Below the pieces are notes generated by a model, which did not search any database, was not told where the DNA came from, and worked only from the letters and a program-made list of their open reading frames with translations. A stretch of 64,000 nucleotides of DNA from Pseudomonas viridiflava (GTDB taxonomy: Bacteria; Pseudomonadota; Gammaproteobacteria; Pseudomonadales; Pseudomonadaceae), in contig UVIF01000002.1 in assembly GCA_900596015.1 (NCBI GenBank), positions 310,001 through 374,000 on the forward strand, read 5' to 3'. A program made the translations under genes and the position numbers. How positions within the stretch are numbered: position 1 is the stretch's first letter; each line of letters starts with the position of its first letter. Below are positions 1-64,000 of this stretch, one piece after another.

Positions 1-233
1 CAATGGCCTGCCAACACCGCGAACGACAGCGCCAAAAAGGCTATGCCGGCCATGACCGGAGCAAACCGCGCGAGGTCTTCGAGCGTGGTCCAGACTCGAA
101 CCGAGAAGGTCACTGGCGCACCGAGGCGAATCAGTTCGGCAAGATTGAGCTGAGTCTGCACAGCGCTGGCAATGGCTCCCGTCGCCAGCGCGGCAACGAG
201 CAGTGCCCTTATATAGTGGATCGCGGCCTTCAT
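1..233 (-). CDS. Small inner-membrane protein, cut by window edge
   Basis: This is the N-terminal 77 residues of a leftward gene that runs off the window. It begins MKAAIHYIRALLVAAL and shows a hydrophobic segment at about residues 9-24 (signal anchor or first membrane helix) and a second at about 57-76. Between them is a short soluble stretch containing VQTQLNLAEL. I recognise the general look of a conserved Pseudomonas membrane protein but cannot assign a function. No other frame in this stretch gives a convincing protein. Confidence 0.6.
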   Translation of the reverse strand, partial: MKAAIHYIRALLVAALATGAIASAVQTQLNLAELIRLGAPVTFSVRVWTTLEDLARFAPVMAGIAFLALSFAVLAGH

Positions 234-309
234 TCGATGCCTTCTCTGCCTGGCTTTCAATGCTTGGAGATTAACCGCAAACACTGCACGCCAGCACTCA
301 AAAACCAGC

Positions 310-693
310 CTACCCGCGGCCCTTCGCGCGATCGGCCTGAGTCCGCCCGTCATACCCCCAGTCGGTTGCCGGATGCTCCTTTACAACAATGTAGGTCGCC
401 GGGTGAAGGTCCGGCAGGGTCCGTCTGAACAACGACATGGCACTTGCGATAAAAGCAGTTTTTTCCTCTTCCGAGTTCGTCCCTGCTGTCACGCTGACCT
501 CAAGATGCGCCGCCGCCGGCTGGTCATCAGCGCCGACGGTCCAGCGATGTGCCCCCGGCACTTCAATCAGCACCGAGGTGAGGTCCCGGCGTTTGCCCAG
601 CGCGTTGGCGATCAGGTCAGTCAATTCGGTGCACAGCTGGCGGCCCTGGTCGAGAGACGGCTCGTGCGACAGCGTAAGTCTGGCAAAAGGCAT
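310..693 (-). CDS. Tautomerase family protein (4-oxalocrotonate tautomerase/MIF fold)
   Basis: The 127-residue protein starts Met-Pro, which after Met removal exposes the N-terminal proline that acts as catalytic base in this superfamily. The length fits a fused two-unit tautomerase or a MIF-like subunit, not the ~62-residue short form. The motif TSVLIEVPGAHRW and the C-terminal half (TYIVVKEHPATDWGYDG) fit the beta-alpha-beta repeat. Known members isomerise enol/keto forms of aromatic breakdown products; the substrate here cannot be told. It is divergent from a LysR regulator gene 94 bp away, which probably controls it. The C-terminal tail is charged and probably flexible. Confidence 0.8.
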   Translation of the reverse strand: MPFARLTLSHEPSLDQGRQLCTELTDLIANALGKRRDLTSVLIEVPGAHRWTVGADDQPAAAHLEVSVTAGTNSEEEKTAFIASAMSLFRRTLPDLHPATYIVVKEHPATDWGYDGRTQADRAKGRG

Positions 694-731
694 TTTCGTT
701 CTCCTGGCGATGATGGAGATCGAAGTCTATT

Positions 732-788
732 TGAGAAAAACGAAACTATACTCGAGACATTCCACGTTCCAGGTTTGAGTTTTTCTCA
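732..788. promoter_or_regulatory. Inverted repeat between tautomerase and lysR genes
   Basis: TGAGAAAAAC at 732-741 is matched by its reverse complement GTTTTTCTCA at 779-788, 37 bp apart. The right arm runs into the first base of the lysR start codon. The position in a divergent intergenic region suggests an autoregulatory LysR-type site, but the arms are A/T-rich and only 10 bp long. Confidence 0.4.
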
Positions 789-1630
789 TGATTGCGGACA
801 TTCCCTCCCCTTTGCTTCGCACCTTCGTGGCGGTGGTCGATTGTGGCTCGCTGGCCGCGGCGGCCACGCGCATTGCGCGCAGTGAGTCGGCGCTCAGCCT
901 GCAGATCGCCCGTCTTGAACGCATCGTGCGCCAGCCGCTGTTCGACAGGGATGGCCGGGCATTGCGGCTCAACCCTGCCGGGGGGCTTTTGCTGGGCCAT
1001 GCGCGCTCGATCCTGGGTCGCATAGACGCCGCACGTGCGGAGCTTGCGCCGGACACCGCAGCGCCGGTTCGACTCGGTGTCGTGCAGGATTTCGTGGCAG
1101 GGGTATTGCGCCCCACGCTTGCAGACGTCCTCGCCGCCACCCCTGATGCCGCTTTTTCAATTGTCGTGGCCAGCACGGCAGAACTGCTGCAGGCCATAGG
1201 CGAGGACCGCATCGACGCCGCCTTGTGTGCGGGTGAGCCGTTTGGCGGCAGCGTGGTCACCCGGCTTCCCATGGAGTGGTTCGGCAACCCGGATCTGCTG
1301 CTCAGTGACGTGGTACCGCTGGTGGGCATCACCCTGCCCTGCCCGTTTCTGCTGGCCGCGCAGCGGGTGCTGGACGCCGCCGGGCGTCCGTGGCGCATGG
1401 CGCTCACCACCCCAAGCCTTGACGGTGTACGTGCGGTGGTCGAGGCAGGACTGGGGATTACCTGCCGCACCGAAGCGGGCTTCTGCCTACCGGCAATGGA
1501 GGGTACAGAGCTGCCGCCACTGCCGGAGATCGCCTATTCCATCGTTGAGCGACGGCGGGGCAATGCAGGTACGCGTCTGGCCGTCAGCAGAATGCGAGCT
1601 CACCTTGAATACTTGGCGCATCAATCATGA
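788..1630 (+). CDS. LysR-family transcriptional regulator
   Basis: The 280-residue protein has an N-terminal winged helix-turn-helix at about residues 6-64 (LLRTFVAVVDCGSLAAAA, then the recognition helix SESALSLQIARLE and the wing LFDRDGRALRLNPAG). A substrate-binding domain follows from about 90 to 275. Total length is slightly short for the family. No clear Shine-Dalgarno sequence precedes the ATG, and an operator-like repeat abuts it. LysR regulators usually control the divergent neighbour, here the tautomerase gene. The ligand is unknown. Confidence 0.88.
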   Translation: MIADIPSPLLRTFVAVVDCGSLAAAATRIARSESALSLQIARLERIVRQPLFDRDGRALRLNPAGGLLLGHARSILGRIDAARAELAPDTAAPVRLGVVQDFVAGVLRPTLADVLAATPDAAFSIVVASTAELLQAIGEDRIDAALCAGEPFGGSVVTRLPMEWFGNPDLLLSDVVPLVGITLPCPFLLAAQRVLDAAGRPWRMALTTPSLDGVRAVVEAGLGITCRTEAGFCLPAMEGTELPPLPEIAYSIVERRRGNAGTRLAVSRMRAHLEYLAHQS

Positions 1631-1649
1631 ACCGATGCGAGCCGGCATG

Positions 1650-1667
1650 CCTAACAAGCGTTAGGTA
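1650..1667. promoter_or_regulatory. Third copy of the CCTAACAAnnGTTAGG palindrome
   Basis: The sequence CCTAACAAGCGTTAGG, extended to GTTAGGTAG, differs by one base from the operator at 5901-5916 beside the GST gene. It lies between the ends of two convergent genes (lysR ends at 1630, TonB receptor at 1678), where no promoter is expected. It may be a remote operator or a relic of rearrangement. Confidence 0.55.
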
Positions 1668-1677
1668 GCCTAGATAC

Positions 1678-4107
1678 TTACCACGCGTACTTGACGCTAG
1701 TCAGCAGCGTACGGCGCATACCCGGATAGCACTCATAAGAATCGTCACAAGTGGCCACATACTCGGTGTCCAACAGATTTTGCGCGTTGACCGAGACGGT
1801 GACGTGTTTGTTGATCGGGTAGCTGGCGCCCGCATCGAACAGCGTGTAGTTGTCGATGTGGTAGGTATTGCCGTTGTCGCCATACAGCACGCCGGTGTAA
1901 CGAGCACCGCCGCCCAGGCTCAAGCCTTTGAGCGGGCTGTCGTCGAAGGTGTAGTTCAACCAGGTCGACGCCATGTGCTTGGGCACGTTGGCCGGGCGGT
2001 TGCCTTCGTCGCCGCGATTGCTTTTGGTGATTTCGGCGCGGGTGTAAGTGTAGGAGGCGATCAGATCCCAGTGATCATCCAGGCGCGCCTTGATCTCGGC
2101 TTCGATGCCGCGCGATTGTTGTTCACCCGACGCAACCGTGAAGCCGGTGTTCACGCCACCGATGATTTCCGTCGTCAGCACATTGGTCTTGGTCAGGTCG
2201 TATGCGGCCAGGGTCATCAGGATGGCGTCGGTAGGCTGGTATTTCACCCCCACTTCCCATTGATGCGCCATGCTCGGGTCGAACGCGCTGGCGTTGCGGT
2301 CAGTGCCGGTGTTGGGGGTGAACGACTCGGCATAGCTGACGTAGGGCGCCAGGCCGAACCCTGTGAGATAGGTCACGCCCAGGCGACCGGTGAAGGCATT
2401 GTCCTTCTGGTTTGAGGAGGCCCCGACGTGGTTGTCCAGGTCGTTGCGAACATGGTCATAGCGCCCACCGGCGGTAATGACCCAGTGGTCGTCGAACTTG
2501 ATCTGGTCTTGGATATAGCCGCCGACCTGTTCGATGCTCTGGTCGTAATCGATCGAACTCAGGCTGTTGGCCGCGTTGGGACGAGCAATCGCCAGGCCAT
2601 ACTGCGGCGCGCCCAGGTTCAGGTCGGGTGCTCGCGTGCGCCAGCGCGAGATATCGGCGTCTTGCCAGGTGTAGTCGACGCCCATCAACAGTGTGTGGCT
2701 TAGCGGGCCGGTGACAAAGTCGGCCTGCAGCTGGTTGTCCAGGTTGAACGTATCCATGTGCTGATCGAAGCGGTCGGCGAGCCGCGTCACGTTGCCGGTG
2801 GTGGTGTCGACGGCAGCGGGCAGCAGATTCTGGAAGATCAGGTCCACTTGCCCGTAGCGCGCGTTCTGTCGGAACTCCCATGTGTCGTTCAGCCGGTGGC
2901 GAAACTCGTAGCCCAAGCTGAACTGTTCCTGGTCCAGATGATTGAAGCTGTGATCGCCCATCAGCGTGTTGGTGGTGTGGCCGTTCGGCGTGCTGTAGGC
3001 GAACAGCGAACCACCGTTCGAGTCACGCAGAAAATCACTGAGCAGGGTCAGGCTGGTGTCTTCATTCGGCGCCCAGGTAAAGGACGGCGCGATGTACAGG
3101 CGGTCGTCTTCCAGCGCGTGGCCGTCTGCGTACTCCACTTGGGTATCGGTTTCACGGGCCAGGCCTACCACGCGGTAGAGCAGGTGTTGATCGTCACTCA
3201 GCGTACCGCCGATATCGAACTGGCCTTGCAGGCGATCATGATTACCGCCAGTCAATTGCACTTCGTTGACGTGATCGGCCTCCGGTTTTTTGCTGACCCG
3301 GTTAACGACGCCGCCCGCATCGCCTTGGCCGAACAGGCTGGACGCCGGGCCACGTACCACGTCTATACGGTCCAGGGAGTAGGGCTCGCTGCGGAAAAAC
3401 GCATAGCTGTTGTTCTGCTGACGAAGTCCATTGAGGTAATCGCTGCTGGCCTGACCGTTGAAGCCGCGGATGTACAACCAGTCGAAGCCCTTGGGGTCCA
3501 GGCCATAGGCTTCCACCTTGACGCCGGGTACGTAACGCAATGCATCGGTAACGGTCTGCGCGCCCTGGGCCTGCATTTGCTGGCGGGTGATCACCGAAAT
3601 CGACTGCGGAATTTCGATGATGGGTGTATCGGTCTTGGTGCCTGCGCTGCTGCGGGTGGCCACGTAGCCCTCCACCGGGCCGGCCGCTGCCTCAACGGAC
3701 TGGCCGTTGATGCTCGTGGGGTCCAATTGCAGCGTTGCGTCGGTGACAGGGATCAGCGAGTAGCTGCCGTTGCTCAGTAGTACGGCCTGCAATGTGCTGC
3801 CCGCGAGCAGTTGACGCAGACCTGAATCCACCGTGTAGGCGCCGTGCAAGCCAGGCGAGCGCTGCCTTTGCGCCTGGGCGGGATCGAACGAAATGTTGAC
3901 CCCGGTGGCGGCTGCAAACTGCGCCAGGGCGGTATTGACCGCGCCGGAGGGTATGTCGAACTGGCGGGGTCCGGCGGTCTGCGCCCAGGCGGGCCCGGCG
4001 ATCATGATGCTGGTCAGCGGCGCGCCCAAGGCCATGCCCAGCAGCGTTCGACGCGCGATGTGGGCCAGTGATGGGGGTCGTCGAGTGGTTGGCTTGCGTA
4101 CGGACAT
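1678..4107 (-). CDS. TonB-dependent siderophore receptor with signalling domain
   Basis: This 809-residue outer-membrane receptor has a signal peptide ending near AWA-QT (about residue 42). An STN domain follows at about 50-118 (FDIPSGAVNTALAQFAAATG), then a plug domain at about 155-270 (IPQSISVITRQQM, VRGPASSLFGQGDAGGVVN). A 22-strand barrel ends in an aromatic residue (KYAW). The C-terminal YVATCDDSYECYPG pattern with paired cysteines resembles hydroxamate siderophore receptors of the ferrichrome/ferrioxamine group. The STN domain binds the FecR-type regulator encoded upstream, so this is a transducer receptor that senses its ligand and switches on its own ECF sigma factor. It lies 121 bp downstream of fecR-like. 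Confidence 0.93.
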   Translation of the reverse strand: MSVRKPTTRRPPSLAHIARRTLLGMALGAPLTSIMIAGPAWAQTAGPRQFDIPSGAVNTALAQFAAATGVNISFDPAQAQRQRSPGLHGAYTVDSGLRQLLAGSTLQAVLLSNGSYSLIPVTDATLQLDPTSINGQSVEAAAGPVEGYVATRSSAGTKTDTPIIEIPQSISVITRQQMQAQGAQTVTDALRYVPGVKVEAYGLDPKGFDWLYIRGFNGQASSDYLNGLRQQNNSYAFFRSEPYSLDRIDVVRGPASSLFGQGDAGGVVNRVSKKPEADHVNEVQLTGGNHDRLQGQFDIGGTLSDDQHLLYRVVGLARETDTQVEYADGHALEDDRLYIAPSFTWAPNEDTSLTLLSDFLRDSNGGSLFAYSTPNGHTTNTLMGDHSFNHLDQEQFSLGYEFRHRLNDTWEFRQNARYGQVDLIFQNLLPAAVDTTTGNVTRLADRFDQHMDTFNLDNQLQADFVTGPLSHTLLMGVDYTWQDADISRWRTRAPDLNLGAPQYGLAIARPNAANSLSSIDYDQSIEQVGGYIQDQIKFDDHWVITAGGRYDHVRNDLDNHVGASSNQKDNAFTGRLGVTYLTGFGLAPYVSYAESFTPNTGTDRNASAFDPSMAHQWEVGVKYQPTDAILMTLAAYDLTKTNVLTTEIIGGVNTGFTVASGEQQSRGIEAEIKARLDDHWDLIASYTYTRAEITKSNRGDEGNRPANVPKHMASTWLNYTFDDSPLKGLSLGGGARYTGVLYGDNGNTYHIDNYTLFDAGASYPINKHVTVSVNAQNLLDTEYVATCDDSYECYPGMRRTLLTSVKYAW

Positions 4108-4228
4108 ACCGTTTCCTTTCGCCCAGTGGCAATAGAGTGAGAGCGGCGTCTGATACGCCTCTATCTACCAAGTCGAATGAGAAACCGAATCAACAACACC
4201 CAGGTGTGATTTATTTTCCGACGCGGGT

Positions 4229-5167
4229 TCAGACCGCCTCCACACGGGTCCAATAGCGACTGAGCTGGCGGATGCGCACAGGCAAGGTCGAAGACAGGTT
4301 TTCCAGAACCTTATCGATATTGTTCAAATGAAACGCGCCGGAGATTCGCAACGCTGCGACCTGTGCCTGGCAGCCCAGATGCCCAAGGCGGTAGCGTTGA
4401 AGTTCACGAATCAGATCTTCCAGGCGCCAGTCGTTGACCACCAGCATGCCGTGGGTCCATGCATCGGCGTCGGGGCTTGCAGGCTGCACGCTGCCCACCT
4501 GGCCCTGGCTGAACCATACCTGTTGGCCTGCAGCCACTTGCACTGTCGAGGTGCGAAGTGCGCTGCACACCTGGACGGCGTGTTCAAGCACGCAGACCCG
4601 AGTCAGATCGTCTTCGCGGCGCACGATAAAGCGCGTACCCAATGCACGGATACTGCCTTCGCGGGTGTGCACCACAAAGGGCCGGGCCTGGGCATCGTGC
4701 GCGGTTTCTACAAGGATTTCGCCGCTGAGCAGCTGCAGCTCACGAAGGCTTGTGCTGTAGTGGATGTTCATCGCCGTAGCGGTATTGAGGCGTACCTGAC
4801 TGCCATCTTCCAGGCGCAGGCTTTTGCTTTCGCCCGTGACGGTACGTTGGTCTGCCACCAGCGACGGCAGCGCAGTGGTGCGCCATGCCAAGGTGCCTGC
4901 ACCGCCGGAGACGATCAACAGCGACAGCACCTTGAGCACTTCACGGCGCTTGAGCCGTGCGCTGCTGAGCGTCGGCGAAGCAATACCGGGCCCGACCCGA
5001 TCAAAGCGTTCCTGCAGCTGGATGAGCCGTTCCCAAGCCTGACGATGTTCAGGCGCACCTTCGAGCCAGCGCCGATGCGCGTGGCGAGTGGTTTCATCGG
5101 CGCTGTCACAGCGCAAGTCGACGTACCAGCGCGCGGCGGCTTCCAGGGTTGCGTGATCCAGTGCCAT
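4229..5167 (-). CDS. FecR-family anti-sigma factor / signal transducer
   Basis: The 312-residue protein has an N-terminal cytoplasmic domain (DUF4880-like, LEAAARWYVDLRCDSADE; about 1-50) and one membrane helix at about 78-97 (VLKVLSLLIVSGGAGTLAW). The periplasmic FecR domain spans about 110-205 (TGESKSLRLEDGSQVRLN, RPFVVHTREGSIRALGTRF), and a C-terminal domain contacts the receptor STN domain. It relays siderophore occupancy from the outer-membrane receptor to the sigma factor encoded 3 bp upstream, so the two genes are surely co-transcribed. The cytoplasmic region carries the tryptophans typical of FecR N-termini. Confidence 0.92.
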   Translation of the reverse strand: MALDHATLEAAARWYVDLRCDSADETTRHAHRRWLEGAPEHRQAWERLIQLQERFDRVGPGIASPTLSSARLKRREVLKVLSLLIVSGGAGTLAWRTTALPSLVADQRTVTGESKSLRLEDGSQVRLNTATAMNIHYSTSLRELQLLSGEILVETAHDAQARPFVVHTREGSIRALGTRFIVRREDDLTRVCVLEHAVQVCSALRTSTVQVAAGQQVWFSQGQVGSVQPASPDADAWTHGMLVVNDWRLEDLIRELQRYRLGHLGCQAQVAALRISGAFHLNNIDKVLENLSSTLPVRIRQLSRYWTRVEAV

Positions 5168-5170
5168 GGC

Positions 5171-5680
5171 CTACTCCTCGGTGGCCAGCAGGCAGTGCAT
5201 CAAGGCCCGTACTGCGTGTTTCTTGACGGTGTTGACCGACACGTGCAGTTGTTTGCCGATTTCCACATAGCTCAGGCCGTCCAATTGGGCCATCAGGAAA
5301 ATCTGTCGCGTGCGAGCACCAAGGCCATTCAGGATTCGGTCGATTTCCAGCAGGGTTTCAATGATCAGAAAGCGTGTTTCCGGCGAAATGTCGAGCGCTT
5401 CGGGTCGCGATGCCAAGGTTTCCAGATACGCCTGCTCCACCGCCCGGCGCCGGAACATATCGATCATCAGGCTACGCGCAATGGTGCTCAAGTAGGCACG
5501 CGGCTCACGCAGTTCAAGCGCCTTTCGTTGGGTCAGTACCCGCATGAAAGTGTCTTGAGCCATATCTGCCGCATGATCGACACAGCCCAGGCGTTTGCGC
5601 AGCCAGCCACACAGCCAGCGATGGTGATCGGCGTAAAGGGTGTGCACGGTTTGTTGATGCAGGTGGTCGAGAGGCGGCAT
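5171..5680 (-). CDS. ECF RNA polymerase sigma factor, FecI type
   Basis: The 169-residue protein carries sigma-70 region 2 at about 12-75 (YADHHRWLCGWLRKRLG, DMAQDTFMRVL) and region 4 at about 110-160 (LDGLSYVEIGKQLHVSVNTVKKH, a clear helix-turn-helix). It is the first gene of the leftward sigma/FecR/receptor set. Family knowledge says such factors transcribe the cognate receptor gene when FecR signals. A Fur-box-like sequence 20-38 bp upstream of the start codon suggests repression by Fur-iron. Confidence 0.93.
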   Translation of the reverse strand: MPPLDHLHQQTVHTLYADHHRWLCGWLRKRLGCVDHAADMAQDTFMRVLTQRKALELREPRAYLSTIARSLMIDMFRRRAVEQAYLETLASRPEALDISPETRFLIIETLLEIDRILNGLGARTRQIFLMAQLDGLSYVEIGKQLHVSVNTVKKHAVRALMHCLLATEE

Positions 5681-5699
5681 GGCTCAAACCTGGAAAGAC

Positions 5700-5718
5700 A
5701 CATATGATAATCAATCTC
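5700..5718. promoter_or_regulatory. Fur box upstream of the ECF sigma gene
   Basis: The core ATGATAATCAAT at 5704-5715 matches 11 of 12 bases of the central part of the Fur consensus GATAATGATAATCATTATC. It sits 20-38 bp before the sigma factor start, a normal place for iron repression of an iron-signalling locus. Confidence 0.7.
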
Positions 5719-5840
5719 ATTTTCGTGTCTGCCAGGTTATTTTGCAAGGCTGGAAATGGAGCCCGGCACTGGCGGCGAACCCGCATTGCGGATCGGTCTT
5801 CAAAGAGCCTATATCGATTCCAGACAGAATGAATACATTA

Positions 5841-5858
5841 GCCTAACAACCGTTAGGC
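5841..5858. promoter_or_regulatory. Palindromic operator 1 upstream of GST gene
   Basis: GCCTAACAACCGTTAGGC is an 18-bp dyad, perfect apart from the central AACC. It sits just upstream of the -35 element of the GST promoter and is one of three copies of this motif in the first 6 kb. It is most likely bound by the TetR regulator encoded downstream. Confidence 0.7.
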
Positions 5859-5864
5859 AAACCA

Positions 5865-5893
5865 TTGACGAATGCTCGTTGGCAGCCTATGGT
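5865..5893 (+). promoter_or_regulatory. Candidate sigma-70 promoter for GST-tetR
   Basis: TTGACG at 5865-5870 and TATGGT at 5888-5893 are spaced by 17 bp, close to the sigma-70 ideal. The promoter is bracketed by two copies of the same palindrome, one 6 bp before the -35 and one 5 bp after the -10. Confidence 0.6.
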
Positions 5894-5898
5894 CAGTC

Positions 5899-5918
5899 TA
5901 CCTAACAAGTGTTAGGTA
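5899..5918. promoter_or_regulatory. Palindromic operator 2 over GST transcription start
   Basis: TACCTAACAAGTGTTAGGTA is a 20-bp near-perfect dyad lying where the transcription start of the promoter at 5865-5893 should be. A bound repressor would block initiation. The spacing between the centres of the two operators is about 59 bp. Confidence 0.72.
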
Positions 5919-5943
5919 GACCTCTCTCCAACAGGACCCACCC

Positions 5944-6645
5944 ATGACCGCCAAACTGCAGCTCTTCACTTCCCCCTCGGCTTTCCCCAACCCGCAGCGC
6001 CTGCGGTTGTTCATGCACGAAAAGGGCATTGCCGATCAGTTCGATGAAACCATCTACGACATGGCGCCGGGTGGGCAGCAGCGCGGTTGGCGCCATCTGA
6101 ACATGAACCCGTGGGGTGAAACGCCGACCTTGCAGTTGGCCGATGGCAGCTACCTGGCGGAAACGGCGGCCATCGCGCGTTACCTCGACCAGTCCTATCC
6201 GGGCCGCAAGATCATGGGCGAAAGCGCGCTGGAACAGGGCCTGGACACCATGTGGGACAACCGCATCTGGGTGCATATCCTCTATCGCATCGTCACCGCG
6301 TTCCATGTGCTGCATACCGGCCTGGGCTTCAAGCTTGAACTGACCAAGAACGAAGCGTGGGGTGAGCACTGCCGCAAGGAGGCGCTGATGCATGCCGCCC
6401 TGGTCAATCGCCATCTGGCTGACGGCCGTGAATGGCTGCTGGGCGGCGCCGAGCCGACGTTCGCCGACATCACTTTGGCAACCGCCATCGCCTTCTCCAA
6501 GTTTCCGGTCAACGCTACCCCGCTGGACGAGCGTTTCGAGCATCTGGACAGCTACTGGCAGCGCTGGCAGCAACGGCCGGCCTTCCAGGCGGCCTACGCT
6601 GACCGCAGCAGCGGCGTACCAGAGCTGGATTCGCCCACCGTCTGA
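5944..6645 (+). CDS. Glutathione S-transferase family protein
   Basis: The 233-residue protein has an N-terminal thioredoxin-like domain at about 4-85. It includes SPSAFPNPQRLRLFMHEKGI near the glutathione site, NPWGETPTLQLADG with the cis-proline, and ETAAIARYLD with the gamma-glutamyl-binding E-T/S pair. A helical C-terminal domain follows at about 95-220 (WLLGGAEPTFADITLATAI). It conjugates glutathione to electrophiles or acts in peroxide/disulfide chemistry; the substrate is unknown. A ribosome site AGGA precedes the ATG. It is followed by a tetR gene and preceded by a promoter framed by two operator palindromes, which suggests inducible detoxification. Confidence 0.9.
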   Translation: MTAKLQLFTSPSAFPNPQRLRLFMHEKGIADQFDETIYDMAPGGQQRGWRHLNMNPWGETPTLQLADGSYLAETAAIARYLDQSYPGRKIMGESALEQGLDTMWDNRIWVHILYRIVTAFHVLHTGLGFKLELTKNEAWGEHCRKEALMHAALVNRHLADGREWLLGGAEPTFADITLATAIAFSKFPVNATPLDERFEHLDSYWQRWQQRPAFQAAYADRSSGVPELDSPTV

Positions 6646-6775
6646 CAGCTCACGATGGGTAGCCGCGATCGAGGTCGTCACTACGTGGCGGCCTCGGTAC
6701 GCGTCATGCCGAGCCCTTTTGCTTTAAGATGCCGCGCTTCCCCGAGAACTCGTCCGACGTACGAAAGGCACCCCA

Positions 6776-7345
6776 ATGAGCAGCAACGCCCGCGAGGCCA
6801 TACTCCTGGCTGCCCGAAACATTGCCCAGTCGCAGGGCTACAACGGCCTGAATTTTCGCGACCTGGCGAATGAAGTCGGGATCAAGCCGGCCAGCATCTA
6901 CTACCACTTTCCGAGCAAGGCCGACCTCGGCGTTGCCGTTGCACGGCGCTACTGGGAAGACGGTGCGGCTGCGCTGGAAACCATTTCCGAGCAGACCCCC
7001 AACCCTGTCGAAGCGCTGCAGCGATTCCCCGAGATCTTTCGGCGCTCGCTGGAAGCTGACAACCGGCTTTGCCTGGGCAGCTTCGTCGGCGCTGAAACCG
7101 ATAACCTTCCCCCGGCCATGGCCGAGGAAATCCAGGCCTTCGCGCAGGTGAACATTGCCTGGTTGAGCCGGCTGCTGGTGGCGGCGCACGTGTGCGAACC
7201 GGCTGCAAGCGAGGTACGTGCGCGGGCTATTTTCTCGGCAGTGGCCGGCGCTCAACTGGTTGCCAGAAGCCGCTCGGACATCTCGCTGTTCGATACGCTG
7301 ATCGACGCCTATCGGGCTTACGGGCCCCTGCCCCCCCGTCAGTAG
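6776..7345 (+). CDS. TetR/AcrR-family transcriptional repressor
   Basis: The 189-residue protein has a TetR helix-turn-helix at about 5-55 (ILLAARNIAQSQGYNGLNFRD, then VGIKPASIYYHFPSKADLG). A helical ligand domain follows that contains LCLGSFVGAE, where the cysteine sits in a position reminiscent of electrophile-sensing relatives such as NemR (inference only). It lies 130 bp after the GST gene in the same direction. No copy of the CCTAACAAnnGTTAGG motif lies directly before it, so it is probably co-transcribed with GST and represses both through the 5841 and 5899 operators. Confidence 0.9.
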   Translation: MSSNAREAILLAARNIAQSQGYNGLNFRDLANEVGIKPASIYYHFPSKADLGVAVARRYWEDGAAALETISEQTPNPVEALQRFPEIFRRSLEADNRLCLGSFVGAETDNLPPAMAEEIQAFAQVNIAWLSRLLVAAHVCEPAASEVRARAIFSAVAGAQLVARSRSDISLFDTLIDAYRAYGPLPPRQ

Positions 7346-7364
7346 CCTTCAGGGCCCACATCCA

Positions 7365-8234
7365 TTACCGCTGCACGCGAAACTGTTTCGGTGACTGCCC
7401 CGTACAGCGTTTGAAGAAGCGCGAGAAGTAGGCCGGGTCGGAGAAACCGAGATTGTCGGACACCCCGGCGATGGTCATGCTGGTGTAGACCAGGTCGCGC
7501 TTGGCCTCCAATAGCAATCGCTGGTTGATCATCTGCAATGCAGACTGCCCCGCGAGGCGCCGACACAGCGCGTTGAGATGGGCAGTGCTGATGCCGAGCG
7601 TCGCGGCATAGTGGTCGATAGGCAGGTGCTCACGAAACCGCAGTTCCAGTGTCTTGATGAAGACCTGCAGATAATCGCGCCCACGATCGACTTGCAAGGT
7701 GTCCGATGAGGACAGTGCCTGTTTGCGCCGACTGAGCCAGATCGACAGGATCGTGATCAAGGATTGCAGCATTGCATCGCGGCCCGATCGCTGTTGGTTG
7801 TACTCCTGGGCAAGGGCTGAAAACAGCGTGTCCAGATAGGCGCGCTCGGCACCGACCGGATAACACACAGCCGTGGTCAGCACCGGGCTGCCGAGCAAGG
7901 CGCCGAGCTGATGGGCCAAAGGCAGCGCCAAGCTGAGCACGTGGCCCTGGGTGTCGGCGGAAAACTTGAAGGTGTGCACGCTCAGCGCTGGCACGACCTG
8001 CAGTGAAGGAGAATCGACGAGATTGATCTCATCCTCGACCTTCAACGTGGCCTGCCCTGCCTGCACATACAACAGTTGCACCAGATCGCTGTGCCGATGG
8101 GGTTTTATTTCCCAGCCATGCAGCTTGCTACGCTCGGGAATCGACTCGCAATGGATCAGGTCTGGCGTTGGCCAGGCCCCGGTTTCGCCGTACAGCTTGA
8201 ACACCGGAACGGGCGCGGCGAGCAATTTCGACAT
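7365..8234 (-). CDS. pobR: AraC-family activator of p-hydroxybenzoate hydroxylase (PobR)
   Basis: The 289-residue protein has an N-terminal cupin-like sensor domain (HGWEIKPHRHSDLVQLLYV at about 40-58) and a C-terminal AraC double helix-turn-helix at about 190-285 (YAATLGISTAHLNALCRRLAG and VSDNLGFSDPAYFSRFFKR). It is divergent from pobA with 155 bp between them. That is the usual arrangement of the AraC-type PobR, which activates pobA when 4-hydroxybenzoate is present. It converges with the tetR gene, 19 bp apart. The assignment rests mostly on context and domain type. Confidence 0.88.
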   Translation of the reverse strand: MSKLLAAPVPVFKLYGETGAWPTPDLIHCESIPERSKLHGWEIKPHRHSDLVQLLYVQAGQATLKVEDEINLVDSPSLQVVPALSVHTFKFSADTQGHVLSLALPLAHQLGALLGSPVLTTAVCYPVGAERAYLDTLFSALAQEYNQQRSGRDAMLQSLITILSIWLSRRKQALSSSDTLQVDRGRDYLQVFIKTLELRFREHLPIDHYAATLGISTAHLNALCRRLAGQSALQMINQRLLLEAKRDLVYTSMTIAGVSDNLGFSDPAYFSRFFKRCTGQSPKQFRVQR

Positions 8235-8338
8235 TGTGTCTTCTCCCCTGCAACGATCCGCCGAAAGTCCATGAAATATGCCGGATATTGCCTTCTTATC
8301 TCAAGTCTGCTCATCAAAAATACAGGGGACAACAATAA

Positions 8339-9574
<1,236 letters not shown>

Positions 9575-9631
9575 ATACGAGCTTCCAGTGCGGTACGGAA
9601 ACTGCATTGAATCAGCTTTGCCGCCAAGCCA

Positions 9632-11206
9632 ATGACGCCTTTTATGAAACCAAGCGACTTTACCCCAGCCAGACTATCGCCGTCGTTGCTGAGCAAAGCC
9701 CTGATAGGCTTCATTGCATTGGTCTGTCTATCCTTGGGTCTGGCGACCGCCTGGCAAATGAGCCTGTCCCGAGAAGAACGTCTGGCGGCCGCCAAAGTTG
9801 CAGTTTCCAATATCGTTCGCGCCGCCGAACAGCAAGCTCAAGACACAGTGCGCCAGGCTGACAATACCTTGCGTGATCTTGTGGAACGCGTAGAGCACGA
9901 CGGGCTTGCCAGCGACGCGCGAGCGCGGTTGGCGAAGCTGATGGCGGCGAACGTGTCGAACGTCGAGGCTGTCCAGGGGCTCTTCATCTTCGATGCCCAG
10001 GGCAACTGGATAGTCAACTCGTTCTCCGAGATTCAAACCCACGATAACGGTGATCGTCCTTATTTCATCTATCACCGCGATCACAGTGATACCGCCACGC
10101 GAATCGGCTCCATCGTGAAAAGTCGTATCACTGGGGATATGGTCATTCCGATCAGCCGACGTATCAATGGCGCCGACGGCACTTTTGCCGGTGTGGCATT
10201 GGCCACGGTGCCCGTTGCCTATTTCCAGACCTTCTTCGAGCGAATGGATGTAGACGACCAAGGCGTTATTTTCCTGGCACTGAACAACGGTGACCTGCTG
10301 GCTCGACGCCCCACCTTGACCGCGCTGATGACCACCAACCTTGCCAAGGGCGATATTTTCTCGCGCTATCTGCCCGAGAGTGACAGCGGTATTGCCGTGA
10401 CCAAGTCTTTGGTGGACGGCGTGGAAAGGATCTATGCCTACCGCCGAGTCACCGGCCTGCCGATCGTCGCGGCCGCGGGTGTCTCCTCCCAACACGTATT
10501 CGCCCCCTGGTGGGCGTATGCCTATCGATCCGCGGGGCTGATTGCCCTGATCTGCCTTGCCTTGATAGGGCTGAGCGTCTTGCTGTACAAGCAAATCCAG
10601 CAACTGATAACGGCGGAAAGCGAGCTGCAAGGCGCCCAGAACGAACTGGAAACCATTGCGCAAACCGACAGCCTGACGCAGTTGCCCAACCGACGTCGCT
10701 TCGACTTTGCCGTGCGCCAGGAATGGGCACGAGCTAGCCGCAATCGCTCGACGCTGGCAATCATCCTGTTGGACATCGATTGGTTCAAGCAATACAACGA
10801 CCAGTACGGGCATGTCCGAGGCGATGACTGCCTCATAGAAGTCGCCAGTCTAATAGGCAGTGCGGTGCACCGAGCCGGGGATCTGGCGGCGCGTTATGGC
10901 GGCGAGGAATTCGTGATTCTGCTGCCGGAAACGGATCTTGCCGGTGCGCTCAGCGTCGCCGAAAAGGTCAGGCTGTCCATTTTCAATGCCGGCATAGAGC
11001 ATTCAGCCAGCGCGCTGGGCAACGTCACTGTCAGCTTGGGCGTGGTGGCAATCAATGCACCCAAACATGACGCCTATACCGCGGCCCTGAAGGAGGCGGA
11101 CAGGCTTCTGTATCGTGCCAAGAACCGAGGCCGAAACCGTGTCGAGGCGAACGAGCTGCTGGGTGCGCAAGCAACCGGTTCATACGCCAGCAGCCTGGTG
11201 ACTTAG
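9632..11206 (+). CDS. Membrane-bound diguanylate cyclase with Cache sensor
   Basis: The 524-residue protein has a membrane helix at about 22-43, a periplasmic double-Cache sensor at about 50-295 (FDAQGNWIVNSFSEI, DRPYFIYHRDHSD), and a second helix at about 300-320. A GGDEF domain follows from about 345 to 505. The active-site motif is GGEEF at 423-427, so it should be catalytically competent and make c-di-GMP from two GTP. RAGD at 414-417, five residues before it, is an intact product-inhibition I-site. No EAL domain is present. The ligand of the sensor is unknown. The start could also be the Met four codons later; neither has a good ribosome site. Confidence 0.92.
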   Translation: MTPFMKPSDFTPARLSPSLLSKALIGFIALVCLSLGLATAWQMSLSREERLAAAKVAVSNIVRAAEQQAQDTVRQADNTLRDLVERVEHDGLASDARARLAKLMAANVSNVEAVQGLFIFDAQGNWIVNSFSEIQTHDNGDRPYFIYHRDHSDTATRIGSIVKSRITGDMVIPISRRINGADGTFAGVALATVPVAYFQTFFERMDVDDQGVIFLALNNGDLLARRPTLTALMTTNLAKGDIFSRYLPESDSGIAVTKSLVDGVERIYAYRRVTGLPIVAAAGVSSQHVFAPWWAYAYRSAGLIALICLALIGLSVLLYKQIQQLITAESELQGAQNELETIAQTDSLTQLPNRRRFDFAVRQEWARASRNRSTLAIILLDIDWFKQYNDQYGHVRGDDCLIEVASLIGSAVHRAGDLAARYGGEEFVILLPETDLAGALSVAEKVRLSIFNAGIEHSASALGNVTVSLGVVAINAPKHDAYTAALKEADRLLYRAKNRGRNRVEANELLGAQATGSYASSLVT

Positions 11207-11269
11207 GGCATCTGCCCTGGATTATCCCGAGCGAGGGCTGCTGTCCGCCACCGCAGCCCCTGCCCGTCC

Positions 11270-13252
11270 TCACACCTTGAAGCGTCGTACCACAGCGATC
11301 AGATTGGCGTTGGATGCGGCGAGCGCAGACGTGCTCTTCTCGGTCTGCGCGCCTCCTGCCACCAGGTCCTCGACTATCTGCCGCACCGCTACCATGTTGC
11401 GGTTGACCTCTTCGCTGACGGCGCTCTGCTCTTCAGCTGCAGTGGCTATCTGCGTGCTGAGGTCGTTGATGCACACAACCGATTCGGTCATCGCATCCAA
11501 GCCTTCGTTCACCCTGGAGGTCTTGTCGACCGTGGCCTGACAGCGCGCCTTGGTGCTCTCCATCGCCACCACGGCAGCACTGACACCCTGCTGCAGACGG
11601 TTGAGCATTTCATTGATTTCCGAGGTGCTGGACTGGGTACGCCCTGCCAAGGCTCTTACTTCATCTGCAACTACTGCAAAACCGCGGCCTTGTTCGCCTG
11701 CACGCGCCGCCTCGATCGCAGCGTTGAGCGCGAGTAGATTGGTCTGCCCGGCAATGTCACCAATCACGCCCAGTACAGAATTGATACGCTGGGCATCGTG
11801 TTCCATGGCCCTGACCTTGGTAGTGGCGTCTTCCACTTCCGAGATCAGTTCGCGGACACTGCTCGAGGCATCTTCGACCACCACTTTGGAATGCCGGGCC
11901 TTCTCGCTCGCCACTTGGGTCATGCTCGCGGTTTGCGCGGCATTGCGGGCGACGTCATCGGCGGTAGAGCTCATTTCGGTGATGGCCGTCACCGCTTGAT
12001 CGGTTTCATTGGCGTGGCGAGTCAGAATGCTGTTGGTGCCACGCGACTGTCCGCGTAGTTGCTCGATACCCTCGGCAATCAATGAAGACGAGTCGGACAC
12101 TTCACTGATCATTTTCTGCAAATAGACGATGAAGCGGTTGATCGAGTGGCCCACTGCGCCAACTTCGTCCTCGGCGCGAATGACGATGCGCTTGGTCAGG
12201 TCGGCATCACCGGCCGACAATGTATCGATATTGGTCTTGAGCACCGCCAAACGGTTCATCAGTTGCCTGAGGGCGAACACGATGACCAGTAGCATGATGA
12301 CTACCATCGGGATCTGCAGCATCGCCAGGGTCTTGAGCACATGGCTGCTTTGCGCCGTCAGTACTTCAGTGGGTTGGGCCACCGCCATCTGCCACGGTGT
12401 GCCTTCGACGGGCATCAGGAACAAGGTGTATTCCTTGCCGTCGCTGCCGACGAACGTCGAACGCGTGCCACCGGGGCTTTTCAGCAAGCCCTGCAATGCT
12501 GCCGCAAAGGGGTATTGGCCAGCCAGGTCGCCGAGATTCTTCAGTACGTTGTTGCCTGGAATCTCTGGCTGGTTGCTCAGGACTTTGCCGTCGCTCTCGA
12601 CGATCATCAGTTGCGCGTTGATCTCGCGCTCTTTCTGCGCGATCAGCTCATTGAAGAAGCCCAGCGTCACATCGATGGTCGCAACGCCATAGGCGGCGCC
12701 GTCCTTGGTAATGGCCATCGCGCAGTTGGTGCGCGGCTCCGGGCTGGCATCGTCCTGGTAGGCCGAGGCCCAGTTGCACTGCCCCGCAGGGGCCTTGAGC
12801 CCGCCGAGGTACCAGGACTGCTCGAAGTAGTTTTTCGATTCAGGCGAGTTCCAGTGGGTGTTGACTATCAACTTGCCGCTGGCATCGCGGTGATAGAACG
12901 TACTGTGCTTGGCCCGGCCCGCGGTACGTTTATCGGGAAGAGGCCAGATACCACCGCCGAATACTTTCGACTCGCCGTACTGGTTGACCATGCTGGGCAG
13001 CAGGCGGTCGATACTGTCGCTGTCCAGTTGTGCAACCGTCTCGGTAATCACCCGCTGCTGCGCCTGCACCCGCGCCAACTCGCGCTTGATGACGGCACTG
13101 ATTTCCCCTGCCTCAGTGACCAACTTGCGTTCATCGGTGCTTGTGAGGCTGGGCGTGATGAAGTAGCTGACCCCTATCGCCGTCAGCACCGCGACGAGCA
13201 GAACGAAGCCTACGAAAGTAGCGGTATAGCGAGTTTGAATGGTGTGCAGCAT
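11270..13252 (-). CDS. Methyl-accepting chemotaxis protein with dCache ligand domain
   Basis: The 660-residue receptor has a first membrane helix at about 12-31, a periplasmic dCache domain at about 38-285, a second helix at about 305-328 and a HAMP domain at about 330-380. A signalling domain runs to the C-terminus and contains the conserved hairpin tip [20 protein letters not shown]. The Cache region contains [26 protein letters not shown] and DVTLGFF, in the style of amine- or amino-acid-binding dCache chemoreceptors, but the ligand cannot be settled by eye. It converges on the diguanylate cyclase gene 63 bp away. No CheR-binding pentapeptide is seen at the C-terminus (VVRRFKV). Confidence 0.94.
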
Positions 13253-13394
13253 GAGGGGCGCATCCGCAAGGTGTGGAGTTATTGATGTTGTAGAACCTTA
13301 TCGGCGCGGAACTTTGTCGCATGAGTGCAAGCCCTGATAAAACGCGAACATCTCGGTTCATCAGGGGCGTGCACGGCTTGCTTCTACAGTGCGA

Positions 13395-14390
13395 TCAGAG
13401 CGCTTTCACATGACCGATCGCCCGTGGCTCGGCGCTTTCGCCGATGCCGTTTTCCAGGGGTGCGCCAAACGCATCGAGGCTGATCTGGAAGCGATCACCC
13501 GGCTGGGTTTTCACGCCGTCGGCGAATGACAGTGTCGCGGTGCCGAAGTAATGCACGTGGACATCGCCCGGACGCAGGAACTGCGCGTATTTGAAGTGGT
13601 GGAATTCAAGGTTGGCGAGGCTGTGGCACATGTTGTCTTCGCCGCTGAGAAACTCCTTTTCCCAGAGCGTTTCGCCGTTGCGAATGATGCGGCTGGTACC
13701 GGCCAGGTGCAGTGGCAACGCACCCACGCGCAGTTCCGGGCCGTAGGCGCAGAAGCGTAATTTGGAATGGGCGAGGTACAGGTAATTGCGCCGCTCCATG
13801 ACATGGTCGGAGAACTCGTTGCCCAGCGCATAGCCGACGCGGTACGGCTGGCCATCCTCACCAATCACATACAGCCCTGTGAGCTCGGGTTCTTCGCCGG
13901 CATCTTCGGCGAAGGGTGGAACAGGGAAATCGGCCCCCGGCCGCACGACGATGCTGCCGTCACCCTTGTAGAACCATTCCGGTTGCGCGCCGGCCTGGCC
14001 TTCTGCCGGTTTGCCGCCTTCCAGGCCCCATTTGAAGATGCGCATGGTGTCGGTCATGCCGGCTTCGACGGCGCCCTCTTGCTGGTGCATCTTGTCGCGC
14101 GCCGAAGCGCTGCCCAGGTGAGTCAGGCCGGTGCCGCTGATCAGGCAATGCGCAGGGTCTTCGTGGTCTAGCGGCGGCAATACGCGGCGCTCTTGCAACA
14201 ATTGCGCGTAGTCGGGCCCCGGTCGCGTGCCACGGGCGCCAACTTCATCGGCCAGGCCGTGGTGACCGCGAATGGCCGCCAGGGCGAGCTCGCGGGTCGT
14301 GCGGGTGTCATTCACCACTTGGACGTAGGCGCCCTCGACAACGCCAACCTGGCGTCCCCCGTCGGTGTTTTCGAATTGAATCAGACGCAT
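13395..14390 (-). CDS. AraD1/GguC-type fumarylacetoacetate-hydrolase-fold protein
   Basis: The start at 14390 (MRLIQFENTDGGRQVGVVEG) has a GGAGG seven bases upstream, giving 331 residues; an upstream in-frame Met has no such support. The motifs LISGTGLTHLGSASARDKMH, YVIGEDGQPYRVGYALGNEFSDH and VHYFGTATLSFADGV are typical of the FAH-like group annotated AraD1/GguC. Members are thought to act on 2-keto-3-deoxy acid sugars (dehydratase or lyase). The gene is last in a leftward operon after an enolase-superfamily dehydratase, whose product would be such a 2-keto-3-deoxy acid, so the order supports a consecutive step. Confidence 0.85.
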   Translation of the reverse strand: MRLIQFENTDGGRQVGVVEGAYVQVVNDTRTTRELALAAIRGHHGLADEVGARGTRPGPDYAQLLQERRVLPPLDHEDPAHCLISGTGLTHLGSASARDKMHQQEGAVEAGMTDTMRIFKWGLEGGKPAEGQAGAQPEWFYKGDGSIVVRPGADFPVPPFAEDAGEEPELTGLYVIGEDGQPYRVGYALGNEFSDHVMERRNYLYLAHSKLRFCAYGPELRVGALPLHLAGTSRIIRNGETLWEKEFLSGEDNMCHSLANLEFHHFKYAQFLRPGDVHVHYFGTATLSFADGVKTQPGDRFQISLDAFGAPLENGIGESAEPRAIGHVKAL

Positions 14391-14443
14391 GTGTGGCCTC
14401 CGGAACGTCATGGTTGGCGCCGCTCGCAAGCGGCGCCAAAGGG

Positions 14444-15619
14444 TCACTCGATGATGTTGAAGTCGCTCAGGTATTCATCGGAGATTTCCAGGCCCAGACC
14501 CGGGGTGTTGTCGTCGAGCTGAATGTAGCCGTTGACCGGTTGTGGCTCGCCCTTGAACACGTAATAGAAGAGTTCATTGCCGACCTCGACGTCGAACACC
14601 GGGAAGAACTCGGCCATCGGCGACGCCGTGGTCGACATGGTCAGGTGATAGTTGTGCATTTGCCCGGCGTGCGGGATGACGGGCACCGACCAGGCTTCGG
14701 CCATGGCGTTGATCTTGCGGGCAGCGGTGATGCCCCCGACACGGTTGGTGTCGTACTGGATCACGTCGATCGCACGGCGTTCGAGCAAGTCCTTGAAACC
14801 GTAGGAAGTGAACTCGTGCTCACCGCCGGAGATCGGCATGATGCCCATCTTCTTCAGCTCGATGTAGCCTTCGATGTCGTCGGCAATGACCGGCTCTTCG
14901 AGCCAGCGCGGTTCGAACTCGGCGAGCTTGGGCAGCATGCGTCGGGCGTATTCCAGGGTCCAGCCCATGTAGCACTCGAGCATGATGTCGACGTCGGGGC
15001 CGGCCAGTTCACGCAGGGCGCGCACTTGTTCGATGTTCTTGCGCATGCCGGCCGGGCCGTCTTTCGGGCCATAGCCGAAACGCATTTTCAGCGCGGTGAA
15101 GCCCTGGTTCAAATAGCCCTGAGCTTCTTCGAGAAACAGGTCGAGGTTGTCATTGGCGTAGAGTTTGGAGGCATAGGTCCAGATCTTTTCCTTGGTACGG
15201 CCACCCAGCAGTTTGAACACCGGTTTGTTGACCGCCTTGCCCATGATGTCCCAGATCGCGATGTCGATTGCCGAGATCGCCGCCATGCCAATGCCCTTGC
15301 GGCCCCAGGCGTGGCTCTGGCGGTACATTTTCTGCCAGATGTATTCGTTGTCGAACGGGTCTTCACCTATGGCGATCGGCGCCAGATAGGTGTCGATGAT
15401 TTCCTTGGCCACACGTGGCGCCAGTGCGCAGTTACCGATGCCGACCAGACCGGTGTCGGTCTCGACTTCCACCACCAGCCAGCCGTGGAAACGGAACGAG
15501 CCCATGGCGTCGCCGCGCTCGAACAGAATGTCACTGGCGTTGGTGCAGAAGTGCGCCTGGGGCGGAACGACTTTGCCTTTCCACTCGAAAACGCGGGTAC
15601 GGATGGCTTTGATTTTCAT
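14444..15619 (-). CDS. Acid-sugar dehydratase of the enolase superfamily (L-rhamnonate dehydratase-like)
   Basis: The true start is [10 protein letters not shown] at 15619, giving 391 residues, with a 4-bp ATGA overlap with the upstream pdxA-like gene. The mandelate-racemase-group barrel shows metal ligands Glu215 (LECYMGW; usually Asp), Glu241 (WLEEP) and Glu267 (GGEHE). It also shows the His317-Asp290 catalytic pair ([13 protein letters not shown]). This geometry fits beta-elimination of water from an aldonate to give a 2-keto-3-deoxy acid. It most resembles the L-rhamnonate dehydratase branch, but the true substrate (rhamnonate, lyxonate, mannonate or another acid) is open. Confidence 0.85.
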
Positions 15620-16674
15620 GGATTCAGATTCCTTGCGCTGCCGACTTCTTGTAATTGTCGAGTTGTGTTCAGTAGCTGTTGCCCGCCCATCCGGCAGGCA
15701 ATTTCGAACGCTTGGCGAATGGCGCCGACATTGGCTTTGCCCTGCCCGGCAATATCGAACGCGGTGCCGTGGGCCGGGGTGGTGATCGGGATCGGCAAGC
15801 CGCCCTGCACCGTCACGCCGCGGGAGAAGCCCATCAGTTTGATCGCGATCTGCCCTTGGTCGTGGTACATCGTGACAACCGCGTCGAAGGCACTGGCATC
15901 GCCCTGGACCTTGAGGAAGATCGTGTCGCCCGGATACGGGCCTTCCGCGGCAATGCCCATGGCCTGTGCCGAACGCACTGCCGGCCCGATGATGTCCAGC
16001 TCCTCGCGGCCAAACGAGCCGTTGTCGCCGTTGTGCGGGTTCAGCCCACACACGCCGATACGCGGTGTTGCCAGGCCGCTGCGCTTGAGCGCGGTGTCGA
16101 TCAGCTGAATCGCTTCGATCACCCTGGTCTGCGACAGCAGGCCCGGCACGTCGGCCAGGGCAACGTGCGAGGTCACGCGCGAGGTCCACAGGTTGTCGAG
16201 CACGTTGAATTCGCAGAACGGCCCAGCGAAGCCCAGCAACTCGGCGAACCAGTGCAGTTCATCGCTGTGGGCCATGCCGGCCATGTGCAGCGAGGTCTTG
16301 TTCAACGGGCCGAACAGCACGGCGTTGGTAGTGCCGGCTTCGGTCAAGCGCAGCGCCTGCTCAAGGGTGTCGAGGCTGTAGCGACCGCCGATGACACTGG
16401 CTTCGCTGCGGGCAAACTCGCCGAGCGTGTCGCCGCGGAAGTCATACAACAGCGGCGTGTCATCGACGAACGACAACTGCTCGAGCGACTCCACGCGGCG
16501 GTAGGGAAATTCCATTCCGGCGATGCGCATGCCGCGCTGCATTTCCGCTTCGTCGGCGATCAGAATCACGTTGGCCTGGCTGCGCACCGAGGGCTCGGCG
16601 AGCAGTCGTGCGATCAGTTCCGGGCCAATGCCGGCCGGGTCGCCCAGGACCATGGCGATGGATGTCTTGTTCAT
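15616..16674 (-). CDS. PdxA-family 4-hydroxythreonine-phosphate-dehydrogenase-like protein
   Basis: The 352-residue protein has the PdxA hallmarks: N-terminal [10 protein letters not shown] and the three metal-binding histidine regions, [29 protein letters not shown] and [12 protein letters not shown]. PdxA proper makes vitamin B6, but copies inside catabolic operons (the PdxA2 group) oxidise phosphorylated four-carbon acid sugars or cis-diol acids. It overlaps both neighbours by 4 bp, so it belongs to the catabolic operon. The DUF1537 kinase that usually partners PdxA2 is absent here, which leaves the substrate unclear. Confidence 0.85.
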
Positions 16675-17627
16675 GCTTCACTCCTCAAGGGTTCAGGCCG
16701 TGTCCGGTCAAGGGTGCCCGGCTCGCAGCGATAGACGCGCTGCGCATTGCTGTAGAACAAACGCTCCTGATCAGCCAGTGGCAGATCGGCAACGATGGAT
16801 TTGAAACCGTTGTAGATGACGTCGAACGAGCCACACAGGCTGTCCACCGGAAAGTTACTGGCGAACATCACGCGGTGGGTGCCGAACATCGCGATGACCT
16901 CACGCACGATCCAGGCGTTGTCCTTGGCCCGCCACGCCTGGCGCAGCTGGCCGAGGCCTGACACCTTCACCTGCACGTTCGGCCACTGGGCCAGCCGCGC
17001 CATAGCCAGCCGCCAGGCGGCGAGGCCTTCGGCGCTGCGATCATCGGGCAAGCCTGCATGGTTGAGAATCAGCGTGGTGCCCGGAAAATCCCGCGCCAGC
17101 CATTCCGCCTCATGCAGATTCCACCACGGCGTCTGCAGGTCGAAATGCAGGCCCAGCCCCTGCAGCGCGGCATAATTGCGCCGCCAGCGCTCGTCGCTCA
17201 TCAGGCTGCGCACGCGCCCGACCTGAGCACGGGTGGTCGGGCCTCCGGGCTTGTGGCGCACACTGCGCACGCATTTGTAGGAGGCTTGCTCGGCCAGTAC
17301 GGCAGCAGCCTCGGGATGATCCAGCCAGGCTTGCGCGACGATCGCATTGGGCAAACCGTAGCGGCGGGCGAGTTGTTCGACGAAACGGGTTTCGCCCACC
17401 GGGTCCTGCGGGTCCCATTCCGATTCGATGTACACCGTCTGCACGACCTGGTGAGTACCGGTATCGGCGAGGTAATCGTCGGGCAGGTAGCTGCGTTTGA
17501 TCGCGCTGTAATCGCCATAGCGGAACGCGACACTGGCATCGGCTGCCAGCCACGGATGGGAGTTGATCGAAGGATCCCAGAAATGATGGTGAGCATCGAT
17601 GATCGGACCGTTCCACAGCTCGGCCAT
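16671..17627 (-). CDS. Amidohydrolase family protein (fuconolactonase/COG3618-like)
   Basis: The start at 17627 (MAELWNGPIIDAHHHFWDP) follows a GAGGTG ribosome site, giving 318 residues; the Met 12 bp upstream lacks one. His13 and His15 form the metal-binding HxH of the barrel. LILNHAG and MFASNFPVDSL supply the later histidine and the terminal FxSNFP motif seen in lactone hydrolases and decarboxylases of this clade. It is the first gene of the leftward operon and overlaps the pdxA-like gene by 4 bp. A lactonase acting before an aldonate dehydratase would make sense (inference). Confidence 0.82.
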   Translation of the reverse strand: MAELWNGPIIDAHHHFWDPSINSHPWLAADASVAFRYGDYSAIKRSYLPDDYLADTGTHQVVQTVYIESEWDPQDPVGETRFVEQLARRYGLPNAIVAQAWLDHPEAAAVLAEQASYKCVRSVRHKPGGPTTRAQVGRVRSLMSDERWRRNYAALQGLGLHFDLQTPWWNLHEAEWLARDFPGTTLILNHAGLPDDRSAEGLAAWRLAMARLAQWPNVQVKVSGLGQLRQAWRAKDNAWIVREVIAMFGTHRVMFASNFPVDSLCGSFDVIYNGFKSIVADLPLADQERLFYSNAQRVYRCEPGTLDRTRPEPLRSEA

Positions 17628-18025
17628 GGCGCACCTCATTGGTGATTTATTGTTCTTTTGATTGATCGTTCTTCTGGGTGCAATCCACCGCAAAACACGG
17701 CGTTGGTGTGCACTATCGAAGGCTCCCCGATAACCGTCCAATCAAAACTTGGAATAGAGCGATAGCCTGGAGTTATCTCAACGGGGTTTTTGCGTGTCTG
17801 CGGATGGGTTGCAGCGAGCCGGACTTTCTTATGAAACGGCTCTGGACCGGCATTTACACCCTGCTGTGCGGCTTTAAACCAAGCTAGCTATAACCCCTGG
17901 TTATCGGTGTATGTATTGTTTTGACTAGACGCGGAGCCTGCACCTTCCCACACTCACTCCAGGCTTGCGGTTCGACCGCTCAGACAAGTCACTTATAACA
18001 ACTACAAGAAAACGAGGCTCTTTCC
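17628..18025. promoter_or_regulatory. Divergent promoter region with LysR-type dyad
   Basis: This 398-bp spacer separates the leftward catabolic operon from the rightward transporter genes and holds no convincing gene. ATAACCCCTGGTTAT at 17890-17904 is a perfect 6-bp-arm palindrome and contains the T-N11-A pattern (T17891, A17903) typical of LysR regulators. The LysR encoded at 21224 is the obvious candidate. The ribosome site GAGG precedes the TctC-like start. Confidence 0.55.
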
Positions 18026-19042
18026 ATGCGAAATGCATTCGTCCGTCGCACATCCCTTCTCATGCTCGGCTGCTCCCTGGCCGCTGCCGGCGCTCTTCCA
18101 GCGCTCGCCACGGCGGCCTGGCAACCGGACAAGAATGTCGAAATCGTCGTCGCGGGGGGCCCAGGTGGCGGCACCGACCAGTTGGGGCGCCTGATCCAGT
18201 CGATCATCTCCACGCACAAGCTGCTCGACGTCAACACCATCGTCCTCAACAAGGGTGGCGGCAATGGCGCCGAAGCGTTTCTCGACCTGAAGATGAACAA
18301 GGGCGATCCGGAAAAACTGGTGATCGGCACCAACAACATCTACCTGCTGCCACTGGTGGCCAAGCTCGGTTACCAATGGCAGGAACTGACGCCCGTGGCG
18401 GCCGTCGCCGAGGATGACTTCATTCTGTGGAGCTACAAGGACGCGCCATGGAAAGACGCCAAAAGCTTCTACCAGGCGGCCCAGGCTGACCCTGCGAAGA
18501 TGCGCATGGGCGGCAGTCAATCCAAGGATGTCGACCAGACACTGACCTTGCTGCTCAACCAGACCAACAACAGCAAGCTGGTCTACATCCCGTTCAAGAG
18601 TGGCAGCGAAGCCGCGACCCAACTGGCCGGCAAGCACATCGCCGCCAACGTCAACAACCCCAGCGAAAGCATCAGCCAATGGCGCGGCGATCAGATCGAG
18701 CCGCTTTGCGTGTTCAGTAAAGAACGCATGACCTACACCGACAAAGTGGCCGGCGACAAATCCTGGGCCGACGTGCCGACCTGTTACGAACAAGGCCTGG
18801 GCATCGATCAATATCGCTTCCCGCGCACCGTGTTCATGCCAGGCGACGTCACTGCCGAACAGCGCGCGTTCTATGTCGAACTGATGCGCAAAGTCACCGA
18901 GACGCCGGAGTTCAAGGCCTACGTCAAGCAGAACGCATTGGTACCGACCTTCCTCGAAGGCGAGCCGCTGACCGCCTACATCGAAAAAGACACCGCCCGC
19001 GTGACACCGGTGTTCAAGGAAGCCGGCTGGCTGAAAAACTGA
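18026..19042 (+). CDS. Tripartite tricarboxylate transporter substrate-binding protein (TctC-like)
   Basis: The 338-residue protein has a signal peptide (about 1-31, ending near ALATA) and a bug/TctC-type periplasmic binding fold. Motifs include VEIVVAGGPGGGTDQLGRLI, IVLNKGGGNGAEAFLDL and VYIPFKSGSEAATQLAGKHI. It captures a carboxylate in the periplasm and delivers it to the TctA/TctB membrane pair encoded next. The divergent operon of acid-sugar enzymes suggests the cargo is their substrate. GAGG lies 8 bp before the ATG. Confidence 0.92.
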   Translation: MRNAFVRRTSLLMLGCSLAAAGALPALATAAWQPDKNVEIVVAGGPGGGTDQLGRLIQSIISTHKLLDVNTIVLNKGGGNGAEAFLDLKMNKGDPEKLVIGTNNIYLLPLVAKLGYQWQELTPVAAVAEDDFILWSYKDAPWKDAKSFYQAAQADPAKMRMGGSQSKDVDQTLTLLLNQTNNSKLVYIPFKSGSEAATQLAGKHIAANVNNPSESISQWRGDQIEPLCVFSKERMTYTDKVAGDKSWADVPTCYEQGLGIDQYRFPRTVFMPGDVTAEQRAFYVELMRKVTETPEFKAYVKQNALVPTFLEGEPLTAYIEKDTARVTPVFKEAGWLKN

Positions 19043-19094
19043 GTCGCCTGCGGCCGTCCGCCTACGTACGGCCGTCATCTGCTGGAGGTGTTTG

Positions 19095-19628
19095 ATGTCC
19101 CATTCTTCGGATTCACCGGCGCTGGTCGGCACCCGCTGGGTCGAACTTGGCCTGACACTCTTCACCACGCTGATTGGCGTGGTGGTGATGTTCGGCAGCG
19201 TCGAGCAGGGTATCGGCTGGGGCGATTCGGGCCCCGAGCCGGGTTACTTCCCTTTCTACATCGGCCTGCTGCTCAGCGCCGCCAGCCTGGGCAACGGCGT
19301 GTTGACCCTGGTGCGCTGGAAAGCCCTGAGTATTGCGTTCGTCAGCCGCAGCGCCTTTGCGCAAGTGCTGTCGGTGTTCATTCCGATTGCGTTGTTCGTC
19401 GGCGCGATGCCGCTGGTAGGCATCTACGTGTCATCGGCCTGCTTCATTGCCTGGTTCATGTGGAGTGACAAGGCACGCGCCACGCCCTACAGCAAATGGA
19501 AGATCGCAGGCATCTCCCTCGGTGCAGTGCTCGCCAGCTACCTGATCTTTGCGCTGTGGTTCAAGGTCCCGCTGGATGGCGGTCCGTTGGGCGAATGGAT
19601 TGCCCAGACCGTGAGATATTTCAAATGA
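19095..19628 (+). CDS. Tripartite tricarboxylate transporter small membrane subunit (TctB-like)
   Basis: The 177-residue protein has four predicted membrane helices (about 14-32, 45-65, 85-125 as two close helices, and 140-160) and the family motif GWGDSGPEPGYFPFYIG. The ATG at 19095 follows GGAGGTG. Its stop overlaps the start of the TctA-like gene (ATGA, 19625-19628), so the two subunits are translationally coupled. With TctA it forms the ion-driven membrane unit of the transporter. Confidence 0.9.
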   Translation: MSHSSDSPALVGTRWVELGLTLFTTLIGVVVMFGSVEQGIGWGDSGPEPGYFPFYIGLLLSAASLGNGVLTLVRWKALSIAFVSRSAFAQVLSVFIPIALFVGAMPLVGIYVSSACFIAWFMWSDKARATPYSKWKIAGISLGAVLASYLIFALWFKVPLDGGPLGEWIAQTVRYFK

Positions 19629-21154
19629 GCGAATTCGATTCCTTGTTGCAGGGCATGAACCTGATCCTGACCCCGGGCCACATCGGCCTGATGGTGATCG
19701 GCGTGCTGCTGGGTATTCTGGTGGGGGTGTTGCCCGGTCTCGGCGCGCCCAACGGCGTGGCGTTGCTGCTGCCGCTGACATTCACCATGTCGCCGGTGGC
19801 GGCGATCATTCTGCTGTCGTGCATGTACTGGGGTGCGCTGTTCGGTGGCTCGATCACCTCGATTCTGTTCAACATACCCGGCGAGCCGTCCTCGGTGGCG
19901 ACCACCTTCGACGGCTACCCGATGGCCCGCGAAGGCCGTGCTGCCGAAGCACTGACCGCCGCGTTCAGCTCGGCGCTGATCGGTGCCCTGGCCGGTGTCT
20001 TGCTGCTGACGTTCCTGTCGACACGCATCGCCGAGTTCGCCATGTCCTTCAGTTCGCCGGAGTTCTTTGCGGTGTATCTGCTGGCGTTCTGCACGTTCAT
20101 CGGCATGAGCAAGAATCCACCGCTGAAAACAGTGGTGGCGATGATGATCGGCTTCGCCATGGCCGCCGTCGGCATGGACACGGTGTCCGGCAACCTGCGC
20201 CTGACGTTCGACCAACCGATCCTGATGACCGGGATCAGTTTCGAAGTGGCGGTGATCGGCCTGTTCGGTATCGGCGAAATTCTCTGCACCGTCGAGGAAG
20301 GCCTGGTGTTCCGCGGCGAACATGCGCGTATCACACCGATGGTCATCCTGCGCACCTGGGCCAAGCTGCCGCGCTACTGGTGGACGATCGTGCGCAGCAC
20401 CCTGGTGGGTTGCTGGATGGGCATCACCCCGGGCGGGCCGACGGCCGCCTCGTTCATGAGCTACAGCCTGGCGCGGCGCTTCTCGAAAAACCGCGAAAAC
20501 TTCGGCAAGGGTGAACTCGAAGGCGTGATTGCCCCGGAAACCGCCGATCACGCGGCAGGCACCAGCGCGCTGCTGCCGATGCTGACCCTGGGCATTCCCG
20601 GCTCGGCAACCGCGGCAGTGATGCTCGGTGGCCTGATGATCTGGGGCCTGCACCCCGGCCCGACGCTGTTCGTCGAGCAGCATGACTTTGTCTGGGGGCT
20701 GATTGCGAGCATGTACCTGGGCAACGTGGTGAGTCTGATCGTGGTGCTGGCCACCGTGCCGCTGTTCGCTTCGATCCTGCGCATTCCGTTCTCGATCATC
20801 GCGCCAATCATCATCATGGTCTGCGCCATCGGTGCGTACTCGGTGCACAACTCGTTCTTCGACGTGGTGTTGATGCTGGGCTTCGGCGCCCTGGGATACT
20901 TGTTCAAGAAACTGGGCTACCCGATTGCGCCGCTGGTGCTAGCAGCGGTGCTGGGCGACAAGGCGGAAGATGCGTTTCGGCAGTCGATGCTGTTCTCCGA
21001 CGGCCACATCGGCATCTTCTGGTCCAACCCGTTGGTGGGCGGCTTGACCACGGCGGCTCTGCTGATGCTGTTCTGGCCGCTGATCTCCAAAGCGCTGCAA
21101 ACCGTGCTGGGCCTGCGCAAGTCCCCCCTGCCGAAGGCAAAATCGGTGCTGTGA
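19625..21154 (+). CDS. Tripartite tricarboxylate transporter large permease (TctA-like)
   Basis: The start is the ATG at 19625 in the ATGA overlap with the TctB-like gene, giving 509 residues. It has many hydrophobic helices. The conserved motifs GVLPGLGAPNGVALLLPLTF and GMLGITPGGPTAASF-like (here WMGITPGGPTAASFMSY) repeat the GxxPGxG pattern of both halves, and TLGIPGSATAAVMLGGLMIWGL is also typical. It is the channel-forming subunit that takes substrate from the TctC-like protein. Substrate specificity lies mainly in TctC. Confidence 0.94.
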   Translation: MSEFDSLLQGMNLILTPGHIGLMVIGVLLGILVGVLPGLGAPNGVALLLPLTFTMSPVAAIILLSCMYWGALFGGSITSILFNIPGEPSSVATTFDGYPMAREGRAAEALTAAFSSALIGALAGVLLLTFLSTRIAEFAMSFSSPEFFAVYLLAFCTFIGMSKNPPLKTVVAMMIGFAMAAVGMDTVSGNLRLTFDQPILMTGISFEVAVIGLFGIGEILCTVEEGLVFRGEHARITPMVILRTWAKLPRYWWTIVRSTLVGCWMGITPGGPTAASFMSYSLARRFSKNRENFGKGELEGVIAPETADHAAGTSALLPMLTLGIPGSATAAVMLGGLMIWGLHPGPTLFVEQHDFVWGLIASMYLGNVVSLIVVLATVPLFASILRIPFSIIAPIIIMVCAIGAYSVHNSFFDVVLMLGFGALGYLFKKLGYPIAPLVLAAVLGDKAEDAFRQSMLFSDGHIGIFWSNPLVGGLTTAALLMLFWPLISKALQTVLGLRKSPLPKAKSVL

Positions 21155-21223
21155 CACGCTGTGCTGGCAACGCCTAGCATTTGTTGTCAGGCTTGCCGCA
21201 GTTCATTCTCGCGAGCCCGGCCC

Positions 21224-22165
21224 ATGACCCGAATTCCCGATGCCAACGTGATCCACAGCCGCCTGCGCCTGCGCCAACTGCGGCTGATGCTGACGCTGCA
21301 GGAATTCGGGTCACTGCGCCGCGCCGCCGATCACATCGGCATGACCCAACCCGCCGCGACCAAGATGCTGCACGAGGCAGAGGATCTGCTCGGTGTCGAA
21401 CTCTTCGAGCGCCTGCCACGCGGCATGCGCCCTACGCCGTTCGGCGAAACCGTCACTTACTACGCGCGCATGGTCTTCGCTGAATTGAGCGGCATGCGCG
21501 AAGAGCTGGTAGCGCTGGAATCCGGCAACCTCGGCCGGGTCGCCGTCGGTGCGATTCCGGCACTGGCCTCGGGCTTGTTGACCCGCACCATCGCCACCTT
21601 GAAACAAAGCCACCCTCGCCTGTCGATGAGCATTCAGGTCGACACCAGTGACGTGCTGGTGCAGGCGCTGTTGCAGGATCAACTGGACATCGTGCTGGGG
21701 CGGATTCCGGCCGGCGCCAGGGCTGAAGAACTGCTGTTCGACAGCCTGGGTGAGGAAGCCCTGTGTGTGATCGCCGGCGCACAACATCCTTTGTCCAAGG
21801 AGAAACAGCTGAGTTGGGCCGAGTTGCAGAACATGACCTGGGTGTTGCAACAGCATCCCAGCCCGATGCGTTCGATCATCAATCAGGTGTTTCACAACGC
21901 GCGCGTGGACATCCCCAGCAGCATCGTCGAAACCACCTCGATCATGACCTTGCTGTCCTTGGTACAGCAGACCGACATGCTCGGCGTCACCCCGGTGTCG
22001 GTGGTCGAGGACTATCCCGGACGGCATCTGCTGGCGGTGTTGCCCATCAAATTCGAAGCGCGCCTGCCGCCGTTCGGCCTGATCACCCGACGTCATCGCA
22101 TTCAATCGTCAGCGATGCAGGCGTTCATGAATTCGGTGCGCGCGGAGCACGCGTTGGTCAAATGA
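21224..22165 (+). CDS. LysR-family regulator of the acid-sugar/TTT locus
   Basis: The start is taken at 21224 (MTRIPDANVIHSRLRLRQL), giving 313 residues. The helix-turn-helix is at about 15-75 (LTLQEFGSLRRAADHIGMTQPAATKMLHEAE, wing VELFERLPRGMRPTPFG). The effector domain spans about 100-305 and includes VAVGAIPALASGLL. It lies 69 bp downstream of tctA in the same direction. It probably responds to the imported acid or an intermediate and binds the dyad at 17890-17904. Confidence 0.9.
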   Translation: MTRIPDANVIHSRLRLRQLRLMLTLQEFGSLRRAADHIGMTQPAATKMLHEAEDLLGVELFERLPRGMRPTPFGETVTYYARMVFAELSGMREELVALESGNLGRVAVGAIPALASGLLTRTIATLKQSHPRLSMSIQVDTSDVLVQALLQDQLDIVLGRIPAGARAEELLFDSLGEEALCVIAGAQHPLSKEKQLSWAELQNMTWVLQQHPSPMRSIINQVFHNARVDIPSSIVETTSIMTLLSLVQQTDMLGVTPVSVVEDYPGRHLLAVLPIKFEARLPPFGLITRRHRIQSSAMQAFMNSVRAEHALVK

Positions 22166-22378
22166 GCGGCGAGAAGAATCAGGCACAGTGATAAGTAGAC
22201 TGCGCGAATCAAACTTCGAGAGCTTCGCGTGATGTTCGCAACGCCCTTTTCAGAGTACTGAACTTTTAGGTAGTTGAGCGATTGCAGAGCACGCCGCCCG
22301 TGTCATACTACGTCCTACAACTAGAACGACAGGATGTCTCAAAGGCCCTGGCGCACGACCAAAGGAAGGCTGTTTTTC

Positions 22379-23581
22379 ATGAATTTTGAAAGCAAACGCG
22401 TCCGCCAAATCTCCTCGTCCCCCAGCATGGTCATCTCCATGCGTGCCAAGCAGTTGTCCAGCGAAGGTCGCGACATCGTCGACATGAGCCTGGGCGAACC
22501 CGACTTCGACACCCCTGCGCATATCATCGAGGCCGCGCATCAGGCGATGCTCGACGGGCACACTCGCTATACCGCACCGCAGGGCACCCTGCCCTTGCGC
22601 AAGGCCATCGTCGCCAAGTTTCAGCGCGACAACAGCCTGACTTATAGCGTTGACGAAATCACCGTCGGCAATGGCGCCAAGCAGGTGATCTACAACACCT
22701 TCGTTGCAACGCTGGAGCCCGGCGACGAAGTGGTCATACCCGCGCCCTATTGGGTGTCGTACTCCGACATCGTCACTTTGAACGGCGGCGTGGTACGGAT
22801 CATTCCCTGTGGCATCGATGCAGGCTTCAAGCTCACGCCGCAGGCCCTGCAAACTGCGTTGAACGACAAGAGTCGCTGGCTGATTCTCAATTCGCCGTCC
22901 AACCCCTGCGGGGCGATCTACTCTGAAGCCGAGTTGCAGGCACTGGGCAAAGTGCTGGAGGACTTCCCCAATGTGCTGGTGATGTCCGATGAAATCTACG
23001 AGCACGTGCTGCTCGCCGACCAGCCTTTCGTGTCATTTGCCAGCGCCTGCCCGCACCTGCGCGAACGCACCCTGCTGATCAACGGGGTGGCCAAGGCCTA
23101 CGCCATGACGGGCTGGCGTATCGGCTACGGCGCAGGGCCCAAAGGTCTGATCGCCGCCATCAGCAAGATCCAGTCACAGAGCACGTCCGGCGCGAGCGCC
23201 ATCAGTCAGGAAGCGTCCCGCGCAGCGCTCGAAGGCCCGCAGGATTTCGTCAGCCGTTGCGCCAGGGAATACGCCCAGCGCGGCAAGCTGCTGGTAGACG
23301 GCCTGAGCCAATGCCCGGGCCTGCGCCTGAGCGCGCCGGCCGGTGCGTTCTACGCATTCCCGGAATGCAGCCAGTTGTTCGGCCGCACCACGGCGCAGGG
23401 CCAAGTGCTCGAGGACGACGTAGCACTGTCGGCCTACCTGCTCGATCACGCCGGTGTCGCCGTCGTGCCGGGCGCGGCGTTTGGCATGCCAGGGTACTTC
23501 CGATTGTCATTTGCCACTTCACGCGAACAGATAACCAAAGCTGTCGTTGCCATTCGCGAAGCGCTTTCAGACCTGGGCTGA
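22379..23581 (+). CDS. Aspartate-type pyridoxal-phosphate aminotransferase
   Basis: The start at 22379 (MNFESKRVRQ) follows AAGGAAGG, giving 400 residues, the usual class I length. The PLP lysine is Lys239 in NGVAKAYAMTGWRIGY. Supporting residues are Asn175 (SPSNPCG), Asp204 and Tyr207 (SDEIYEH), and an arginine in FRLSFATS for the substrate carboxylate. It lies directly upstream of an acidic amino acid ABC transporter. This suggests transamination of imported aspartate or glutamate, or of a related amino acid. Confidence 0.92.
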   Translation: MNFESKRVRQISSSPSMVISMRAKQLSSEGRDIVDMSLGEPDFDTPAHIIEAAHQAMLDGHTRYTAPQGTLPLRKAIVAKFQRDNSLTYSVDEITVGNGAKQVIYNTFVATLEPGDEVVIPAPYWVSYSDIVTLNGGVVRIIPCGIDAGFKLTPQALQTALNDKSRWLILNSPSNPCGAIYSEAELQALGKVLEDFPNVLVMSDEIYEHVLLADQPFVSFASACPHLRERTLLINGVAKAYAMTGWRIGYGAGPKGLIAAISKIQSQSTSGASAISQEASRAALEGPQDFVSRCAREYAQRGKLLVDGLSQCPGLRLSAPAGAFYAFPECSQLFGRTTAQGQVLEDDVALSAYLLDHAGVAVVPGAAFGMPGYFRLSFATSREQITKAVVAIREALSDLG

Positions 23582-23633
23582 CGCTATCGCTTTTCGTTGT
23601 GCCAAAGCTGCCATAACAACATCGGAGATCTAC

Positions 23634-24533
23634 ATGCTCGATCAAAAGAAACAGCTGCTTGCCCTGGTTGTCGCGGTTTGCCTGGGCGCGAGCGCTGCGC
23701 AGGCTGAAGAACTGACCGGCACACTGAAAAAAATCAAGGAAGTGGGCACTGTCACGCTGGGCTACCGCGATGCGTCGCTGCCTTTCTCCTATCTCAACGA
23801 CGCCCAGCAGCCTATCGGCTACAGCATCGAGTTGTGCAAGAAAATCGTCGACCAGATCAAGGTCAAGGTCGGTGAGCCCAACCTCAAGACCGAGTACGTA
23901 TCGGTCGTTGCGGCTACCCGTACCCCGCTGTTGATCAACGGCACCATCGACATGGAGTGCGGCGTTACCACCAACACCGTCGAGCGCCAGAAGCAGATCG
24001 GATTCCTGCTGACCAGCTACATCGCCAGCGCCAAATACGCCGTGAAGAAAACCGCCGGCATCGACAGCGTGGCCGATCTGAAAGGCAAATCGGTGGTAGT
24101 GATCACCGGTGGCAGCGGCGAGTGGATCACCAAGAACCTGGACCGCGAAAAACAGCTGGGCTTGAAAATCCTCAACGCCAAGGACGGCGGCGAAGCCTTC
24201 CTGATGCTGGAAACCGGCCGCGCCGTGGCCTATATCAACGACGACGTGCAGTTGATGGCAACCATCGCGCAAAGCCGCAGCCCGGACGCCTACGCCTTGC
24301 TGCCTGAACCGATGTCGGCCGAACCCTATGCCATCGGCATCCGCAAGAACGATCCTCAATTCAAGACCTTCGCCGACGATGTGCTGCGCAACCTGTACAG
24401 CACCGGTGTGATCGATACGCTGTACCCGACCTGGTTCCAGCAGCCGATCCCGCCGAAAAACGCCACCATCAACTTGCCGATGAGCGATGCATTGAAGCAA
24501 GCCATCGCCAACCCGAACGACACCGGCGTCTGA
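23634..24533 (+). CDS. Glutamate/aspartate-type ABC transporter substrate-binding protein (GltI-like)
   Basis: The start at 23634 (MLDQKKQLLALVVAVCLG) gives 299 residues with a signal peptide cleaved after AQA (about residue 24). The family 3 solute-binding fold shows VTLGYRDASLPFSYLNDAQQPIGYSIELC-type N-terminal strands (arginine of YRDAS binds the ligand alpha-carboxylate). TTNTVERQKQIGF and the hinge region follow. It is followed by two permeases and an ATPase, a complete GltIJKL/AatJQMP-like importer. The preceding aminotransferase suggests use of the ligand as carbon or nitrogen source. Confidence 0.92.
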   Translation: MLDQKKQLLALVVAVCLGASAAQAEELTGTLKKIKEVGTVTLGYRDASLPFSYLNDAQQPIGYSIELCKKIVDQIKVKVGEPNLKTEYVSVVAATRTPLLINGTIDMECGVTTNTVERQKQIGFLLTSYIASAKYAVKKTAGIDSVADLKGKSVVVITGGSGEWITKNLDREKQLGLKILNAKDGGEAFLMLETGRAVAYINDDVQLMATIAQSRSPDAYALLPEPMSAEPYAIGIRKNDPQFKTFADDVLRNLYSTGVIDTLYPTWFQQPIPPKNATINLPMSDALKQAIANPNDTGV

Positions 24534-24631
24534 CCCGCCCCCTTCACGCCAGGCAGTGACGCGGCGCACATGCGCCGCGCCGCTGTGCGCCTGGCTGCAT
24601 GCAGTGCTTCTCCCTGAACGTTGGTGTTGGC

Positions 24632-25360
24632 ATGGATTACAACTGGAACTGGAGCGTGTTCTGGGATTTTGCTCCCGGAGAATCCGCCTCTTATCTGCAT
24701 TGGTTGATCACCGGCACGAGCTGGACCCTGGCGACCACCCTGCTCGCGTTCACCCTGGCGTTTCTGATTGGCGGCTTGGTGGGTACGTTGCGTACCAGCA
24801 CCGTGCGCCCGCTGGTATGGCTGGGCAACCTGTATACCGAGGTGTTCCGCAATATCCCACTGCTGGTGCAGATGTTCATCTGCTTCTTCGTGGTCCCCGA
24901 ACTGCTACCCCTCTCCTGGGGCGACTACCTCAAGCAAGACCTGCCCTACCCGTCTTTCTTCAGTGCCGTCGTGGCCCTGACCCTGTTCACCTCGGCCAAG
25001 CTTTCCGAGCTGTTCAAGGCGGGCATCGAGTCGGTTGCCTACGGCCAGCGCGGCGCAGCCCTGGCGCTCGGCTTGCGGCCCACCCAGATGTACCTGAACG
25101 TGCTGCTGCCGCAGGCGATCCGCGTGGTGTTCCCACCGCTGACGTCCGAGGCACTCAACACCCTGAAGAACTCTTCGGTGGCGTTGACCATCGGCTTGAT
25201 GGAGCTGACCGCGCAAGCACGCAACGTCAGCGAATACTCGTTCAATACCTTTGAAGCTTTTACCGCGGCAACGGTGATCTACGTGGCCATTTCACTGCTG
25301 ATGACATTCGTCATGGGTCGTATCGAAAGCTCCCTGGCCGTTCGCGGCGCGACGAGGTAA
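24632..25360 (+). CDS. Amino acid ABC transporter permease (GltJ-like)
   Basis: The start chosen at 24632 (MDYNWNWSVF) matches family N-termini (MxxDWNWxxF), giving 242 residues; an upstream in-frame Met at 24599 is less likely. It has five membrane helices and the EAA loop SVAYGQRGAALALGLRPTQM, which docks on the ATPase. A 98-bp gap separates it from the binding-protein gene. It pairs with the GltK-like permease as a heterodimer. Confidence 0.92.
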   Translation: MDYNWNWSVFWDFAPGESASYLHWLITGTSWTLATTLLAFTLAFLIGGLVGTLRTSTVRPLVWLGNLYTEVFRNIPLLVQMFICFFVVPELLPLSWGDYLKQDLPYPSFFSAVVALTLFTSAKLSELFKAGIESVAYGQRGAALALGLRPTQMYLNVLLPQAIRVVFPPLTSEALNTLKNSSVALTIGLMELTAQARNVSEYSFNTFEAFTAATVIYVAISLLMTFVMGRIESSLAVRGATR

Positions 25361-25363
25361 GTC

Positions 25364-26050
25364 ATGTTCGATCTAGACCCCAGTGTCATCGTGCGAGCCA
25401 TGCCCGCGCTGTGGAACGGCCTGAAGTTCACCTTGTTGCTGACGCTGGTGGCGATGTCGGTGGGCATCGTGGTCGGCACCCTGCTGGCACTGATGCGCTT
25501 GTCGGGCAACCGCGTGATGCGCGGCTTCGCCCTGGGCTACGTCACGGTCATGCGCAGCATTCCGCTGGTGCTGGTGATCTTCTGGTTCTATTTTCTGATG
25601 CCGCTGCTGCTGCAGATGACGTTCCACACCGAACGCCCCGTGCAGATCGGCCCGGTGATGACTGCCTTCGTGACGTTCTGCATGTTCGAAGCGGCGTACT
25701 ACAGCGAAATCATCCGCGGCGGCATCCAGAGTATTTCCGGCGGCCAGAAACAGGCAGCCCAGGCCCTGGGCCTGCGCCCGTCGCAAGCGATGCTCTACGT
25801 GATCCTGCCGCAGGCACTGCGGCGCATGCTGCCGTTGCTGCTGACCCAGACCATCATCCTGTTTCAGGACACCTCGCTGGTGTACGTGCTGTCGATCGCG
25901 GACTTCACCGGCGCAGCCAGCAAATTCGCCCAGCGCGACGGACGCCTGGTGGAGTTGTACCTGTTCGTGGCCCTGGTGTACCTGGTGATCTGCTACCTGC
26001 TGTCGCGGCTCAGTAAACGCCTGAAAAGAAGCACGGAGAGAACCGCATGA
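25364..26050 (+). CDS. Amino acid ABC transporter permease (GltK-like)
   Basis: The 228-residue polar amino acid permease has about five helices. Motifs are YVTVMRSIPLVLVIFWFYF and the EAA loop SISGGQKQAAQALGLRPSQ. It begins 3 bp after the gltJ-like stop and its own stop overlaps the ATPase start by 4 bp. It forms the second half of the membrane pore. Confidence 0.93.
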   Translation: MFDLDPSVIVRAMPALWNGLKFTLLLTLVAMSVGIVVGTLLALMRLSGNRVMRGFALGYVTVMRSIPLVLVIFWFYFLMPLLLQMTFHTERPVQIGPVMTAFVTFCMFEAAYYSEIIRGGIQSISGGQKQAAQALGLRPSQAMLYVILPQALRRMLPLLLTQTIILFQDTSLVYVLSIADFTGAASKFAQRDGRLVELYLFVALVYLVICYLLSRLSKRLKRSTERTA

Positions 26051-26775
26051 TCCAGATGAAAAACCTGAGCAAGTGGTACGGCGACTTTCAGGTCCTTAAA
26101 GACTGCACCACCCAGCTGTCGCGCGGTGAGGTGATGGTCGTGTGCGGGCCGTCCGGCTCGGGCAAGAGCACCCTGATCAAGTGCGTGAACGGTTTGGAGC
26201 CGGTGCAGGAGGGAGAGATCTCCATCGACGGCCAACCGGTCACTGGCCGCGGTGTCGACCTGCCGAAACTGCGCGCCCGAGTGGGCATGGTCTTCCAGCA
26301 TTTCGAGCTGTTCCCGCACCTGACTATCGTGGAGAACCTCAACCTGGCGCAGATCAAGGTGCTCAAGCGCGATGTCACCACCGCCACCAGCAAGAGCACG
26401 GCACTTCTGGAGCGTGTGGGCCTCAAGGCTCATGCGCACAAGTACCCCATCCAGCTGTCCGGCGGCCAGCAGCAACGGGTCGCCATTGCCCGCGCCCTGG
26501 CCATGGACCCCATCGCCATGTTGTTCGATGAACCCACCTCGGCGCTCGACCCGGAAATGGTCAACGAAGTGCTGGATGTGATGGTGCAACTGGCAGGCGA
26601 AGGCATGACCATGATGTGCGTTACCCATGAGATGGGTTTCGCCCGGAAGGTCGCCGACCGCATCGTGTTCATGGACGGCGGCGAAATCATCGAGGACGTC
26701 AAATCCGAAGAGTTCTTCAGCGCGCCCCGCTCCGATCGTGCTCGCAACTTTCTGTCTAAGATTTTGCAGCATTGA
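26047..26775 (+). CDS. Amino acid ABC transporter ATP-binding protein (GltL-like)
   Basis: The 242-residue ATPase has Walker A GPSGSGKST at about 34-42, the Q-loop in VFQHFELFPHLT, the signature LSGGQQQRV, Walker B MLFDEPTSALDP and the switch histidine in CVTHEMGFA. All are intact. It powers the GltJ/GltK-like permease pair. It is the last conserved gene before the accessory island; the IS3 remnant begins 50 bp later. Confidence 0.95.
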   Translation: MIQMKNLSKWYGDFQVLKDCTTQLSRGEVMVVCGPSGSGKSTLIKCVNGLEPVQEGEISIDGQPVTGRGVDLPKLRARVGMVFQHFELFPHLTIVENLNLAQIKVLKRDVTTATSKSTALLERVGLKAHAHKYPIQLSGGQQQRVAIARALAMDPIAMLFDEPTSALDPEMVNEVLDVMVQLAGEGMTMMCVTHEMGFARKVADRIVFMDGGEIIEDVKSEEFFSAPRSDRARNFLSKILQH

Positions 26776-26824
26776 GTGCGGGGATGGTGCGCTTGCTGGG
26801 CTGGCCCATATAGCGATACCGCTA

Positions 26825-27075
<251 letters not shown>

Positions 27076-27430
27076 TATTCACCTAAATTGAAGTGGTCAC
27101 CTCCTAGTCTTTTAAGCGGGTATCTCATGCAGCCAAAAAGTCGTTTTTACTCCAACTCCTTTAGGTGCATTAACCCTAGCTCATCAAGCAACAGCACCGG
27201 CCATCACCATAGCTGTGACCTCGTCGACACCGGCGCCAACAGCCCGCAAGCTCAGCACAAGATCTGTGCCTGTTGGTGGTGAACGCACCACATCGAGGTA
27301 TTCGGTCCTAAAACACTCCCTCCGTCCGTTTTCGGTAGAAAAGGTCCGGTGTGACTACCAAAACGCCAGGGTTCAGCTATAGCTTCATATACAGTCTTCA
27401 GCTAAACACTCCTCTCAAAGAGGCTACAAA
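27076..27430. other. Leader region of the hydrolase-caspase cassette
   Basis: No gene is supported in these 355 bp. CCTCT-CAA-AGAGG at 27411-27423 forms a small hairpin whose right arm is the Shine-Dalgarno sequence AGAGG of the gene starting at 27431. The stem is short (5 bp), so any effect on translation would be mild. An A/T-rich stretch with CATATACAGT around 27386-27395 could hold a -10 element. Confidence 0.4.
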
Positions 27431-28639
27431 ATGCCAATTATTTTCGTTCACGGCGTGAATAATCGAGAGGAAGATGCGGACTACGCAACGTCCCGTGCTC
27501 GCATCGACAAATCACTGCGCAGCATTCTGGCACCAGAGCTTGGTATCGATGCAAAAGCACTGATCGTATCGTTCCCCTACTGGGGAGGTGATGGCGTGAA
27601 ATTCCGCTGGAATCAGGCATCGCTCCCAACGAGCGAAAGTAATGTTCAGGCATTGAACCTCAAGCTGACCGGGTTACAGGCCGTCGAATACGAATTGTGG
27701 ATACAGGAAGTACAGGCGCAAAATGGCGGTGCACCCGTGGTACTGGGGAATATCAGCTTACAGGACAAGGGTTTTGAGAAAGCTGTGGATCTGGTGTGGG
27801 ATGCGGCTTCGATGGTTGCACAGACTGAAGAGGCTTACCAGGAAGTACTCGACCGTTATGAGGCGTCGCGCCAATTAGCAGCCAAAGAAATACCGCCATG
27901 GGCGATCCAGCGACCCCCATTAACCAATCGAGAATTCGTCGGCAGACTCAATCAAGCGATTGTCCTACAGCCAAACGCAGCCGATGGGCTGGCGGTTCAA
28001 TCAATGGGGTTAAAAGATTGGTGGGCTTCATTGGGCGAAGCTGTCAGTCGGTTGGGCTCGGCTCCCAGTGATGCAGTCACCGCCCTAGTCTTGTCCCGAG
28101 CTCGCGAATCGTTGCATGCCAACGCAACGCGTTTCCTAGGCGATATCTTCGTTTACCTCAATACTCACCAAGGTGAAAAGGCACCCGGCGCCATTGCGAG
28201 TGTCGTCATGAAAGCCTTGAAGGAAGCCGACCAAGTTCGCACGAAGGGTGACGATAAACTGATCGTCATTGGCCACAGCCTCGGCGGAGTCATTCTTTAC
28301 GACATCCTCACGTACTTTGATATGGAGACCAAGGTCGATCTCTTTGCCACAGTTGGCTCGCAAGTTGCGGTGTTTGAAGAAATGACTCTGTACCGCGCAA
28401 GCAAATCGGACGTACCTCCTAACCCGTCTTTGGAACGTCTGGACATGCCACCAAACGTTGGAACGTGGGTCAACGTCTTCGATACAAATGACATTTTTTC
28501 TTTCCGTGCGGAAGGGGTCTTCAATGGCGTGAAGGATTATAAATTCGATACTGGTTATGGGGCTCTGGAAGCCCACGGCGGTTACTTCGCCAGACCCAGC
28601 TTCTATAAACGACTGGCCTTAAGCCTGAAGGGTATTTGA
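27431..28639 (+). CDS. Alpha/beta hydrolase, lipase-like, first gene of three-gene cassette
   Basis: The 402-residue protein begins PIIFVHGVNN (oxyanion-hole HG motif). The nucleophile elbow is GHSLGG at 281-286 (Ser283), followed by Asp351 or Asp354 (VFDTNDIF) and His382 (LEAHGG), a complete Ser-Asp-His triad. A large insertion of about 200 residues (from about 60 to 260), rich in helices, separates the first strand from the Ser elbow and could form a lid or partner surface. There is no signal peptide, so it is cytoplasmic. It resembles DUF676/PGAP1-like serine hydrolases. The next gene begins one base after its stop. The target (lipid, ester or protein) is unknown. Confidence 0.8.
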   Translation: MPIIFVHGVNNREEDADYATSRARIDKSLRSILAPELGIDAKALIVSFPYWGGDGVKFRWNQASLPTSESNVQALNLKLTGLQAVEYELWIQEVQAQNGGAPVVLGNISLQDKGFEKAVDLVWDAASMVAQTEEAYQEVLDRYEASRQLAAKEIPPWAIQRPPLTNREFVGRLNQAIVLQPNAADGLAVQSMGLKDWWASLGEAVSRLGSAPSDAVTALVLSRARESLHANATRFLGDIFVYLNTHQGEKAPGAIASVVMKALKEADQVRTKGDDKLIVIGHSLGGVILYDILTYFDMETKVDLFATVGSQVAVFEEMTLYRASKSDVPPNPSLERLDMPPNVGTWVNVFDTNDIFSFRAEGVFNGVKDYKFDTGYGALEAHGGYFARPSFYKRLALSLKGI

Positions 28640-28640
28640 A

Positions 28641-29834
28641 ATGCCGCCCCTCTTTCTTTCGCAAGCAGTGCAAGACAATCCCACGTCGACGGCAACCCAC
28701 GTTTTACTGGTCGGTTGCGGTGAATATCCGGCCATGGCACAAACGGAATATTCCAGTGTGCAGCCTTTGAAATCGCCTCATACCTCTGTTCAGGAGATGG
28801 TGAACTGGTATCTGGCTGGATCAGATGCCATGCCAATTGGTCAGGGCAAAAAGCCTCACGAAGCTTTTTCTAACTCGGATGCACCCCTGGGATCAGTCGT
28901 CGCTCTCGTCTCTCCTTCACTCAACATTCAAACCCCACCGGGGGGCAATGTGGCCTGTGAGCGGCCTACACTGGCCAATATTAGACGAGCTTGCATCGAG
29001 TGGACTGCACGATTGGGGGCCAACCCCGAGAGCGTCGGCGTGTTCTACTTCTGCGGGCACGGGGTCAGCGATGGTGTTAACCAGTTTTTGATCGCAGATG
29101 ATTTCGGTGAAGACGGTGTCACATGGGCTAATACTTTCCATGTCTCTAATACCCGGAATGCAACCATCCGGGCGACGAGTGCGCGGATAGTCTATGTGAT
29201 CGATGCCTGTCGGGAATTCAGTGATGATGTTCTGAACCAGTTTGACATCCCCTGGGGACTGACCGGGAGCTCAAGAAAAGGCCCGATCACCAGTGCTGGG
29301 TCGGCAATTCTGCGGTCTACTTCTGCTAACCGCCTTGCCTACACGCCGAATATAGGTGTGACCTATTTCACCCAAGCGCTGCTACAGGCACTTCGTGGAC
29401 ACTGCGGTGAAGAGCGGGACAATGCCCCAGGTGTGTTCGACGTCAGGCCGTCGGAGCTGCAAACGGCAACAGCCTCATTTTTGAATCACCTGTTGCTCCT
29501 ACAACCCAGCCTGCAACAACACGTCGCTTTTGAATGCGAAGGAACGCATTCGATCGCTTTGAATGTCCTAGACCGTAGTCCGGACGTACTGGTTGAAATG
29601 GATATTGATCCACCAGTGCTGCGCCATGTATCTCAAGCGTACGTTCAGAACCTCCAGACAGCTCGTGAACTCAAGCCACTCGTCAATGGACCTGCATCGT
29701 TCATAGTAGCTCAAGGTGAATGGGATTATGGCGCTGAGGTCAAGCAGAACGGCTATCAGGTGACACCAAGACATCGCTATATGGACGGAGGAATTTTCCG
29801 TGCTAGCCTCACAGCCGAAAGCGTGATTCCGTGA
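28641..29834 (+). CDS. Caspase-fold (C14-like) protease, second gene of cassette
   Basis: The 397-residue protein has the caspase-hemoglobinase fold signatures: VLLVGCGEYPAM near the N-terminus, the catalytic histidine in YFCGHG (His140), and the catalytic cysteine in VIDACREF (Cys190). Both of the His-Cys dyad are present, so it is likely active. The C-terminal ~130 residues after the protease domain are unassigned and may bind a partner. There is no signal peptide or membrane segment. It starts 1 bp after the hydrolase gene and overlaps the next gene. Bacterial caspase-like proteases often act in conflict or cell-death systems; that role here is inference. Confidence 0.85.
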   Translation: MPPLFLSQAVQDNPTSTATHVLLVGCGEYPAMAQTEYSSVQPLKSPHTSVQEMVNWYLAGSDAMPIGQGKKPHEAFSNSDAPLGSVVALVSPSLNIQTPPGGNVACERPTLANIRRACIEWTARLGANPESVGVFYFCGHGVSDGVNQFLIADDFGEDGVTWANTFHVSNTRNATIRATSARIVYVIDACREFSDDVLNQFDIPWGLTGSSRKGPITSAGSAILRSTSANRLAYTPNIGVTYFTQALLQALRGHCGEERDNAPGVFDVRPSELQTATASFLNHLLLLQPSLQQHVAFECEGTHSIALNVLDRSPDVLVEMDIDPPVLRHVSQAYVQNLQTARELKPLVNGPASFIVAQGEWDYGAEVKQNGYQVTPRHRYMDGGIFRASLTAESVIP

Positions 29835-31249
29835 TGACAATCCTGACTGTTTATATCGGCGACCCGGAGAGGACTGACTCAAGGCTCCCGACGTTACCAT
29901 TTGAAGTGTTTTCAACCCTTGGGGTACGCCTGGGCAAGGGCACCGCCTCACCCGGCAAACCGGCAAAAATAAAATTGCGCGATGAACGCGCCACGCAATC
30001 CGGACGGGTTTATGTCTCGGCCAAACTGCCAAACGGAAAGCAGGTACAGGAAGTTGCTGAGTTGCTGAACGGCCACGGCGAAGTGACGCTCTTGCAAAGC
30101 ATTCATACCCCAAGCGATTGGCTGGAGTGGCTTAAACCGTTCCGCTCTCTGGAGCATCTGAACGCCTCGGTGCAGTTCAAATTCTCGTCCGACGCCTCGC
30201 AGCGACGGGTCGGAGAGGTGTGGAGAATGGTTTGGGCCCTGAACAATGGAAAGTGGGAAGCCTCCGACCTCGAACCGTTAACAACGCAAAAGGTAGGTAC
30301 GATCCAGCAATTCTGGTTCGATGTACCCAACCGGCCGCATTTGCTGCAAATTGGCGGCGAAGACGTTGCCTGGCGAATCATCTCACTACCGCCTGGTGGG
30401 GTAGTGCGTGTGGCACTGACCCCCAGTGACCAGGAAATCGGTAATTCGATGGATATCACCATCGGAAGCTGGGACCCTGACAACGAACTCATCATGTCCT
30501 ACCTAGCACGCGGCGCCATGGAGCAAGTCACCAGTCTCGTAGATGCTTGGCAAACCGCTGATCAAATGTTGCCACTTAAAGATCAAGATCCGGTGGGTGC
30601 GGTGTCATGCGCTTATGTACTGTTAAAATTGCGCCGTCTGGAACAGCATCGTGGCTGGATGGACAATCTGGTGACCTCATTCCCTCACATGGCTGACGCC
30701 GCTATCGTTTCTGCCGCCTTTCTGCTCCAGGATGAATTCCCGGATGAATCGCTGATACGTGACCGCATCAAACAAGCCCTTGAAAACGGATTACCGGTAT
30801 TTACCCTAGGCGCTACGCTCCTAGTGGAGACCATGGCGGCCATTCATTGCGGCGAAGAGGAATCAGCCGAATTTAAGACCAATTATCTGAAAGCCCAGAC
30901 CTATGCCCAAGCGATCTGTACGCACGGGACATACTTTGCCTTTTACGCCACTAACCCCCGAAACCCCTCGAAACGCCCTACTTACGGTGTGCAAAACGCA
31001 CCCAGATCGACACCACGGGATTGGGTGGACGAGCTTAAAGCTCTTCGGGATTCATTTCGAAAGCTGATCGCCACTCAGCACGCGGGTTATGCCGCTCAGT
31101 TTTCCCTGGACATCATCAATCGCGAAGCTCGTGTAGCGCTGAATATCCCTGAAATGGGCGCTGCCGAACTAAAGGTATCACTGAAACTGGAAGTGCTGGA
31201 CGAGGTTCGAGCCAATCAAGCGGCCGTCATTATCTCCGGGGAGCATTGA
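29834..31249 (+). CDS. Uncharacterised protein, third gene of hydrolase-caspase cassette
   Basis: I do not recognise this 471-residue protein. The N-terminal ~220 residues look beta-rich (VYIGDPERTD, GRVYVSAKLPNGKQV, FWFDVPNRPHLLQIGG, PGGVVRVALTP). From about 230 on it appears helical (GAVSCAYVLLKLRRLEQH, MADAAIVSAAFLLQDEFP), perhaps TPR-like repeats. There is no signal peptide, transmembrane segment or nucleotide-binding motif. The ATG overlaps the caspase stop by one base (TGATG); a GTG three bases earlier is an alternative start. The coupling suggests a regulatory or sensing partner of the two hydrolases. Confidence 0.7.
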   Translation: MTILTVYIGDPERTDSRLPTLPFEVFSTLGVRLGKGTASPGKPAKIKLRDERATQSGRVYVSAKLPNGKQVQEVAELLNGHGEVTLLQSIHTPSDWLEWLKPFRSLEHLNASVQFKFSSDASQRRVGEVWRMVWALNNGKWEASDLEPLTTQKVGTIQQFWFDVPNRPHLLQIGGEDVAWRIISLPPGGVVRVALTPSDQEIGNSMDITIGSWDPDNELIMSYLARGAMEQVTSLVDAWQTADQMLPLKDQDPVGAVSCAYVLLKLRRLEQHRGWMDNLVTSFPHMADAAIVSAAFLLQDEFPDESLIRDRIKQALENGLPVFTLGATLLVETMAAIHCGEEESAEFKTNYLKAQTYAQAICTHGTYFAFYATNPRNPSKRPTYGVQNAPRSTPRDWVDELKALRDSFRKLIATQHAGYAAQFSLDIINREARVALNIPEMGAAELKVSLKLEVLDEVRANQAAVIISGEH

Positions 31250-31416
31250 CCCTGAGAGACGCTAACCTGACCATGCCAAAATACACCAGATCGGCATTTG
31301 ACCTGAGCTGCAACTGCTCTATAGCGAGGTCAGCCGTTGGCAAGCGGCCTTGCCGCTGATGCTTAGTTGCTCGGCCCCTTACCAGTGCCTCCAGATGGCA
31401 TCACTACTTAGCGCAA

Positions 31417-32082
31417 CTAGTTCGCATGGAGGCTGGACGGTAGTAGCAATCCGCCCGTGGCTACCCTTGCCCATCCTAGGACCAATCCAAGAATGAACAT
31501 CAGCCAATCGGTGGGTGTGTGGATGTAGCCGGAGTGAGCGTGCCAGAACATCAGAGCGGTCACGAACACGGTGACTGCTGCGAGCCGCTTCGAACGTTCG
31601 ATGGGCACTGCGGTCAACAGGAAGTGCCGGTAGGCCAGCTCTTGAACTATCGGCGGCAGAACGATCAGTGATGCTATCAGCCAACAGTACTGAGCCCGCG
31701 TCATCCCAAGGCCGAGAAACTACATGACAGGCTCTCGCCCGTTCCCTACCGCCAAAGTTACAGCGATGCAGACGGTGTACGACGCCAGAACGGCGACAAG
31801 GCCTATCGCCCATTGTCGCTTGGTTACAACGCCCAAAATCGAAGACGCAGGCCGTACCAGTCACCAATGCACCGTCAATATCCAGCACAGCACCACTACA
31901 CTGACGCCGCAGATAGTCAGTACTGGATACCTGAGGAGCATCAGAGACGATGCGGTTTCCTGAGTGTAGCCAACGATCCAACGGTACAGCAGGAAGATGG
32001 CGGAACCCGCCGCAAGCTTGCTGATCCAAAGCAGCCACAAGTTAGTTGCCGGAACAGAAACATCTCAGCTAGAAGCCTTCAT
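31417..32082 (-). pseudogene. Degraded CPBP-family intramembrane metalloprotease
   Basis: One reading frame of 222 codons, starting at 32082, encodes a hydrophobic protein. Its C-terminal half has the CPBP (Abi/CAAX protease-like) motifs QELAYRHFL, FWHAHSGY and SLHAN. The frame is interrupted by three stops: TGA at codon 6 (32067-32065), TGA at codon 74 (31863-31861) and TAG at codon 121 (31722-31720). Each is one substitution from a plausible sense codon (CGA, TGG, CAG). The first motif has Gln where the family usually has Glu. The start overlaps the stop of a 56-residue membrane-protein gene by ATGA. The gene is dead unless the stops are suppressed. Confidence 0.8.
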
Positions 32083-32249
32083 GAACCTGTACCCGGAAGC
32101 TTGAACGCGCTAAGCCGCCCTACGAACGCAGAAAACACGAACGCCTCGGCAGCCGCATACCCACGGTCTATCCAACCCGTCCAAACAGCGACGGCTGTCG
32201 CCACACCGACTACAGCTCCCATCAACAATCGCACACCCAGGATAGTCAT
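32079..32249 (-). CDS. Small membrane protein upstream of CPBP pseudogene
   Basis: The 56-residue protein MTILGVRLLMGAVVGVATAV... has one or two hydrophobic segments (about 2-22 and 33-46). A very strong ribosome site (AGGAGG, 7 bp before the ATG) precedes it and it overlaps the CPBP frame by 4 bp. It was probably the first gene of a two-gene operon with the CPBP protease. It is itself intact. Function unknown. Confidence 0.55.
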   Translation of the reverse strand: MTILGVRLLMGAVVGVATAVAVWTGWIDRGYAAAEAFVFSAFVGRLSAFKLPGTGS

Positions 32250-32687
32250 CCGCAACCTCCTACCTTCCTTTACCTTCTGAGGCAGGTGGCTGGCGTAGAC
32301 GCGCATTTCCTCTTCCGAACCATCCTGCGTCGCTGTTCCTCTCGATCAGGGGAGCCCTGAAACCCATACACAGTTTGTACGCATGTTTCGAGCTTCACAG
32401 GTATCTCGCCTGAGGTCTTCCAGTACTGGCCCGCCTTCAAGGGCTCCATGTTCGCGTCGAACCGTTCTGGACGTGCAGAGCCTTCACGGATGTTTACGGG
32501 CGATAATTCCTTTGACATGAGCCAAATCCATAGCTGGGAAAGGTCTCCGCAAGTGAAATAACTCTCTCATCGCCTTGCGACTAATGTACCCCGTAAAGGG
32601 GACAAACATGGTGATTTCCAGCGCCCACGGTTTACCTTTCAGCGTATTCGCCAGAAAAACGGTTGCTCGCCCGAGCCCTTTGAAATA
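32250..32687. other. Region with weak leftward reading frames
   Basis: Two overlapping leftward frames are open: 32270-32518 (82 residues, containing NMEPLKAGQYWKTSGEIP) and 32484-32699 (71 residues from an ATG inside the LexA box, containing PWALEITMFVPFTGYISRK). Neither has a Shine-Dalgarno sequence or a family I recognise. The second would start within the SOS box, which argues against normal expression. They may be remains of one or two decayed genes. Confidence 0.3.
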
Positions 32688-32703
32688 CTGTTTATGCATA
32701 CAG
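32688..32703. promoter_or_regulatory. LexA (SOS) box of rulAB
   Basis: CTGTTTATGCATACAG, within TACTG...CAGT, fits the CTG-N10-CAG LexA consensus with extended flanks. It lies about 150 bp upstream of the rulA start, a little far but with no gene between in that direction. It predicts DNA-damage induction of rulA and the remains of rulB. Confidence 0.8.
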
Positions 32704-32852
32704 TCCACTGAGATTTGCAACGCCCATGGGCTTGCTATCCGTATGCCCCCAGCTTGCTGAGGTGATCGTGATAGCCAAAAAGCGGTCGGCAGAGACATAC
32801 CTGCATCTACCTTTGACGACTTTCAACCCTGCTTTCAACTGCGGTGCCTGTT

Positions 32853-33284
32853 ATGCCTCCTATCATCCTTGCTCAGATAGAGCCTTCCCAGACACAACTT
32901 CCCTTTTTTGCCCAACGGGTACCAGCCGGGTTTCCATCTCCGGCAGCTGATCATCTGGAAAAGCAAATTTCGCTGGATGAACTGTTCGACATCCGTGCAC
33001 CTCATGTGTACTTAGTGAAGATTGAAGGCGAAAGCATGATGGGTGCCGGTATCTTTGACGAAGACTTAGTCATTGTTGATCGCGGCCGGGAAGCGCAGCA
33101 CGGTGATATCGTCATCGCGGCGTTGAATGGTGAGCCGGTGTGCAAACGTCTGCATATCAAAGGACGAGAGATTAAACTACAATCCGAGAACACAGCCTAC
33201 CCACCGCGCTTCATATTGAAAACCGACGAAATGCTTGTTTGGGGAGTCGTCCGCTATAGCGTGCGTGATCATGCCTACGCATAA
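32853..33284 (+). CDS. rulA: UmuD-like polymerase V accessory protein
   Basis: The 143-residue S24-family protein has the self-cleavage serine Ser61 (EGESMMGAG) and lysine Lys98 (PVCKRL). The cleavage site is probably Ala25-Gly26 (VPAGFPSP). RecA filaments trigger removal of the N-terminal arm, after which the dimer joins UmuC/RulB in translesion synthesis. The ATG at 32853 was chosen; a GTG at 32844 is an in-frame alternative. It overlaps the rulB start by 14 bp as in plasmid and island rulAB operons. The protein looks intact although its polymerase partner is broken. Confidence 0.92.
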   Translation: MPPIILAQIEPSQTQLPFFAQRVPAGFPSPAADHLEKQISLDELFDIRAPHVYLVKIEGESMMGAGIFDEDLVIVDRGREAQHGDIVIAALNGEPVCKRLHIKGREIKLQSENTAYPPRFILKTDEMLVWGVVRYSVRDHAYA

Positions 33285-34549
33285 GCAAGTGTTCGGTTTG
33301 GTAGACTGCAACTCGTTCTATGCTTCGTGTGAGCGGGTCTTTCGACCTGACCTGGCCAAGACCCCTATAGTAGTATTGAGTAATAACGATGGGTGCGTAA
33401 TTGCAAGAAGTCACGATGCTAAACCCTTCGTAAAATGGGCGCACCCTACTCCAGATCAAAGATATGTTGCGGCGTGAAGGGATTGTGGCATTCAGCAGCA
33501 ACTACGCGCTATATGGCCAAATATCCAAATGCGTCATGACCATTATCGAAAGTATGGTAGCCGGGTCGGAGGTTTATTCTATTGATGAGATTTTTTGTGA
33601 TCTTAGTGGCCGACGCGAAGATCTAACGATACTGGGCCGCTCAATCCGTGAAAAAGTTCTAAGATGCACCGGAATTCTAGTAGGGGTTGGCATTGCACAC
33701 ACTAAGACGCTGGCTAAGTTGGCCAACCACACAGCTAAGCGATTACAAGCTCAAACTGGCGGTGTAGTTGATATCTGCGAGCCGCACAAACGTAATTGGG
33801 TTTTGCGTAACACGGCTGTCGGCGAGGTATGGGGGGTCGGTCGACGACTCAATGCGCACTTGGAGGCCATGGGCATCCGGTCAGCCATGGACCTGGCCAA
33901 GACTGACAAGGTCACGATCGGTCGGAAATTCAGTGTGGTCCTGGAACGTACCGCCCGCGAGCTCGCTGGTGTGTCGTGCCCGGAGTTGCATGAGCCTGAT
34001 CCGCCCAAGCAAGAGATCTGCTGCAGCCGAATGTTTGGCAAACGCATGAGCGAAATCGGGCCCATCAAGGAGGCAGTGGCCACCTACACAGCGCGAGCTG
34101 CTGAGAAACTGCGTGCGCAAGGTTCGGTGTGCAAGAAAATGCGCGTGAGTGCGCGCACCGGCATGTTCAATCCTGACGAGGCGAAGTATGCCAACGGTGT
34201 CGTGATCGAGCTGCCCTACGCTACAAATGACACTCGGCTGATGACCGATGCCGCTACATAGGCAGTTGACCATATTTTTCGCCCCGGATATCGCTACAGC
34301 AAGGCAGAAGTGATGCTGCTCGATCTGCGTCAACCCGGTGAATACACAAGCGATCTTTTTGCCCTAACTCAGCCGCAAACGTCCGATCAATTGATGTCTG
34401 TCATGGACTCGATCAACAGTCGGTGGGGACGGGGGACGTTGCGAACGGCGACTGTGCCTACCACGCCGGAATGGGCCATGCGGCGCGATCTGATGAGTCA
34501 GAGCTACACCACGCGCATTGACCAGCTATGGAAGGCCAGGTGTAACTGA
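33271..34549 (+). pseudogene. rulB: Broken UmuC-like DNA polymerase V catalytic subunit
   Basis: It starts MPTHKQVFGLVDCNSFYASCERVF, the Y-family polymerase N-terminus. After KPFVK at about 33420-33435, two one-base deletions (an A lost from the run before TGGGCG, and a base lost before CCAGATCAAAGATATG) move the frame. The protein resumes at MLRREGIVAFSSNYALYG with SIDEIF, VGVGIAHTKTLAKLANH and VWGVGRR. A TAG at 34259-34261 interrupts it again, followed in frame by AVDHIFRPGYRYSKAEV and a normal C-terminus ending near 34549. With three lesions it cannot make active polymerase unless the sequence is in error. Confidence 0.9.
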
Positions 34550-35137
34550 AAAGACAGTACTACCTGCAAGGCGCAGCAGAAAACAATCAATGAACTTGTA
34601 GGCTTTCCAGTATAGAGCTTAGATAACGGCCTATCCATGGCTCCTGCCATCACGACCTGCCAAGGAATGGAACCAAATGGCAGCCGATCAGCTATCACAA
34701 CAAGTGGGACTGTAGGTTACTCAACGCTATGAGCCACATTCTCAATAAAGCATGTTAGAAGGTGATGCCGACATTGCTGCGCGTTCATTTCCCAAACGCA
34801 GCAGTATGAGAGCTGCCCGAAACGCTAGGGTGGATAACTCACTACAAATAAAGGGCGAGCGCTCCATAAACCCCACTGAAGTGAAAATAAGTGGCTCGCT
34901 TAGCTGGGCGATGCGAGTGAGTAGTTCCACGGCAGCAAGATTTCGTAGTATTCAACCAATGTTGCCGTCGGTAGGACTACAGCCCAATGTAGAGGCCTCA
35001 AATTGGAAAAAAACCATTGTTTATTTTAGACCTGCCCGCTTTCACAAGAGGATCAGGCCTTCTCTGAAAATTGGGTGAGTATTCGTAGTGCTATTGCATA
35101 CCTGCTCAACCAACTATACCTACATATTATTTCGGGC
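34550..35137. other. Gene-free stretch after rulB
   Basis: In 588 bp only short frames are open. A leftward frame at 34742-34930 (62 residues, with VGFMERSPFICSELSTLAFRAAL) looks protein-like but I cannot assign it, and it has no good ribosome site. The base composition shifts toward A/T near 35000. Probably decayed DNA. Confidence 0.35.
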
Positions 35138-36091
35138 TTACGGATTTATCAAAGTCGGGATCTCATACTCAATATACTCAATCTTAAACTCTTTATTGCT
35201 GATAGTCGCGACATAGAATTTTGCATCAGGGTTATTCTGCCTAGCGGCAGCAATAATTAACAGTCTTTTATCAGCAGGCAGCTTTGAGCCGAAAGTTATT
35301 GACTTGATTGAATTCGGCTGTATTTTTACCTTGCCTTGGGTAAATGTCCTTATCCTTATTTCACGCTCGTGTGACCACAATGTAGCCTTTGTGGTAAACA
35401 TAGTTAAGCTCTGAGAATTAATCCACCTTTCCTTATAATACGCTTTCCATTTGCGAACATGTGCGGTCGCATCGATCAGCTCCGGATCATCTTGATACCT
35501 TACGAATGAAGAACTGATGCACTTAAGTTGCTTCAGCTTCAATGGATCATAGGTAATTTTTACACCCCGTAGACCATCACCATAGTGACTCCAAAGACTG
35601 ATATCCTGATGGTTTCTATGAATAGAATCTATCCTGTATTGCTCAGAAGCAATAGAAGCATCTACTACCGCTTTGTCATTTTTAGGAACACTCAAAGCAC
35701 AGAAGAAACCGTCAGTTTTTGAGTTCCTTAGCATCACACATTCATATTTCTGTATGTGCTCCTTTATCTTACTTTCAATAACCCCAACAGGATCTATCTG
35801 ATACTCAGCATATTCATGCTTTATCGCAGGATGACCATAGTCGACATTTTTCTCATCATTGAAAAATATATGCTCTGCACAAAACACACTATTAATATCC
35901 AGATTTGTATCGATCTTGTATGTTAACGACCCCTCGAACGGGTCGTTGAGGCTATCGAGTGCTGCAAACCATAGATAGTTTTCTGCAATCATTTCCAATG
36001 TATTGTTATTGTAAGGCTTGAATTTGTGTATTGCCTCCAGATCATCCAGTACCGAGTTATCTGCATCAAAGAATCTCAGCTCCGCATTCAT
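35138..36091 (-). CDS. DUF2971-family protein
   Basis: The 317-residue protein has the DUF2971 landmarks: IHKFKPYNNNTLEMIAENYL, WFAALDSLNDPFEG near residue 40-55, FFCALSVPKNDK, LWSHYGDGLRGVKITYD in the middle and TTKATLWSHEREIRIRTF toward the end. A GAGGGGG ribosome site precedes the ATG. The gene is clearly more A/T-rich than its neighbours, a sign of recent acquisition. DUF2971 proteins are frequent cargo of mobile and defence-rich islands, but their biochemical role is not established. Confidence 0.82.
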   Translation of the reverse strand: MNAELRFFDADNSVLDDLEAIHKFKPYNNNTLEMIAENYLWFAALDSLNDPFEGSLTYKIDTNLDINSVFCAEHIFFNDEKNVDYGHPAIKHEYAEYQIDPVGVIESKIKEHIQKYECVMLRNSKTDGFFCALSVPKNDKAVVDASIASEQYRIDSIHRNHQDISLWSHYGDGLRGVKITYDPLKLKQLKCISSSFVRYQDDPELIDATAHVRKWKAYYKERWINSQSLTMFTTKATLWSHEREIRIRTFTQGKVKIQPNSIKSITFGSKLPADKRLLIIAAARQNNPDAKFYVATISNKEFKIEYIEYEIPTLINP

Positions 36092-36833
36092 AGATACCCC
36101 CTCAGCTCTGGTTAAAATGTAAAAATCTTGTTCATTTTATTTGAGTGATCTACCACATTATACCACTATGAACGCAAGTTAGGGTCAGGGATTGGTTAAT
36201 GCGGGATCTTTCAAACATGGTGCTTACTCTCAAGCCCGCGGCGTCCATATCAAGAACCGAAGACACGTGCGCGGGACACTCCGTAGTAAATCCTGCAGCA
36301 CGAATTGCGTCATCGCCTATGTAACGGCCCAGCAGGCGTGTTACCGCCATCTGATAACCTACCAGGTCCAGCCCAATCACAAAGCTACCGTTGAGCGACA
36401 AGCGCAGCGCCATTGGCCACAGACAGAAGCAATGTTCATGCTTCGCCGACCGCTCATGATACCTGTCGTTTCGCAAGGCCGTGCTCAAAGTAACTCCGCG
36501 CCGAGTAGACAGGCCTTCTCAGAGGATCAGCTTTCACAAGAGGCATTGCGGGACTTATCTGACGAAGCCTTGAACGCAGCCAATTCGCATCCGCGGTCGG
36601 GTTGCGTTGGAATCAGAGGTTAGCGCCAAGGGCTTCAACCTAGCTGACAATGTCTTGCAGCACTAGTTGCTGCGGCCCCGCTGCGGGGCTGGGCGTAAAC
36701 AGCAGCGATGCCACGTGCGCGAGTGAGCGAGACTCGGTTTTACTTGGCGCTTGCAAGCCTTTCACTATAACGGGTATATATCACCAGAATCGTTCCACCT
36801 CTGCAACAACCAACTACCAAGGAAAGGCATCAA
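36092..36833. other. Unassigned region between DUF2971 and secreted protein genes
   Basis: The 742 bp hold two overlapping opposite frames: 36192-36623 rightward and 36150-36488 leftward. The leftward one contains RLSLNGSFVIGLDLVGYQMAVTRLLGRY, split by no stop. Neither has a recognisable family or a good ribosome site, and both may be remnants. A short GC-rich hairpin (GGCCCCGCTGCGGGGCT at 36675-36691) might be a terminator arm but lacks a T tract. Confidence 0.3.
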
Positions 36834-37388
36834 ATGCAGCCGAGTGAAGCAGTAAAACGCGTGGGACTGACCATCGTGATCACCTATGGGATAATCACGG
36901 CAGCTGTAGCATTTGCGGATGCCGAGAAAGCTGATTCAGATGAGCTGATCAGCTATCAATGCTACAACTTCGCTTCGCCAGAGCTGGGCGCACTTATCAT
37001 GGACATAAAGGCTTGCGATGCGGAAGATCAGCTCCTGAACCATAACCCAGCCCCCCTGAAAATGATTTCCGCGAAGGGGTTCAAGGACGGAGTCGCAGGC
37101 GTCTTTAAGAAATTCAGCCTACATATCAACAAGAACGCTGAAATCGCATGCAACGACCATATTCAATTCCCGAACGTATCAGGAGGTGGCTGCTTAGTCA
37201 CTGTTTATGTTAGCCGCCGCCGTACCAATAATAATTATTCTGAGCTAGCGGGCTGGCCGGCAATCTGGTTTCGCGGCGTTCAAGAATCAGAGTTTCGTCC
37301 AATGAACACGGTTGCACAATATCTTTCTACAGCCGATCAGAAATTCCTTAAGAAAGGCGGTATTGTGGATATTGGCGATAGACCATGA
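36834..37388 (+). CDS. Hypothetical exported protein
   Basis: The 184-residue protein has a hydrophobic N-terminus (about residues 9-27, VGLTIVITYGIITAAVAFADA) that looks like a signal peptide. A cysteine-containing periplasmic domain follows (ISYQCYNFASPELG, IKACDAEDQLL, NAEIACNDHIQFPN, GGGCLVTVYV). AAAGG lies 7 bp before the ATG. I do not recognise a family. The paired cysteines suggest disulfides. No obvious partner gene is adjacent. Confidence 0.6.
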   Translation: MQPSEAVKRVGLTIVITYGIITAAVAFADAEKADSDELISYQCYNFASPELGALIMDIKACDAEDQLLNHNPAPLKMISAKGFKDGVAGVFKKFSLHINKNAEIACNDHIQFPNVSGGGCLVTVYVSRRRTNNNYSELAGWPAIWFRGVQESEFRPMNTVAQYLSTADQKFLKKGGIVDIGDRP

Positions 37389-37570
37389 GCCCCGTCACTA
37401 AGATCTTGACCATGCTGATCCTGCTTCCGCGAAGAGAATGAAATTCGCTGAGGAAAAAGCGAAACGCTTCCTTAAAAAATGGAAGTGAGAATCTGCTGTG
37501 TTCAAGGTAAAACTATGAGTCAACAGTCTGCTGGGCTAACACCTTAGTCCTTTTTGTTGGAGAGGGAATT

Positions 37571-37900
37571 ATGAGCATGAGTGATCGATACAGATTGGCA
37601 CACGAAAAGTATTTTTCGACTAATCCAAAGGAAGTGGCTGACATTGAATCAGTAAACCCGAAAATGCTTGAAAACCTAGGAATCACATTCGAGGAATGGT
37701 GCGTAAATCAGCGTTATTTAGCTTTCTCGAAAGCCGCTGAAGCTTATGGTATGCGAGAAGACGAATTTGTAATTCATTTGATGGCTGAGTCGCCACAGCA
37801 GGCCCAAGCATGGCGCTTGGAGAACCATCGGAGAATTGCAGATACCTTAAACATACCATGGGATGAGTATTTGCGATTGAATGGCCTGTCCGAGCACTGA
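37571..37900 (+). CDS. DUF6388-like small protein
   Basis: This 109-residue soluble helical protein has the pattern RYRLAHEKYFSTNPKEVADI, LGITFEEWCVNQR and HRRIADTLNIPWDEYLRLNGL. That matches a small Pseudomonas family I believe is DUF6388. GGAGAGGG precedes the ATG. The gene ends 4 bp before the start of a degraded umuC fragment, so a recombination junction lies right behind it. Function unknown. Confidence 0.65.
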   Translation: MSMSDRYRLAHEKYFSTNPKEVADIESVNPKMLENLGITFEEWCVNQRYLAFSKAAEAYGMREDEFVIHLMAESPQQAQAWRLENHRRIADTLNIPWDEYLRLNGLSEH

Positions 37901-37904
37901 GCAG

Positions 37905-38587
37905 TGCCAAGAGGTAGCAATTGTAAAAACGTAGAGCTTACAGGCTGGCAACTGGCGAACGCAGATCCAGAGTACTTGCTCAGGGAGTTCAACGTGAACG
38001 TTGAGCTAACCGCACGCGAGCTGCTGAAAAGGTCATGCATCATGGTCGCTGAAAGAAGGCTAGACCAAGGCCATGATCATCTGTAGCCGTAGCTTCGGCA
38101 GCAAGGTCAAGTCGTGGGATCATCTCAAATAATCAATGGCCGCTTCAGTGACCACTGCGGCCGGAAGGCTCATGGCCAAGCTAAGCTTTGCCAATTGGGT
38201 GCAGGTCTTGGCCCGAAACAGCCCATTCGCTCCTGGGTAGCATTATGCGGGCTCCCGAATCGTTTCCATGTCCGACCCCATCGAAGACACGCGCGACTTG
38301 CTGAACGCCGCGCTCTGAGGCTTGGAGAGCATCTATCGGGAAGGGCCTGCCTACACAAAGTGTGGGATTGTCTATCCCGATTCTCGCAACGAGACGCGAT
38401 CACCTAGGATGTGTTCCCCCCGCCCCCCGAGCCCACAGCGAGGGCCTGATGGCCGTGATGAATGACAAGCAGGGGCGCGGCACTGTACGGCTGTGTCGAG
38501 ATGCCTCAGTGAGTCTGGCGGATGAACAGGAGATTTCTGTCATCTGCCTACACAACATGCTGGCAGGATCTACCCGTAGCCTGTTGT
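37905..38587 (+). pseudogene. Second umuC/rulB remnant (C-terminal half)
   Basis: Pieces of a Y-family polymerase can be read in order: GWQLANADPEYLLREFNVNV and ELTARELLKRSCI (37940-38040); then MIICSRSFGSKVKSWDHLK, stop, AGRLMAKLSFANWVQVLARN with SPFAPG, stop; RIVSMSDPIEDTRDLLNAAL, stop; GLESIYREGPAYTKCGIVY. APRAHSEGLMAVMNDKQGRG with TVRL follows, and the terminus SSAYTTCWQDLPVAC ends at 38587. Frame changes and at least three in-frame stops (TAA, TAG, TGA) show long decay. The N-terminal half, including the polymerase active site, is missing. It is less decayed-looking in composition than its surroundings and more GC-rich than the rulB at 33271, so it is an independent copy. Confidence 0.8.
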
Positions 38588-38623
38588 TGATTGTTGGCAG
38601 CTGGCCAAGGACTAGGCGGGATG

Positions 38624-39250
38624 TCAGAAATCGACCTCTCGAATAACGTTCCCAACCTGGCCGCCTTCCGGTACCCGCGTTCGGTTCACGTCATACTGTA
38701 CTTGAAGCCTGTAACGGCCACTGTGAATAGATAGGGAGTAATAGAAAAAACGCTCGGTTCCGAACTTTTGCTCACGACCTTCTCCGAGCAATTCCTCGAA
38801 TGGGCCCATTCGTGATCCTTGCAGCATGAAGGCAAGGGTACCAATGGTACAATCTTTGTTACCTGAAATGCAAAGACGCAGGTATTCAATAGCCTCGCGT
38901 TCGCCAGATTGGCGCTTCTGCTCAGTCAGCACCTCATCTGGACTAGGCAACGGGTACCCCAACGAAGTGTGGCTCGCGTTAGCGGCAGCCGCGGCACGTG
39001 CTTGCTCGATCCTTGCAGCCTCGGCTCGCCTTCGCTCAAGCTCTCTAGCTTCCTTAGCAGCGACCTCATGGCGATAGACTTCTGAGGCATGCGTGTCCGC
39101 CAAAGAGTCCATACGGTTATTCGAACAGGGTGTTGCCTGGAAGACTTTTCTCTCGTCCTGTCCAAGACAACTGTAAATGGGTGCAGCGAACGTGCTGGTA
39201 GCGCACATTGCGAGCAATACGGCACTGACTACTTGGTCGACTTTCCTCAT
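38624..39250 (-). CDS. Hypothetical periplasmic protein, DUF4124-like N-terminus
   Basis: With the start at 39250 (MRKVDQVVSAVLLAMCATSTFA) the 208-residue protein has a signal peptide ending near TFA-AP. IYSCLGQDERKVFQATPC follows, resembling the DUF4124 pattern. Then comes a charged helical stretch at about 45-85 (KEARELERRRAEAARIEQAR, probable coiled coil) and a C-terminal domain with LRLCISGNKDCTIGTLAFML. Function unknown. It follows a gene for another orphan protein in the same direction. Confidence 0.55.
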   Translation of the reverse strand: MRKVDQVVSAVLLAMCATSTFAAPIYSCLGQDERKVFQATPCSNNRMDSLADTHASEVYRHEVAAKEARELERRRAEAARIEQARAAAAANASHTSLGYPLPSPDEVLTEQKRQSGEREAIEYLRLCISGNKDCTIGTLAFMLQGSRMGPFEELLGEGREQKFGTERFFYYSLSIHSGRYRLQVQYDVNRTRVPEGGQVGNVIREVDF

Positions 39251-39260
39251 AGTCCCTACT

Positions 39261-39692
39261 TTACCGTCCAGTATCAACATGGGCAGAAATAATATGGGCG
39301 CAAATCGCCCTACATGTGAGCTTCAATTGCTCGATTGTATCCACCGATATCTCCACTTCACCTGCCGACTGCTGCGAGGTCGACCCAACTTGTCTGCTAC
39401 CTACGAACGTATGACTAGGGTCGAATTTTGAGCACAAGCCTACACGCAGGCTGGAGCGCGCCAGCCAATACGATTTGGGGAATGACAGAACGTCCTTGGA
39501 TTTCCGGAAAGCGACGACATCATGGCGCGCACCATTGTCATCAGTGAATCGAAAGAGCAGCGTTTCTGTATTCGACTTGCCTAGAGGTTTCAGGCCCGCC
39601 TCGCGGAGTATATCGAACAGCTCTCGAAACCGACCACCGGACTTCCCAGCGCAAAACGATTCGACCTTCTGATCAGTGATTGTTTCTGCCAT
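39261..39692 (-). CDS. Hypothetical protein
   Basis: This 143-residue protein (MAETITDQKVESFCAGKS...) has no signal peptide or membrane segment. It contains FRELFDILREAGLKPLGKSN, TLLFRFTDDNGARHDVVAFRK and LSFPKSYWLARSSL, which read like a compact alpha/beta fold. I do not recognise the family. It ends 10 bp before the start of the exported-protein gene at 39250, so the two may be co-transcribed. Confidence 0.5.
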   Translation of the reverse strand: MAETITDQKVESFCAGKSGGRFRELFDILREAGLKPLGKSNTETLLFRFTDDNGARHDVVAFRKSKDVLSFPKSYWLARSSLRVGLCSKFDPSHTFVGSRQVGSTSQQSAGEVEISVDTIEQLKLTCRAICAHIISAHVDTGR

Positions 39693-40050
39693 TCTTGTAG
39701 TCCTTTAGGTTATTAATCGAGTGCCTGGGCTGCCTATCGGCAGCATTGGTTGGAGGTTAGGGCCATTCAACGTTCAGGATTGTAACTCTGCCCAACCCAT
39801 GAGCTAGGGACAAGCTTTCGCGCGGTCGAGACGGGAGGACAACGAACGTACCATGAGATGCGACATCGGACATGGACAGCACTGCAATGGACTACAAACC
39901 TGCAAACGACCCTACAGAACCCGTGGCGCTGGCTTAATGCCTGAAGTGTCAGTGTGGTGATGTCGTGCATTGAACGCTTTATGGATGATACCGGCCGAGC
40001 TGATATTGAGAGATTTCGTACCACTGAGTTTCCCGTATCGTCGGTCGAGA
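39693..40050. other. Spacer before the IS3 element
   Basis: No gene is supported in these 358 bp. The IS left terminal repeat starts at 40051, and I see no 3- or 4-bp target duplication (AGA before, GCT after the element). Confidence 0.4.
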
Positions 40051-41285
<1,235 letters not shown>

Positions 41286-41313
41286 GCATCAGCTCAATCA
41301 CGAGAGACCCAGA

Positions 41314-41517
41314 ATGCACAAACTCAAAACCGTATGTGCGCTGCTCACGCTTGCAGTCACGCTTTACTCGGCGACCCTGGTCGTAGCGGTGAAGATCAAC
41401 CTAGCACTCGCAGTGATCTGCGGCGCAATGCTGATCGTGTTGCTCTACAGCCTCATCTGCGATCTGTCCACACCAACCGAAATCAGCGAGGAGGTTCACT
41501 CCTCAACTGTGCTGTAA
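41314..41517 (+). CDS. Small two-helix membrane protein
   Basis: The 67-residue protein starts MHKLKTVCALLTLAVTLYSA and has two hydrophobic segments (about 5-26 and 30-50) and a short acidic tail. The first gene-like frame after the IS, it starts 40 bp past the right terminal repeat. Family unknown. The ribosome site is weak, so the call is tentative. Confidence 0.45.
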   Translation: MHKLKTVCALLTLAVTLYSATLVVAVKINLALAVICGAMLIVLLYSLICDLSTPTEISEEVHSSTVL

Positions 41518-41589
41518 GGGGAAAGAGGTTTGAAGAAACGCGATAATGAAGTGGGGGACCAGATGGGGGAACAACAAACGTCGGAAAGC

Positions 41590-41612
41590 AAAAAGCCCCG
41601 CATAGCGGGGCT
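41590..41612 (-). terminator. Rho-independent terminator of tRNA-Ser
   Basis: AGCCCCGC (41594-41601) pairs with GCGGGGCT (41605-41612) around a 3-base loop. Read leftward it is followed by a T tract (complement of AAAA at 41590-41593). It lies 15 bp beyond the tRNA 3' end. Confidence 0.85.
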
Positions 41613-41626
41613 CTCTGAGTACAGTA

Positions 41627-41716
41627 TGGCGGTGAAGAAGGGATTCGAACCCTTGATACAGTTTCCTGTATACACACTTTCCAGGCGTGCTCCTTCAGCC
41701 ACTCGGACACTTCACC
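41627..41716 (-). tRNA. tRNA-Ser (GGA anticodon)
   Basis: The 90-nt gene reads leftward from GGTGAAG (acceptor 5' arm) to CTTCACCG plus an encoded CCA (41629-41627). The anticodon loop is CCTGGAAAG with GGA. There is a long variable arm (GTGTATACAGGAAACTGTATC) as expected for serine tRNA, and the T arm GGGTTCGAATCCC. Its 3' end points toward the accessory island, the usual side for tRNA-targeted integration. Confidence 0.95.
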
Positions 41717-41929
41717 GTTTCTCGGCACACCTGTTCGGTGTGTCGAGGCGCGCTAATGTAGTCGATAGCGTTCGTGATGGCAAAGCTTTTTTGCAAGTTT
41801 TTCATGCGCTTAAGCCCAGCACCGAATTCCCTCGGGCCTGTCAGCGTGACCGGCCAGTCAGTCACGGCGCTTTACCCGGCCGGCAAGGCTGGGTAACGTC
41901 GGCGCCACAACACGACAAGGAATACCGGT

Positions 41930-42619
41930 ATGAGTGAGCTGATCGATTACCAACTCGAGGGCGGCATCGTCACCCTGACCCTGAACAACGGCAAGGTGAA
42001 CGCCATCTCGCCTGCCGTCATCGCGGCGCTCAACGAGGCTCTGGATCGGGCCGTAGAGGCGCGCGCCGTGGTGGTCATCACCGGTCAACCCGGCATCCTT
42101 TCCGCAGGTTACGACCTCAAGGTCATGACCTCGAGCCCGGAGAATGCGATCAGTCTGGTCACCCAGGGCTCTACCCTCGCCCGCCGGCTGTTGAGCCATC
42201 CGTTCCCGGTCATCGTGGCCTGCCCGGGACACGCCGTGGCCAAGGGTGCGTTCCTGCTGCTGTCGGCCGATTACCGGATCGGCGTGGAAGGCCCGTTCCA
42301 TATCGGTCTGAACGAGGTGCAGATCGGCATGACCATGCACCACGCCGGCATCGAGCTGGCCAGGGATCGCCTGCGCCGTTCAGCCTTCCAGCGCTCAGTG
42401 ATCGGCGCGGAAATGTTCGACCCTGCCGGGGCGCTGCAGGCCGGTTTTCTCGATGAGGTGGTGCCGCCCGAGCAGTTGCAGGCCGCTGCCCTCGCTGCGG
42501 CGCAACGCCTGCAGAAGCTCAACATGAAGGCCCATGCCAGGACCAAGCTGAAGGCGCGCAAAGCGTTTCTGGAAACCTTGGACGAAGCCATCCGGATTGA
42601 CCAGGAGCAAGGCTTCTAA
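41930..42619 (+). CDS. Enoyl-CoA hydratase/isomerase (crotonase) family protein
   Basis: The 229-residue protein is slightly shorter than typical crotonases (~255). It shows the fold motifs VTLTLNNGKVNAISPAVIAAL, the oxyanion loop LSAGYDLKVM, and GHAVAKGAFLLLSADYRIG with the second oxyanion glycine. The catalytic acid pair of true hydratases is not obvious at the usual positions, where EVQIGMTMHHAG is seen, so substrate and reaction are open. The gene stands alone, 213 bp beyond the tRNA. Confidence 0.88.
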   Translation: MSELIDYQLEGGIVTLTLNNGKVNAISPAVIAALNEALDRAVEARAVVVITGQPGILSAGYDLKVMTSSPENAISLVTQGSTLARRLLSHPFPVIVACPGHAVAKGAFLLLSADYRIGVEGPFHIGLNEVQIGMTMHHAGIELARDRLRRSAFQRSVIGAEMFDPAGALQAGFLDEVVPPEQLQAAALAAAQRLQKLNMKAHARTKLKARKAFLETLDEAIRIDQEQGF

Positions 42620-42805
42620 GAAGCGTCAGTACGAGCGATAGGGACCATTGCCCACATTGGGTCTTCACTGTGGCGGGCGTCAGCAGGCCGTTGCGCAGTG
42701 CAATCCGCGATCGATGAACTGAATCGCGAACTGCGCCGCGCCGGAACACTCCTATCCACAGCAGGCCCATACCGGGTCGCCCTGCCAATCGAAGAAGTGA
42801 GCATC

Positions 42806-43777
42806 ATGGGCCGAGTGGTCGCCGCCGCGGTATACAGCGCGGGCAAGAAGATTACCGACATCAGCCTCGACGACGGCGCGCAATGGGCGCGGCGTCCGGG
42901 GCATTTCGTATGGATCGGCCTGGAACAGCCCGACGCCGAACAGATGAGCCAACTGCAGAAACAGTTCGACCTGCATGAGCTGGCCATCGAAGATGCTCTC
43001 GAGGTGCACAGCCGACCCAAGCTCGAAACCTTCGGCGATGCGCTGTTTATCGTGACCTATTCGCCGATCCGCCGAGACGGCAAAGTCGAGTTCGTCGAGA
43101 CCCATATCTTCGCCGGACGCGGCTACATCATCACTTGCCGCAACGGCCACTCGGCTTCCTACGCCTCGGTGCGCAAGCGATGCGAAGCGCGGCCATTGCT
43201 GCTGGATCACGGCGAAGATTTCGTGCTCTACGCACTGCTCGATTTCGTCACCGAGAATTACCAGCCGGTCAGCGAGACCATTCACTGCGAAATCGAATCG
43301 CTGGAGCGCCGCGTGCTCGGTGGCTCGCTCAACGAAGCCGACATCCAGCACCTGCACGGACTGCGTCGCGAACTGCTGCGCATGCGCCGCTACGTGGCGC
43401 CCATGGTCGAGATCAGCGAAGAGCTGCAGCGGCTGGACTTCCCCTTCATCGACAAGAACATGCGCCCCTATTTCCGCGACGTGCAGATTCATGTGAACCG
43501 GCAGATGGAAGACTTGGCCACCATGAGTGACATAGCCACGCAGACCATCGAGATCGGCCTGCTGCTGGAGTCGTCGCGGCAAAGCCTGACCCAGCGCAAA
43601 TTTGCCGCTTGGGCAGCGATCCTGGCCTTTCCCACGGCCGTCGCCGGTATCTACGGGATGAACTTCGAAAACATGCCGGAGCTGACCTGGCATTACGGCT
43701 ACTACATCGTGTTGGGGGTCATCGCGTCCGGCTGCAGTGGCTTGTTCGCCGGCTTCAAGCGCGCTGGCTGGCTGTAG
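42806..43777 (+). CDS. corA: CorA-family magnesium/cobalt transporter
   Basis: From the ATG at 42806 the protein is 323 residues, the family norm; a longer frame upstream is unlikely to be translated. A large cytoplasmic funnel domain is followed by two C-terminal membrane helices at about 263-283 and 295-315. The signature YGMNFENMPEL lies between them at the pore mouth. It carries out passive uptake of Mg2+ (and Co2+/Ni2+). The ribosome site GAAG is weak. Confidence 0.92.
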   Translation: MGRVVAAAVYSAGKKITDISLDDGAQWARRPGHFVWIGLEQPDAEQMSQLQKQFDLHELAIEDALEVHSRPKLETFGDALFIVTYSPIRRDGKVEFVETHIFAGRGYIITCRNGHSASYASVRKRCEARPLLLDHGEDFVLYALLDFVTENYQPVSETIHCEIESLERRVLGGSLNEADIQHLHGLRRELLRMRRYVAPMVEISEELQRLDFPFIDKNMRPYFRDVQIHVNRQMEDLATMSDIATQTIEIGLLLESSRQSLTQRKFAAWAAILAFPTAVAGIYGMNFENMPELTWHYGYYIVLGVIASGCSGLFAGFKRAGWL

Positions 43778-43813
43778 CCGCGCGCTGTCCGACCCTGTCT
43801 CAGGGCACGGCCG

Positions 43814-44539
43814 TCATGCCGCGGGCCGGGTGCCCTGCGCGACGAAACGCATCATCCATTCAGCCACGGTGATGCCGTGGTGATCACGGCCCAGGCTGGC
43901 AATGGCTTTCTGGTACACCGGCTCGCCCAGATGCTGCTGACGAATGTCGAGCAGCGCTCTGGAATAGTCGTGGATGAACTCCGGATGCCCCTGGAAACAC
44001 AGGACCTGATCACCGATCTGATAGGCCGCGAATGGGCAGAACTCGCTTGACGCCACGACCGATGCGTTCTGCGGCAGCGACGTCACCTGGTCTTGATGGC
44101 TGATCAGCAGGGTCAACGTTTCGACTTCCGGACTCATCCAGGACGCACGGTTGGCCAGGCTGTATTCATGGGTGCCCACGCCCCAGCCTTGCGTCGCGCG
44201 CTCTGCCTTGCCGCCCAGCAGCAGCGCCAGCAACTGGTGGCCAAAGCAGATGCCGAGCAGCTTGTCGCCGCGCTGGTAGCGCTCCAGCAGAAACGTCTTG
44301 AGCGTTTCGATCCACGGGTCGGTGGCAAAGGAGTCAGCCTTGCTACCGGTGACCAGATACGCATCGTAGTGGGCATCGGCCGGTGGGTATTCACCGTTCA
44401 TTACGTTGAACACGGTGAACTTGGCAGGGATGGGCTGGCTGGCGAACAACGTTTCGAACATGCGGCCGTAGCCATGGTATTGCTCGACCAGCTCGGGCCG
44501 CAGGACGTCGGTTTCCAGGATGCAGATGTTGAGGGTCAT
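43814..44539 (-). CDS. Class I glutamine amidotransferase
   Basis: The 241-residue protein has the nucleophile elbow LGICFGHQLLALLLGG (catalytic Cys at about 99). Later it has LCFQGHPEF, which supplies the catalytic His and Glu. It is a stand-alone GuaA-type amidotransferase domain with no synthase part, related to proteins acting on gamma-glutamyl compounds. The partner or substrate is not evident. It converges with corA. Confidence 0.88.
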   Translation of the reverse strand: MTLNICILETDVLRPELVEQYHGYGRMFETLFASQPIPAKFTVFNVMNGEYPPADAHYDAYLVTGSKADSFATDPWIETLKTFLLERYQRGDKLLGICFGHQLLALLLGGKAERATQGWGVGTHEYSLANRASWMSPEVETLTLLISHQDQVTSLPQNASVVASSEFCPFAAYQIGDQVLCFQGHPEFIHDYSRALLDIRQQHLGEPVYQKAIASLGRDHHGITVAEWMMRFVAQGTRPAA

Positions 44540-44915
44540 AGGTCACTCGATGGAGAGGGAACGCAGGTAACAAGCCTGCCCGTTATCGGCGCTGGCTGGC
44601 AAGTGAAGCTGCGCCGAATCTGCCCGATGAACGGTAATTCTCACCGCCGACCTTGCATTTGCCTCCATGAGCGTCTAGCGCGGTGTGTTCGAAATCCGCA
44701 AAAGAGTTCCTTAGTCGAGTTTGATCGAAACGACCCCGTTTACCGTGGCAAAGCGTTCTAAGTCCCGCCAATCAAGGGTTCTAAGGTAAAAGCATGACTA
44801 TTGATGCGGCCGTATGGGCCCATCGAGTCGTGGGGGGTGCACCTTTTCGCCAAGCTCAACCAAGGTTGCAGCATGGGTTGGCGCCAGGAAGAACATAACT
44901 CATAGGCAGTCTGCC
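44540..44915. other. Intergenic region between amidotransferase and small membrane gene
   Basis: I see no convincing gene in these 376 bp. It should hold the leftward amidotransferase promoter and the rightward promoter of the gene at 44916. Confidence 0.35.
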
Positions 44916-45011
44916 ATGTTCAAACATCCAAAGATCCGCCAGGCCGGACTCATTGTGTTCACCATGACGCTGGTGCTGATCCTGCCCAATCTGGGCAGGC
45001 TGTTCAGTTGA
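44916..45011 (+). CDS. 31-residue single-helix membrane protein
   Basis: The short frame MFKHPKIRQAGLIVFTMTLV... encodes a basic N-terminus, one hydrophobic helix (about 11-25) and ends LFS. It resembles a small peptide I believe recurs in Pseudomonas genomes. It is below usual gene-caller limits. No strong Shine-Dalgarno sequence is seen. Confidence 0.45.
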   Translation: MFKHPKIRQAGLIVFTMTLVLILPNLGRLFS

Positions 45012-45045
45012 GGCGTTGCGGCCAGCCTGCAGACCGCTCTCGGAT

Positions 45046-45879
45046 CTAGCCCTGGGTCTGGCTCTGGGACTGCGGCGCAGTGGCCACGCTGACCACAGGT
45101 GCGCTCGGCGCCACCAGTACCTTGGCGTGCATCTGCTCGAAGCCGCCACCGCGACGCATGCCGCGCACCGGGCAGGCATCCAGGTAGTCCAGGCCTATCG
45201 CCAGTTTCAAGTGGCGTTCCGGGCGCGCCAATTGGTTGGTCACATCGAAGCTGTACCAGGCATCGTCGAGCCAGGCTTCGGCCCAGGCGTGGCTGGCCAT
45301 GTGCTCGGTGTCCTCGGTAAACAGGTAGCCGGACACATAGCGCGCTGGCACGCCCAGGCTGCGAGCACAGGCAAGAAAGGCATGGGTGTGGTCCTGACAG
45401 ACCCCGGCGCCGCTGGCGAAGGCTTGCGCGGCACAGGTGTCCACGGCCGTCGCACCGCTGGTGTAGGTGATGTGCTGGTGCAGACCCTGCATGAGGTCGA
45501 TCAGGCCATTGCGGTCGCGCCGCGTGTGGCACTGTTCGGCGGCAAAGGCACGCAAGGCGTCGTCGGCCTCGGTCAGCCGGGTAAAGCGCAGGAACGGCAG
45601 TGGTGACTGTGTCTCGTGTTCGGCCTCGCGGGTCTCGTCGATCTCGACCTGACCGCGCGCGCCGATGATGATCGCGTCGTGCGGGTCGTCCAGGGTCAGC
45701 ACATGTAGGATGTTGCCGAACGGGTCGAGCTGAGCGCGCACCGGGCGCGGCAGGTCGAGCTGCCAGCTGAGAATGCGCTGGCGTTCGCTGTCATGCGGCG
45801 TAAGGCGCAGGTACTGGATGCTGGCGCGCACCTCGTCATCGTAGTGATAAGCGGTTTCGTGACTGATGTTAAGCCTCAT
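45046..45879 (-). CDS. Transglutaminase-like cysteine protease/amidase
   Basis: The 277-residue protein has the N-terminal beta domain typical of bacterial transglutaminase-like proteins (MRLNISHETAYHYDDEVRAS). It then has the papain-fold core with catalytic Cys in SGAGVCQDHTHAF, His in MASHAWAEAW and Asp in YSFDVTNQ. It is the last gene of the operon with a circularly permuted ATP-grasp protein and an alpha-E protein, its start overlapping the alpha-E stop by 4 bp. Known gene neighbourhoods suggest that this trio makes and trims a peptide-like bond on an unknown product. Confidence 0.92.
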   Translation of the reverse strand: MRLNISHETAYHYDDEVRASIQYLRLTPHDSERQRILSWQLDLPRPVRAQLDPFGNILHVLTLDDPHDAIIIGARGQVEIDETREAEHETQSPLPFLRFTRLTEADDALRAFAAEQCHTRRDRNGLIDLMQGLHQHITYTSGATAVDTCAAQAFASGAGVCQDHTHAFLACARSLGVPARYVSGYLFTEDTEHMASHAWAEAWLDDAWYSFDVTNQLARPERHLKLAIGLDYLDACPVRGMRRGGGFEQMHAKVLVAPSAPVVSVATAPQSQSQTQG

Positions 45880-46826
45880 ACAGCCTCCAGATAGGCGCTG
45901 TGGATCGCATTGCCCAACTGGCGCACCAGCGGGATCTGTTCGTTCAACCACTCGTGCAGGCCCTCGTCGAGGATCTCGTCGATACCGGTATAGCGCAAAC
46001 GCGCATCCAGTTCGGCAGCCAGGCGCTGAGCCGGGCGACCGTTGGCGCCGGGCAGGTCGCCGAGAATCTGGTTGATCTCCTCGGTACATGCGCGCAGCGA
46101 GCGCGGCACGTCGGCGCGCAGCAGCAACAGTTCGGCCACCGGCTTGGCGGCCGGAGCATCGCGATAGATTTCGGTGTAGGCCTCGAAGCTCGACAGCGCG
46201 CGCAGCAGCGCACTCCACTGGTAGTAACCACGGGCCGAGCTGTCGTCGACCGAATAGGCATCGTCGCCGAGCATTTCGTAACGCGCGTCGAGCAGGCGCA
46301 GGGTGTTGTCGGCGCGCTCGATGAAGGTGCCCAGGCGAATGAAGCGGAACGCATCGTTGCGCATCAGGGTGCCGTAGGTCGCTCCACGAAACAGGTGGGC
46401 GCGCTCCTTGACCCAGTCGCAGAAGCGGCTCATGCCATAGCGACCCACGCCCTGCTCGGCTATCCCGCGGATCTCCAGCCAGGTGGAGTTGATGTTCTCC
46501 CACATGTCGGCGGTGATGCGCCCGCGTACCGCATGGGCGCTGGCCCGTGCCGCACCCAGGCAGCTGTAGATGCTGGCCGGATTGGCCGGATCCAGGGCGA
46601 AGAAATGCAACAGGCGCTCGGCATGCAGCTGGCCGTGGCGTTCCAGGTAGTCTTCCAGGGTGCCGGTGATCAACAGCGGCATGGCGATTTCGTCCAGCCC
46701 GTCGCCGCGGCCATCCTGTGGCATCAACGACAGTGAATAGCTGACATCGAGCATGCGCGCCAGGTTTTCGACGCGCTCCAGATAGCGCGACATCCAATAC
46801 AGATCAGAGGCAGTTCTACTTAGCAT
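45876..46826 (-). CDS. Alpha-E domain protein (DUF403)
   Basis: This 316-residue all-helical protein starts MLSRTASDLYWMSRYLERVE, the DUF403/alpha-E hallmark. Conserved stretches are GAARASAHAVRGRITADMWE and FIRLGTFIERADNTLRLLD. It is the middle gene of the three-gene operon, 12 bp after the ATP-grasp gene and overlapping the transglutaminase gene. It is thought to be a scaffold or accessory subunit of the ATP-grasp ligase. Confidence 0.94.
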   Translation of the reverse strand: MLSRTASDLYWMSRYLERVENLARMLDVSYSLSLMPQDGRGDGLDEIAMPLLITGTLEDYLERHGQLHAERLLHFFALDPANPASIYSCLGAARASAHAVRGRITADMWENINSTWLEIRGIAEQGVGRYGMSRFCDWVKERAHLFRGATYGTLMRNDAFRFIRLGTFIERADNTLRLLDARYEMLGDDAYSVDDSSARGYYQWSALLRALSSFEAYTEIYRDAPAAKPVAELLLLRADVPRSLRACTEEINQILGDLPGANGRPAQRLAAELDARLRYTGIDEILDEGLHEWLNEQIPLVRQLGNAIHSAYLEAV

Positions 46827-46838
46827 TGGCAGGCATCC

Positions 46839-48248
46839 TTAATCCTCGACCACCCAGGTGTCTTTGGTCCCGCCGCCCTGCGACGAATTCACCACCAGCG
46901 AGCCTTCGCGCAACGCCACGCGGGTCAGGCCGCCCGGCACGACGCGGGTTTCACGGCCGGCCAGAACGAAGGGGCGAAGGTCGATGTGGCGCGGTGCGAT
47001 GCCGTTCTCGACGAAGGTCGGGCAGGTCGACAGCGACAACGTGGGTTGGGCGATGTAGGCATGGGGTCGGGCCTTGAGGCGCGCCCGGAAGTTTTCGATC
47101 TCGGCGGCACTCGCGCAAGGGCCTACCAGCATGCCGTAACCACCTGAGCCTTGGGTTTCCTTGACCACCAGATCAGGCAGGTTGGCCAGCACATGGGACA
47201 GCTCCGAAGGCTTGCGGCACTGCCAGGTCGGCACGTTCTTGAGGATGGGTTCTTCATCCAGGTAGAAGCGGATCATGTCGGTAACGAAGGGGTAGACCGA
47301 TTTGTCGTCGGCCACACCGGTGCCGATGGCGTTGGCCAGTACCACGTTTCCGGAACGATATACGGCCAGCAGGCCGGGAACGCCGAGCATGGAGTCGGGG
47401 TTGAAGGCCAATGGATCGAGGAAGGCGTCGTCCAGGCGGCGATAGATCACGTCCACCGGCTTGGGTCCGTCGGTGGTGCGCATGAACACATTATCGTCAC
47501 GCACGAACAGGTCCGCCCCTTCCACCAGTTCTACGCCCATTTCGCGCGCCAGGAAGGCGTGTTCGAAGAACGCACTGTTGAACCGACCCGGGGTCAGCAC
47601 CACCACGCTGGGATTGTCGATCGCGCTGGAGCTTTTCAGGGTATCGAGCAGCAGATTGGGGTAGTGATCCACCGGAGCGATGCGCTGCGCGGCGAACAGC
47701 TCGGGAAACAGCCGCATCATCATCTTGCGGTCTTCGAGCATGTAGCTCACGCCACTGGGCGTGCGCAGGTTGTCTTCCAGGACGTAGTAGGAACCGTCAC
47801 CGTCGCGCACCAGGTCGACCCCGGAGATGTGCGAATAGATGTCACGGTGCAAGTCCAGACCCTGCATTGCCAACTGATACTGTTCGTTCGCCAGCACCTG
47901 CTCGGCAGGAATGATCCCGGCCTTGATGATGCGCTGGTCGTGATACAGGTCAGCGAGGAACATGTTCAGCGCCTTGACGCGCTGGATACACCCACGCTCC
48001 ACGATGCGCCATTCGCTGGCAGGAATACTGCGTGGAATGGTGTCGAAGGGAATCAGCCGTTCGGTGCCCTGCTCGTCGCCGTACAAGGTGAAGGTGATGC
48101 CGGCTCGATGAAACAACAAATCGGCCTCGCGTCGACGCTGGGCAAGCAATTCCTGCGGCGTATCGGCCAACCAACGGGCGAACTCCCGGTAATGCGGGCG
48201 AACTTGGCCATCGGCATCGTACATCTCATCATAATAGGTGCGGCTCAT
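46839..48248 (-). CDS. Circularly permuted ATP-grasp type 2 protein
   Basis: With the start at 48248 (MSRTYYDEMYDADGQVRPHY), preceded by AAGGAG, the protein has 469 residues. Typical segments are GTERLIPFDTIPRSIPASEW, YVLEDNLRTPSGVSYMLEDR, VLANAIGTGVADDKSVYPFV, VVKETQGSGGYGMLVGP and SSQGGGTKDTWVVED. The ATP-grasp fold suggests an amide- or peptide-forming ligase using acyl phosphate. It leads the operon with the alpha-E and transglutaminase-like proteins. Substrate unknown. Confidence 0.94.
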   Translation of the reverse strand: MSRTYYDEMYDADGQVRPHYREFARWLADTPQELLAQRRREADLLFHRAGITFTLYGDEQGTERLIPFDTIPRSIPASEWRIVERGCIQRVKALNMFLADLYHDQRIIKAGIIPAEQVLANEQYQLAMQGLDLHRDIYSHISGVDLVRDGDGSYYVLEDNLRTPSGVSYMLEDRKMMMRLFPELFAAQRIAPVDHYPNLLLDTLKSSSAIDNPSVVVLTPGRFNSAFFEHAFLAREMGVELVEGADLFVRDDNVFMRTTDGPKPVDVIYRRLDDAFLDPLAFNPDSMLGVPGLLAVYRSGNVVLANAIGTGVADDKSVYPFVTDMIRFYLDEEPILKNVPTWQCRKPSELSHVLANLPDLVVKETQGSGGYGMLVGPCASAAEIENFRARLKARPHAYIAQPTLSLSTCPTFVENGIAPRHIDLRPFVLAGRETRVVPGGLTRVALREGSLVVNSSQGGGTKDTWVVED

Positions 48249-48459
48249 GCCGTACTCCTTGTCACCCGGACCCAAGAGCCTTCGCAAGGCCCGTGCCATC
48301 GGCATATGTGCCATTAAATCAAGCGCTTGGAATTCCCAGTCGGGAACCGTGCACCGTTATTGTGCGGCAACGTCCGAACGCCGCTGATATACGCTTCATT
48401 GCGAAGCGGATATTTCAAGCGGCTTGAGGCTATGACCAGCATAGACAGAGTTGAATTCA

Positions 48460-48571
48460 ATAGCTTGCAGCGTTAGTGCATATTTAATTCATCGGCACCG
48501 GCAAAAGCTTGGCGCCCCATTGCGAGTCACCGAATTCCCTTTCGCCGCCACCTTGTGAGCGGCTTTTTTTT
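48460..48571 (+). ncRNA. Candidate small RNA ending in a strong terminator
   Basis: A hairpin GCCGC-CAC-CTT-GTG-A-GCGGC at 48544-48563 followed by eight T (48564-48571) is a good rightward terminator. No rightward protein gene precedes it within 3 kb. The region 48315-48543 has no gene. The upstream part (GCAAAAGCTTGGCGCC..., ATTGCGAGTCACCGAATTCC) looks like a structured RNA and I considered the RgsA/P16 sRNA. The 5' end is not determined. Confidence 0.45.
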
Positions 48572-48624
48572 GCCTGCGATTCGGTGAGCAGGTGAACCAC
48601 GGCGCCGCCGTGGCTCACCTGGTT

Positions 48625-48966
48625 TCAGGCCTGCGGGCGCCGGACCTCGTGCTTCACGCCCCAGCCCTCGATTTCGCCTCCCAGAGGTTCGACCACAGCT
48701 TCGAAATCCTGCTCGAATTCACCGATACCACCGTAGGTCGCGTACATCAGCTTGCTCAACTCCAGGTGCCAGGCACCGTCGTCGCGCTCGCTTATCTGAG
48801 CATTGAGCGACTCGCCGCGAAACTTGCCGGCAGCCGTCCGCGCCCGGTCTTCATCGGGAAAGACCGCATAGAACTCGATAGGGTGAATGCGTGCGAAATC
48901 GAAACCGCCCTCTTTCATGCGGCGCAATACATTGCTGCTGATGTCTTCTTGATAGGTTGTGCTCAT
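48625..48966 (-). CDS. RraB-domain protein (regulator of ribonuclease E type)
   Basis: The 113-residue protein matches the RraB fold pattern: DFARIHPIEFYAVFPDEDRARTAA in the first half and GGIGEFEQDFEAVVEPLGGEIEGWG at the end. RraB in E. coli binds RNase E and modulates decay; whether this short Pseudomonas relative does so is not known. No partner gene adjoins it. Confidence 0.78.
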   Translation of the reverse strand: MSTTYQEDISSNVLRRMKEGGFDFARIHPIEFYAVFPDEDRARTAAGKFRGESLNAQISERDDGAWHLELSKLMYATYGGIGEFEQDFEAVVEPLGGEIEGWGVKHEVRRPQA

Positions 48967-49186
48967 GAATCGTCTCCCTCAGCAATAACGACGGATAGAC
49001 TTTCAGTACTTCCAGAACCTCCTCGGAACAAGGAATGGGTGCGGTGCAGCGTCGAGGACGCGGCGCCTGGAATCGAGCCTGTTGCAAGAAGCATGGTACG
49101 AAAACGAGCAGCAGGATCCGTGGGGACCCTACCCGCAGAGTAGCGCGAAGGCCGGGCCCGTGCCAATGGCCCGGATCAGGTGAAAT

Positions 49187-49423
49187 TCAAGCGACTTCGG
49201 TGATGGCGGTGATTTCCACGCTGTGCTGCGACTTGAGGGTCTTGGCAACCGGCGAGGCAACGTTGTCGGGAAGATTGACTTCATCCAGTCCGGCTGCAAC
49301 GGGGTACAGCCTGGAGCGAACGAGCGTTGCCGCCTCTTCGATCGACGGGCAGGTGTCAGCACGGATGGCCATGCTGTCCAGCACGCCATCCTTGTTGACG
49401 AAGCTGATTTTCCACTCTTTCAT
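49187..49423 (-). CDS. Conserved small Pseudomonas protein
   Basis: The 78-residue protein MKEWKISFVNKDGVLDSMAI... reads as a small beta-alpha fold (CPSIEEAATLVRSRLYPVAA, SVEITAITEVA). The gene is preceded by a clear ribosome site (GGAG on the minus strand). It resembles small uncharacterised proteins common in Pseudomonas. No signal peptide. Function unknown. Confidence 0.65.
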   Translation of the reverse strand: MKEWKISFVNKDGVLDSMAIRADTCPSIEEAATLVRSRLYPVAAGLDEVNLPDNVASPVAKTLKSQHSVEITAITEVA

Positions 49424-49562
49424 CGGTGTACATCTCCTCGACGGAATTCAGGCAGGAATCTGCTTGATACGCTCACTCAACGTTGACTCGCAGCGGCGGG
49501 GATTCGTTCCAGACGGTGGATTGCCGGAGGTGTGCCGACCCGGCGCCGACACGGCCATGAAA

Positions 49563-49582
49563 AAAGGCCCCGAAGGGCCTTT
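49563..49582. terminator. Terminator after the LTA-synthase-like gene
   Basis: AAAGGCCC (49563-49570) and GGGCCTTT (49575-49582) form a stem with loop CGAA. A/T tracts on both sides make it usable in both directions. It lies 18 bp after the stop of the leftward gene. Confidence 0.8.
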
Positions 49583-49599
49583 TACAGTACACCAGGTAC

Positions 49600-51687
49600 T
49601 TACTCCTGCTTGCTCTCCACCGCACCTGCGGTGTTGTCCAGCAGGCTCTTGGTCGCGGTCTGGATGAACGAGTCCAGCTTCGCCCGCAATTGCGGCACAT
49701 CGTCGGCGTCGGGGATCAGCTGGGCGTCGAATTCACGGCCCAACTGATAACGATACAGCCGCGTGTCCATGTCACGGGGCTCGACCAGAATGCGGTCGCC
49801 CTTGATGATCGCCACGGTCTGCTCGCTGCCCGAAGGCTTGATCACGGCGAAGCCGGGGTCCCCGGCAGGCAGGTTGAGCAGGTCGCGCCCCCAGCACTGG
49901 TGCTGGCTGGCGCCACCCAGGCGACCCATGATGGTCGGCACCACATCGGGCTGCGAGCCGACGGTGTGGTTGACCTTGCCGAATTTCTCCTGGATGCCCG
50001 GCCCGACCAGCAGCAACGGTACGTTGAAGCGGCCCAGGTCCATCTCGGTGATCTGCTTCTGGTTACCGAAGCCATGGTCGCCCAGCACGATGAACAGGGT
50101 TTCCTTGAAGTACGGCTCCTTGCGGGCCTTCTCGAAGAACTGGCCCAGGGCCCAGTCCGAGTAGCGCATGGCGGTCAGGTGCAGGTCCAGGCTGCCGCGC
50201 CCGGTCACCTTGTCGACTGGCAGATCGGCCGGCAAGGCGTAGGGCACGTGGTTGGACAGGGTCTGCAGCAGTGCGTAGAACGGCTTGCCAGCAGCGCCGC
50301 GCTTGGCCAGTTCTTCGTTGCCGCGGTCGAACATGTCCTGGTCGGACACGCCCCAGGTCGGATCGGAGAACACTGGATTGACGAAGTCGTTGCGACCGAT
50401 GAACGTGGTCATGCCCTGGTTGCTGAAGAACCCGGACTGATTGTCCCAGGCAAAGTCGCCGTTGTAGACATACACGTCGTCGTAACCGCGAGCGGCGCTG
50501 AGCATCTCCGGCAGGCCGGAGAGCTTGTGGCTGCCTTCTGGGGTCTGCATCAGGTATTCGAAGCCCGGCAGGTTGGGGAAGCAACCCATGGTGGCGAACA
50601 TGCCTTGATGGGTGTGGGTACCGCTGGAGAAGAAGTGATCGAACAGCAGCCCTTCCTGGGCCAGCTTGTCGAAGTACGGCGTGATGCCGCCCTCGGCGCC
50701 CAACGCGCCCACCGAATGACCGGCAAAGCTCTCCATCAGGATCACCACCACGTTCTTGATCGGCAGGGTATTGGCCTGAGGCGGCTGGAAGTTGCGGCGC
50801 ACCGCGGCGGTGTCGCTGTCCACCAGCGTGTCGTGGGGGGTCAGCAGCATTTCACGGACGGCGCTTTGCGCTTCGTCCTGCGGCAGAGTCGCCTTCCAGA
50901 TATTGTCGCGGTCTTCGGACATGCGGCTTTTCGCGGCGGCGATCAGCGTCAGCGAGCCGTTGAGGCCCAGCTGGTTGGCAAAGTTCGAGTCGGTGGTGTA
51001 GGCGTCGCCCCAGCGCAGCGGCGGGCCTTGGCGCAAGGTGCCGCGCGCGGCCACCACGGCAATCAGCAGAATGACCACGAATACACCAGCGCGCGCATAC
51101 CAAGGCGCCACCGGCTTGCCGACGCTGACCGCCGTGGCAACGCGCGGACGGGTCAGGCGGTCGAAGCCCTTGAACACCAGGCTCAGCAGCCAGGTCACGA
51201 AGACCCAGGCCAGCAGATAGCGCACCACTGGATAGCCATACCAGATCATGCTCAGGACGGTCTTGGGATCTTCCTTCACGTACTGGAACACCAGCCCGTT
51301 GAGGCGCTGGTGAAACTCGCGGTAGAAGTCCATCTCCATCAGGCCGCACAGCAGCACCACGCTGGACACTATCGTCAGCCAGGCCCGGAACAGCCCGCGC
51401 CAGCGCATGGCGCGAGCGCTGAGCACCGCCAGCAGCAATGGAATCAGCAGGTACACCACCAGGCGCAGGTCGAAGCGCAAGCCATTGAAGAAAGCTTCGA
51501 CGAAGGTGCTGGCAGGCGTATCACCGATCATCTCGCGGTTGTACATCAGCAAGGCCAGGCGCAATCCGCTGAGCATCAGCATGATTGCCAGGCCGCTGAG
51601 CAGCGTATAAGCCAGGTGCGATTTGACGGTCGGTTGCAGTGCGCCGCGCGCGGCCTGCTTTTGACTCAAGGCGTCCGGAGTAGCCAT
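49600..51687 (-). CDS. LTA-synthase-family membrane sulfatase/phosphoglycerol transferase
   Basis: The 695-residue protein has five N-terminal membrane helices within about 20-215 and then a periplasmic alkaline-phosphatase/sulfatase-type domain. It contains VVVILMESFAGHSVGALG (metal-binding Glu), the nucleophile region FSSGTHTHQGMFATMGC, and LFIVLGDHGFGNQK with Asp-His metal ligands. Relatives transfer glycerol phosphate (LtaS, OpgB/MdoB) or phosphoethanolamine. In Pseudomonas a periplasmic glucan or lipid acceptor is likely, but unproven. Confidence 0.9.
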   Translation of the reverse strand: MATPDALSQKQAARGALQPTVKSHLAYTLLSGLAIMLMLSGLRLALLMYNREMIGDTPASTFVEAFFNGLRFDLRLVVYLLIPLLLAVLSARAMRWRGLFRAWLTIVSSVVLLCGLMEMDFYREFHQRLNGLVFQYVKEDPKTVLSMIWYGYPVVRYLLAWVFVTWLLSLVFKGFDRLTRPRVATAVSVGKPVAPWYARAGVFVVILLIAVVAARGTLRQGPPLRWGDAYTTDSNFANQLGLNGSLTLIAAAKSRMSEDRDNIWKATLPQDEAQSAVREMLLTPHDTLVDSDTAAVRRNFQPPQANTLPIKNVVVILMESFAGHSVGALGAEGGITPYFDKLAQEGLLFDHFFSSGTHTHQGMFATMGCFPNLPGFEYLMQTPEGSHKLSGLPEMLSAARGYDDVYVYNGDFAWDNQSGFFSNQGMTTFIGRNDFVNPVFSDPTWGVSDQDMFDRGNEELAKRGAAGKPFYALLQTLSNHVPYALPADLPVDKVTGRGSLDLHLTAMRYSDWALGQFFEKARKEPYFKETLFIVLGDHGFGNQKQITEMDLGRFNVPLLLVGPGIQEKFGKVNHTVGSQPDVVPTIMGRLGGASQHQCWGRDLLNLPAGDPGFAVIKPSGSEQTVAIIKGDRILVEPRDMDTRLYRYQLGREFDAQLIPDADDVPQLRAKLDSFIQTATKSLLDNTAGAVESKQE

Positions 51688-51887
51688 GTGTGGGAAAGGT
51701 CCGTTGAGGTCTGTCGGTTAGGGTCTATGGGTGATGCGAAGGTGAAATCTGGGCGCGGATTGTCCGTGAAGACAGGTGAAAATTCCGTTCAGATTCTTTG
51801 CTGCGGCCGCGAAACGGCGGTCGGGCCGAGGATGATACGTCGGCAGAGCTGGCAGGTCGAACCCGTTGCAGGTTCGACCTGTTGCAT

Positions 51888-52079
51888 TCAGACCCGTACG
51901 TTGCCGCGTGGACCGGCAATGGCCCAGATGATCAGGCCCAATACCGGCAGCAGGATGATCAGCAGTACCCACAGGACCTTGGCCCCGGTCGAGGCACCAC
52001 TCTTGATGACGTTGATGACCGCCCAGATGTCCAGCGCGAGGATGATCAGGCCGATCAGGCTATTGAAAGTGGAACCCAT
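51888..52079 (-). CDS. Small membrane protein with PLDc_N domain
   Basis: The start at 52079 (MGSTFNSLIGLIILALDIWA) follows AGGAG, giving 63 residues. Two hydrophobic helices with ASTGAKVLWVLLIILLPVLG between and at the second, and the C-terminal GLIIWAIAGPRGN, match the phospholipase D-nuclease N-terminal (PLDc_N) family of small membrane proteins. Function unknown. Confidence 0.85.
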   Translation of the reverse strand: MGSTFNSLIGLIILALDIWAVINVIKSGASTGAKVLWVLLIILLPVLGLIIWAIAGPRGNVRV

Positions 52080-52169
52080 GTGATACTCCTTGTGGATGGC
52101 ATGCATCAACTAGGATAGCGGCGTGTCGCAGGGGTTCCGTGGCAACCGAGCGAAAGCTGGAACAAGCGT

Positions 52170-52700
52170 TCAGACATGCACTGCGACGCGCAATGCCTCC
52201 AGTGCCGGTACCGCCACGATGTGCAATTGGGCGCCCAGCGCCATCACCCGATCAACGTCCTTGCCGTACACCAGCACCATCTGCAGTTCGTCGTCCAGTG
52301 GCTGGCTGAAGTTGAACAGCACGTAGCCGCCCTCTTCCTTGCTCATGGCTCCCAGTTGCACCTGGATACGATTGAGCGCGGTCAGCGCCTCGACCTTGTT
52401 CAACTGTTTGGGCTTGATATTGAAGGTCACATCGGGCCCGAAGGAGTCGATGATCTGCTGCAGCAGCTCGGGGTAGGTGTCGGCCTGGAAAATGACCGTG
52501 TCGGGCAGGCTGCCCACCACCACCCATTCGCCCAGCGGGATGGCAAAGCTGTCGTCGTAGTTGATATCGGGGTTGGCGGCCAGGAAGGCCTGGGGATCGG
52601 CGTAGGCCTGGGCGGCCTCATCGGCAATGCGTTCGATGTCTTCATCGCGCATGCAGCCCGAACCGATTTTACCGATGAGTTCGACAAGTGACTGTTTCAT
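52170..52700 (-). CDS. Hypothetical soluble protein
   Basis: The 176-residue acidic protein (MKQSLVELIGKIGSGCMRDE...) has no signal peptide or membrane segment. It looks alpha/beta (EWVVVGSLPDTVIFQADTYP, LQMVLVYGKDVDRVMALGAQ). I do not recognise a family with certainty. It lies in a run of leftward small genes, 63 bp downstream of the ankyrin gene. Confidence 0.7.
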   Translation of the reverse strand: MKQSLVELIGKIGSGCMRDEDIERIADEAAQAYADPQAFLAANPDINYDDSFAIPLGEWVVVGSLPDTVIFQADTYPELLQQIIDSFGPDVTFNIKPKQLNKVEALTALNRIQVQLGAMSKEEGGYVLFNFSQPLDDELQMVLVYGKDVDRVMALGAQLHIVAVPALEALRVAVHV

Positions 52701-52763
52701 GAGGCAACCCCTGCGGCGCTGGAAAAAGGCCGCAAGGATAGCCGCAATTCAGCCAGGCGGGTA

Positions 52764-53285
52764 TCAGGCCGCCAGGTTCTGCAACTGTTCGATGGTCAGA
52801 GTGGCGCCCATGGCACGCGCGGCGCCCAGGGCAGTGATGCCTTGTGCGTCCATTGCGTTCGGGTTGGCACCCTGCGCCAGCAGATACTCGACCATCTCCG
52901 TGCGATTGAACATCGCGGCCATCATCAGCGCGGTCCGGCCATCGGCCGATGCACCATCGACCGGGGCACCCTGCTCGATCAGCAACTGCACCATGGGCAG
53001 GTTGCCTTTGAAAGCGGCGCCAGCCATGGGCAGTTGATTCTTGTCGTTGGCAATCAACGGATCGGCTTTGTATTGCAGCAGCGCGCGTGCCGCATCGAGG
53101 TGGCCGTGATAGGTCGCCAACATCAACAAGGTGTCGCCATTGTGATTGCGCAGATTGGGCGGCAGGCCCTTTTCGAGCAGGCGCTCGAGCATCTGCGCAT
53201 CGCCGTTGCGAGCGACGTCGAACACTTGTTCAGCGAACTCGGCGGCTTCTTCGTCGTTCATCTGGCGAGCTTCGGGTTGGGTCAT
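52764..53285 (-). CDS. Ankyrin repeat protein
   Basis: The start at 53285 (MTQPEARQMNDEEAAEFAEQ) follows AGGAGG, giving 173 residues. Four ankyrin repeats are visible: VARNGDAQMLERLLEKG, NGDTLLMLATYHGHLDAARA, NQLPMAGAAFKGNLPMVQLL and DGRTALMMAAMFNRTEMVEYL, plus a final half repeat. There is no signal peptide. Related Pseudomonas proteins accompany catalase or stress genes, but none is adjacent here. Confidence 0.92.
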   Translation of the reverse strand: MTQPEARQMNDEEAAEFAEQVFDVARNGDAQMLERLLEKGLPPNLRNHNGDTLLMLATYHGHLDAARALLQYKADPLIANDKNQLPMAGAAFKGNLPMVQLLIEQGAPVDGASADGRTALMMAAMFNRTEMVEYLLAQGANPNAMDAQGITALGAARAMGATLTIEQLQNLAA

Positions 53286-53644
53286 GGGAAAACCTCCTGG
53301 CAAATGGTTCACGGTAGGCAGTGTTCCCGCTGGGCTTCGAGCCTGCAACAGCGCCTGGCTATCGCCCCTGGAAGCGGGAATTTATTGGCGATTTGTGGTC
53401 ATAGACAGTAATGGCGAAGGAAAAAATCCGTCCTGCGCCTGTCATTCCCTCCGGGCGACTTACCGTCAGACCCACCACGCCGCGCAAAATGCAGCATGCC
53501 CGACGACCATTCATGCAAATTGCACGGAGCCCGAATTTTGCCTTATTCCCAAAGTGTTGATTTACAAGGTTTTTATATTTAACGAAACTTGGCACACTCG
53601 CTGCAACTACCTAGACATGCCTGCCAACTTGCTAGGAGCTGCAC
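53286..53644. promoter_or_regulatory. Divergent promoter region with possible sigma-54 site
   Basis: No gene is seen in these 359 bp. TTGGCACACTCGCTGCA at 53589-53605 has GG (53591-53592) and GC (53603-53604) 10 bp apart and the full TGGCAC of the -24 element, 40 bp before the DUF3509 gene. The -12 part (CTGC instead of TTGC) is one base off consensus. The stretch 53520-53585 is A/T-rich. Confidence 0.4.
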
Positions 53645-53923
53645 ATGAACTTCCTCCACGAAAAATTCGTTTCCGTTTTCTCCGAGTACGAAGTGACCAC
53701 CCAGCCGCGTCCGGATGGTGCTGTCCTGCTGACCCTGCGTGATACCGATGGCAAACAGATCAAACGCTCGATTTCCTATGCGCAACTGCACACCCCTGAG
53801 CAGCTGACCTGGGTCATCAGCGCGATCCGTCGCGACTTGGCCGGCGAAGCCAGCCAGCTGCCAGCAATCAACATGCTGCAAAGCCAGAACCGCTTCGCGC
53901 TGCCGACCTACCACTCGGCCTGA
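53645..53923 (+). CDS. DUF3509 family protein
   Basis: The 92-residue protein MNFLHEKFVSVFSEYEVTTQ... has the DUF3509 pattern: PRPDGAVLLTLRDTDGKQI, KRSISYAQLHTPEQLTWVIS and AIRRDLAGE. The family is essentially confined to Pseudomonas and is of unknown function. AGGAG precedes the ATG, and a strong terminator follows 85 bp later. Confidence 0.9.
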   Translation: MNFLHEKFVSVFSEYEVTTQPRPDGAVLLTLRDTDGKQIKRSISYAQLHTPEQLTWVISAIRRDLAGEASQLPAINMLQSQNRFALPTYHSA

Positions 53924-54007
53924 TCAGCGTAGGCTGATCTGCCCGGCAAGTGTTGCTCGGCACGTATTCGCTGGACCGCTGTTGCTTGACCTCTGTTTCT
54001 TCCAAAG

Positions 54008-54044
54008 CCCGATACCTGGCGCATCCTGGTATCGGGTTTTTTTT
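54008..54044 (+). terminator. Rho-independent terminator after DUF3509 gene
   Basis: CCCGATACC (54008-54016) pairs perfectly with GGTATCGGG (54028-54036), followed by eight T. Confidence 0.92.
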
Positions 54045-54063
54045 CGGCTCGGTAAAGGCCGGA

Positions 54064-54609
54064 TCAGTCGTCCAGCCCTGGAAACAGATCGTTTACAGGC
54101 TGCACCACGTACTCCGGGCACCAGCCGCGTGAGTCGGTGAGCACACGCAACGCAATCAGTCGCCCCCGCTCGCCCATGTCCAGCCAATGGGCCATGCCCG
54201 CCGGAACCACGACGCGATCATCGCGCTCGCACAGCAGCGCGTATACGTAACCCCCAACGTGCAGGTTCAACAGCGCGCGGCCCGCCAGCACGCACAGCAC
54301 CCATTCTCCGACAAGACTATGCTCGCGCAGCAGTTCGGCCTGTGTCGGGGTGTGTTGCACGTTGTTCTCGTCCAGGCTGAGCACGTCCACGCTCATGTAG
54401 CCACCTTGGGCCATCCAGGCGTCGACCTCGGCCCGGAAGCTCGCGACGACCTCCTCGGGGCTTGCCTCGAACGAGACGGGCAGCGTCGATCCGGCGCGGT
54501 CGAAGCGCACACCGAGCTCTGCCAGCGTAGCCGCAATGTCTTCGGTGTGGCTCAGCACCTTGTTAGGGATGTCTGCAGTGCTGTGGTGATAGACGCTCAG
54601 GCGACTCAT
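54064..54609 (-). CDS. Acireductone-dioxygenase-like cupin with altered metal site
   Basis: The 181-residue protein aligns along its whole length with acireductone dioxygenase (MtnD): SVYHHSTADIPNKVLSH, EDIAATLAELGVRF, YMSVDVLSLDE and VVVPAGMAHWLDMGE. The usual metal ligands are His-x-His-x3-Glu plus a late His. Here His97 and His141 remain, but the second His is Leu99 and the Glu position is Trp103 (Glu102 is next to it). It may bind metal differently or have lost the methionine-salvage activity. No other salvage gene is nearby. Confidence 0.75.
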   Translation of the reverse strand: MSRLSVYHHSTADIPNKVLSHTEDIAATLAELGVRFDRAGSTLPVSFEASPEEVVASFRAEVDAWMAQGGYMSVDVLSLDENNVQHTPTQAELLREHSLVGEWVLCVLAGRALLNLHVGGYVYALLCERDDRVVVPAGMAHWLDMGERGRLIALRVLTDSRGWCPEYVVQPVNDLFPGLDD

Positions 54610-54629
54610 GCAAATTCCTCGAATGGGTT

Positions 54630-55808
54630 TCAGTGACTGGCCACAGGTGGCAGATCATGGGGCGTGCGCCTGAGCATGATCAACGCGGCAGCGAACGCGG
54701 CGAGGCTGGCCAGGGCAAAGGTGCCGGCAGCGCCCAGGGATTGCCACAAGTAGCCTGAGTAGAGCGCCCCCAGGGCGCCGCCGACACCGGCCAGTGCGGC
54801 ATACAGGGCCTGCCCCTGACCCTGCTGATGGGCGCCGAAACTGCGCTGCACGAAATGGATCGCCGCCGCATGGAAGCTGCCGAAGGTGGCGGCGTGCATC
54901 AGCTGCGCCAGCACCAGCAGCCACAGGTGTTCGGCGAAACTGCCCAGCAGCAACCAGCGTACAGCCGCCAGGAGGAAACTGGCGATGAGCACATGGCGCA
55001 AGGAAAAGCGCGCCAGAATCCGGCTCATGGCCAGGAACATCAACACCTCGGCCACCACCCCAACTGCCCACAGCATGCCGATCACCGCACGGCTGTACCC
55101 CAGCTGCTCCAGGTGCAGGGTCAGAAACGTGTAGTACGGGCCGTGGCTCAGCTGCATCAGGCCCACACACCCATAGAACGCCAATACGCCGGGGCGAACC
55201 AGCTGTTTCATGAAGCCCTCCCCCGTCGTGCGCCGAGTGCCCTCGCCGGCAGGTACATCCGGTACCCACGCACTCGCCACGACGATACCGGCCATGATCA
55301 ACAGCAGCGCGTACGGATAGGCATCCAGGCTCAAGCTCTCGAATACCCGGCCCAGGCCCACCACGGCCAGAATGAAGCCAATCGAGCCCCATAGGCGGAC
55401 CTGGCTGTAACGTGCGGTTTGCCCCTGCAGGTGTGCCAGCGTCAAGGTTTCGAATTGTGGCAGTACCGCGTGCCAGAAGAACGCGTGCAGGGCCATGACC
55501 ATTGCCAGCCAGGCGTAGCCGGTGTCCACCAGGATCAGGGAAAAACTGGCCAGGGTGCAGACCGCGCCGATGCGCACGATGGCCAGGCGTCGACCGGTGT
55601 GGTCGCCCAGCCAGCCCCAGAGGTTGGGCGCCACGCAGCGCATGAGCATGGGAATCGCCACCAGCTCGCCGATGCGCGCGCTGTCGAAGCCCAGATGGTG
55701 GAAGTACAGCGCCAGGAACGGCGCCGTCGACCCGAGCAAGGCAAAATAGAACAGGTAGAAGGTGGACAGCCGCCAATACGGGACCGAATGCCCCGCCGGC
55801 GGCGGCAC
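54630..55808 (-). CDS. MFS transporter, HcaT/phenylpropionate permease-like
   Basis: It has twelve membrane helices beginning PYWRLSTFYLFYFALLGSTAPFLALYF, the MFS_1-like/HcaT pattern. NLWGWLGDHTGRRLAI is the loop 2-3 motif and RLWGSIGFILAVVGLG lies in helix 5. The start is uncertain: a GTG at 55808 just after the aroC stop gives 392 residues, a TTG at 55817 overlaps it, and there is no clear ribosome site. It is probably translated from aroC mRNA by coupling. The substrate (aromatic acid or nucleoside-like) is unknown. Confidence 0.85.
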   Translation of the reverse strand: MPPPAGHSVPYWRLSTFYLFYFALLGSTAPFLALYFHHLGFDSARIGELVAIPMLMRCVAPNLWGWLGDHTGRRLAIVRIGAVCTLASFSLILVDTGYAWLAMVMALHAFFWHAVLPQFETLTLAHLQGQTARYSQVRLWGSIGFILAVVGLGRVFESLSLDAYPYALLLIMAGIVVASAWVPDVPAGEGTRRTTGEGFMKQLVRPGVLAFYGCVGLMQLSHGPYYTFLTLHLEQLGYSRAVIGMLWAVGVVAEVLMFLAMSRILARFSLRHVLIASFLLAAVRWLLLGSFAEHLWLLVLAQLMHAATFGSFHAAAIHFVQRSFGAHQQGQGQALYAALAGVGGALGALYSGYLWQSLGAAGTFALASLAAFAAALIMLRRTPHDLPPVASH

Positions 55809-55813
55809 CGCGC

Positions 55814-56905
55814 TCAAAGCTGGCCCAGTACCGGGGTGTCGACCTTGACCTCGGCATTCTGCCCGCGATGGCGCAGCAGGTGGTCCATCAACACGATGGC
55901 CATCATGGCTTCGGCGATGGGCGTAGCACGAATCCCCACGCACGGGTCATGGCGGCCCTTGGTGATGACGTCCGCCGGCTGGCCGTGGACGTCGATCGAG
56001 CGGCCCGGCGTAGTGATGCTGGACGTTGGCTTGAGGGCCAGGTGAGCGACGATCGGCTGGCCCGAGGAAATGCCACCCAGCACCCCCCCCGCGTGGTTGC
56101 TGAGGAACCCTTCGGGCGTCATCTCGTCGCGGTGCTCGGTGCCGCGCTGGGCAACGCAGGCGAAACCGGCGCCGATTTCCACGCCCTTGACCGCGTTGAT
56201 GCTCATCAAGGCATGGGCCAGCTCGGCGTCCAGGCGGTCGAAGATCGGCTCGCCCAGGCCCGGCATGACGCCTTCGGCCACCACGGTGATCTTGGCGCCG
56301 ACCGAATCCTGGTCGCGGCGCAGCTGGTCCATATAGGCCTCCAGCTCCGGGACCTTGTCCGGATCGGGGCTGAAGAAGGCATTGTCTTCGACGCCGTCCC
56401 AGCTTTTGAAAGCAATCGGGATCGGGCCCAGCTGGCTCATGTAGCCGCGGATCTGGATGCCCTGGGTGGCCAGGTACTTCTTGGCGATCGCGCCTGCGGC
56501 CACGCGCATGGCCGTTTCACGCGCCGAACTGCGACCACCGCCACGGTAGTCGCGCTCGCCGTACTTGTGATGGTAGGTGTAGTCGGCGTGGGCCGGGCGA
56601 AACAGATCCTTGATCGCCGAGTAGTCCTTGGATTTCTGATCGGTGTTGCGAATCAGCAGGCCGATCGAGGTACCGGTGGTACGCCCTTCGAACACCCCGG
56701 AGAGAATCTCGACCTCATCGGGTTCCTGACGCTGGGTGGTGTGCCGGCTGGTGCCCGGCTTGCGTCGATCAAGGTCGCGCTGCAGGTCGTCCACGGAAAT
56801 TGCCAGCCCTGGCGGACAGCCGTCGACGATGGCGACCAGCGCCGGGCCATGGCTTTCGCCAGCGGTGGTGACAGTGAACAGCTTGCCGAAGGTATTGCCG
56901 GACAT
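55814..56905 (-). CDS. aroC: Chorismate synthase
   Basis: The 363-residue enzyme catalyses the last step of the shikimate pathway, 5-enolpyruvylshikimate-3-phosphate to chorismate, using reduced FMN without net redox change. Signatures are [18 protein letters not shown] near the N-terminus, [29 protein letters not shown]-type residues at about 105-133 (with the active-site His), and [21 protein letters not shown]. The C-terminus FSx is LGQL. All expected motifs are intact. The MFS gene follows directly. Confidence 0.97.
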
Positions 56906-57032
56906 GCAGGGCGCTCCGCGAAATCAACCGAATCAGACAGAGCGCCAGTATACGCAGGGTCGACGGCCAGTTCATCCCTGAACCTTAGCCAGACGCCCCA
57001 GTCCAAAGCGCACTTCCCTTGATAGTGGCTCG

Positions 57033-57998
57033 ATGATGTTGCAGATGACGTTCCGGTTGGTTGCCTTGTTTCTGTTCATCAGCAGCACCGCTGCACTGGC
57101 CGCCACCCCTGATATTGCCAGGCGCCCGATCGAGCTGCAGACCGCTCAGGGCACGCTGTACGGTTCGCAGTTGGTGCCCCGTGCAGATCGGCCGGTGCCG
57201 GTGGTGCTGATGATTTCCGGCTCTGGTCCGACCGACCGGGACGGCAACAATCCCGAGGCGGGTCGCAACGACAGCCTGAAGAAGCTCGCCTTGCTGCTGG
57301 CGCAGAACAACATTGCCAGCGTGCGCTACGACAAGCGCGGCGTAGCCACCGGCCGCAAGGCCACCCCCGACGAGCGCGATCTGAGCGTGGCAGGCTACGT
57401 CGACGATGCCGTGGCGTGGAGTGCGCAGCTCAAGCGCGACCCGCGCTTCGGCCCGCTGATCATCCTGGGTCACAGCGAAGGTGCGCTGATCGCCACTCTG
57501 GCAGCGCAGCGCGCCCAGGCCGATGCGGTCATTTCGCTGTCGGGCAGCGGTCGCCCGCTGGGCGAAGTGTTGCGCGAGCAGATCGGCGAGCGCTTGCCAG
57601 CCGAACTGCAACCGCGCAGCTATCAGTTGATCGAGCGCCTGGAAGCGGGGCAGTACGACCCGGACGTGCCCCAGCCCCTGCAGGTGCTGTTTCGCCCCAG
57701 CGTGCAGCCTTACCTGATTTCGCTGTTGCGCCAGGACCCTGCGCAGGCCTTCGCCGCCTTGAAGATCCCCGCCCTCATCGTCCAGGGCAGCAACGACATC
57801 CAAGTCGGGATTGGCGATGCGCAGGCACTGCAACGCGCCAAGCCCGACGCGCAGCTGGCGTTGATTCCCGGCATGAACCACGTGCTGCGTATCGTGCCGA
57901 TGGACCTGCCCTCGCAACTCAAGTCGTATCGTGACCCCAAACGTCCGCTGGCGGCGGAACTGGGTCAGGCAGTGGTGAAATTCATCGACGGGCTTTGA
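57033..57998 (+). CDS. Exported alpha/beta hydrolase
   Basis: The 321-residue protein has a signal peptide (MTFRLVALFLFISSTAALAA) and an alpha/beta hydrolase core. It contains VVLMISGSGPTDRDGNNPEAG and the nucleophile elbow GHSEGA (Ser), with a later Asp in VQGSNDIQVG and His in GMNHVLR. It is a putative esterase or serine aminopeptidase-like hydrolase acting in the periplasm. It diverges from aroC. Confidence 0.88.
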   Translation: MMLQMTFRLVALFLFISSTAALAATPDIARRPIELQTAQGTLYGSQLVPRADRPVPVVLMISGSGPTDRDGNNPEAGRNDSLKKLALLLAQNNIASVRYDKRGVATGRKATPDERDLSVAGYVDDAVAWSAQLKRDPRFGPLIILGHSEGALIATLAAQRAQADAVISLSGSGRPLGEVLREQIGERLPAELQPRSYQLIERLEAGQYDPDVPQPLQVLFRPSVQPYLISLLRQDPAQAFAALKIPALIVQGSNDIQVGIGDAQALQRAKPDAQLALIPGMNHVLRIVPMDLPSQLKSYRDPKRPLAAELGQAVVKFIDGL

Positions 57999-58079
57999 CG
58001 CGACGCGCCAAGGTTCCCATGGCTGCGTTCAAGAGTGGGCAGGCGTGGCCGATACAAGGTGCGTGAAGAGGATCGCGCC

Positions 58080-58862
58080 ATGACCGAACAAGCCCCGCCA
58101 GAAGCCGTCGTCGAAGAACCTGCAGCGCCGCCGCGGCCGTGGGCCGAGGTAACCCCCGAGCAGTTCAGGATGCTGCGCCTGGCGCCCCTGCCCGCCGACC
58201 GTGCCAGCGGCCCGCGCCCCTTGCGTTTCGTGCAGTTCGGCATGGCCGAGCGCCACGACCCTGCCCTGAGCCTGTTGCGCCTCGACATCCAGCTGCCGGG
58301 CCAGCGCGTGCGCAGCGAGCAGAACCGGCTGGATGTCTGGGTCGATCATCAGCTGCGGCAGGTCCGCCTAGGCAGTGACGCAGGCCTGCAACTGGAACCG
58401 GTCAACCGTGGCCTGGGGCGCTTCGTCATGGCCCACGCCGCCGCCTGGCTGCAGCGTCATTGGCCGCACTACACGCTGCAAGGCGCGGCGTTGTCGAGCA
58501 AGGAAGCGCTCCAGCCGGCGGGCCTGGATCGTCGTGATCACGCACTACGCACCCAAGGCTTGAACGTTGAATACGCAGACGTGCAACGCCTCAAGGGCCA
58601 GTATCACCCGATTGCCGTCAGCCAGTTGCTGAGCACCTGGAACGCGGAGAAAGTGCAAGTGGTCGAGGTGCTGGCGGCCAGCGAGATGCTGCAGATGGCC
58701 GAGCAGCAGTTGCAGGAGATGGAATTGAGGCTGCACGGGCAGCAGGAACGTATCGGTAAATTCTCGCGCGAGGAAAGCGGCCTGCGTTTCACCATCGCCT
58801 GCCTGATTGCATTCGCCGTGTTCCAGGCTGCGCTGCTGATCTGGATCGCCACCCACCGCTGA
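58080..58862 (+). CDS. Hypothetical protein with C-terminal membrane anchor
   Basis: The start at 58080 (MTEQAPPEAVVEEPAAPPRP), after AAGAGGA, gives 260 residues. The N-terminus is Pro/Ala/Glu-rich. A folded middle (RPLRFVQFGMAERHDPALSL) leads to a coiled-coil-like stretch at about 195-230 (EMLQMAEQQLQEMELRLHGQ), and one membrane helix at 238-257 anchors the tail. The protein is probably tail-anchored with the bulk in the cytoplasm. Function unknown. Confidence 0.72.
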   Translation: MTEQAPPEAVVEEPAAPPRPWAEVTPEQFRMLRLAPLPADRASGPRPLRFVQFGMAERHDPALSLLRLDIQLPGQRVRSEQNRLDVWVDHQLRQVRLGSDAGLQLEPVNRGLGRFVMAHAAAWLQRHWPHYTLQGAALSSKEALQPAGLDRRDHALRTQGLNVEYADVQRLKGQYHPIAVSQLLSTWNAEKVQVVEVLAASEMLQMAEQQLQEMELRLHGQQERIGKFSREESGLRFTIACLIAFAVFQAALLIWIATHR

Positions 58863-58884
58863 CAGCGGCACTGGCAAAAACTGT

Positions 58885-58970
58885 GTGGAAGCGGGCTCTG
58901 CCCGCGAAGCGTCACAGCGGTATCGAGCCAGACCGCTGCAGACGTTCGCGAACGCAACCCGCTCTACAGT
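58885..58970. repeat. Inverted pair of REP elements
   Basis: GTGGAAGCGGGCTCTGCCCG at 58885-58904 (then CGAAGC) matches the Pseudomonas REP pattern of GCGGG...CCCGCGAAG. An inverted copy at 58944-58970 reads on the other strand ACTGTAGAGCGGGTTGCGTT. The pair sits between convergent genes, a typical REPIN location. Confidence 0.75.
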
Positions 58971-58980
58971 TCATGCGCCC

Positions 58981-59889
58981 TCAGATACGCGAAGCGAACA
59001 ACGCCTGATGCTCACGGCACTGTGCCGCGCTGAGCATGAACACACCGTGCCCGCCGCGCTGGAACTCCAGCCAGCTGAAATCCACCTCCGGATAGAGCGC
59101 CTCGACGTGCACCTGGCTGTTGCCGACTTCGATGATCAGCAGACCTTTGTCGTTGAGGTGGTCCGCCGCCTCGGCCAGCATGCGCCGTACCAGGTTCAGG
59201 CCGTCGTCGCCACAGGCCAGGCCCAGCTCGGGTTCGTGCTGATACTCTGCCGGCATGTCGGCGAAATCCTCGGCATCGACATAGGGCGGGTTGGACACGA
59301 TCAGGTCGAAACGCTGCCCCGGCAACCCTTCGAAACCATCGCCCTGCACTGTATAGACTCGCTCTTCCTGGCCATGCCGCTCGATGTTCTGATTGGCCAC
59401 CTCGAGCGCCTCGAACGACAGGTCGGCCAGCACTACTTCAGCGTCCTGAAAAACGTCGGCACAGGCGATGCCGATGCAGCCCGAACCGGTGCACAGGTCG
59501 AGAATCCGCGCTGGCGGCTGGCTCAGCCAGGGCTCGAAGCGGTTCTCGATCAGCTCGCCGATCGGTGAACGTGGCACCAGCACCCGCGCATCGACGATGA
59601 ACGACATGCCGCAGAACCATGCCTCGCCGATCAGGTAGGCGGCCGGCACACGCTCTTCCATACGCCGCTTGAGCAGGTGCTGCACGCGCACGATCTCATC
59701 GTCTTCCAGGCGGCAATCCAGGTAACTGTCGGCGATTTCATAGGGCAGGTTCAACGCCCCCAGCACCAACAGACGGGCTTCGTCCCAGGCGTTGTCGGTA
59801 CCGTGGCCGAAGAACAGCTCTTCGCCATGAAAACGGCTGACGGCCCAACGGATGTGGTCGCGCACGGTGCGCAAGCGGGAAGTGATCAC
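58981..59889 (-). CDS. prmB: Ribosomal protein L3 N5-glutamine methyltransferase
   Basis: The 302-residue enzyme methylates a glutamine of ribosomal protein L3 with SAM. It has motif [17 protein letters not shown] and the NPPY motif in [16 protein letters not shown], which holds the glutamine side chain. PrmB-specific N-terminal sequence includes [20 protein letters not shown] and [14 protein letters not shown]. PrmB is usually next to aroC; here it is separated from it by two genes and a REP doublet. Confidence 0.95.
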
Positions 59890-60027
59890 AAAAGCTCCTC
59901 GGTCGAATCCAAGCCGGAATATTAACAGAGGCCCGCGGGTGATTTTCGCGATGTTCGCTCAATCCGATTCACAGAACGGCTCGAGCAGAGGACAATGCGG
60001 CAAAAGCCCTAGCCAAAGGAGCCCCAG

Positions 60028-60618
60028 ATGTCCGTTCCAAAGACGATGTTCCAACTCAGTGGCCGCGGTTTCCCGCCCACCCGGATCGCCAATGCCAGCC
60101 TGATCATCATCGATGCGCAGAAGGAATACCTCAGTGGCGACCTGGCCCTGTCGGGCATGGACGAAGCGCTGGCCAACATCGCCAGCCTGGTTGCCGCAGC
60201 GCGTGCGGCCAAGCGTCCGGTGGTACACATTCGCCACCTGGGCACCGTTGGCGGGCTGTTCGACCCCCAGGGCCGACGCGGCGAGTTCATCGAGGGTTTC
60301 GAACCGCAGGGCGACGAAGCCGTGGTCGAGAAGCGCATGCCCAATGCCTTCAACAACACCGGGCTGCACGAGCTGCTGCAGAGCTACGGCCATCTGGACC
60401 TGATCGTCTGCGGCTTCATGAGTCACTCCAGCGTCAGCACCACCGTGCGCGCTTCCAAGGACTACGGCTATCGCTGCACGTTGGTGGCCGACGCCTGCGC
60501 GACCCGTGACCTGCCCCAGGGCGACGGCGTGCTTGCCGCAGCCAAGGTGCAGGAAGCCGAAATGGCCATCATGCGTGACAACTTCGCCGCGGTTGCCATG
60601 ACCGGCGACTTGCTCTGA
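60028..60618 (+). CDS. Isochorismatase-like hydrolase lacking the catalytic cysteine
   Basis: The 196-residue protein has the isochorismatase fold: LIIIDAQKEYL with the Asp, VEKRMPNAFNNTGLHELL with the Lys, and LDLIVCGFMSHSSVSTTVRA. In cysteine hydrolases the last motif has Cys before the V (HxCV); here it is Ser (HSSV). The enzyme could act like isochorismatase proper, which does not need Cys, or have another activity. AAAGGAG precedes the ATG. The flanking genes, prmB and a membrane protein, give no clue. Confidence 0.85.
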   Translation: MSVPKTMFQLSGRGFPPTRIANASLIIIDAQKEYLSGDLALSGMDEALANIASLVAAARAAKRPVVHIRHLGTVGGLFDPQGRRGEFIEGFEPQGDEAVVEKRMPNAFNNTGLHELLQSYGHLDLIVCGFMSHSSVSTTVRASKDYGYRCTLVADACATRDLPQGDGVLAAAKVQEAEMAIMRDNFAAVAMTGDLL

Positions 60619-60651
60619 CCCCCAGCCGGCCCGATCGCCACCGAGGAATCA

Positions 60652-60972
60652 ATGAAGTCATCCCATGGTTTCAATGCGCGCAGACTCAGGAAACGTGCTC
60701 CCGGTGGCTGGCGCTATCGTCTGGGCGCGGGGCTGGGCGCCGTGCTGCTGACCCTCGGCCTGCTGCTGGCGATGGCCGGCATCGCTACCCTGCTGGGGCA
60801 TCCGCCTCAGGTCGCCGGGCTGGACACCACTACAAGCGGCGCGGCCATACTCGCTGGCATGGGGCTGCTGGTGCTTTATCTGGGCTTGTGGCTCTGGCGC
60901 CGCAGTCGCCGTGGAATGCGCCGCAGCCGTGAACTCGGCCTGGCCCCGCACCTGATGAAAAAGCACGATTGA
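60652..60972 (+). CDS. Hypothetical two-helix membrane protein
   Basis: The 106-residue protein has a basic N-terminus, helices at about 27-48 (GAVLLTLGLLLAMAGIATLL) and 62-82 (AAILAGMGLLVLYLGLWLW), and a strongly basic tail (RRSRRGMRRSRE). GAGGA precedes the ATG. It lies between the isochorismatase-like and smr genes and may be co-transcribed with both. Function unknown. Confidence 0.7.
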   Translation: MKSSHGFNARRLRKRAPGGWRYRLGAGLGAVLLTLGLLLAMAGIATLLGHPPQVAGLDTTTSGAAILAGMGLLVLYLGLWLWRRSRRGMRRSRELGLAPHLMKKHD

Positions 60973-61008
60973 GTCGCGTAGACTAGCGCTCCCGTGGTGG
61001 AGACCTTC

Positions 61009-61566
61009 ATGCAAGACGACGAATTTTCCCTGTTCAAGGATCAGATGCGCGGCGTGCGGCGTATCCAGCACGATCGCGCCGACACCGGCAGGCCGAAAGC
61101 CGACAAGCTCAAGATGCAGGCACTGCGCCAGGCAGCCACGGTGGGCACCCAAGGCACGACGGTCGACGGGCTGTCCGATCAGTTCGTCATCGACGTCGGC
61201 CCCGAGGACGACCTGCACTGGGCGCGCGACGGCGTCCAGGAAAGCCAGATGCGCAAGCTCAAGGTCGGCCAGATCCCTTTCGAAGGCAGCCTCGACCTGC
61301 ACGGCATGACGGTGGAGAAAGCTCGCCAAACGCTCTGGGCATTCCTCGCCGAAGCCACTCGCTTCGAGATCCGCTGCGTGCGCGTGACCCACGGCAAGGC
61401 CGTGCGCCTGGACGGCAAGCGGCCGATGATCAAGAGCCACGTCAACACCTGGCTGCGCCAGCACACGCAGGTGCTGGGTTTCACCTCCTGCCAGCCACGC
61501 CACGGCGGTGCCGGCGCGGTGTACGTGATGCTCAAGCGCACCATGCTCGAAGGCCGCGACGAATAA
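61009..61566 (+). CDS. Smr-domain endonuclease-like protein
   Basis: With the start at 61009 (MQDDEFSLFKDQMRGVRRI) the protein has 185 residues. The C-terminal Smr domain has the LDLHGMTVEKARQTLWAFL motif (DLHG, about 99-102), CVRVTHGKA (HGK) and the GGAGAVYVMLK tail. It resembles stand-alone Smr proteins (YdaL/SmrA-B type), which nick or cleave nucleic acids, for example stalled-ribosome mRNA. The family is widely conserved in Pseudomonas. Confidence 0.93.
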   Translation: MQDDEFSLFKDQMRGVRRIQHDRADTGRPKADKLKMQALRQAATVGTQGTTVDGLSDQFVIDVGPEDDLHWARDGVQESQMRKLKVGQIPFEGSLDLHGMTVEKARQTLWAFLAEATRFEIRCVRVTHGKAVRLDGKRPMIKSHVNTWLRQHTQVLGFTSCQPRHGGAGAVYVMLKRTMLEGRDE

Positions 61567-61638
61567 CGCTTCGCTTGCACCCGTGCGAGCGGAGCCGTAC
61601 CCTTCGCGTCTGCGAAATATTTCCCCACAGGTTTGATC

Positions 61639-62184
61639 ATGTCCCTGGAACAGAACTACACCGAGATCCTTGGCCAGCTCGGCGAGGACGTTAACCGCGA
61701 AGGCCTGCTCGACACACCCAAACGCGCCGCCAAAGCCATGAAGTACTTGTGCCGCGGCTACGAGCAGACTCTCGATGAAGTCACCAACGGTGCGCTGTTC
61801 AGCTCCGATGCGAGCGAAATGGTCTTGGTCAGGGATATCGAACTCTATTCGTTGTGCGAGCATCATCTGCTGCCGTTCATTGGGCGTGCTCACGTCGCCT
61901 ACATTCCCAGCGGCAAGGTGCTCGGGCTGTCCAAGGTGGCGCGTATCGTCGACATGTACGCTCGCCGCCTGCAGATCCAGGAAAACCTGGGTCGGCAGAT
62001 CGCCGACGCGGTGCAGCAGGTCACCGGCGCACTGGGTGTCGCCGTGGTCATCGAAGCCAAGCACATGTGCATGATGATGCGTGGCGTCGAGAAGCAGAAT
62101 TCCTCGATGATCACCTCGGTGATGCTGGGCGAGTTCCGCGACAATGCGGCGACCCGCAGCGAATTTCTCAGCCTGATCAAGTAA
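61639..62184 (+). CDS. folE: GTP cyclohydrolase I
   Basis: The 181-residue enzyme converts GTP to 7,8-dihydroneopterin triphosphate, the first step of folate and pterin synthesis. Zinc ligands Cys73 and His76 are in [14 protein letters not shown], and the third Cys is in [32 protein letters not shown] and RQIADAVQQ are family signatures. The start at 61639 gives the usual short length. Many Pseudomonas carry two folE genes; which this is cannot be told here. Confidence 0.96.
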
Positions 62185-62212
62185 GCCGTACCCCAACCTC
62201 GAGGGCTGCCAC

Positions 62213-62584
62213 ATGTTGATGAAAGCGTTGCGTATCGGACTGGGCCAGGTGATCGTGGCGGGCGACCTGCTCACCCGTCCACCGCGGCGCAAGCGCAGCC
62301 CTGAAGCGCAGGCCGAGGTCGACCGCGCCGCCAGCGGGCTGACGCTCTATCAGTTCCACGCCTGCCCGTTCTGCGTGAAGACCCGCCGCACCCTGCACAG
62401 GCTCAATGTGCCGGTGCCCCTGCGCGACGCCAAGAACGACCCTGTGGCGCGCGATACCCTGCTGGCCGAGGGTGGCAAGATCAAGGTGCCCTGCCTGCGT
62501 ATCGAAGAGGCCGGCAAGGTTACCTGGATGTACGATTCCAAGGTGATCATCGATTACCTCAACACCCGCTTCGCGGCAGCCTGA
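62213..62584 (+). CDS. Glutaredoxin-family protein
   Basis: The 123-residue protein has an N-terminal extension with a hydrophobic patch, then a glutaredoxin-like fold with the CPFC redox motif (Cys51, Cys54) in LTLYQFHACPFCVKTRRTL. KVPCLRIEE gives the cis-proline and MYDSKVIIDYLNTRF ends the fold. It reduces disulfides or glutathionylated proteins. It begins 28 bp after folE and is probably in the same operon. Confidence 0.92.
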   Translation: MLMKALRIGLGQVIVAGDLLTRPPRRKRSPEAQAEVDRAASGLTLYQFHACPFCVKTRRTLHRLNVPVPLRDAKNDPVARDTLLAEGGKIKVPCLRIEEAGKVTWMYDSKVIIDYLNTRFAAA

Positions 62585-62693
62585 GCGCTGTCGCCCAGCT
62601 GTATCGTCGATTGATCGCGCCGCTGTACCGCATGCGCCCGCACACCTTGGCTTAACCTTGAGCGACGCTGCTCAGGACAAGGATCGGACCGCC

Positions 62694-63893
62694 ATGCCCA
62701 ACCCCACCACCGTCGCCCCGCTGCGTCCGCTGGCCGATACCGCGCCATCTGCCGTGGTGGCCGGTTTCATCGCCATGATGACCGGCTATACCAGCTCGCT
62801 GGTCCTGATGTTCCAGGCCGGCCAGGCCGCCGGCTTGACCACAGCGCAGATATCCTCGTGGATCTGGGCACTGTCGATCGGCATGGCGGTGTGCAGCATC
62901 GGTCTCTCGCTGCGCTACCGCACCCCCATAACAGTCGCCTGGTCGACACCGGGCGCAGCCTTGCTGATCACCAGCCTGGGCGGCGTGAGTTACCCCGAAG
63001 CCATCGGCGCGTTCATCACCTGCGCAATACTGGTCACGATCTGCGGCCTGACCGGCAGTTTCGAACGCCTGCTCAAGCGCCTGCCTGCTTCGCTGGCCGC
63101 AGCGCTGCTGGCCGGTATCCTGTTCAAGATCGGCAGCGAGATATTCGTCGCTGCACAACATCGCACAGCCCTGGTGCTGTGCATGTTCTTCACCTACCTG
63201 CTGGTGAAACGGCTGTCGCCGCGCTATGCGGTGCTGGCAGCGCTGGTCATCGGCACGCTGGTGTCCGGCGCGCTCGGCCTGCTCGATTTCAGCCATTTCA
63301 GCCTGCAGGTTGCCGAGCCGCAGTGGACCACGCCGTCCTTTTCCCTGGCGGCAACCATCAGCATCGGCATTCCCCTGTTCGTGGTGGCGATGACCTCGCA
63401 GAACATGCCGGGTATTGCCGTACTGCGCGCCGATGGCTACCAGGTAGCGGCCTCGCCGCTGATTTCGGTGACGGGTATCGCCTCGTTGCTGATGGCGCCG
63501 TTCGGCTCCCATGGGGTCAACCTGGCGGCCATCAGCGCGGCCATCTGCACGGGGCCGCATGCCCACGAAGACCCCACCAAACGCTATACCGCGGCGGTCT
63601 GGTGCGGCGTGTTCTATGCGATTGCGGGCACTTTCGGCGCCACACTGGCAGCGCTGTTCGCCGCCCTGCCCAAAGAGCTGGTGCTGTCGATCGCCGCACT
63701 GGCATTGTTCGGCTCCATCATCAATGGCCTGACTCAGGCCATGAGCGAGCCGAAGGAGCGCGAGGCCGCCCTGGTGACGTTCATGGTCACCGCCTCGGGC
63801 CTGACGCTATTTTCGGTAGGCTCGGCGTTCTGGGGGATCATCGCCGGCGTACTGACGCTGCTGATTCTCAACGCGGGCAAGCTCAGCCGTTGA
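62694..63893 (+). CDS. BenE-family benzoate/H+ symporter
   Basis: The start at 62694 ([20 protein letters not shown]), with AAGGAT upstream, gives 399 residues. It has about twelve membrane helices. [20 protein letters not shown] and [11 protein letters not shown] are BenE signatures, as are [20 protein letters not shown] and [20 protein letters not shown]. It imports benzoate or a similar aromatic acid with protons in characterised members. It ends in a convergent overlap of 11 bp with pyrF. Confidence 0.9.
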
Positions 63894-64000
63894 TCTGCGC
63901 AACCACATCGGCCAATGCCTGGGCTGGATCGGCAGCCTGGCTGATCGGACGCCCGATCACCAGGTAATCGGAACCCGCATCCAGCGCCTGGCGGGGTGTG
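63883..64000 (-). CDS. pyrF: Orotidine 5'-phosphate decarboxylase, C-terminal end
   Basis: The last 38 residues of the leftward frame read [20 protein letters not shown], then [18 protein letters not shown]. The [16 protein letters not shown] motif is the phosphate-binding C-terminus of PyrF, which makes UMP from OMP. The rest lies outside the window. Its stop codon overlaps the end of the BenE gene. Confidence 0.92.

Follow-up and report, generated by a model that had tools for sequence, protein, structure and literature searches.

A hydrolase, caspase and CanB-like gene cassette in Pseudomonas viridiflava that seems to follow the Canu layout

The locus and its surroundings

The window (the whole stretch of 64,000 nucleotides of Pseudomonas viridiflava DNA that was analysed) carries three adjoining genes on its forward strand. 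Gene A (27431..28639), taken from the list of open reading frames, encodes an alpha/beta hydrolase of 402 residues; gene B (28641..29834) encodes a caspase-fold protease of 397 residues, assigned to Peptidase_C14 by Pfam; and gene C (29831..31249) encodes a CanB-like partner protein of 472 residues, assigned because caspase-MBL loci have a homologue of it as their middle gene. A single base separates A from B, and the stop of B overlaps C by 4 bases if C begins at a GTG, or by 1 base if it begins at the ATG at 29834, which gives 471 residues. The three intact genes with 1-bp spacing and a 1-bp overlap of the original prediction are borne out by the forward-strand frames, the overlap being that of the ATG start, and the residues it had named (GHSLGG with Ser283, and His382, in A; His140 and Cys190 in B) were all found where it had placed them.

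A block spanning 27352..31252 on the forward strand is common to the window and Pseudomonas sp. H1h at 79.5% DNA identity, and because the flanks do not align, the trio itself is the shared unit. Between the two copies the proteins are 78% (A), 81% (B) and 76% (C) identical, with dN/dS values of 0.15 to 0.19 by NG86 and 0.18 to 0.23 by YN00. The selection that had been proposed for the trio is therefore seen, in the comparison with the H1h copy, as purifying selection (dN/dS 0.15 to 0.23 across both methods). It had been proposed as well that most neighbours are broken, and this holds for umuC, broken across two frames (33235-33477 and 33464-34261), and for a transposase broken across three (40091-40423, 40537-40830 and 40788-41285), but not for umuD and a DUF2971 gene, both intact frames. 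By eye, the frames to the left of the trio look like a transporter operon.

The hydrolase and the caspase

The hydrolase has the alpha/beta fold, the GxSxG elbow and the Ser-Asp-His set expected of its class. Ser283 (28277-28279, forward strand) lies in the GHSLGG motif, His382 (28574-28576, forward strand) follows, and the acid residue is either Asp351 or Asp354; all four are invariant in the aligned relatives. Together with His7 and Gly8 they are invariant in 12/12 aligned relatives and again in a five-row alignment that includes the copy of genome G458. No obvious signal peptide was found. Against Pfam, A gave alpha/beta-hydrolase matches below threshold, with no single family over its cut-off, while a fold search returned a B. 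subtilis lipase at Z 13.7 (166 residues) and the DDHD protein Nir2 NirD at Z 13.2 (226 residues). Modelling thus suggests a fold and catalytic layout like those of DDHD-domain phospholipases, the Nir2 DDHD domain and B. subtilis lipase A, although identity in the structural alignments is only about 14 to 19%. The Pfam DDHD family (PF02862) is not among the matches of A at an E value of 1; one of its 12 relatives, L033, matches it at 4.2e-6 and 27.5 bits, just under the cut-off of 28.3. Sequence searches of the PDB gave no match with a profile of A at E 0.1 and only weak ones with profile A6 at E 5, the best at 0.02. With a pLDDT of 64.1 the model of A is middling, and it does not prove a gating loop. 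We weighed the conserved LGxIS motif in the insertion of A as a possible cleavage site but rejected it, since Gly106 is not invariant.

The caspase matches Pfam Peptidase_C14 (PF00656) at 2.8e-9 with 37.5 bits, against a cut-off of 21.4. Its catalytic dyad, His140 (29058-29060) and Cys190 (29208-29210), both on the forward strand, belongs to a set of residues (Gly139-His140-Gly141, Asp154, Asp188 and Cys190) that is invariant in 17/17 aligned relatives. In the 2023 release of PADLOC, which is older than Canu, B matched the generic "caspase" model at 5.4e-9 and neither A nor C matched any model; a PDB sequence search with a profile of B gave no match at E 0.1. The caspase profile matched in 91/398 genomes at 1e-6, with at most four candidates scored per genome, but all four full-length matches are in the profile by construction, and we did not use this count as evidence of co-occurrence. 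In the caspase tree, one MBL-type sequence groups beside the hydrolase types with a support of 0.93, which hints at effector exchange between the two types; the deep nodes of the tree are weak, with support of 0.08 to 0.87.

The third protein and its relatives

The original prediction saw in C a protein of no recognised family, and this stands insofar as no Pfam family exceeds its cut-off; it does not stand insofar as six caspase-X-MBL loci encode a homologue of C as their middle protein. An HMM built solely from those middle proteins scored C at 71.7 bits, when 200 shuffles of C reached 3.7 at most, and the reverse search scored the six middle proteins at 35 to 72 bits, with the best shuffle at 5.7. 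Profile-profile comparison gave a probability of 99.3% and an E value of 9.9e-21 over 143 columns, against 0.1 to 0.2% for a control of two unrelated family alignments. The MBL genes of these loci belong to the Avs1a/LmuA gated-nuclease family: two of the six were scanned with PADLOC and matched LmuA at 4e-65 and 4e-71 and Avs1a at 4e-44 and 4e-43, and the remaining four are BLAST relatives of those two.

The AlphaFold model of C, of low confidence (mean pLDDT 53.8), has two beta domains followed by a helical region, in agreement with the beta-rich N-terminal half and helical C-terminal half predicted for it. A PDB sequence search with the C profile gave one chance-level match at E 1, and a fold search with the model found no PDB match at E 0.001; CnaB/Ig-like and transthyretin-like beta domains, which appeared at E 0.006 to 0.2 with this model, were not used as evidence. 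Residues ∼5 to 391 (29831..31003, forward strand) are common to the rhizobial and G182 orthologues. The tail, residues ∼392 to 472 (31004..31246, forward strand), is shared with H1h, and the other aligned trio members have a longer one instead, so that C has 472 residues in the window and H1h and 545 to 550 elsewhere. Viral contigs searched with the C alignment A1 gave 75 pattern matches and no relative. An MBL profile found eight loci in viral contigs, none with a match to B or C, and four further plasmid MBL loci (L074-L077) likewise had no match to either.

The trio does recur together, as had been supposed: including the window we found 15 loci in Gamma- and Alphaproteobacteria, Actinomycetota and Deinococcota, and in three of them (L017, L018 and L019) B and C are fused. 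A C-family gene adjoins the caspase in 12/12 neighbourhoods examined, drawn from 21 plasmid records that matched the caspase. In a sampled set of 398 Pseudomonadota genomes, C occurs in four and full-length A in three, every one of the latter adjoining C, while the fourth C adjoins an MBL gene; partial hydrolase matches (21/24 genomes, mostly to the GxSxG region) had been removed before full-length A was counted. Among the sampled genomes only G458 is fully independent of profiles A5 and A6, since G000, G510 and G545 are in one or both, and G510 and G545 were first found by the trio-only profile A1. Pairwise distances among A, B and C correlate across 13 loci (Spearman 0.67, 0.69 and 0.53), over 78 non-independent pairs and with host relatedness still included. 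The three genes are a recurring mobile cassette. Most of the loci lie on plasmids, an excess due in part to the search of a plasmid collection. Known defence genes were found near the trio in several genomes by a PADLOC scan of neighbours preselected by annotation, with no background rate, and we take this as no more than supportive of a role in conflict.

Relation to described systems and candidate mechanism

Canu (CanABC; Tuck et al. 2025, Science, PMC12799240) stops phage through a caspase-CanB complex that activates a pro-nuclease encoded in the same operon, and this nuclease is described as the sole effector; the trigger of Canu is dda. Canu resembles the trio in being a three-gene operon of caspase, partner and enzymatic effector, in working without an NTPase and in lying among defence genes. 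CanA, the caspase with its His-Cys dyad, has its counterpart in B. The CanB link of C runs via the six Canu-like loci found here, rather than the Klebsiella KaeCanABC sequences, and the C proteins of the closer trio members have an extra tail compared with the Canu type. The Canu effector is a gated MBL nuclease encoded downstream, whereas that of the trio is an alpha/beta hydrolase encoded upstream of the caspase; there is no MBL gene in the trio to stand for CanC, and in the window's own genome profile A9 gave one partial match only, to a frame of 766 residues on another contig (E 9.4e-8) that is presumably ComEC.

In their work on VMAP (and GAP1-N1) systems of conflict, Kaur et al. (2020, PMC7159879) noted the pairing of a caspase with an alpha/beta hydrolase and proposed that the two operate together. 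Such adjacency is insufficient alone for membership: the third gene of the trio is CanB-like, unlike that of VMAP systems, and Pfam found no VMAP-C, MoxR ATPase or vWA gene in the trio or in 10 frames of the island (31382-41282). Avs1a/LmuA/HamM systems also combine a protease and an effector enzyme in one operon, and their MBL family supplies the sister loci of this study with an effector, but they use a trypsin-like protease and NTPase sensors where the trio has a caspase. The "new architecture" of the original prediction is therefore not supported, as caspase, CanB and effector without an NTPase is the Canu layout, and the caspase-hydrolase pair has been known since 2020. For the exact cassette of hydrolase, caspase and CanB-like protein we found no description in the literature searched, which covered few subscription journals and preprints. 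Judged by sequence, the trio seems to be a variant of a described kind, with a lipase-like enzyme in place of the nuclease.

Our leading explanation, to which we give a little less than an even chance, is that the trio is a Canu-like and probably anti-phage system in which a B-C complex activates the lipase-like A to attack membrane lipids. By analogy with CanA-CanB, B and C would form a sensing and protease complex, as would suit the earlier guess that C serves the caspase as partner or sensor, with which its homology to the CanB position and its fusion to the caspase in three loci are consistent. A would fill the effector slot of the CanC pro-nuclease: infection would switch on the complex, which would cleave or release A, and freed A would hydrolyse membrane lipids, so that the cell would die or halt growth ahead of phage spread. 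We infer complex formation, sensing of infection, activation of A by B, the lipid substrate and defence alike. With some more reserve, we suggest that a chassis of caspase and CanB-like protein repeatedly swaps its killing arm, taking now a DNA nuclease, now a membrane-lipid hydrolase, now a protease-PLD polyprotein, the window encoding a gasdermin-free bacterial counterpart of caspase-driven membrane destruction.

It is unlikely, yet the most credible of the alternatives, that C or a B-C sensor triggers parallel effectors, the caspase cutting cell proteins and an uncut A attacking lipids. Hydrolases of the wider family do sit beside caspases in other layouts with a different third gene, as in VMAP systems (PMC7159879) and in G445, G607 and G678, three of the genomes with a partial hydrolase match, where the hydrolase directly follows the caspase with no match to C within 16 kb; the pair may thus act side by side. 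Four of 14 plasmid neighbourhoods of A relatives (L026, L030, L031 and L032; drawn from 30 plasmid records) have no nearby caspase or C match, and A can therefore occur without them, which counts against the leading explanation too, as does the differing gene order of the effectors. Against parallel action stands the Canu caspase, which activates the effector of its own operon (PMC12799240), and a C-family protein is common to both systems.

We regard it as improbable that C is instead a substrate, from which the caspase would free the variable C-terminal tail, as the effector or to release one, with A regulating the complex. The conserved core with its exchangeable tail (472 versus 545 to 550 residues) would suit such a role, as would L009, where two domains of trypsin type and one of PLD type come after the core, and L033, where a pYEATS domain does; the tails of the trio members, however, match no family at E 0.001, and a tail of the trio type is absent from the MBL-type C proteins. 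Less probable again is an addiction-like cassette for plasmid or transposon maintenance rather than phage defence, for the plasmid location of most loci (in the plasmid collection searched) and the TnsB/TniB/TniQ-type genes adjoining the H1h copy are set against the lack of a separate antidote-like gene and the known defence genes among the neighbours. Least probable of all is a cellular module for stress or programmed death that plays no part against mobile elements, for although bacterial caspases are often discussed as death proteases (PMC8195603), the distribution is rare and patchy, C being present in 2/298 genomes of the host family, together with a single 66-residue fragment that contains stops, and the trio block has been transferred exactly between unrelated flanks.

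If the chassis of caspase and CanB-like protein also drives a lipase-like effector, as the leading explanation holds, effector choice would be modular in bacterial caspase immunity, and a second killing mode, directed at membrane lipids and not DNA, would become testable. CanB-like proteins would then be a marker for finding further effectors, and an unannotated operon on the much studied symbiosis plasmid pNGR234a, and on others, would gain a concrete hypothesis.

The trio and its copy in Pseudomonas sp. H1h

The reading frames, spacing and catalytic residues first reported for the hydrolase A (27431-28639), caspase B (28641-29834) and their partner C (29831-31249) all match the window sequence, and a Pfam scan of the three proteins placed only the caspase above the cut-off. 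Comparison with the Pseudomonas sp. H1h locus (L002) gave a single DNA match (27352-31252, 79.5% identical) that spans the trio and about 80 bases before it; the trio is a unit common to both. Measured against the H1h copy, the trio genes have a dN/dS of 0.15-0.23 and so evolve under purifying selection. In H1h, genes for transposition of the TnsB/TniB/TniQ type are found about 0.6 kb ahead of the trio. Elsewhere in the window, an intact umuD-like gene accompanies a umuC broken by a frame change (32844-34261), and a split transposase remnant (40091-41285) and a tRNA-Ser (gga) (41627-41716) lie close to where the low-G+C stretch ends on the right.

Recurrence of hydrolase, caspase and C

The expected co-occurrence was borne out, since the three were found together at 15 loci including the window: H1h, G182 (L011), plasmids of Sinorhizobium fredii NGR234 (L006), Agrobacterium pusense (L007), S. 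meliloti (L008) and Rhizobium etli (L010), and loci of Embleya (L027), Komagataeibacter (L028, hydrolase in two frames), Bradyrhizobium barranii (L029), R. ruizarguesonis (L033) and G458 (L064, caspase identified by its His and Cys motifs). At the remaining three of the 15, in G545 (L017), A. leguminum (L018) and Deinococcus (L019), caspase and C form one protein. The weakest C assignments are those of L033 (4.6e-6), where C bears a pYEATS domain, and G458 (1.2e-6). A gene with a thiol-activated cytolysin family annotation (L019 603-2156, p96k) lies a few kb before the Deinococcus hydrolase and fusion.

Hydrolase matches on plasmids came from 30 records, and the trio was present in 10 of the 14 neighbourhoods examined; at the other four (L026, L030, L031, L032) a caspase or C match beside the hydrolase was absent. 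For plasmid caspase matches (21 records), a C-family gene adjoins the caspase in all 12 neighbourhoods examined. Among 398 sampled Pseudomonadota genomes, some of which went into search profiles A5 and A6, C occurs in 4 and a full-length hydrolase in 3, each adjoining C, while 24 have any hydrolase match. G458 is contained in neither profile, and G510 and G545 were first picked up by the trio-only profile A1. C was found in 2/298 genomes of the host's family, plus one fragment, and full-length A in 1/99 of the genus around G182 (G182 alone). On these counts, C and full-length A are rare and patchily distributed.

PADLOC matches among neighbours, picked by annotation with no control set, occur at 4/15 trio loci (retron XI RT-protease, L011; Ppl, L008; QatA, L018; candidate PDC-M49A, L002) and 3/6 MBL loci (LmuB, L024; IetS, L021; SspA/DndA, L020).

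Relatives of C and the caspase-C-MBL loci

C had been taken for an orphan of no known family. Searching its relatives led to six loci with a caspase, a C-like gene and an MBL gene, in G510 (L016), S. americanum (L020), B. barranii (L021), Caballeronia (L023), R. leguminosarum (L024) and A. tumefaciens (L025). Scored with an HMM made solely from their middle proteins, the window C reached 71.7 bits (best of 200 shuffles, 3.7 bits); hhalign gave 99.3% against 0.1-0.2% for unrelated profiles, and one BLAST alignment, with small-set E-values, covers residues 57-359 of C. By sequence comparison, C is homologous to these middle proteins. Their MBL proteins are members of the Avs1a/LmuA family. A caspase tree (21 sequences, 376 columns; deep nodes weak) places MBL-type L016 with hydrolase-type L017-L019 (support 0.93), and the two effector types are thus intermixed.

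Several further features were seen. The C tails of seven aligned trio members differ (window 31004-31246), with a loosely similar short end stretch (RAxxA-type, then hydrophobic residues). Upstream of the L021 caspase lies a DUF2235-annotated gene (5904-6950, pBb38S5b), and this locus may carry two effector genes. Near the G510 locus (L016 1816-6086) are a HETTH-motif frame, a frame resembling a second MBL protein without a Pfam match, and a patatin-like phospholipase; a patatin-like phospholipase gene is also divergent to the S. americanum locus (L020 5812-6849). In B. barranii L009 (8887-14253, pBb1S5b), a 1788-aa protein carries a C-like core together with a pair of trypsin domains and one PLD domain; it is directly preceded by a caspase, with a metallopeptidase gene upstream, a possible protease cascade. 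Like the pYEATS domain on the L033 C, this fusion would be a further arm on the chassis shared with the trio.

A Canu-like system with a proposed hydrolase effector

The catalytic residues of A are unchanged in 12/12 relatives; the NGR234 hydrolase sequence diverges directly after His382, probably through a frameshift. In the predicted model (pLDDT 64.1; confidence low for residues 56-100 and 183-228), a long and partly disordered insertion interrupts an alpha/beta-hydrolase core; the model best matches B. subtilis lipase (Z 13.7), the Nir2 NirD/DDHD domain (13.2) and LCAT (12.9), scores no more than 1 apart being counted as ties. Since these matches are of lipase and DDHD type and the L033 relative matches Pfam DDHD slightly below the cut-off, A likely hydrolyses lipids; alpha/beta hydrolases are named as membrane-lipid effectors by Kaur et al. 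2021 (PMC8195603). In a layout separate from that of the trio, three other loci (L108-L110; G607, G445, G678) have a longer caspase and, after it, an alpha/beta hydrolase that is short; no C match was seen there within 16 kb.

Canu is described by Tuck et al. (PMC12799240) as a caspase CanA, CanB and a pro-nuclease CanC, and the CanA-CanB complex, CanC activation and defence against T4 are reported there as demonstrated. The caspase-C-MBL loci share this layout, and the link from the trio to Canu passes through these six loci. The combination of hydrolase, caspase and C lacks the CanC feature, and we therefore call it Canu-like, not Canu. By analogy with Canu, B and C would act as a complex, detecting infection and setting the protease free, and A would be the cell-killing effector. 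The main step we infer is cleavage of A by B. The disordered insertion in the model of A might be a natural gate, as in CanC. The caspase-hydrolase pair was already described from VMAP systems (PMC7159879) and the caspase-CanB-effector layout from Canu; the trio combines the two.
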